The notes under the pieces: generated by a model
Databases searched by the model: none
Seen by the model: only the letters and a program-made list of their open reading frames with translations
Told to the model about the DNA's origin: nothing
Source: a virus
Strand: one strand, 5' to 3'
IMG/VR virus record: IMGVR_UViG_3300036795_000112
Span: 1-24,563 of that record
DNA length: 24,563 nucleotides
Shown here: in pieces, positions 1 to 24,563 of the stretch
Numbering within the stretch: the first letter of the stretch is position 1
How the letters are laid out: every line of letters begins with the position of its first letter
Position numbers and translations under genes: made by a program

Positions 1-510
1 GACAGTGCGACTCTTGTTGTCGCCGGCATGTTCGGGCACGCGAGCGCTGGCATGGGAACGACCGCGTTCCTGCTTCTCCCCGAACAGCACCCAGTCGGCA
101 CTGATCCCCGCCCGGTGCAGCTTCGCCAGCGCAGCCAGGTCCGGTGCGAGCGCGTCGGTCTCCCAGAGCTGCAGCATCTCGACCGGGACGCCCAGCTCGG
201 CGGCGAACTCCTCGCGGGTCTGCTCGCGGTCGAGCCGGACGAAGGCGATTCGCTGGCCGTAGCCGGCAAGCGCGGCGGGGGGCGCCGCCTGGCCGGGAAT
301 CGTCGAGCCCACCGGAGCGTATAGCTCTGCCTGAGGCACCCCCAGCGCCTTGGCGAGCGCGGCGGCGAAGTTCCGGCTGACCCCGCGCTGGCCCAGCTCG
401 ATCTTGCTGAGCGTGGGCGGCTGGATGCCGGACGCGCGACTCAGATCCGCCGAGGATATTCCCCTGGCAAGCCGCAGCTCGCGCACCCTGCTTGTTGCCT
501 GATCGACCAT
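1..510 (-). CDS. Prophage repressor with two XRE-type HTH domains (CI-like), 3' end cut by window edge
   Basis: The reading frame is open from ATG at 510 to the left edge, giving 170 codons without a stop. The first HTH (about residues 6-60) contains the core ISSADLSRASGIQPPTLSKI. A second XRE-like HTH follows at about residues 80-140, with REEFAAELGVPVEMLQLWE and then ISADWVLFGE. Two-HTH proteins of this kind act as phage repressors; a C-terminal domain beyond the edge cannot be judged. The gene diverges from a Cro-like gene, and the 100 bp between them carry three copies of one operator, one abutting this start codon. No Shine-Dalgarno precedes the ATG, so the transcript may be leaderless as for lambda cI from PRM. 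The repressor role is inferred from fold and position. Confidence 0.85.
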   Translation of the reverse strand, partial: MVDQATSRVRELRLARGISSADLSRASGIQPPTLSKIELGQRGVSRNFAAALAKALGVPQAELYAPVGSTIPGQAAPPAALAGYGQRIAFVRLDREQTREEFAAELGVPVEMLQLWETDALAPDLAALAKLHRAGISADWVLFGEKQERGRSHASARVPEHAGDNKSRTV

Positions 511-527
511 ATAGCCAACATGGCTAA
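511..527. promoter_or_regulatory. Operator O1 of the repressor/Cro switch
   Basis: TAGCC-AACAT-GGCTA at 512-526 is a perfect 5-bp inverted repeat. It abuts the repressor start codon and shares GCCAA-N3-GGCT with the two other sites in this interval. Its position suggests autoregulation of the repressor. Confidence 0.7.
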
Positions 528-548
528 GGCCCATTGGCGCGGCCGTCG

Positions 549-565
549 ATTGCCAAGGTGGCTAC
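549..565. promoter_or_regulatory. Operator O2 of the repressor/Cro switch
   Basis: TTGCC-AAGGT-GGCTA at 550-564 is an imperfect copy with one arm mismatch. Its centre is 38 bp from O1 and 32 bp from O3, so the three sites lie close to multiples of a helical turn. Confidence 0.6.
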
Positions 566-572
566 AAGACGG

Positions 573-600
573 TTGACGTAATAGCCAAAACGGCTATAGC
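573..600 (+). promoter_or_regulatory. Early rightward promoter (PR-like) with operator O3 inside its spacer
   Basis: A -35 box TTGACG (573-578) and a -10 box TATAGC (595-600) are separated by 16 bp. The best operator, ATAGCC-AAAAC-GGCTAT (581-597, 6-bp arms), fills the spacer and touches the -10, so bound repressor would exclude RNA polymerase. Transcription should start near 607, only about 7 nt before the Cro-like ATG at 614. Confidence 0.7.
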
Positions 601-613
601 GTCCCGCCCCACC

Positions 614-856
614 ATGACCCTTGAGAAATTCCGCAGCGATCACGGCCTCTCCTTCGAGCAGCTCGCCGAGCTGCTCGGGGTGGAGGGACAGAACCCAGCC
701 CGCACCGTCCAGCGCTATGCGCGGCACGAGCGCATCCCGCCGTGGCCGATGATGCGTCTCATCGAGACCAAGACCGAGGGCAAGGTCACGCGGGCCGACT
801 TCCCGGACGCTCCGGTTCGGCCAGGAGCCCAGCCACCGCAGGACGCCGCGGCATGA
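614..856 (+). CDS. Cro-like HTH regulator, first gene of the early operon
   Basis: An 80-aa protein that is essentially one helix-turn-helix: SFEQLAELLGV (about residues 13-23), then a recognition-helix region NPARTVQRYARHERIPPWP, and a short Ala/Pro-rich tail. This matches Cro/YdaS-type phage regulators, which bind the same operators as the divergent repressor and favour lytic growth. It is the first gene behind the promoter at 573-600. There is no clear Shine-Dalgarno and the predicted 5' leader is about 7 nt, so it may be translated from a nearly leaderless mRNA. Its stop overlaps the next ATG (ATGA). The fold is a confident call; the Cro role rests on position. Confidence 0.75.
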   Translation: MTLEKFRSDHGLSFEQLAELLGVEGQNPARTVQRYARHERIPPWPMMRLIETKTEGKVTRADFPDAPVRPGAQPPQDAAA

Positions 857-1296
857 GCGCGCGGCCCATCATCATCCGGACGCGAGACCTATCCGGCGTG
901 ACGCACCGGCGCGTCCTGACCCAACTCACTACGGAGGAGTTGGCGGCCCTGGCCGCTGAAGCGCAAGCGCGTCGGAAAGCTCGATCAGCAGCTTCCGCGC
1001 CACCTCCTCTATCAGCTCCCGCATCGTCATCGACGGAACGTCCGCTCCCTGCAGCTCCACCTCCATCCAGAGGCGCATCGGCTGCAAATGCGACGCTGGC
1101 GGCCCGATCTCCATCTCGACTGTCACCATGGCGCAGCCTTCTCGATCGCCTGGCTTCACGGTTACGGCGAGCGGCGTGGCGCGGGTCCAGTCCATCCAGT
1201 TGCTCCGTTGTTGGTCCTGCAACCGCAACGGTGCACCGCGGGGGCGATGTCAGCAACGGCATCGCTCCCGCATCATCACCGGACGCTGCCGCGTGA
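853..1296 (+). CDS. Hypothetical protein, downstream of and coupled to the Cro-like gene
   Basis: The ATG at 853 overlaps the Cro-like stop (ATGA), and the first 45 codons have GC-rich third positions like real genes here. The N-terminus reads MSARPIIIRTRDLSG and continues into a helical stretch, TTEELAALAAEAQARRKA. After about codon 45 the third-position preference collapses and the protein becomes Ser/Pro/Ala-rich. That is exactly where a convincing leftward gene (929-1195) occupies the other strand. Either the 3' part is a true antisense overlap, or the gene once ended near 990 and was extended by an indel. I recognise no family. I trust the start more than the end. Confidence 0.4.
   Translation: MSARPIIIRTRDLSGVTHRRVLTQLTTEELAALAAEAQARRKARSAASAPPPLSAPASSSTERPLPAAPPPSRGASAANATLAARSPSRLSPWRSLLDRLASRLRRAAWRGSSPSSCSVVGPATATVHRGGDVSNGIAPASSPDAAA
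929..1195 (-). CDS. Hypothetical protein on the leftward strand
   Basis: An 88-aa protein with strong coding character: GC-rich third positions and a mixed hydrophobic/charged sequence. It opens MDWTRATPLAVTVKPGD, has a beta-like segment VTVEMEIGPP and ends in an amphipathic helix (ELIEEVARKLLIELSDALAL). The start at 1195 is preceded by GGAG seven bases upstream; an in-frame ATG at 1228 lacks such a site. It lies fully inside the antisense of the 853-1296 frame, and only one of the two is likely to be real over most of the length. I favour this one for 929-1195. Family not recognised. A leftward gene this early may belong to the repressor-side transcript or be separately expressed. Confidence 0.55.
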   Translation of the reverse strand: MDWTRATPLAVTVKPGDREGCAMVTVEMEIGPPASHLQPMRLWMEVELQGADVPSMTMRELIEEVARKLLIELSDALALQRPGPPTPP

Positions 1297-1402
1297 AGGC
1301 TCCGCCAACCCCAGCGCACAGCTCCGCGAAAAATGGCGCATTGACGCGGCTTTGCCGGGAGCCTCACGGGCGATTCCCGGCGGGGCGCGCAGCCTCGTTT
1401 CG

Positions 1403-1418
1403 TGACACTTCCGTGTCA
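1403..1418. promoter_or_regulatory. Palindromic operator candidate TGACAC-N4-GTGTCA
   Basis: A perfect 6-bp inverted repeat with a 4-bp spacer, 16 bp upstream of the GTG start at 1435. Immediately before it lies a 7-bp GC stem (1354-1360 with 1375-1381). The rest of 1297-1434 holds no gene I can support. It differs from the repressor operators, so another regulator would be needed. Confidence 0.4.
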
Positions 1419-1434
1419 GACGGCGAGGCAGTGC

Positions 1435-1611
1435 GTGGGTGGAGACGACCAGAAGACCGAGCTGCGCATGCGCGCGATGGAGATCGCTGCGCAGTGCGTG
1501 CGGGTGTCGAGCATCGCCGATGCTGCGCTGGTCTTCCAACTGGCCGACATGCTGGTGCAATACGCCCTCACCGGCTCGCCACTGGTCGAGCCCCCTCGCC
1601 GCTTGATGTAA
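1435..1611 (+). CDS. Small hypothetical helical protein
   Basis: A 58-aa protein predicted to be mainly alpha-helical, with RAMEIAAQCVRVSSIADAAL and VFQLADMLVQYALTG as the core. The GTG at 1435 is chosen because GAGG lies six bases upstream; a GTG at 1402 would add 11 residues but sits inside the palindrome at 1403-1418. Third positions are GC-rich, supporting real coding. It converges with the leftward gene 1709-1954 across a double hairpin. I cannot assign a function; small helical proteins of this type are common in phage early regions. Confidence 0.55.
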   Translation: MGGDDQKTELRMRAMEIAAQCVRVSSIADAALVFQLADMLVQYALTGSPLVEPPRRLM

Positions 1612-1618
1612 CGCCATC

Positions 1619-1694
1619 CTGCGCGTCGCCTTCCGCCGAGGCTGACGACGCGCAGGCGGGGCGCCGGGCCGCGCATGGCCTGGCGCCCCTCGCC
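1619..1694. terminator. Bidirectional terminator candidate: two tandem hairpins between convergent genes
   Basis: The first hairpin is a perfect 10-bp repeat, CTGCGCGTCG (1619-1628) with CGACGCGCAG (1646-1655). The second pairs GGGGCGCC (1658-1665) with GGCGCCCC (1682-1689), extendable to about 12 pairs with a bulge, and is followed by TTT. The rightward gene ends at 1611 and the leftward gene at 1709, so both transcripts meet here. Confidence 0.55.
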
Positions 1695-1708
1695 TTTCCG
1701 CCCGCGCG

Positions 1709-1954
1709 TCACGCGCCGCCCAGCACCAGGGCGCGCAGTCGCCGCATGAACGCTTCCGTACGCCAGGCCGTCGGTGCCGGCTTCATGCGCCCCCGCATCT
1801 CGCACAGCACCGTCAGCAGCGTCTCGATGCTGCGCGGGTCCAGCAGCAGCGCGGTCGGGTGCGGCCTGGCCGGCAGGGCCAGGACCGCCATCGTCTTCGT
1901 CGGGTCCAAGGCCCATGCGGGCCGCCACTCTCCAGTCCCGTTCGCCACCTCCAT
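1709..1954 (-). CDS. Hypothetical protein on the leftward strand
   Basis: An 81-aa protein with good codon usage. Features: MEVANGTGEWRPAWALDPTK at the N-terminus, a beta-like MAVLALPARPHPTALLLDP in the middle, and a basic helical C-terminus (TEAFMRRLRALVLGG). The ATG at 1954 has GGAG about 11 bases upstream; in-frame TTG/GTG starts near 1996 would add 13-14 residues. It diverges from the rightward gene at 2008 with about 50 bp between, which must hold control elements for both. No family recognised. Like 929-1195 it runs against the early operon. Confidence 0.55.
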   Translation of the reverse strand: MEVANGTGEWRPAWALDPTKTMAVLALPARPHPTALLLDPRSIETLLTVLCEMRGRMKPAPTAWRTEAFMRRLRALVLGGA

Positions 1955-2007
1955 CGGTTCAGTCGCTCCGTTCACCGCGAAGCAACCTGACACCAAGGGA
2001 GTTCAAG

Positions 2008-2481
2008 GTGACGGCGAAGAAGGTCATGGACATGACCGCGGGTGAGGCGATCGCAAACGAGATGCAGGCGATCGTGTGGGAGGCCGGGCAGCCATGGCGC
2101 CCCGGCCAGAACGTCAAGGGCGCGATCGCACGCGCGGCCCGCCGGCTCGGCATCTCCGATCGGCGCGCGAAGACGTTTTGGTATCGCCAGCCCGCCGCGG
2201 TGCTGGCGCAGGAGGCGGACCGGCTGCGCGAAGTGCGCGCGCTGCTGGACGCCGAAAAGCTCAAGCGGCTCGACAACGAGCGGGCCGTGATCCGGGGAAG
2301 ACTTGAGGCGCTGGAGTCTACGCATGCCGAAGTGGCTGGCCGCGCTGCGCGTCGATCTGGCGGCGTGGCGGGAGAGGGCGAACACGACGCGGGCGAAGCA
2401 TCTGCTGCGGCGTGCCGAGCTGTGGCGGCAACGACTGCTCCGCTGGAGCGGCCGCGGGCCGCGCTGAACTGCAACCGGTGA
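2008..2481 (+). CDS. Putative DNA-binding (HTH-like) early phage protein
   Basis: A 157-aa protein starting at GTG 2008 behind AAGGGAG, seven bases away. The N-terminal half is well ordered: MTAGEAIANEMQAIVWEAGQ, then a possible HTH in about residues 33-58 (ARRLGISDRRAKTFWY). A charged helix follows (EADRLREVRALLDAEKLKRL, about residues 68-88). The last 45 residues are Ala/Gly-rich and low in complexity, so the 3' end could be degenerate or frameshifted. Upstream in-frame ATG codons (from 1774) are rejected because they run antisense to 1709-1954. The next gene starts 11 bp downstream. DNA binding is inferred from the helix pattern only. Confidence 0.6.
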   Translation: MTAKKVMDMTAGEAIANEMQAIVWEAGQPWRPGQNVKGAIARAARRLGISDRRAKTFWYRQPAAVLAQEADRLREVRALLDAEKLKRLDNERAVIRGRLEALESTHAEVAGRAARRSGGVAGEGEHDAGEASAAACRAVAATTAPLERPRAALNCNR

Positions 2482-2491
2482 AGGGGAACAC

Positions 2492-3160
2492 ATGACCAAG
2501 GGCAATGGCGACAAGCCGAAGGCGGGAGGCAGGAAGCCGCGCGCTGCGGCGACGGCGAAGCCCTCCAAGCCGGCGGCGACCGCCGATACGCGGGCCGAGT
2601 GCTACGCCGAGTATTCCGAGCTGATGGGCCAGCGGCAGCGGCTCAACTCGAAGATCGCCGCGGCGTTCTCCCGCTTCGAAGGGCGCGGCATCAACGACAT
2701 CGAGAAGAGGGCGATCAAGCACGCCTACACGATGTCCTCGAAGGACAAGGGCGAGGTCGAACGCCAGCACAAGGCCAACACCCAGACGATGATCGCCGTC
2801 GGCATCCTGACGGTGGCGGATGTCGGATGGACCGAGACTGTGACGCAGGCGGAAATGGAGCTGTCGCCCGCGGCGGAGAAGTCCGCGCTGGTGCTGCGCG
2901 CGCGGGCCAACACCGACGGCTACAACAGCGCGCTCGCCGGCGGTGACGTCGGGCACTGCCCGTACAATCCCGGCAGCGAGGCGTTCGTCGCGTGGCGTGA
3001 CGGGTGGACCGATGGGCACGCCGACCGCATCGCCAAGGATCCTGGCGCCGCCAATGAGAAGACCGCCGACACGCGGAGGGCGCGCAGGGCGGGAGACGCC
3101 ATGCCGCCGCCGGGCCGTGGCGCGATCGATCCCATCGGCGAAGCGCGCGGCACCGCCTGA
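2492..3160 (+). CDS. Early protein with GapR-like helical region and RMF-like motif
   Basis: A 222-aa protein behind AAGGGGA. After a basic Lys/Ala/Pro N-terminus (1-32), residues about 33-105 form a helical region (YAEYSELMGQRQRLNSKIAA, later KDKGEVERQ). Its layout resembles DUF2312/GapR nucleoid proteins. Residues about 143-180 carry CPYNPGSE followed by AWRDGWTDGHADR, the Cys-Pro-Tyr plus Trp/Gly-Trp pattern of ribosome modulation factor (RMF). Bacterial RMF dimerises 70S ribosomes; in phage proteins the motif's role is unknown. The tail is basic and disordered. The stop overlaps the start of the resolvase gene (TGATG). The RMF-like match is visible; the GapR likeness is weaker. Confidence 0.7.
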   Translation: MTKGNGDKPKAGGRKPRAAATAKPSKPAATADTRAECYAEYSELMGQRQRLNSKIAAAFSRFEGRGINDIEKRAIKHAYTMSSKDKGEVERQHKANTQTMIAVGILTVADVGWTETVTQAEMELSPAAEKSALVLRARANTDGYNSALAGGDVGHCPYNPGSEAFVAWRDGWTDGHADRIAKDPGAANEKTADTRRARRAGDAMPPPGRGAIDPIGEARGTA

Positions 3161-3729
3161 TGCAGACCGCGCCGCACGGCGTGCTGTCGCTGGACACCGC
3201 CACCCGCACCGGCTGGTGCTACGGCACCGACGCGCGCGCGGTGCCAGCCTGGGGCGTGATCGTCCTGGCCGGCATCGCCGACGTGGCCGCGAGCTGGGTG
3301 GGGCTCGACAACGAGCTGACCGACCTCATCGCCGTGCTGCAGCCGCGCAAGGTGATCTACGAAGCGCCGTTCACCTACACCGCCGGCGCGCGTGACCCGC
3401 TGGTGCCGTATCTCCTGCTCGGCCTCGGCGCGCATGTCGAATCATCGTGCTACCGGGCGGGCATGCCCTGCTTCCGGCGCCACGTCGGCACGGCGCGCAA
3501 GCTGGTGCTGGGGCGCGGCAACTTCACCAAGCCATTGCACGGCGAGGGACGGATGCGCGGCGGCACGCTGCGGGGCGACCCGAAAGAGGAAGTCCGCCTG
3601 TGGTGCGACGACATCGGATGGAGCTCGATCGCCGACCACAACGCACGTGATGCCGCGGTGCTGCTGCGACATGAACTGCTGTTCGCTGAGGCGCCCCCGA
3701 CGGCCGGCGCGGAGCGCGCCGCCGCCTGA
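3160..3729 (+). CDS. RuvC-like Holliday-junction resolvase (RNase H fold)
   Basis: A 189-aa protein with the acidic layout of the RuvC/RNase H superfamily. The first strand is VLSLDTATRTGWCYG with D12, the second VIYEAPF with E68, and the C-terminal helix is IADHNARDAAVLLRHEL with D159 and D164. These carboxylates would bind two metal ions to cut branched DNA. RuvC-like phage resolvases trim recombination or replication junctions before packaging. The gene is coupled to the one before it (TGATG). A perfect 12-bp hairpin follows its stop, before the DnaA-like gene. Substrate preference cannot be read from sequence. Confidence 0.85.
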   Translation: MQTAPHGVLSLDTATRTGWCYGTDARAVPAWGVIVLAGIADVAASWVGLDNELTDLIAVLQPRKVIYEAPFTYTAGARDPLVPYLLLGLGAHVESSCYRAGMPCFRRHVGTARKLVLGRGNFTKPLHGEGRMRGGTLRGDPKEEVRLWCDDIGWSSIADHNARDAAVLLRHELLFAEAPPTAGAERAAA

Positions 3730-3743
3730 CCCCGCAAATGGAT

Positions 3744-3774
3744 GCGGCCCGCTCCTGGGGAGGGAGCGGGCCGC
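3744..3774. promoter_or_regulatory. 12-bp perfect hairpin just before the DnaA-like gene
   Basis: GCGGCCCGCTCC (3744-3755) and GGAGCGGGCCGC (3763-3774) are exact reverse complements around a 7-nt loop. There is no T-tract. The Shine-Dalgarno GGAGGG starts two bases after the stem. It may slow RNA polymerase, protect mRNA ends or set access to the ribosome site; which of these is unknown. Confidence 0.6.
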
Positions 3775-3786
3775 GGGAGGGAAGAC

Positions 3787-4149
3787 TTGAAACAGGTCGA
3801 AATATTCCCGAATTCCCCGTCAGTTTCAAGTGACGCGTTTGCGATTGGCGGCGCCGCGGCCCGGCACATCCAGCGCGTCGTCTGCGCGCGCTACGGCGTG
3901 GCGCTGGTGGACCTGCTTTCCGAACGGCGCACGCGCTACGTGGCCCGGGCCCGGCAGATCGCCGTGTGGCTGTGCCGGCACGCGACGCCGCTGAGCCTGC
4001 CGCAGATCGGCCGGGCCTTCCGCCGCGACCACACGACGATCCTCTACTCCGTCAACCACGTCGATGCGCTGATGGCGGCAGACCCCGCGCTGGATGCCGA
4101 GCTGCGCGCCATGCGGTTCGCGCTGACGCCGGCGGAGCTGCGTTCATGA
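3787..4149 (+). CDS. Free-standing DnaA domain IV (DnaA-box binding) protein
   Basis: A 120-aa protein whose residues about 25-115 match the C-terminal DNA-binding domain of DnaA. The initial helix is RHIQRVVCARYGV, followed by DLLSERR, then RARQIAVWLCR, and the signature LSLPQIGRAFRRDHTTILYS (residues 69-88). This domain reads DnaA boxes in bacterial origins. The AAA+ ATPase and the DnaB-recruiting domain I are absent, so it cannot melt an origin itself. The TTG at 3787 is chosen because GGAGGG sits five bases upstream; ATG 3742 lies inside the hairpin. It probably helps phage replication or blocks host DnaA (inference). ATGA overlap with the next gene. Confidence 0.85.
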   Translation: MKQVEIFPNSPSVSSDAFAIGGAAARHIQRVVCARYGVALVDLLSERRTRYVARARQIAVWLCRHATPLSLPQIGRAFRRDHTTILYSVNHVDALMAADPALDAELRAMRFALTPAELRS

Positions 4150-4367
4150 AGCCGCGCGAGGCGAGCCCGACAGTGGCGATCGACGCGGTGCGCTGCGCGT
4201 GCGGCGCGCAGGCCTGCGTCATCGACCCAGGGGAGGAGCCGGAGGTTGCCGAGCCTACTGCGGCGCTGGTGAGGCGCGGGCGCCCGGCATCTGGGCATTG
4301 CGCCGCTCTGGCGTGCTGGCCGGCCGCGCCAGGCGTCAAGCAAACGCTGGTCGAGGCCACCCCATGA
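4146..4367 (+). CDS. Small hypothetical protein with clustered cysteines
   Basis: A 73-aa protein inside the chain of four-base overlaps: ATG 4146 overlaps the DnaA-like stop, and its own stop overlaps ATG 4364. Three cysteines cluster in VRCACGAQACVID (about residues 16-28), with two more in GHCAALACWP. A metal-binding knuckle is possible, but the spacing fits no family I know. Coding character is fair. The role is unknown. Confidence 0.5.
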   Translation: MKPREASPTVAIDAVRCACGAQACVIDPGEEPEVAEPTAALVRRGRPASGHCAALACWPAAPGVKQTLVEATP

Positions 4368-4658
4368 AGCGCGAGCGCCGCCCCAACATGCTTCCGATGC
4401 GGATGCGCCGCCGCGTGCGCCGCAAGCGCCTGAACCTGGACAAGCGCGGTGACGCGATCCGCGCGGTGCTGCTCGAACTGGCGCGCTACCGGGGCCCGGA
4501 CCCGCCAGCCGATGCCGCCATTCGCCCGGCTGATCAGGCTGACCGGCGCGCCCAACCGGCGGGCGGTCACGTATCACCTTCGGCGGCTGGTGCAGCGGGG
4601 GTTCCTGCGGCGCGTGGACCGGGGTGGCGATCCTCCGGTGCTGCAGGTGCGGCGATGA
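4364..4658 (+). CDS. Winged-helix DNA-binding protein, apparently split by a +1 frameshift
   Basis: The ATG at 4364 overlaps the previous stop (ATGA). The first frame gives a basic N-terminus (RMRRRVRRKRLNLDKRG) and a helix, DAIRAVLLELARYRGPD. It never stops before the methyltransferase, and after about 4505 it turns into Ala/Pro-rich shadow sequence. From about 4512 the +1 frame reads FARLIRLTGAPNRRAVTYHL, then RRLVQRGFLRRVDRG and PPVLQVRR, an excellent winged-helix end. It stops at 4658, overlapping ATG 4655. Joined, the parts make one normal wHTH protein of about 97 residues. A recent indel, a sequence error in the G/C runs near 4490-4505 or a programmed shift would each explain it. A 48-aa product from ATG 4512 is also possible. 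Confidence 0.5.
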
Positions 4659-5800
4659 GCGTGCGCATCCTGACCGGAGACTGCCGCGACGTCCTGCGCA
4701 CGCTGCCTGATGCGTCGGTGCAGTGCTGCGTCACGAGTCCGCCGTACTATGGCCTGCGCGATTACGGCGTGGATGGGCAGATCGGGCTTGAGCAATCGCC
4801 TGATGCCTACATCGCCGAAATGGTTGCGGTGTTTCGAGAGGTCCGGCGCGTACTGCGGGGCGATGGGACGCTTTTCCTTAATCTGGGCGATTCTTATGCA
4901 GCCAATCGGCCATATCAGGTTTCGCAGAGCAAGCACGCCGGCCACAGCTATGGAAAAAGCAACGCCACTCGAGTCCCTGTCGGCATCAAACCGAAAGACC
5001 TGATCGGCATCCCCTGGATGGTCGCCTTCGCCCTGCGCGCCGACGGCTGGTGGCTGCGGCAGGACAACATCTGGGCGAAGCGAAACTGCATGCCGGAAAG
5101 CGTCCGCGATCGGACCACCCGCGCGCACGAGTACATGTTCATGCTCGCGAAGAGCGAGCGGTACTACTACGACGCGGCTGCGATCGAAGAAGACGGCGAC
5201 ATTCCGGCGGGCACCCGGGCCGCGAAAGGAAGCGGCGCGCGAGGCGCGGCAAAGGGCGTCAACGGCAGGCCTGCGGAATACTTCGAATACACCGGCAAGC
5301 GGAACAAGCGCACGGTCTGGTGGGTTGCAACGCAACCGTTCCCGGAGGCGCATTTCGCAACGTTCCCGCCAGATCTGATCGAGCCGTGCATCCTGGCCGG
5401 CACCAGCGAACGCGGGTGCTGCTCGGCGTGCGGCGCGCCATGGACGCGGCAGACTGAGCGCAGCACTTCCTTCGGCTCCGGTTCTGGTCGCTCAGGTCGG
5501 AAGCCGGTGGGAAAAGGCGCGGGCGGACCGCAGACCGAGAGTGGCACCTACGACATCCGCATGGGGCCCGTGGTCACCACGGCGACAACGGACTGGCTGC
5601 CATCCTGTGACTGCGAACTGCGCACATCGGCGCGCGGTGTGGTCCTCGACCCATTCGGGGGCGCAGGCACCACGGGCCTCGTCGCCGATCGCCTGGGCCG
5701 CGACGCGATCCTGATCGAGTTGAATCCCGAATACGCGGAGATGGCGCGGCGCAGGCTGGACAAGGATGCGGGCATGTTCGCCGAGGTGAACGCAGCATGA
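4655..5800 (+). CDS. Site-specific DNA methyltransferase (amino-methyltransferase, beta-type motif order)
   Basis: A 381-aa enzyme with catalytic motif IV near the N-terminus (TSPPYYG, residues 27-33) and the S-adenosylmethionine loop near the C-terminus (LDPFGGAGTTG, about 331-341). This is the beta-class order of N6-adenine/N4-cytosine methyltransferases. The SPPY form is common in N4-cytosine enzymes, but the target base and site cannot be told from sequence. In between lie IPWMVAFALRADGWWLRQD and a variable region (about 180-325) with cysteines CCSAC (255-259) and CDC near 317, possibly binding zinc. No restriction enzyme is nearby, so it is an orphan that may shield phage DNA or alter expression. 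The long frame upstream of 4655 is not used: ATGA coupling fixes this start. Confidence 0.88.
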   Translation: MSVRILTGDCRDVLRTLPDASVQCCVTSPPYYGLRDYGVDGQIGLEQSPDAYIAEMVAVFREVRRVLRGDGTLFLNLGDSYAANRPYQVSQSKHAGHSYGKSNATRVPVGIKPKDLIGIPWMVAFALRADGWWLRQDNIWAKRNCMPESVRDRTTRAHEYMFMLAKSERYYYDAAAIEEDGDIPAGTRAAKGSGARGAAKGVNGRPAEYFEYTGKRNKRTVWWVATQPFPEAHFATFPPDLIEPCILAGTSERGCCSACGAPWTRQTERSTSFGSGSGRSGRKPVGKGAGGPQTESGTYDIRMGPVVTTATTDWLPSCDCELRTSARGVVLDPFGGAGTTGLVADRLGRDAILIELNPEYAEMARRRLDKDAGMFAEVNAA

Positions 5801-6093
5801 CCTGGCGCCCCGACGCGACGATCAACAGCATGCGCATAGCCGGCAGCACCTGGGCGGACATCGCTGAGGCGCTGGGCAGGCCACGCGGTGACGCATCCTG
5901 CATCCATCAGCGCGCCAGGACCGGCCGGCTGCCGTGCTACGGCCACAAGCCTGCGCCTGCGGCAGTCCCGCCGCCTGACCGCAACCCGCGTCGTGCGGCC
6001 GGCGCTGACCCGCTGCCGCCGCCGCACCCGATCTCGTGGGGCGCGCTGCTGGCGCTGACGCCGACCCTGGGCAGCGGGGGTGCCGCGGCATGA
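5797..6093 (+). CDS. GcrA/Myb-like HTH protein
   Basis: A 98-aa protein beginning with a Myb/SANT or GcrA-like HTH (about residues 7-45): MRIAGSTWADIAEALGRP, then ASCIHQRARTGRLP. The second half is Pro-rich and ends in PLPPPHPISWGALL. The same architecture, HTH followed by PLPxxHxxxWGxx, recurs in the protein at 13564-13929. GcrA is an alphaproteobacterial sigma70-associated regulator that responds to DNA methylation, so a position directly after a methyltransferase is suggestive but proves nothing. ATGA overlaps at both ends. Confidence 0.65.
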   Translation: MTWRPDATINSMRIAGSTWADIAEALGRPRGDASCIHQRARTGRLPCYGHKPAPAAVPPPDRNPRRAAGADPLPPPHPISWGALLALTPTLGSGGAAA

Positions 6094-6359
6094 GCGCGCC
6101 CACGATCGAGGAAATCCTCGCCAGCATCGATCTCTCGGCCGGCCCGATGCCGAACAGGAGCACCGGCTTTCTCTGCGAGGACTGCATGACCTGGGGCCAT
6201 GAGCCGCCGGAATGCGGGCACGATTCGCGCGCGCCCTGCTTCGATTGCGGCCGGCCCCGCGGATCACGGTTCGTCCGCGGCGATGGGTACCTGCACACGC
6301 CAGCCTGGCAGTGCTCGAGCTGCGCGAGGGCCGCGCCCGGCAATGCGAGGGCGCCTTGA
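6090..6359 (+). CDS. Small zinc-knuckle protein
   Basis: An 89-aa protein with seven cysteines, several in CxxC pairs: CEDC (29-32), C42, CFDC (50-53) and CSSC (75-78). The glycine after C53 and GYLHTPAWQC give a zinc-ribbon flavour. Likely a small metal-stabilised nucleic-acid- or protein-binding factor; no named family is recognised. It starts on ATGA with the previous gene. Confidence 0.55.
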   Translation: MSAPTIEEILASIDLSAGPMPNRSTGFLCEDCMTWGHEPPECGHDSRAPCFDCGRPRGSRFVRGDGYLHTPAWQCSSCARAAPGNARAP

Positions 6360-6367
6360 GATACGCC

Positions 6368-6571
6368 ATGCGCCCCGACACGCTCGCCATGATCGAACGC
6401 GCTGTGCCGCTGGGGCCGCCGGGCGAGCCGCCCGTGGTCATCTTCACCCGCGCCGAATGGGGCGCCCTGCTGACGCTACGGTCCGGCTTGCGGTTCTTGC
6501 TGGAGGCCGGGCGCATCCGCTGCGCAGGCGAGCCCGGCAACCGCAGGTACTGGCGGGAGCCGGCGGCATGA
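6368..6571 (+). CDS. Small hypothetical, winged-helix-like protein
   Basis: A 67-aa protein starting MRPDTLAMIERAVPLGPPG, with FTRAEWGALLTLRSGLRFLL and then EAGRIRCAGEPGNRRYW. The tail pattern (helix, then beta-wing with basic residues) looks like the recognition half of a winged helix. An alternative TTG at 6356 would couple it to the previous stop (TTGA) and add four residues. Neighbours on both sides are also small DNA-binding-like proteins. Function unknown. Confidence 0.55.
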   Translation: MRPDTLAMIERAVPLGPPGEPPVVIFTRAEWGALLTLRSGLRFLLEAGRIRCAGEPGNRRYWREPAA

Positions 6572-6765
6572 GCCTCGCCGCACGCACGCTGCTGGCGCAG
6601 GCGGCCCAGCGCGCCACCACGCTGACCGCGCGGGACGATCGCTGGCGCGCGGCGACCGAGCTGCAGCGCGCCGGGCTGGTGCGCGTGCGTCCGGTCACCC
6701 GGCAGATCGCCGAGATCACGATCACCGATGCCGGGCGCGGCGCGCTGGCGGGAGGCACGGCATGA
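6568..6765 (+). CDS. Small winged-helix-like protein
   Basis: A 65-aa protein. AAQRATTLTARDDRWRAATE and LQRAGLVRVRPV resemble the end of a winged-helix domain, followed by AEITITDAGRGALAG, a common closing strand/helix in MarR-like phage proteins (the ITDAGR motif). A whole canonical wHTH would need about 15 more residues. ATGA couples it to genes on both sides. Confidence 0.55.
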   Translation: MSLAARTLLAQAAQRATTLTARDDRWRAATELQRAGLVRVRPVTRQIAEITITDAGRGALAGGTA

Positions 6766-6809
6766 GCTTCGACGACAAGCGGCAGGCGCCGGGGTGGAGC
6801 GCGCCATGA
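6762..6809 (+). CDS. 15-codon minigene MSFDDKRQAPGWSAP
   Basis: An ATG overlaps the preceding stop, and the stop overlaps the next ATG at 6806 (both ATGA). The frame therefore forms a complete 15-codon link in the overlap chain. It may exist only to pass terminating ribosomes to the next start, or encode a tiny peptide. The exact double overlap is the sole evidence. Confidence 0.35.
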   Translation: MSFDDKRQAPGWSAP

Positions 6810-7060
6810 GCTATGGCCGCCATGGGACCACGATCCGCATGAAGCGGTGCGGCGTGGACAGCACATTGCACGGCTACATCTTCTCGGACCGGTCGCACGC
6901 TCGCCAATGGCTGTCCGCCTTCATCGACGACGCGGATTCGTTCCGACTGGAAGAAGTCGAAGTCGGCCCGCTCATGAAATGCGGCGCGTGCGGCATCGTT
7001 CATCGACAAAGCGTGAAGGTGGTCCGTCAGGTGACATTTGCGGAGGCGCTGAATGTCTGA
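6806..7060 (+). CDS. Hypothetical protein with one CxxC
   Basis: An 84-aa protein: MSYGRHGTTIRMKRCGVDST, YIFSDRSHARQWLSAFIDDA, then MKCGACGIVHRQSVKVV. The lone CGAC pair plus His could bind a metal with a partner chain. Codon usage is somewhat less GC-rich than the neighbours. Coupled by ATGA upstream; its end overlaps the next gene by 8 bp. No family recognised. Confidence 0.6.
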   Translation: MSYGRHGTTIRMKRCGVDSTLHGYIFSDRSHARQWLSAFIDDADSFRLEEVEVGPLMKCGACGIVHRQSVKVVRQVTFAEALNV

Positions 7061-7460
7061 GTCCGATGCGAGCTTCATCAGCCGGTGCGAGATGCAGATT
7101 TACCACGACGGCATCGACTTGGATGATGGCGACGGGCTGCGTCTTTTCCGGTTGGCCGGGCGCGTCGGCGAGCCGCCAGACTGCAGGATCGCGTGGCCGC
7201 CATATGCCGAGATGATCGAAGACGCGCGCCATGTGTGCGCCACAACGGCCCACCAGACGCCGGCAGCGATGGGCCGTGCACGGGCCGGACGGCCGATCGG
7301 GGTGGACGTGTTCGACGCCGAGCGCCAGGCCTTCCTGCGCGCGCTGGCCGCGTTTTCCCAGGACCCGAGCGTTTCGGCCGCGATGAAGCGGGATGAGGTC
7401 GAGGCGACCGTGCGCGCGGTGCGGCACATCGCTTGGCTGCATGGAGCGTCGCATGCCTGA
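7053..7460 (+). CDS. Hypothetical early protein preceding the helicase
   Basis: A 135-aa protein with GGAGG six bases before ATG 7053. The first half is mixed (LRLFRLAGRVGEPPDCRIAW). The second half is helical (ERQAFLRALAAFSQDPSVSA and EVEATVRAVRHIAWLHG). It overlaps the helicase start by 8 bp, so the two are probably made together. In other phages a helicase loader can sit here, but there is no P-loop, so I do not call one. Confidence 0.6.
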   Translation: MSESDASFISRCEMQIYHDGIDLDDGDGLRLFRLAGRVGEPPDCRIAWPPYAEMIEDARHVCATTAHQTPAAMGRARAGRPIGVDVFDAERQAFLRALAAFSQDPSVSAAMKRDEVEATVRAVRHIAWLHGASHA

Positions 7461-8934
7461 CGGCCATTCGCCCCTGTTCGGCCTGTCGCAGCGCCTGCCG
7501 CCGTCCAATCTGCAGGCCGAGATGGCGTTGCTCGGCGCGCTGCTCAGCAACAACAAAGCGCTGGACCGCTGCGAGGGACTGAAGCCGGAGCACTTCGCCG
7601 ACGAGGCCATCGGCGCCGTGTATGCGGCGATCGTCGAAGGCGTCCAAGCCGGCCGGCTGGTGGATGCGGTCTCGCTCAAGGGGCGATTCGACCAGCCACT
7701 GCTGGCCTCTCTTGTGGCGTCCATGGTCGGCATCCTCAACGCCGGCGAGTATGCGCGCGCCATCCAGGACTGCGCCGCGCACCGGCAGCTGATCGAGATC
7801 GGGGAAAGCCTGGTCAACGGCGCGTTCGCAGGCGTGCCGCCGGCCGAGGTCGGTGGCGCGGCCGCCCAGCAGATCGACCGCATCCTGGCCGGCGCCGTCC
7901 ACAGCGGGAAGAGCTTCGCCGATGCAGTCGATGGCGCCGTGGCCTACGCCGAGGCCGCCCATCGGGGCGACCCGAACCGAGCGCGGCTGGAAACCGGCAT
8001 CCGCTCGTTCGACGCGCTCTGGCAGGGGCTGCGGCCTGGCCAGCTCTACTACCTCATGGCGCGCAGCCGCACCGGCAAGACGCCGGCGGCAGCGCAGATC
8101 GCGCGCAACGTCAGCCGGCGGCTGCTGGAGCGGGGGAGCGGCAAGACGCCGGAACATGTGCACTTCTTCTCGCTCGAGATGACGGCTGAGGATCTGGCGA
8201 CAATCAACCTGGCGGCCGTCAGCCGGTGGACCGCCGATGAGCTGCAATCGGGCCGGATCGGCGATGGCCTGGCGTGGAAGGAACTCGACGATCGACGCGC
8301 CACGCTCGCGGAGCTGCCGATCCACATCGATGACGATGGCGGCCTGTCGATTGCCGAGATCCGCGTGCGCGCACGCGCGGCGCACCGCAGTCACCGGACG
8401 CGGCTCATCATCATCGACTTCATGGAAAACATCGGCCGCGGGGCGGAGCATGCGCGCATGGGTCTGCCTGAGTGGACGCCGTTTGTCGGCTACCAGTTGA
8501 AGGAGCTAGCCAAGGCGCTGAGCGTGCCGGTGATCGCGCTGCGGCAGCTCAACAAGAGCCGCGACAACGCCGAGGCGACGCGGCCGACGCTGAGCGACCT
8601 GCCATACGATGGCGGCCAGGCGGCTGATGGCGTGTTCGTGCTGCACCGCCCCGAGCTGACGATGGGCGACAAGCCGCCGGCCGCGGCCGGCACCCTCAGC
8701 GCTGAGAAGCAGGCCGCGAAGGATGCCGAGTGGCACAACCAGCGCGATGCGATGCGCGGTGTCGTCGAATTCGGCGCGGTGAAACGCCGGTTCGGGCCGT
8801 CGAACATCTGGAAATCGATGCGGTTCGACGGGCCGCGCATGCTGTTGCGCGAGGAAGATGAAGCGCCGGCCGGCCAGGACGGCGGCTTCTTCGATGCAAT
8901 CCCGATGGCTGGGAGCGAGGCTGATTATGGCTAG
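7453..8934 (+). CDS. dnaB: Replicative DNA helicase, DnaB type
   Basis: A 493-aa protein, close to the usual DnaB length. The N-terminal domain is recognisable (NLQAEMALLGALLSNN, residues 19-34; EHFADEAIGAVYAAI, 46-60). The RecA-type ATPase core has Walker A ARSRTGKT (203-210), FFSLEMT (238-244), Walker B RLIIIDFMENI (317-327) and ALRQLNK (362-368). It should form a hexamer that unwinds DNA at the phage fork. ATG 7453 is preferred because GGAG lies six bases upstream; ATG 7441 would add four residues. The DUF1376 gene next door overlaps it by 8 bp and is a likely partner. Walker A departs from the usual GRPSMGKT but keeps the GKT. Confidence 0.92.
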   Translation: MPDGHSPLFGLSQRLPPSNLQAEMALLGALLSNNKALDRCEGLKPEHFADEAIGAVYAAIVEGVQAGRLVDAVSLKGRFDQPLLASLVASMVGILNAGEYARAIQDCAAHRQLIEIGESLVNGAFAGVPPAEVGGAAAQQIDRILAGAVHSGKSFADAVDGAVAYAEAAHRGDPNRARLETGIRSFDALWQGLRPGQLYYLMARSRTGKTPAAAQIARNVSRRLLERGSGKTPEHVHFFSLEMTAEDLATINLAAVSRWTADELQSGRIGDGLAWKELDDRRATLAELPIHIDDDGGLSIAEIRVRARAAHRSHRTRLIIIDFMENIGRGAEHARMGLPEWTPFVGYQLKELAKALSVPVIALRQLNKSRDNAEATRPTLSDLPYDGGQAADGVFVLHRPELTMGDKPPAAAGTLSAEKQAAKDAEWHNQRDAMRGVVEFGAVKRRFGPSNIWKSMRFDGPRMLLREEDEAPAGQDGGFFDAIPMAGSEADYG

Positions 8935-10120
8935 CGACAAAGCGCGGTCCGACACATGGATGCCGCTCTACATCGGGGACTATCTGGCCGACACGATGCA
9001 CCTGACGGCAGCCGAGCATGGCGCCTACCTGCTGCTGATCATGCACTACTGGCGCAGCGGGCCGCTGCCCGACGATGAGAGGTTGCTGGCGGCCATCGCC
9101 AGGACTGAGCGCAAGGCCTGGGCGGCGGAGATCGGACCCGTGGTGAGGCCGTTCTTCCAAGTCGAGGGCGGGAAGCTGCACCACAAGCGCATCGACCGCG
9201 AACTGGAGACGGCCGAGCGGAATGTCGAGCAACGGCGCGCCGCAGGGAGGGCATCGGCCGAGCGACGGGCCCAGCAACGGCAGCCGGACGAGACAGGCAA
9301 CGAGGTGGGAAACGGAGCGGGCAACGAAAAACCAACGACCGTTGAAAATTCGTTGGGCGGCCCGTTGGGCGATCCGTTTCAACGAAATCGCAGACCTTCA
9401 CCTTCACCTTCACCTGAAGAAGGTTCGCTTCGCTCACCTCCGGGCGCGCGATCGCCGCGGGGTGAACGTGACGCTGACGACGACCCGGCGTTCGCGGCGT
9501 TCTGGGCGGCCTACCCTCGGCGCGAGGACAAGGGCCATGCCCGAAAAGCCTGGAAATCCGCCATTCGCAAGGCGACCGCCGAGCAGATCATGGCCGGATT
9601 GGCCCGGTGCGCATTCTCGCCGGAGCGCCGATTCCAGCCCCTGCCAGCGACCTGGCTGAACGGCGAACGGTGGTCCGACCAGGCGGCCGAGGCGGCCGAG
9701 ACAGCCGCGGGAGGCCTCGAGACGCCAGGCGAGCCACCAGGCGAGCCACCGCGAGACGCATCTGCCCTGCCGGCGCTGCCGCCGGGCTACGATCCGCCGG
9801 ATGCGTGGGGTGCCCGAGCGTGGCTGTTGCGCCAGCCCGGCGTGGCGGTCAGCACGCACGACAACGGGCGGTCCGACTACACGCTGCACGGCTGGTTCGT
9901 GGAGGACGTCATCCCGGACCTGATGGCCGCCGCCGGCATCCTGACGTCAGTCCGGCCGAACCTGGACGCGCTGGCCGAGTGGTTGCGAGACGACATCGAG
10001 TTGACGGCGCGCCCGGTGCTGGACGCGATCCGCCGCACCGCGTCTCGGCTCGACGGCGCGATCCGGTCGCTGCGCGTGTTCGATGCCGACGTGCGTGCGG
10101 CAGCACGGCGGGCGGCATGA
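8927..10120 (+). CDS. DUF1376 (YdaU-like) replication protein with extra C-terminal domain
   Basis: A 397-aa protein. Residues about 11-90 are a DUF1376 domain (WMPLYIGDYLADTMHLTAAE, GAYLLLIMHYWRSGPLPDDE, KLHHKRIDREL). A charged low-complexity linker follows, containing PSPSPSP from a CCTTCA hexamer repeat (9395-9415). Then comes the typical phage replication tail (FWAAYPRREDKGHARKAW, PATWLNGERWSD; about 192-251). Another Pro-rich linker has a 12-bp DNA tandem repeat (9726-9749). A final helical domain (about 275-397) is not usual for the family. Such proteins probably act as initiators or helicase loaders; here this is supported by the overlap with dnaB. GAGG lies six bases before ATG 8927. 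Confidence 0.8.
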   Translation: MASDKARSDTWMPLYIGDYLADTMHLTAAEHGAYLLLIMHYWRSGPLPDDERLLAAIARTERKAWAAEIGPVVRPFFQVEGGKLHHKRIDRELETAERNVEQRRAAGRASAERRAQQRQPDETGNEVGNGAGNEKPTTVENSLGGPLGDPFQRNRRPSPSPSPEEGSLRSPPGARSPRGERDADDDPAFAAFWAAYPRREDKGHARKAWKSAIRKATAEQIMAGLARCAFSPERRFQPLPATWLNGERWSDQAAEAAETAAGGLETPGEPPGEPPRDASALPALPPGYDPPDAWGARAWLLRQPGVAVSTHDNGRSDYTLHGWFVEDVIPDLMAAAGILTSVRPNLDALAEWLRDDIELTARPVLDAIRRTASRLDGAIRSLRVFDADVRAAARRAA

Positions 10121-10188
10121 GCGGTGCCCGGCACGGATCGCCTCAGAAACGTCGGGTCGCCGCACAACTTTCGGGTGTAGGAGAGCAA

Positions 10189-10707
10189 ATGCCCGAACGT
10201 CCCGAGCCTGGCCGGATCACGGCCGCCTACGTCGAAGCCCGCCTCGAATCGGCCGGGCGCGCGCTTATGGCGCTGCCGTGGGCGGGCTGCTTCCCGGCCG
10301 GCCTGCGCTCGCTCTGGCCGGAGGTCGCCGATAATTCGCCGCGCCGGTGGGACCCGCCGACCTCGCGGGCGATCAGCGACATGGACGAGGCCTATCGCTG
10401 GTGCGGGCTGATCGCCGACGCCGAGCAGCGCAAGCTGGTGCTGATGCGCTCCCTGGTGTGGCCGGATTCGCCGTCCGACCAGCCGCGCTACAAGTATCCC
10501 TGGCGGGAGCTGCGGCGCATCACCGGGCTGCACTCCGACACGCTGCGGGTGCGTTGGGGCCGCGGCATCGACACGATCGTGACGCGGCTGAACCGCGGCG
10601 GCCAGAGGCTGCAGCAGGGCGGCACGCCGGCGGCGCCGTTCGCGTTGGGGCGCCGCGCCAGCCTCGCCCCCAGCAGCACACCGCGGCCGCTGGCGCGCGC
10701 CGGATAG
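10189..10707 (+). CDS. DUF6362 family phage protein
   Basis: A 172-aa protein with the DUF6362 pattern: ITAAYVEARLESAGRALMAL, CFPAGLRSLWPEV, then SRAISDMDEAYRWCGLIA, VLMRSLVWP and a basic HTH-like end (WRELRRITGLHSDTLRVRWG). Function is unknown; the end looks able to bind DNA. ATG 10189 has AGGAG seven bases upstream and fits where the family begins. ATG 10117 would overlap the previous stop (ATGA) but adds 24 residues with no family character. It ends 4 bp from the end of the leftward XRE gene, with no obvious terminator between. Confidence 0.75.
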   Translation: MPERPEPGRITAAYVEARLESAGRALMALPWAGCFPAGLRSLWPEVADNSPRRWDPPTSRAISDMDEAYRWCGLIADAEQRKLVLMRSLVWPDSPSDQPRYKYPWRELRRITGLHSDTLRVRWGRGIDTIVTRLNRGGQRLQQGGTPAAPFALGRRASLAPSSTPRPLARAG

Positions 10708-10711
10708 CGTC

Positions 10712-10927
10712 TCAGGCCGCCGGTTTCAGCCTCTCCATCCCCTCCAGCGCATGCCGCGCCTCCGGCACCGCCAGCAGCCGGATCAGCCGCGCCTCCGGGT
10801 CGCACAGCCGTCGCTCGCCGGCCTCCCAGGATCCCCAGGTGCGGAGCGCGACGCCGCACAGCCGGGCAGCCGCTGCCTGGGTCAGGCCCAGGCTTTGGCG
10901 GAGGGTGCGGATTTCGGTTGGGGTCAT
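10712..10927 (-). CDS. Small XRE-family HTH regulator of the leftward cassette
   Basis: A 71-aa protein that is one Cro/CI-type HTH: IRTLRQSLGLTQAAAARLCG, then VALRTWGSWEAGERR, and a helical end (ARLIRLLAVPEARHALEGM). Resembles short XRE regulators such as those in HigA-like or accessory operons, but without a visible toxin partner. It is the last of three leftward genes. The dyad pair at 11608-11642 upstream of that cassette is its most likely target (inference). Confidence 0.8.
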   Translation of the reverse strand: MTPTEIRTLRQSLGLTQAAAARLCGVALRTWGSWEAGERRLCDPEARLIRLLAVPEARHALEGMERLKPAA

Positions 10928-10945
10928 GCGGCGCTCCAGCGGCTC

Positions 10946-11095
10946 TCAGGCATTCCCGGTCCGGCGGATTTCAGCCCCCGGCAGCTTGCGGGCCAACTCC
11001 CGGGCAAGCGCCGGGTCGGCTTCGTGCAGCTCGGCCCACAGGCGCACGATGCGTGCGACCAGGTCCGGCAGCTCTGCCGGGTCCGGCGCCCGCAT
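10946..11095 (-). CDS. Small hypothetical helical protein
   Basis: A 49-aa protein: MRAPDPAELPDLVARIVRLW, then AELHEADPALARELARKLPG. Two amphipathic helices and a basic tail. The start at 11095 has GGAG about eight bases upstream, with an adjoining GTG one codon earlier. It ends 18 bp before the XRE gene. The arrangement recalls small regulator-partner proteins, but no family is recognised. Confidence 0.55.
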   Translation of the reverse strand: MRAPDPAELPDLVARIVRLWAELHEADPALARELARKLPGAEIRRTGNA

Positions 11096-11124
11096 CACCG
11101 TGGCTCCCAGCCCCTGGAGGCGGT

Positions 11125-11143
11125 CGCCGGGACGGTCCCGGCG
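11125..11143. promoter_or_regulatory. 8-bp hairpin inside the leftward operon
   Basis: CGCCGGGA (11125-11132) and TCCCGGCG (11136-11143) pair perfectly around a 3-nt loop, in the 68-bp gap between the first and second leftward genes. There is no T-tract on either strand. It could lower expression of the downstream pair or protect the upstream mRNA end. Confidence 0.45.
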
Positions 11144-11163
11144 GCTCCTGTTCGGATGGTTTG

Positions 11164-11538
11164 TCACTCGCCGGCCGACAGAGGGACACCGCACTTCGCG
11201 ATGTGGCCCCGGTAGATCACGTAGCCGCCGTCCTCGCCGACGTTCATGCCGCCGATCGTCGCGGCGTCCGTTCCGACGATGGTCCAACCGCCGGCGAGCT
11301 CCGTGACGGCGGAAAAGCCGGGCTCGGTGTGCGTCGTCAGGTCGCCGGTGAACGGCCGGGCTTCGGCCATAATGACCACCGCCTCGTTCATCGCGTTACG
11401 CTTTCCGGGAGTGGCATCTTTTCCGTAGGGGCTGAACCCCCGGTCGCTGCTAATGCCGATCGAAACGCCGTTGTCCCGATTGATGTAGAGCATCACCGAA
11501 CCGTCCCGGCGCGCGTAGTGCTTGAAGGTGATCGCCAT
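11164..11538 (-). CDS. Hypothetical accessory protein, first gene of the leftward cassette
   Basis: A 124-aa protein with a strong Shine-Dalgarno (GGAG, seven bases before ATG 11538). It is rich in Gly and predicted beta-strand: FKHYARRDGSVMLYINRDNG, VSIGISSDRGFSPYG, NEAVVIMAEARPFTG, then GGWTIVGTDAATIGGMNVGE and GGYVIYRGHIAKCGVPLS. Codon usage is less GC-rich than its neighbours, suggesting separate acquisition. No signal peptide, membrane segment or catalytic motif seen. No family recognised. It leads an operon with 10946-11095 and the XRE gene. Confidence 0.65.
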   Translation of the reverse strand: MAITFKHYARRDGSVMLYINRDNGVSIGISSDRGFSPYGKDATPGKRNAMNEAVVIMAEARPFTGDLTTHTEPGFSAVTELAGGWTIVGTDAATIGGMNVGEDGGYVIYRGHIAKCGVPLSAGE

Positions 11539-11607
11539 CTTCTGTCTCCGCCCCTGAACCCCGAGGCGCGGGCCGGATCGGTTCGCCCGTCCGGTGAGGT
11601 GGAATAT

Positions 11608-11642
11608 GCACAATGCGCGCATCGGATACAAGCACAATGTGC
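11608..11642. promoter_or_regulatory. Paired dyad operators GCACAATGYGC before the leftward cassette
   Basis: GCACA-A-TGTGC (11632-11642) is a perfect dyad; GCACAATGCGC (11608-11618) differs by one base. Their starts are 24 bp apart. On the leftward strand a weak promoter, TTGTAT (11631-11626), 17 bp, CATATT (11608-11603), would be covered by them, with the start codon at 11538 about 57 nt beyond the predicted RNA start. Confidence 0.5.
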
Positions 11643-11709
11643 ATGTCAGGGTGTATCAAGAAATGGACGAACGAGAAAGGCGCCTGCGCCGCGCCGCGCC
11701 ATCCTCTCG

Positions 11710-11803
11710 ACCGGGCACTTTTGGGCCACCGAAGCGGCAGGAAATGCCCGTTTTTATGGCTGTTCCCATTACAGGACCGGGCACTCGGTATTTTTACCGG
11801 GCA
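11710..11803. repeat. ACCGGGCA/TGCCCG box array in the divergent control region
   Basis: ACCGGGCA occurs at 11710, 11776 and 11796, and TGCCCG in the opposite sense at 11745. The core CGGGCA/TGCCCG sites start at 11712, 11745, 11778 and 11798, spaced 33, 33 and 20 bp. The longer GACCGGGCACT is repeated exactly at 11709 and 11775. TGCCCG is followed by T5 (11751-11755), so pairing with the box at 11712 could make a weak terminator. CGGTA-TTTT-TACCG (11786-11799) is a further small hairpin. The whole 11539-11883 interval holds no gene I can support. Confidence 0.5.
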
Positions 11804-11883
11804 TATCGGCAACGATTATGGCACTAATTCGAGCAACGTCGGCCCGGCTCGCGCCGCTCTCCCACCCGCCCCCAGGAATCGCC

Positions 11884-12249
11884 ATGCGGACCCGCCCGGC
11901 ACTCTCGCCCGCGATGATGCGCCTGCTCGCGCTGATGACCATCCGTGAGCCGCTCCGCTGGCAGCAACCCGCCGGCGGCATCGAGGGTGCTTGGTTCGCC
12001 GGCGAGGACGGCAACTGGCCGCTCCTGTTCGCCAGCCCGATCCGCACCGTGCACGCCCTCTGGCGCCGGGGCGCGATCGAGCATGCCACCGGCTCGGCCT
12101 CGGCCGATGTCGTCTGGCGCGTCCTGCCATCGGTGAGCGGCATGCGGCTGCTCGACCTCGACGTGGTGCGCCGGGCCATGGTGGCCAATGCGCGCCGCAA
12201 CGCCGCGCGCCAGCCCCGCCCGCTCGCCGCCGCCGCGCGGGACCGATGA
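11884..12249 (+). CDS. Hypothetical protein, accessory region
   Basis: A 121-aa protein with AGGA seven bases before ATG 11884; an in-frame ATG at 11818 would add 22 residues. N-terminus ALSPAMMRLLALMTIREPLR, then a beta-rich middle (GAWFAGEDGNWPLLFA), TVHALWRRGAIEH and VVRRAMVANARRNAARQ. The layout of helix, strand and WRRGAIEH could be a small winged helix, but I cannot name a family. ATGA overlap ties it to the next gene. Confidence 0.6.
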   Translation: MRTRPALSPAMMRLLALMTIREPLRWQQPAGGIEGAWFAGEDGNWPLLFASPIRTVHALWRRGAIEHATGSASADVVWRVLPSVSGMRLLDLDVVRRAMVANARRNAARQPRPLAAAARDR

Positions 12250-12608
12250 CGTCATTCGCGGCCGGCGACGTCATCCGCTGGCGTCGCCGGGTATCCGTGG
12301 TTTGCCGGGCCGACGGCGCCGTGCTGCTGGTGTGGCCCGTTGCCTACCGCACCCGCGAGCGCGCGAACGAGATCGCCTGCATCGACCCGGCCGACCGTTG
12401 GGTGCTGCGCGCGGCCGCCGATGTGGTGGTGTGCGCCGGCGTCCTGCTGCCGATGCGCGGCGCCGGCCAGGAAAGGCTCGGCGCCGTCGCCCCGCCGACG
12501 CTCCGGGCGATCATCGCCGCGGCGCAGCGCGAGGTGTCCACCACGCTGACCGTCAGGCGCTGGCAGGCTGATCTGCAGCACCGGCGGGACGGCGCAGTGG
12601 TGCTGTGA
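12246..12608 (+). CDS. Hypothetical protein, possibly distant MazF/PemK-like fold
   Basis: A 120-aa protein starting on ATGA. GDVIRWRRRVSVVCRADGAV and LLVWPVAYR look like the opening SH3-like barrel strands of MazF/PemK proteins. ERLGAVAPPTLRAIIAAAQR near the end resembles their closing LG..s...l..i helix. MazF enzymes cut mRNA, but no catalytic residues can be assigned here and the gene before it does not look like an antitoxin. It ends just before the CCGATAA repeat region upstream of the integrase. The fold assignment is a weak guess. Confidence 0.5.
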   Translation: MTSFAAGDVIRWRRRVSVVCRADGAVLLVWPVAYRTRERANEIACIDPADRWVLRAAADVVVCAGVLLPMRGAGQERLGAVAPPTLRAIIAAAQREVSTTLTVRRWQADLQHRRDGAVVL

Positions 12609-12611
12609 TGC

Positions 12612-12711
12612 GTCCGATAACCATCGCCAGGGTGTCCGGATAATCGGCACCGAGCGGGGTCCGATTGACCGATAACCCTCCAGGCGCGTCCGATAATGGC
12701 CGTTATCAGAC
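12612..12711. repeat. Cluster of CCGATAA boxes and palindromes before the integrase
   Basis: CCGATAA occurs at 12614, 12669 and 12690, and CCGGATAA at 12636, so starts are 22, 33 and 21 bp apart. Two dyads are included: GGTG-t-CCG with CGGCACC (12631-12651), and GATAATGGCCGTTATC (12692-12707) with perfect 5-bp ends. Helical spacing next to an integrase gene suits arm-type integrase sites, an excisionase site or attP. The array overlaps the proposed TTG start at 12665. Confidence 0.5.
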
Positions 12712-13567
12712 GGCACCAGCGCCTGTAAGTCACGGATTTAACGATGATTTCCTGATCCGGGCATGGCTGCACGCAAGGCCGCCGACCACAGCCCGCGCCT
12801 ACCGGCGTGACGCCGAGCAGTTCCTCGCCCACGCTGGCAAGCCGATTTCCGGGGTGGTGCTGGGCGACCTGCAGACGTGGTCCGATGCGCTGGCGCGCTC
12901 CGCCCCCGCGTCACGGGCGAGGCGCCTTGCATCGGTTCGGAGCCTGCTGGCGTTCGGCCACCGCCTCGGTTGCCTGCCGACCGACCCGGGCCGGCAGCTT
13001 CGCGTAGCCAGAGCGCCGACCGCCGGTGCCGACCGCATCTTGTCCGAAGCCGAGATCAACCGCCTCGTCGGCGCAGAGGTTGATCCGCGCGCCCGAGCGG
13101 CCCTCCGGCTGCTCTACTTCACCGGGATCCGTAACGCCGAGCTGTGCGCCCTGCGCCGCCGGGACCTCACTCCTTCCCGCAAGGGTGGCGGCGAAGCCCG
13201 CATTGTCGGCAAGGGGTCGAAGGTGAGAACCGTCGCCGTGCCGGCCGCGCTGTGGCGCGAGCTGGACGAACTGCAGCCTGGCGCTAAGGCGGACGCGCCC
13301 GTTATTCCCGCCCGCGACGGCGGTCCGATCCAGCCGCGCGCGCTGCACCGGCTGGTGCGCCGCGCCGCGCGCCGTGCAGGGCTCGCCGCCGTATCGCCCC
13401 ACTGGCTTCGCCACGCTCACGCGAGCCACGCGCTTGACCGAGGTGCAGCGCCGCACGTGGTGCAGCAGAGCCTCGGTCACGCCTCGCTCGCGACCACCAC
13501 CCGCTACCTGCACGTGCGCGCCGGGGACAGCTCGGCGAATTACCTGACGGACGGCACCGCAAGGTGA
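12665..13567 (+). CDS. int: Tyrosine recombinase (phage integrase, XerC/D-like)
   Basis: A 300-aa enzyme with all expected active-site residues: R156 in FTGIRNAELCAL, a lysine in GKGSKVRTVAVP (183-186), H246 and R249 in HWLRHAHASH, H272 in LGHASLATT and the nucleophile Y281 in TTRYLHV. An N-terminal SAM-like core-binding domain (about residues 28-112; ARAYRRDAEQFLAHAG) precedes it; there is no obvious arm-binding domain. It catalyses site-specific integration. TTG 12665 is the first start after an in-frame stop; the first 25 residues are unlike the family and a later start is possible. It lies between the accessory block and the packaging genes rather than at a genome end. Confidence 0.9.
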   Translation: MTDNPPGASDNGRYQTAPAPVSHGFNDDFLIRAWLHARPPTTARAYRRDAEQFLAHAGKPISGVVLGDLQTWSDALARSAPASRARRLASVRSLLAFGHRLGCLPTDPGRQLRVARAPTAGADRILSEAEINRLVGAEVDPRARAALRLLYFTGIRNAELCALRRRDLTPSRKGGGEARIVGKGSKVRTVAVPAALWRELDELQPGAKADAPVIPARDGGPIQPRALHRLVRRAARRAGLAAVSPHWLRHAHASHALDRGAAPHVVQQSLGHASLATTTRYLHVRAGDSSANYLTDGTAR

Positions 13568-13929
13568 GCATGCTGCGAGACGAGACCGGCCGCCTGACGG
13601 GGCCTGCCCGCGCTGAGGCCGGTGACCGCCGCCGGCACCGGTGGACGGACGCCGAAGACGAGACGATCCGCACCATGCGCGGAGCCGGTGCCGCCTGGAG
13701 CGCGATCGCCGCGGCCGTCGGCGTAAGCATCCCCACCGCGATCGACCGCGCCGCCGTGCTCGGCGTGCGCGATCTGCCCAGCGCCTACGCCAACCGAGCC
13801 GCCCAGCATCGCGCCGCCGAGGCGGATCCGGCCGATCCCGCCCGCGAGCCACTTCCGGCCGGCCATGCCAGGACCTGGGGCGCCATCGCCGGCGACGTGC
13901 CGTACGATCCACCATCCGGGACCAACTGA
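13564..13929 (+). CDS. Myb/GcrA-like HTH protein
   Basis: A 121-aa protein; GTG 13564 overlaps the integrase stop, and ATG 13570 behind AAGGTGA is an alternative. The HTH is typical of SANT/Myb-like phage regulators: RRHRWTDAEDETIRTMRGAG, AAWSAIAAAVGVSIPTAID, then RAAVLGVRDLP (about residues 22-73). The C-terminus carries PLPAGHARTWGAIAGDVP, the same motif class as PLPPPHPISWGALL in 5797-6093, so the two are probably paralogues. Its place just before the terminase genes suggests control of late genes (inference). Confidence 0.7.
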   Translation: MSMLRDETGRLTGPARAEAGDRRRHRWTDAEDETIRTMRGAGAAWSAIAAAVGVSIPTAIDRAAVLGVRDLPSAYANRAAQHRAAEADPADPAREPLPAGHARTWGAIAGDVPYDPPSGTN

Positions 13930-14114
13930 TGAGCGAAACCTGCCGCGTCGAGTGGGCCGCGCGTGACGACCTGCTCGCCAGCCACACCATGAGCCGCACC
14001 GACGCCGAGCGCATGGCCAGCACCCTCACGTGGGCCGGCTGCCAGTGCGTCACGATCACCAGCCTGGACGATCCGCCGGAACCGGCCGCCCCGCCCGGCC
14101 ACGCCAGCGCCTGA
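13929..14114 (+). CDS. Small hypothetical protein
   Basis: A 61-aa protein starting on TGATG with the HTH gene. CRVEWAARDDLLASHTMSRT and DAERMASTLTWAGCQCVTI give a beta-helix-beta pattern like small phage proteins often found near terminases, then a Pro-rich tail. Function not known. The 80 bp after it, up to 14194, hold only a GC-rich leader and the next ribosome site. Confidence 0.55.
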   Translation: MSETCRVEWAARDDLLASHTMSRTDAERMASTLTWAGCQCVTITSLDDPPEPAAPPGHASA

Positions 14115-14194
14115 CGGCGCCGAGCGCCCGCCCCGCACAATCGCGCCCACCCGGCCCAGCGCCGCCAGCGGGCCTCCTGGAGGCTTCCACGCCG

Positions 14195-14506
14195 ATGGCC
14201 GCCCGCCTGAACCCGCGGCAAGACAACCGGACGCGCGACGCGATCCGCACCACTCAGCTCTGCAAGCGGCTGGAAAGCTTCGCCATGGGCGAAAAGGATC
14301 CGCAGACCGGCAAGCCGCTCCGAATGACCTTGGAGCAGGTGCGCGCCGCCCTGGGGCTGCTGAAGAAAACCCTTCCGGATCTGGTTGCCGCCACCCTGGC
14401 AGGCCCGGATGGCGGCCCCATCGCAGTTGAGTCCCCCCGTGATCGGATCGCCGGCCGTCTCGCTCGCATCGCTGCCTCCGGCGGAACGGGCGGCGATCCT
14501 GGCTGA
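14195..14506 (+). CDS. Putative terminase small subunit
   Basis: A 103-aa, mostly helical protein: RQDNRTRDAIRTTQLCKRLE, SFAMGEKDPQTGKPLRMTLE and QVRAALGLLKKTLPDLVAAT. Size, helical content and place directly before, and overlapping, the large terminase fit a DNA-recognising small subunit. GGAGG lies about 11 bases before ATG 14195, inside the palindrome GCCTCC-T-GGAGGC. The last residues are Gly/Ala-rich and overlap the large-subunit start by about 98 bp in another frame. No unambiguous family motif. Confidence 0.65.
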   Translation: MAARLNPRQDNRTRDAIRTTQLCKRLESFAMGEKDPQTGKPLRMTLEQVRAALGLLKKTLPDLVAATLAGPDGGPIAVESPRDRIAGRLARIAASGGTGGDPG

Positions 14507-15758
14507 CCTCTCCGACGATGAGGTGGCGCAACTCGAGTACGACTGGCAGTTTTGGGCGCGCCCGAACCAGCTTGCACCGGGCGGCGACTGGCGCACCTGG
14601 CTCCTGCTGGCCGGCCGCGGCTTCGGGAAAACCCGCACGGGCGCCGAATGGGTGCGCTCGATCAAGGATCGCTGCAGCCGCATCGCGCTGGTTGCCCCCA
14701 CGGCCGCGGACGTGCGCGATGTGGTGGTCGAAGGCGAAAGCGGCCTGCTGGCGATCTCCCCGCGCTGGGACCGCCCGACATACGAGCCATCGAAGCGTCG
14801 GCTGACCTGGCCGAACGGGGCGATGGCGACGTGCTACTCGGCCGATGAGCCGGAGCGGTTGCGCGGCCCCCAGCACGCTGCGGCGTGGTGCGACGAACTC
14901 GCGGCGTGGCGCTATCCCGAAGCGTGGGACATGCTGATGTTCGGCTTGCGGCTCGGCGATGATCCCCGCTGCGTCGTGACCACCACACCCCGGCCGGTCA
15001 AGATGATCCGGGATCTGCTGCAGGCGCCGACCACCCACGTGACGCGTGGCTCGACATACGACAACCGCACCAACCTGGCGCAGGCGTTTTTCGACCAGAT
15101 CGTCACGAAGTACGAAGGCACGCGCCTGGGGCGGCAGGAGCTGAACGCCGAGCTGCTGGATGACGTCCCGGGCGCGCTGTGGAATCGCGCCGCCCTGGAT
15201 GCTGCCAGGGTCGTCGCTCCGCCTCTCGCGCTGAAGCGCATCGTGGTCGCCATCGATCCGGCCACCACCAGCACAGCGGCCGCGGACGAGACCGGCATTG
15301 TCGTTGTAGGCGTCGGCGCCGACGGCCGAGGCTACGTGCTGGAAGATGTCTCCTGCCGCGAAACGCCGCAGGGCTGGGCATCGATCGCCGTGGCGGCGTT
15401 CAGCCGCTGGCGGGCGGATCGCATCATCGGCGAGGCGAACCAGGGCGGCGACATGGTGGAGAGCACCATCCGCACGGTCGCCTCGAACATCCCCTACAAG
15501 GCGGTGCATGCCTCGCGGGGCAAGGTCATCCGCGCCGAGCCGGTCGCGGCCCTGTACGAGCAGGGGCGCATCTCTCATGTCGGCTCGCTGGCCACCCTCG
15601 AAGACCAGATGTGCGGCTTCACGATCGACTTCGACCGGCGCATCGCCGGCTACTCGCCCGACCGGCTTGATGCGCTGGTGTGGGGCGTGACCGAGGTGAT
15701 GGTGGACCTGCAGGCCAAGCCCGCCCGCACCGCGACCATCCCACACATGGCCCGATAG
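14409..15758 (+). CDS. terL: Phage terminase large subunit (packaging ATPase and nuclease)
   Basis: A 449-aa motor protein that pumps and cuts DNA at the portal. The ATPase domain has LLLAGRGFGKTRTGAEW (65-81) with Walker A GRGFGKT, and Walker B AAWCDELAAW (158-167). The RNase H-like nuclease has IVVAIDPATTS (278-288; D283), DETGIVVVGVG, GEANQGGDM (341-349) and YSPDRLDALVWG (415-426; D421). This matches the COG5323-type terminases of alphaproteobacterial phages and gene transfer agents. ATG 14409 is used; TTG 14385 would add eight residues. Confidence 0.93.
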   Translation: MAAPSQLSPPVIGSPAVSLASLPPAERAAILADLSDDEVAQLEYDWQFWARPNQLAPGGDWRTWLLLAGRGFGKTRTGAEWVRSIKDRCSRIALVAPTAADVRDVVVEGESGLLAISPRWDRPTYEPSKRRLTWPNGAMATCYSADEPERLRGPQHAAAWCDELAAWRYPEAWDMLMFGLRLGDDPRCVVTTTPRPVKMIRDLLQAPTTHVTRGSTYDNRTNLAQAFFDQIVTKYEGTRLGRQELNAELLDDVPGALWNRAALDAARVVAPPLALKRIVVAIDPATTSTAAADETGIVVVGVGADGRGYVLEDVSCRETPQGWASIAVAAFSRWRADRIIGEANQGGDMVESTIRTVASNIPYKAVHASRGKVIRAEPVAALYEQGRISHVGSLATLEDQMCGFTIDFDRRIAGYSPDRLDALVWGVTEVMVDLQAKPARTATIPHMAR

Positions 15759-15766
15759 GAGGCTCC

Positions 15767-15979
15767 ATGGCCGACTGGATCAAGGCTGCCGTCAATCCGG
15801 CGCACAAGGGTATCGAACAGCACGCCGCCGCCCGCGCCGGCGAATCGACGCACGCCTACATGGAGGCCCACAAGGCCGATCCCGGCGCCGCTGGCGCCCG
15901 TGCGAGGCTCGGCCTGCGCCTCGAAGGGATGCATCACGTAACCGCGGCCGTCGCGCACGCCAAGCGCAACCGCCGCTAA
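15767..15979 (+). CDS. Small phage protein between terminase and portal
   Basis: A 70-aa protein with one of the best ribosome sites here: AGGAGG five bases before ATG 15767. Content: MADWIKAAVNPAHKGIEQHA, then THAYMEAHKADPGAAGARAR and a basic end (HHVTAAVAHAKRNRR), all helical. Genes of this size and place recur in related phages without known function. High expression is suggested by the ribosome site. Confidence 0.7.
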   Translation: MADWIKAAVNPAHKGIEQHAAARAGESTHAYMEAHKADPGAAGARARLGLRLEGMHHVTAAVAHAKRNRR

Positions 15980-15982
15980 GCC

Positions 15983-17449
15983 GTGCTCCGCACCCTCGCC
16001 AGCCGGGTCGGCGCCGACCCCGACTACCCGGCGCGCGTCGCCGACCTCACGGTCCTGCGCCAGGTGCTCGACGGGACGATCTATGACGTGCTCCGGCACG
16101 AGTTCCACGAAGAGCGCACCGACGGCGGCGAATACATCCAGGTCGCCCAGCGGCGCCCCTCGGTGCGCTACAATCTCTGCCGTCTGGTGGTCGCCGACAG
16201 CCTCGCCCTGCTGTTCGGCGAGGGCCGCTTCCCGGCGATCGGCTGCAAGGATGAGGCGGCCCGCACCGCGCTGGCCGACGTGCTGCAGGAATCGCGCCTC
16301 CCGGAGATGATCGCCGACGCGGCGTTCCGCGGATCGATCGGGTCGGTCGTGGTGCTGATGCGCATCCTGCGGGGCCGCGTGTTCTTCGACGTGATGGACA
16401 CCCTGTTTCTGACCCCCGAGTGGGATCCGGAAGCGCCGGACACGCTGCTGCGCGTGACTGAGCGCTACAAGGTGCGCGGCGACGCGCTGAAGGCCCAGGG
16501 CTATCCGATCGCGGATGACGATCTTGCCACGCAGTTCTGGTTCTCCCGCCGCTGGGATGCCGCGTCGGAGACGTGGTTCCTGCCGCTGAAGCTCGCCGAT
16601 GAGCTGGAAGGCAAGCAGCCGAAGGTCGATGCGGCGCGCACGGTCCGGCACAACCTCGGATTCGTGCCGATGGTGTGGATCAGGAACCTGCCGGGCGGCG
16701 ATGGCATCGACGGGCAGTGCACTTTCCGCCCCGCGATCGAGACCCAGATCGAGATCGAGTACCAACTCAGCCAGGCCGGCCGCGGGCTGAAATACAGCTC
16801 CGACCCGACGCTGCTGATCAAGGAACCAACCTCGGATGGCCCGGTGATCCGCAGCGCCGCCAACGCGCTGGTGGTGGACAAGGAGGGCGACGCCAAGCTG
16901 CTGGAGATCAACGGCACCGCCGCCGAGGCAGTGTTGGGCTATGCCCGCGCGCTCCGCGAGTTGGCGCTGGAGAGCATCCACGGCAACCGCTCCAATGCCG
17001 ACCGGGTGTCGGCCTCACAGTCCGGCCGCGCCCTCGAAATGCTGCACCAGCCGCTGATCTGGCTCGCGGACAAGCTGCGCACGTCCTACGGCGAGAACGG
17101 CCTGCTGCCGCTGCTGCGCATGGTCGCCGCCGCGCGCCGGCGGATGCCGCTGCAGGTCATGGGCGAGCCGATGCCGGAGATGCCGGCCAAGCTGCGCCTC
17201 TCGCTGGTCTGGCCGCCATGGTTCGCGCGCACCGAGGCCGACCGCGGTGCGCAGGCGAGCACGATGGGCAACCTGGTGGACCATGGCCTGATCTCGCGCG
17301 AGACGGCCGTCGCGATCCTGTCCCCCGAATACGACCAGCCCGACGCGGCGGTGGAGATGCAGCGCATCGCCGCCGATCAGATCGCCGAAGACGCACGTGC
17401 CGCCACGCGCGGTGCGCAGGTCAAGGCGGTGGAGACCCTGCCGGCATGA
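15983..17449 (+). CDS. Phage portal protein
   Basis: A 488-aa protein in the portal position. Characteristic segments: RRPSVRYNLCRLVVADSLAL near residues 54-74, MIADAAFRGSIGSVVVLMRI, GFVPMVWIRNLPGGDG, TQIEIEYQLSQAGRGLKYSS, and RVSASQSGRALEMLHQPLIW near 337-356. The portal forms the dodecameric DNA gate at one capsid vertex and binds the terminase. GTG 15983 lacks a strong ribosome site, but the small gene ends four bases earlier, so coupling is likely. The C-terminus (IAADQIAEDARAATRG) is helical and charged. Confidence 0.88.
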   Translation: MLRTLASRVGADPDYPARVADLTVLRQVLDGTIYDVLRHEFHEERTDGGEYIQVAQRRPSVRYNLCRLVVADSLALLFGEGRFPAIGCKDEAARTALADVLQESRLPEMIADAAFRGSIGSVVVLMRILRGRVFFDVMDTLFLTPEWDPEAPDTLLRVTERYKVRGDALKAQGYPIADDDLATQFWFSRRWDAASETWFLPLKLADELEGKQPKVDAARTVRHNLGFVPMVWIRNLPGGDGIDGQCTFRPAIETQIEIEYQLSQAGRGLKYSSDPTLLIKEPTSDGPVIRSAANALVVDKEGDAKLLEINGTAAEAVLGYARALRELALESIHGNRSNADRVSASQSGRALEMLHQPLIWLADKLRTSYGENGLLPLLRMVAAARRRMPLQVMGEPMPEMPAKLRLSLVWPPWFARTEADRGAQASTMGNLVDHGLISRETAVAILSPEYDQPDAAVEMQRIAADQIAEDARAATRGAQVKAVETLPA

Positions 17450-17501
17450 CGGCGGTCGCATACTCCCCCGCGGCTGATGCCGCTCAACCCCACGAGGACC
17501 G

Positions 17502-18065
17502 ATGTCCGATCCCACCACGCCGCCGCCCCCGGTTACCACCACGCCGCCGGCGACCGACCCCAAGACCTTCAGCGCCGAATACGTCCACGAGCTGCGCGAG
17601 GAAAACAAGACCTGGCGCCAGAAGGCGCAAGGTCACGAGACCGCCGCGCAGACCGCGAAGCGCGAGGCCGACGAGGCAAAGCTCGCGGCGGAGGCCAAGA
17701 TCGCCGAGGCCAAGGAGGCCGCCGATGCGAAGATCGCCGAGGCGAACAGCGCGGCGCAACAGCGCATCATCCATGCTGAGCTGAAGGCGGTCGCCGCCAA
17801 GGCCGGCATGGTCGATCTCGACGGCCTGAAGCTGCTGGACCTCACCGCCGTGACGATCAACGACGCCGGCGAGGTCGAAGGCGCCGATGCGCTGATCGAG
17901 GCCGCGAAGAAGGCGAAGCCGTATCTGTTTGGCGCCCCGCCAGCCAGCACCAGCAATCCGCAGCAGCCGCCGCCGCCAAAGCCGCCGGCCGCGAAGAATG
18001 CCCGCGACATGACCGACGAGGAATTCGACGCGGCCAGGCGCGCGCACGCCTGGCGCAACAAGTAG
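17502..18065 (+). CDS. Capsid scaffolding protein
   Basis: A 187-aa acidic/basic-rich protein between portal and major capsid. A Pro/Thr-rich start is followed by a long coiled coil (about residues 25-90: ELREENKTWRQKAQGHETAA, AKREADEAKLAAEAKIAEAK), a short ordered block (AKAGMVDLDGLKLLDLTAVT) and a C-terminal tail DMTDEEFDAARRAHAWRNK that would bind coat. This matches DUF4355-like scaffold proteins. The 52 bp before its ATG hold a small GCGGC-TGAT-GCCGC hairpin (17470-17483) and GAGG. No protease is fused or adjacent. Confidence 0.82.
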   Translation: MSDPTTPPPPVTTTPPATDPKTFSAEYVHELREENKTWRQKAQGHETAAQTAKREADEAKLAAEAKIAEAKEAADAKIAEANSAAQQRIIHAELKAVAAKAGMVDLDGLKLLDLTAVTINDAGEVEGADALIEAAKKAKPYLFGAPPASTSNPQQPPPPKPPAAKNARDMTDEEFDAARRAHAWRNK

Positions 18066-18122
18066 CGCCACCCATCCAGCCGCCACCGCGCGGCACACCG
18101 CCCCACCAGGTCACGATGGCCA

Positions 18123-18153
18123 GGGGGCTCACCAGCGAACAGTGAGAACCCCC
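18123..18153 (+). promoter_or_regulatory. Hairpin touching the major capsid start codon
   Basis: GGGGG-CTCAC (18123-18132) pairs with GTGAG (18142-18146), AA bulge, CCCCC (18149-18153). The stem ends one base before ATG 18155 and contains the only Shine-Dalgarno-like GTGAG. Folding would hide the ribosome site. Apart from this, 18066-18154 shows no gene. Confidence 0.55.
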
Positions 18154-18154
18154 A

Positions 18155-19576
18155 ATGCCCATCAACAGCCTGCCCACCGCAATCCAGTCCGTCATCCAGC
18201 AGGGCTTTCTGGAACGTCGTTTCCAGCAAGCGCTCCGCGCCAAGCTCGGCTTCCGCGCCATCGCGGACCGGGAGGCGTTCGGCGCCGGCATCGGCGAGAC
18301 GATCACCAAGACCCGCACCGGCCTGCTTGCCGCCGTCACCGCACCGATGGCCGTCGCCGCTGTGACCGACTTCACCTCAGGCCTCACCAACCAGAACTAC
18401 TCGGTGGAGCAGTTCACGCTCGGGGTCGCGCAGTACGCCGCGCCGATGCAGCTCAACGTGGCGACCGCCCGCGTGGCGATCGACGACCTCTACCTGCAGA
18501 ACGCCTACGCCCTCGGCGAGCAGGCGGCCCGCTCGGTCGATACGCTGGCGCAGCGCGCGCTGTTCGATCAATACATGGGCGGCAACAGTCGCGTCACCAC
18601 GACGCTCGGCGCCGCCGGGACGGCGGTGCATGTCGATGACGTGCGCGGCTTCTTCATGACCCTGAACAGCCAGGGCGTTCCGGTGTCGGTCAGCTCGACC
18701 AACACGCTGTCGGTCACCGTGGGCAGCGATGTCTACACGCTGACCGGCGCGGTTGCGGATGGCGCTGCGCCGGCGACGATCAATCCGTGGCTCTCCAGCC
18801 TGGCGTTCAGCGGGTCGAGCTCGAACAGCTCCACCACCCCCGGCGGCTTCTCCGGCACGCTGACCTTCTCGGCCAATGTGACCATTGCCGACGGCACCGC
18901 CGGCAATGCAGTGGTGAGCGCGGTTGCGCCTTTCGTGATGCGCCCCTCGGCCACTGCGGCGGGCAATGCCATGGCCGGCACCACCGCCGCGATCAGCGCC
19001 GCTAACGACATCAACGCGGCCAAGCTGACCATGCAGATGATCCTCACGGCGAAGGCCACCATGTCGGCCAATGCCGTGCCGCCGGTTGCCGATGCCGCGA
19101 ATTACATCCTGTACGCCGATCCGATCCACCTGACCGGCCTCTACCAGGATCCGGCGTTCCAGTATTTCTTCCGCGGCAAGCCGGAAACGACCGAATACCG
19201 CCGCGGCCTGGTGGCCGAGCTGCTGGGCTGCTCGATCGTCGAGACCAACCTCAACCCGGTGCAGGCCCTCTCCGGCGTCGGCACCGTGCGCCGCGCCGTG
19301 CTGTGCGGCCAGGGCGCGCTGGTCGAGGCGGACTTCACGCGCGCCGCCTACGCGGCGGCCGAGAAGGTGGACGATGCCGACGGCATGATCACCGTGGTGG
19401 ACGGCATCGCGCACGTCACCCGCGAGCCGCTGGACACGCTGAAGCAGGTCGTGACGCAGGCATGGTCCTACATCGGCGGCTTCGTCGCGCCCACCGACGT
19501 CACCACCAACCCCAACACGGTGCCGACCGCGACCAACTCGGCACTGAAGCGGGCGGTGATCCTGGAGTCGCTGTAA
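18155..19576 (+). CDS. Major capsid protein (HK97-fold, with beta-rich insertion)
   Basis: A 473-aa coat protein. Order: helical N-terminus with FLERRFQQALRAKLGF, the E-loop-like TITKTRTGLLAAVTAPM, NYSVEQFTLGVAQYAAPMQL, and a spine helix (YLQNAYALGEQAARSVDTLA). Then comes a Ser/Thr/Gly-rich insertion (about 172-265). The fold resumes with NDINAAKLTMQMILTAKATM, YILYADPIHLTGLYQDPAF and RGLVAELLGCSIVETNLNPV. The pattern resembles P22/N4-gp56-type coats; exact family unclear. About 415 copies would make a T=7 shell (family knowledge). The insertion could be a surface domain that stabilises or decorates the capsid. It ends overlapping the next gene (TAATG). Confidence 0.88.
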   Translation: MPINSLPTAIQSVIQQGFLERRFQQALRAKLGFRAIADREAFGAGIGETITKTRTGLLAAVTAPMAVAAVTDFTSGLTNQNYSVEQFTLGVAQYAAPMQLNVATARVAIDDLYLQNAYALGEQAARSVDTLAQRALFDQYMGGNSRVTTTLGAAGTAVHVDDVRGFFMTLNSQGVPVSVSSTNTLSVTVGSDVYTLTGAVADGAAPATINPWLSSLAFSGSSSNSSTTPGGFSGTLTFSANVTIADGTAGNAVVSAVAPFVMRPSATAAGNAMAGTTAAISAANDINAAKLTMQMILTAKATMSANAVPPVADAANYILYADPIHLTGLYQDPAFQYFFRGKPETTEYRRGLVAELLGCSIVETNLNPVQALSGVGTVRRAVLCGQGALVEADFTRAAYAAAEKVDDADGMITVVDGIAHVTREPLDTLKQVVTQAWSYIGGFVAPTDVTTNPNTVPTATNSALKRAVILESL

Positions 19577-19767
19577 TGCCGCGCGAGACCAGGGGGGGCG
19601 ATGAATCGCTCCCCTCACTCCCGCGCGCGATCCGCCTGACCCATCCGCACAGCTTCATCGACGAGAATGGCCGTCATCGCACCTGGCGGGCTGGCGACCT
19701 GATCACCGATCCGGCGGAGGTCGCCCTGCTGGTAGAGCGCAAGGCGCGGCACGACATCGTGGAGTGA
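19576..19767 (+). CDS. Small head protein
   Basis: A 63-aa protein coupled to the capsid gene by TAATG. AIRLTHPHSFIDENGRHRTW, RAGDLITDPAEVALLVERKA and RHDIVE. The HPHSF/GD.I.DP..V..L pattern is common in short proteins following coat genes in myo- and Mu-like phages. Probably a head-associated or chaperone-like component; the role is not known. Confidence 0.65.
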   Translation: MPRETRGGDESLPSLPRAIRLTHPHSFIDENGRHRTWRAGDLITDPAEVALLVERKARHDIVE

Positions 19768-19771
19768 GCCC

Positions 19772-20176
19772 GTGTCCGGCTTCGTCCCGTTCGCCTTCAG
19801 CGATGCGCAGAAGATCGACATCCGCCGCTTCTGCGGATACCCGACCTACAGCGACGGCAGCGTGCTGTTCCCCGCGCCGTGGGTGAACGTGCAGTATCTC
19901 GCGCTCGAGTACCGCCTCAACCACATGAGCGCGGGCGAGGCGGCGGTGCTGACGAACACCTATCTGGAGCCGCTGGCGGCCCTGGAGGCGGCCGTCGTCA
20001 AGGCCGGCTGCAATCTCGACACCGATCAGGCTGGCCCCTGGGTGCGCAACCGGACTGAGGTCCGCGACCGCGAGCGGCTGTTCGACGGTTGGCGCCGCAG
20101 GCTCTGCCGCTTCATGGGCGTCCAGCCAGGCCCGGAACTCGGCCAGGGCGGCGGCACGCTGCAGATGGTCGTCTGA
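19772..20176 (+). CDS. Head-tail connector (adaptor) protein
   Basis: A 134-aa protein, GTG start four bases after the previous stop. IDIRRFCGYPTYSDGS, LALEYRLNHMSAGEAAVLTN, TYLEPLAALEAAVVKAG and DRERLFDGWRRRLCRFMGV make a helical bundle like gp6/gp15-type adaptors that extend the portal. The place right after the coat block supports this. TGATG couples it to the next gene. Confidence 0.65.
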   Translation: MSGFVPFAFSDAQKIDIRRFCGYPTYSDGSVLFPAPWVNVQYLALEYRLNHMSAGEAAVLTNTYLEPLAALEAAVVKAGCNLDTDQAGPWVRNRTEVRDRERLFDGWRRRLCRFMGVQPGPELGQGGGTLQMVV

Positions 20177-20832
20177 TGCCCTCGCGCGCGTCGATCCAGG
20201 AAAAGGTCAGCCGCGGCTTCCGCATCGCCGGCGCCAAGCTCGGCGCCCCGTGCCAGTGGTATCGCGCGGCCGGAACCGGCGCCGCGATCGCCCCTGCCAC
20301 GCTGCAGGGCACGCTGCTGGCGGCCTTCGACAGCGACCCAGCCTTCGCCTCGCGCAAGCCCAGCCAATACGGCAAGCCGCAGTGGTACATGCTGACCGAC
20401 GAGTGCGGCCTGCAGCTCGGCGATTACATCGTAGACCCGCTGCTCGGCACGTTCTTCGTGGCCTCCGGCGAGCCGTTCAAGCCGCCCATGGTGATCCGCT
20501 GCAATCGCACGCTGACCTTTGCGCGCCCCGGCGCGCCGCCGGCGGGCGCCGACTACTACGGCGGCGACGAGACGGCGACCGAGACGCCGCTGCTGACCGG
20601 CTGGCCGGCCGCGGTGCTGCAGGGCACCAAGGGCGAGGCCGGCGACACGAAGCTGCCCGGAGACACGCGGATGCCCTGGGTGCAGGTGCTGCTGCCGCAG
20701 CCGGCCTCGGTGCAGCTCCGCGCCTCCGACATCGCGCTCGACGATCAGCCGATCCAGCAGCGCTACATCGTCTCGTCGGCCGAACTGACCGCGCTGGGCT
20801 ACCGGCTGACCGCGACGCTGGCGCTGACGTGA
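20176..20832 (+). CDS. Neck / head-closure-type protein
   Basis: A 218-aa protein of mixed beta structure: RGFRIAGAKLGAPCQWYRA, GKPQWYMLTDECGLQLGDYI, DPLLGTFFVASGEPFKPPMV and LTGWPAAVLQGTKGEAGDTK. Head-closure proteins are beta-rich and sit here, but this one is longer than usual and may carry an extra domain. The assignment is from position and composition only. Confidence 0.6.
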   Translation: MPSRASIQEKVSRGFRIAGAKLGAPCQWYRAAGTGAAIAPATLQGTLLAAFDSDPAFASRKPSQYGKPQWYMLTDECGLQLGDYIVDPLLGTFFVASGEPFKPPMVIRCNRTLTFARPGAPPAGADYYGGDETATETPLLTGWPAAVLQGTKGEAGDTKLPGDTRMPWVQVLLPQPASVQLRASDIALDDQPIQQRYIVSSAELTALGYRLTATLALT

Positions 20833-20951
20833 GCCTGGGGCGCATCCACGCGGCGGCGGTCGCGCACCGCACCGCACACGAGTGGCGACCGTGGTTCGCC
20901 CTCGCCATCTTCCACCGCGGCACGCTGCGCCGCCTCCTCCGCCTCTGGTGA
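20829..20951 (+). CDS. Small hypothetical basic protein
   Basis: A 40-aa protein starting at GTG within the previous stop (GTGA). Trp/Arg/His-rich: MSLGRIHAAAVAHRTAHEWR, then PWFALAIFHRGTLRRLLRLW. The second half could form an amphipathic or membrane-seeking helix. The coupled start and fit between neighbours support it; no family known. Confidence 0.45.
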   Translation: MSLGRIHAAAVAHRTAHEWRPWFALAIFHRGTLRRLLRLW

Positions 20952-20955
20952 GCCG

Positions 20956-21888
20956 ATGGCCGACCTTGCCGATATCGAGCGCGCCATCGTTTCTCTGATC
21001 GCCGGCGGCCTGTTCGCCGCGCCCTATCAGCCGGGCGCCTACCAGCCGAGCGTGGCGCTCGCACCGTGGCCACCCGCCACAGCGGGCGCCCCGGCGCCGA
21101 CCCCCTCGCCCGTGGTGGTCAAGCTCTATCGCGGCTGGCCCGAAGCGGCGAACCTCGACGCGGACCTGGTGGCCGGCCGCGCGCACGTCTCGGCGTTCCC
21201 CGAGGCGGGCGTGGTGCAGAACACCACGCGCTACCCGCCGACGATCGGCATCGTGCAGATCCCGGCCGCAACGCTGAGCTGGACGATCGCCGGCACCACC
21301 GCGACGCTGGGCGGCGCCGTCGTCTTGCCGCAGAACATCGTCCTGATCGTGGACGGGCAGGCCTTCGCCTACGCGCTGCAGCCGGGCGACACGCTAGCGA
21401 CCGCCGCAGCGGCCGTTGCCGCCATGATCGCCGCCACCCGCACCGCCGCGCTGGCTGGCGCCGCGATCACCGTGCCCGGCGCACACGAGCTGCTCGGCCG
21501 CGTCGGCGCCGTCTCCGCCACGCTGCAGGAGGTGCGGCGCCAGATGCAGGGCTTCCGGGTCTCGTGCTGGTGCCCCAGCCCTGCCGCGCGCGACGCGGTG
21601 GCCGCGGCGGTCGATCGCGCGGTCGCAGGCCTGCGGGACGGCAACGGCCACCTGACGCAGTTCTTCGCCATGGCGGACGCCAGCATGGCCCGCATCCGTT
21701 TCCGCACCGGCTACACCAACGACATCCCGTCCAAGGATCGCGTCTGGCGCCGGGATCTCTGCTACGGCGTCGAATACGCCACCACGATCGCCGGCACCGC
21801 GCCGCAGGTCATCGCCGCCGGCGGCACGATCGCCGCATCCCCGGCGCCGCCACTGGCGCTCGCGCCTTCCATCACCTTCCAGGTCTGA
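20956..21888 (+). CDS. Tail-completion / tail structural protein
   Basis: A 310-aa protein. The first part is like tail terminator proteins (ADIERAIVSLIAGGLF, VVVKLYRGWPEAANLDADLV, GRAHVSAFPEAGVVQNTTRY). The middle is a beta-rich insertion (residues about 95-175: TIAGTTATLGGAVVLP, VDGQAFAYALQPGDTLATAA). The fold then resumes (ATLQEVRRQMQGFRVSCWCP and MADASMARIRFRTGYTNDIP). It sits directly before the sheath. I infer it caps the tail tube. Confidence 0.6.
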   Translation: MADLADIERAIVSLIAGGLFAAPYQPGAYQPSVALAPWPPATAGAPAPTPSPVVVKLYRGWPEAANLDADLVAGRAHVSAFPEAGVVQNTTRYPPTIGIVQIPAATLSWTIAGTTATLGGAVVLPQNIVLIVDGQAFAYALQPGDTLATAAAAVAAMIAATRTAALAGAAITVPGAHELLGRVGAVSATLQEVRRQMQGFRVSCWCPSPAARDAVAAAVDRAVAGLRDGNGHLTQFFAMADASMARIRFRTGYTNDIPSKDRVWRRDLCYGVEYATTIAGTAPQVIAAGGTIAASPAPPLALAPSITFQV

Positions 21889-21896
21889 GGTTCGCC

Positions 21897-22070
21897 ATGT
21901 TCGAATACGTGGTCGTCGATCCATTCGATGATCTCACCGGCCAGCACCGTGCCCATGGCGAGGTGGTGCCGGAGATCTGCGCGCAGACCCACCCCGGCCA
22001 CGTCGTGCGCCGGCTAGCCGCGCCGGCACCGGCCGCCGCGCAGTCCGCACCGGCTTCCGAGGAGCGCTGA
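21897..22070 (+). CDS. Small hypothetical tail-region protein
   Basis: A 57-aa protein with GAGG seven bases before ATG 21897: MFEYVVVDPFDDLTGQHRAH, EVVPEICAQTHPGHVVRRLA and an Ala/Pro tail. Similar short proteins with a P..D.......G..V.D........ pattern commonly precede sheath genes in Mu-like phages. Role unknown. Confidence 0.6.
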   Translation: MFEYVVVDPFDDLTGQHRAHGEVVPEICAQTHPGHVVRRLAAPAPAAAQSAPASEER

Positions 22071-22073
22071 TCC

Positions 22074-24116
22074 ATGCCGATTTCCTTCACCGGCGCCTTC
22101 AATCCGAACACGCTGACCGTCCCCGACGTCTACATCAACGCGCAGCCGCCCTCCGCCGGCGTCATCCGCCCGGCCACGTTCGGCCTGCTGGCGATCGAGG
22201 GCGTCGCGTCCTGGGGCCCGGTCAATGTCGCCACGCTGGTGCCGACCGCCGCGGCGCTGGCGCAGTTCGGCAACCCCGTGGTGCGCGCCTATGACCTGGT
22301 CACCGCCTGCACCGTCACGCTGCAGATCCAGCAGGCGGCCGGCATCGGTGCCAACCTCATCGTCAACCGCGTCACCGACGGCAGCGATACCGCGGCATCG
22401 GCGCAGATCGGCGGCGGCACCGGCCTCGCGCTGACCAGCAAATTCACCGGCTCGCTGGCCAATGCCGCCACCGCGACGATCGCCGCCGGCGCCGGCAACA
22501 CCAGTGCGGTGCCGGCCTGGAAGCTGACGCTGCAACAGCCGAACACGCCCGCCGAGGTGTTCGACGGCATCACCGCCGGCATCTTCGCCAACACCGTCAC
22601 CGCCGGCACCGGCTACACCGCCGTGCCCGCGGTGACCTTCTCCGCGCCCCAAGCCGCCAATGGCGTGCAAGCGGTCGGCTCGGCATCCCTGGTCACTGTC
22701 GGCACGCCTACGATCGGCGCAGCCGGCACCGGCTACGCGGTCGGCGACACCGTTACCCTGAGCAACGGCGTGGTAGCGAAGGTCGCCAGCGTCTCCGGCG
22801 GCGCCATCGCCACCTTCGCCGCCCAAGGCACCAGCGGCACCAGCCTCGGGTCGATCGCGGGCGCCGGCACGACTGTCCCGACCAGCCCCGTCGCGCAGGT
22901 CTCCACCTCCGGCACCGGCACGGGCGCCACGGTCAACCTGGTCTGGGGCCTCGGGCCCGTCACCATGCAGACGGCCGGCTCGGGCTACGCCTCGGCCACC
23001 GTCACGCTCACCGGCGGCGCCGGCAGCGGTGGCACGATCGCACCGGTGGTGGCTGTCTGGGGGGCGCTGGCGGCCGCCGTGAACAGCGGCAGCTCGGCGC
23101 TGCGCGGCCCGTCCGCGCTGATGGTCGCCTCCGCCGGCACCAGCGCGACCGCGCCGACGGCCGGCACCACCACCCTCGCAGGCGGCACCGATGGGACTGC
23201 CGGCATCACCTCAGCCAAGCTGATCGGCGTGGACAGCTACCCGCGCACCGGCGTCTACGCCTTCCGCAGCTCGGGCGTGTCCGACCTGGTGATCGCCGAT
23301 TTCAGCGATACGACGCAGGAGGGCACGCTGGCGCTGTTCGGCGCGTCGGAAGGCATCCTGGTGCATACCAGCGGGCCGTCCGGCGAGACCGTCTCGGCCG
23401 CCAACGCCACGGAAACCGCGGCCGGCACCAACTCGGCGTGGATCAAGCGCTACCTCGGCGACTGGTGCGCGTGGAACGACAACCAGAACGGGGTCCAGCG
23501 CAGTCTCGCGCCCGCCACGTTCGGCGCGGCGATGATGTCCACGCTGCAGCCGCAGCAGTCGGGCCTCAACAAGGCGATCGCGAACGTCGTCTCGACGCAG
23601 CGCAGCCGCAGCGGCATCCCTTACGGGTCGGACGAACTGGCACTGGCGAAGCAGACCGGCGTTGAGGTGATCGCCAACCCGATCCCGGCCGGCCCTGGCT
23701 TCGGCATGAACCTCGGCATCACCACGTCGAGCAACGGCGCGGCGAACACCGACAACTGGCCGCGGCTGACCTCGTTCCTGGCGCGCAGCATCGTCGGTCG
23801 CGGCGCACTCGGCACGCTGATCGGCCAGACGATCACCGACGACTTCTTCCGCACCGGCTACGACCTGTTGGACGCGTTCCTGGCACCGATGGCGGCGAGC
23901 GGTCCCAACCAGACGATCCAGGCCTACGCGATCAGCTTCTCGCGGCAGAACAACCCGCAGAGCCAGACCGCGCTCGGCGTCGTCGTGGCGCAGGTGTGGG
24001 TGCAGTATCTCGGCATCGCGCAGGTCCTGCTGGTGAACATGCAGAGCGGTGCGGCGGTCGTGGTGCCGGCGAACACCAATGTCGCCGCCGCGGCTGCCGC
24101 GCTGGCGGCCGCATAA
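22074..24116 (+). CDS. Contractile tail sheath protein with GxGY-repeat insertion
   Basis: A 680-aa protein, much longer than a typical 380-500-aa sheath. The N-terminus has GVIRPATFGLLAIEGVASWG and TLQIQQAAGIGANLIVNRVT. The C-terminal half has WIKRYLGDWCAWNDNQNGVQ, WPRLTSFLARSIVGRGALGT, TDDFFRTGYDLLDAFLAP and ALGVVVAQVWVQYLGIAQV, typical of sheath. Residues about 172-327 are a Thr/Gly/Ala-rich insertion with TAGTGYTAVPAVTFS, GAAGTGYAVGDTVTLSNG and TAGSGYASATVTLTGG. The sheath contracts to drive the tube through the host envelope, defining this as a myovirus. The tube gene follows. Confidence 0.87.
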   Translation: MPISFTGAFNPNTLTVPDVYINAQPPSAGVIRPATFGLLAIEGVASWGPVNVATLVPTAAALAQFGNPVVRAYDLVTACTVTLQIQQAAGIGANLIVNRVTDGSDTAASAQIGGGTGLALTSKFTGSLANAATATIAAGAGNTSAVPAWKLTLQQPNTPAEVFDGITAGIFANTVTAGTGYTAVPAVTFSAPQAANGVQAVGSASLVTVGTPTIGAAGTGYAVGDTVTLSNGVVAKVASVSGGAIATFAAQGTSGTSLGSIAGAGTTVPTSPVAQVSTSGTGTGATVNLVWGLGPVTMQTAGSGYASATVTLTGGAGSGGTIAPVVAVWGALAAAVNSGSSALRGPSALMVASAGTSATAPTAGTTTLAGGTDGTAGITSAKLIGVDSYPRTGVYAFRSSGVSDLVIADFSDTTQEGTLALFGASEGILVHTSGPSGETVSAANATETAAGTNSAWIKRYLGDWCAWNDNQNGVQRSLAPATFGAAMMSTLQPQQSGLNKAIANVVSTQRSRSGIPYGSDELALAKQTGVEVIANPIPAGPGFGMNLGITTSSNGAANTDNWPRLTSFLARSIVGRGALGTLIGQTITDDFFRTGYDLLDAFLAPMAASGPNQTIQAYAISFSRQNNPQSQTALGVVVAQVWVQYLGIAQVLLVNMQSGAAVVVPANTNVAAAAAALAAA

Positions 24117-24143
24117 CCCCACACCTGACGGAGACGCACGACC

Positions 24144-24563
24144 ATGTCGGGCAGCACGACGACCGGGCAAAACGCCTACAATGTCGGCAGCGATTCGGTG
24201 CTGACGATCGTCAGCAACGGCGCCGTGGTGGTTGCCACCATCCTCACCGGCTTCGACTACAAGCAGATGACGACGCAACTGAAGTCGGTGGGCATCGACG
24301 GCCGCAACCGCTATCGCGAGCTGGAAGAAGGATGGTCCGGCGGCCTGGAATACGACAAGGGCGACGACGCGCTCGACAGCTTCTTCGCTGCCAAGGAAGC
24401 TGCGCGCTATTCCGGCCTGCCGCCGCCCGTGGTCACCATCACCACGACAGATCACAACGCCGACGGCAGCGTGGCGAAATACCGCTTCGAGGGCGTCACG
24501 CTGAAGCTCGACAACGGCGGCAAGCGCAGCGGCGACGCCAAGGTGAGCCAGTCGGTTTCCTGG
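24144..24563 (+). CDS. Tail tube protein, 3' end cut by window edge
   Basis: An open frame of 140 codons from ATG 24144 (GGAG twelve bases upstream) to the right edge. SDSVLTIVSNGAVVVATILT, FDYKQMTTQLKSVGIDG, then KYRFEGVTLKLDNGGKRSGD and AKVSQSVSW fit the end of myovirus tail tube proteins, so little is missing. It stacks in rings inside the sheath to carry DNA. It follows the sheath by 27 bp, the usual order. Confidence 0.85.
   Translation, partial: MSGSTTTGQNAYNVGSDSVLTIVSNGAVVVATILTGFDYKQMTTQLKSVGIDGRNRYRELEEGWSGGLEYDKGDDALDSFFAAKEAARYSGLPPPVVTITTTDHNADGSVAKYRFEGVTLKLDNGGKRSGDAKVSQSVSW

Follow-up and report, generated by a model that had tools for sequence, protein, structure and literature searches.

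The window analyzed here is the whole stretch of DNA, a 24,563-bp virus record with a pair of divergent regulatory genes and the switch between them at its left edge. Its tyrosine-type integrase shares 50% identity with the enzyme of Komagataeibacter phage phiKM1 and 49% with the one of Acetobacter phage phiAP1, and a terminase and other phage genes are also encoded. The integrase similarity, together with the terminase, identifies a temperate phage, most likely one with an Acetobacteraceae host. The features of the switch are as follows:

1..510, minus strand: CI-like repressor P0001; ATG at 510, incomplete at the contig end; HTH_3 at the N-terminus and a further HTH-like region
512..526, no strand: operator O1; perfect palindrome TAGCCA-ACA-TGGCTA, beginning 2 nt upstream of the repressor ATG
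517..522, minus strand: predicted repressor -10, CATGTT; lies at the O1 center and ends 6 nt before the ATG
550..564, no strand: operator O2; TTGCCA-AGG-TGGCTA, one mismatch; center 47 nt from the repressor start
573..578, plus strand: Cro-side -35, TTGACG; assigned from the sequence and from the TTGAC placement in homologs
582..596, no strand: operator O3; TAGCCA-AAA-CGGCTA, one mismatch; within the Cro-side promoter spacer, covering the first two -10 bases
595..600, plus strand: Cro-side -10, TATAGC, after a 16-nt spacer; CATAGC (L121), CATAGT (L126), and CACAGT (L125) stand at the corresponding place
607..613, plus strand: predicted 7-nt leader without a Shine-Dalgarno, its start placed 7 nt after the -10
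614..856, plus strand: Cro-like HTH protein P0002, 80 aa; HTH fold model, 50% identity to the L017 homolog

Two other genes of the window are worth recording. The C-terminal part of an ORF at 2492-3160 matches ribosome modulation factor (PF04957, E 5e-5, under the cut-off), which is odd for a phage early gene. A small HTH protein at 10712-10927 (minus strand, opposite to the neighboring genes) gives weak MqsA and Aca2/YdiL-type matches and could be an Aca-like regulator.

P0001 matches HTH_3 with an E of 2.9e-17, its PHROG matches are transcriptional regulators and repressors, and its start at 510 is backed by the same start in two homologs (L126 and L017). An S24 domain, also known from CI, is present in the homologous repressors of L121 and L122; the C-terminus of the window repressor lies beyond the contig end. 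The AlphaFold2 model of P0002 is a four-helix HTH (mean pLDDT 87) whose fold neighbors include P2 C, YdaS of CP-933P, and N15 Cro, none of them significant (no PDB hit at E <= 0.001). The best PHROG matches of P0002, all weak, are again transcriptional regulators and repressors, and the YdaS family model (PF15943) scored 14.6 bits against a cut-off of 30 (E 0.029). With HTH_3 in P0001, the HTH fold of P0002, three operators, and an integrase and terminase in the same window, the locus classifies as a divergent CI/Cro-type switch. It is not classified as a lambdoid OR region proper, since P0002 gave neither a Pfam match above the cut-off nor a significant fold match in the PDB.

A preliminary description of the window had placed three copies of GCCAA-N3-GGCT between the divergent HTH genes. 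Indeed, GCCAANNNGGCT has three exact matches in the window, at 514, 552, and 584, and three copies were obtained in 0 of 100 shuffles. The operator unit is better described as a 15-bp palindrome, TAGCCA-N3-TGGCTA (TAGCCANNNTGGCTA), the three copies having 0, 1, and 1 mismatches. A third-order Markov model predicts 0.007 operator-like sites per window, and two sites within 100 bp occurred in 0 of 300 simulated windows; thus, chance is excluded as the origin of the operators. O1 does abut the repressor ATG, as described, and O3 does lie in the spacer of the TTGACG/TATAGC promoter, with the added overlap of the -10; the position of O3 in the promoter spacer is repeated in homologs. The switch had also been called unusually compact. 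This is wrong: the start codons are 103 nt apart in the window, 62-154 nt is typical of the family, and the layout is the norm there.

Both -10 hexamers of the window are weak, TATAGC matching TATAAT at four of six positions and CATGTT at three, and a strict sigma-70 scan found no promoter in the window switch, TATAGC failing it. Transcription starting about 7 nt downstream of TATAGC would yield a 7-nt leader, which agrees with the earlier proposal that the Cro-like mRNA begins about 7 nt before its ATG. This predicted leader, and the TTGAC-ATG distance of 41 nt, are the longest among the switches with a TTGAC. On the other side, the repressor mRNA is predicted to be strictly leaderless because its -10-like hexamer ends 6 nt before the ATG. 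Of the proposal that both genes are leaderless, therefore, the repressor half stands as a prediction, and the Cro-like gene is better termed near-leaderless. Neither gene is preceded by a Shine-Dalgarno, as had been noted: the anti-SD pairing energies are +0.7 kcal/mol (Cro-like gene) and -1.5 kcal/mol (repressor), compared to -6 to -10 for most other phage genes.

Close-relative scans of viral and genome collections with P0001 gave no match, and the sole hit for P0002 alone (L004) was rejected as a chance match within another gene. Scanning of viral contigs for operator pairs yielded L017, which has four operators, a repressor with 52% identity over 66 residues, and a Cro-like protein with 50% identity. 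Many operator-pattern hits in other genomes were tandem repeats or chance, L017 being the only true homolog among those closely inspected. Profile searches recovered distant Cro-like homologs in viral contigs. With one Acetobacteraceae genome taken as the center, such homologs were also recovered in 39 of the 398 genomes drawn from its family and in 30 of the 385 drawn from its class. A phylum-wide search recovered 2 of 399 genomes, and one of its loci (L191) was not a switch. Since almost nothing was gained outside the class, the switch family appears to be centered on Alphaproteobacteria. No plasmid match to the Cro-like gene was found. A switch was counted where a divergent HTH gene lies close upstream of a Cro-like homolog. 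After removal of near duplicates, 40 switches, including the window, were retained; these approximately 40 non-redundant switches have a common design and come for the most part from Acetobacteraceae and other Alphaproteobacteria. Many of the 40 are akin to each other, so the counts given below are not independent events.

The shared geometry is most evident on the Cro side. Exact TTGAC was counted in the 110 nt preceding each of the 40 Cro starts, and 26 of its 27 occurrences lie 31-41 nt before the Cro ATG (26/40 switches), compared to a mean of 0.5 and a maximum of 4 in shuffles. Strictly leaderless genes with 16-18-nt spacers would have the TTGAC at 34-36 nt; thus, Cro-side leaders of about 0-7 nt are predicted. 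On the repressor side, TTGAC at the Cro-side distance is present in only 2/40 switches. The TATAAT-match profile of the 40 switches peaks exactly 6 nt before the repressor ATG (2.82 vs. 1.69, sd 0.26, over all offsets), and at this offset 18/40 switches have A at position 2 and T at position 6, a combination found in at most 7 at any other offset. In the group in which O1 abuts the repressor start, the -10 hexamer is the operator center itself, CANNNT (CATGTT in the window; CATAAT or CATTAT in L121, L125, L126, and L127).

The operators follow the same pattern. Between the start codons of the 40 switches, 82 CCANNNTGG cores were found vs. 13.5 expected. The cores prefer two distances from the repressor start, about 9 nt and about 43 nt, and a zone 17-25 nt upstream of the Cro start; the register 4 nt from the repressor ATG is seen in 11/40 homologous switches. 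At least three cores are present in 15/40 switches, and three clear operators are not found in every homolog. In most members having a second core (L017, L120, L122, L127-L130, L145, and L189), it is centered 42-47 nt from the repressor start, close to the activation position of lambda OR2 at PRM, and O2 of the window is a candidate site for repressor self-activation. The geometry was tested on newly fetched homologs, nine new loci with a switch-type Cro homolog from a later search of the order: TTGAC is 34 or 37 nt from the Cro ATG in eight of the nine. Five of the nine are near relatives, so these amount to perhaps five independent cases.

The lack of a Shine-Dalgarno extends across the approximately 40 homologous switches. 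Mean anti-SD pairing is -1.9 on the Cro side and -2.1 on the repressor side, compared to -2.3 for shuffled sequence and a reference of -5.4 for 96 annotated genes of the Acetobacteraceae phages phiKM1 and phiAP1 (p about 1e-8 and 1e-7); one homolog, L167, is an exception and has a Shine-Dalgarno. Lytic SAR11 phages and comparable viruses (L106, L108, and L116-L118) encode Cro-like homologs with a plain Shine-Dalgarno, e.g., AAGGA or AGGAG, and no divergent repressor was found for these homologs. Thus, absence of the Shine-Dalgarno goes with the switch, not with the protein. L119 likewise belongs to the SAR11 (Pelagibacter) phages and similar viruses that have a Cro-like homolog with no divergent repressor detected. 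In HTVC203P, the Cro-like homolog adjoins a nuclease and a single-strand-annealing gene.

Several known systems resemble the window switch in part. Lambda OR combines three operators, divergent CI and Cro, a leaderless cI transcribed from PRM, and a second operator at the activation position; the window shares with it the three operators, the divergent CI/Cro-type genes, and the placement of the second operator. Lambda cro has a leader with a Shine-Dalgarno, and the lambda operators are unrelated in sequence to TAGCCANNNTGGCTA. Unlike in lambda, the operator center in the window is itself predicted to provide the repressor -10. The cI/cro region of the telomere phage PY54 is likewise a divergent CI/Cro-type pair, and by 5' RACE both of its mRNAs start at the AUG (PMC4488713). 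PY54 Cro binds only a single 16-bp operator and apparently does not repress its own promoter (PMC4488713), whereas the window has three like operators across both promoters; the protein sequences and the host group also differ. In CP-933P of E. coli O157:H7, PaaR2/YdaS are separated by a 97-bp gap, the repressor gene is leaderless, palindromes lie over both promoters, and a low level of repressor activates its own promoter (PMC8630535). The short gap, the leaderless repressor (predicted in the window), and the palindromes overlapping both promoters are common to the two loci, but CP-933P has 18-bp palindromes with another half-site, its repressor heads a toxin-antitoxin operon, and YdaS is not recognizably homologous to the window Cro-like protein. 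The 33-34 immunity region of mycobacteriophage BPs likewise pairs a repressor gene with a divergent Cro-like gene, and an operator lies between the -35 and -10 of PR, but it has two operators of another type and its immunity is integration-dependent (PMC4557955). Leaderless mRNAs are not rare in Alphaproteobacteria; they make up 7% in Methylorubrum (leaders of 0-9 nt counted), and 119 leaderless transcripts are recorded in Zymomonas.

The weakness of the two -10 hexamers and the negative sigma-70 scan would also fit a real switch whose mRNAs start farther upstream from unrecognized promoters and carry an unstructured leader lacking a Shine-Dalgarno, in which case neither gene is truly leaderless. 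Leadered genes without a Shine-Dalgarno do exist in bacteria. The fixed TTGAC distance, both in the 26 switches and in the later loci, and the single-offset peak of the repressor -10 profile make such upstream starts improbable, as does the closeness of the two genes, with O1 and O3 occupying both promoter positions.

The role of the small HTH protein can also be read differently. No family model naming P0002 above cut-off was found, so the three operators might serve the CI-like repressor only, with P0002 acting at other sites as an activator or excision regulator of the CII/Cox type. This is unlikely: homologs differ in their operator sequences, yet the protein next to these operators remains one HTH domain, its top PHROG matches, although weak, are regulators and repressors of transcription, and N15 Cro and YdaS are among its fold neighbors. 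The weak YdaS_toxin match, the presence of CP-933P YdaS among the fold neighbors, and the similar leaderless divergent layout of CP-933P (PMC8630535) could instead suggest a toxin-antitoxin or YdaS-type pair, in which a YdaS-like toxin or regulator is restrained by its divergent partner and which is no immunity switch. We consider this highly improbable, because the Pfam YdaS match stays under the cut-off, the gene occupies the cro position in a phage with integrase and terminase, and homologous partner proteins have S24 domains like CI. Moreover, YdaS of CP-933P itself works as a Cro-like regulator (PMC8630535).

Thus, the region very probably serves a temperate phage of an acetic-acid-type bacterium as its immunity switch between lysis and lysogeny, with three like operators, a repressor predicted to be leaderless, and a Cro-like mRNA with a predicted leader of about 7 nt. 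In the lysogen, repressor bound at O3 and O2 would shut the Cro-side (lytic) promoter, and at O2 it would assist RNA polymerase at its own weak promoter, which has no -35. At a high level, the repressor would also occupy O1 and its own synthesis would stop. The Cro-like protein would bind the same operators, chiefly O1, and shut off the repressor; either protein at O1 would cover the repressor -10 and start codon. Since the repressor mRNA would begin directly at its AUG and the Cro-like mRNA would have a leader of about 7 nt, ribosomes would translate both without the help of a Shine-Dalgarno, probably through 70S-type initiation at the mRNA 5' end. With operator, promoter, and start codon locked together, there would be no room for a ribosome site.

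The two-sided leaderlessness might itself be a selected, family-wide device, a proposal that we regard as doubtful. Repressor, polymerase, and ribosomes entering at the 5' end would then contend for the same place, and the choice between lysis and lysogeny would respond to the translation state of the cell. If true, the operator center would double as the repressor -10 and fix the start codon, and the switch would sense the 70S or initiation-factor balance, unlike a Shine-Dalgarno-driven switch.

The literature searched (open-licence papers) yielded no description of the switch family, of its common geometry, or of an operator center serving as the repressor -10. Since similar switches are already known (PY54 and CP-933P PaaR2/YdaS), the family is a widespread new variant and not a new category. 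Leaderless phage repressors have so far been known singly, in lambda cI, PaaR2, and PY54; here, about 40 switches of Alphaproteobacteria, with differing operators, show the same operator-promoter-start codon lock and lack a Shine-Dalgarno on both sides. Why phage regulators are leaderless is an old question, now approachable by comparison and simple reporter swaps. For prophages of this switch class, the family also supplies a rule by which start codons and operators can be annotated.

A distant relative of the switch is present in a phage clone from human faeces (L107, 2241-2501), with a Cro-like protein that aligns at 36-42% identity and CATAGCC/GGCTATG palindromes. Head-to-tail arrays of CCANNNTGG palindromes with fixed spacing and up to 16 copies are found in several unrelated genomes (Gammaproteobacteria, Firmicutes, and others); the spacing is 23 bp in L034, L058, L070, L095, and L023, 27 bp in L044, L083, L085, and L089, and 21 bp in L090.
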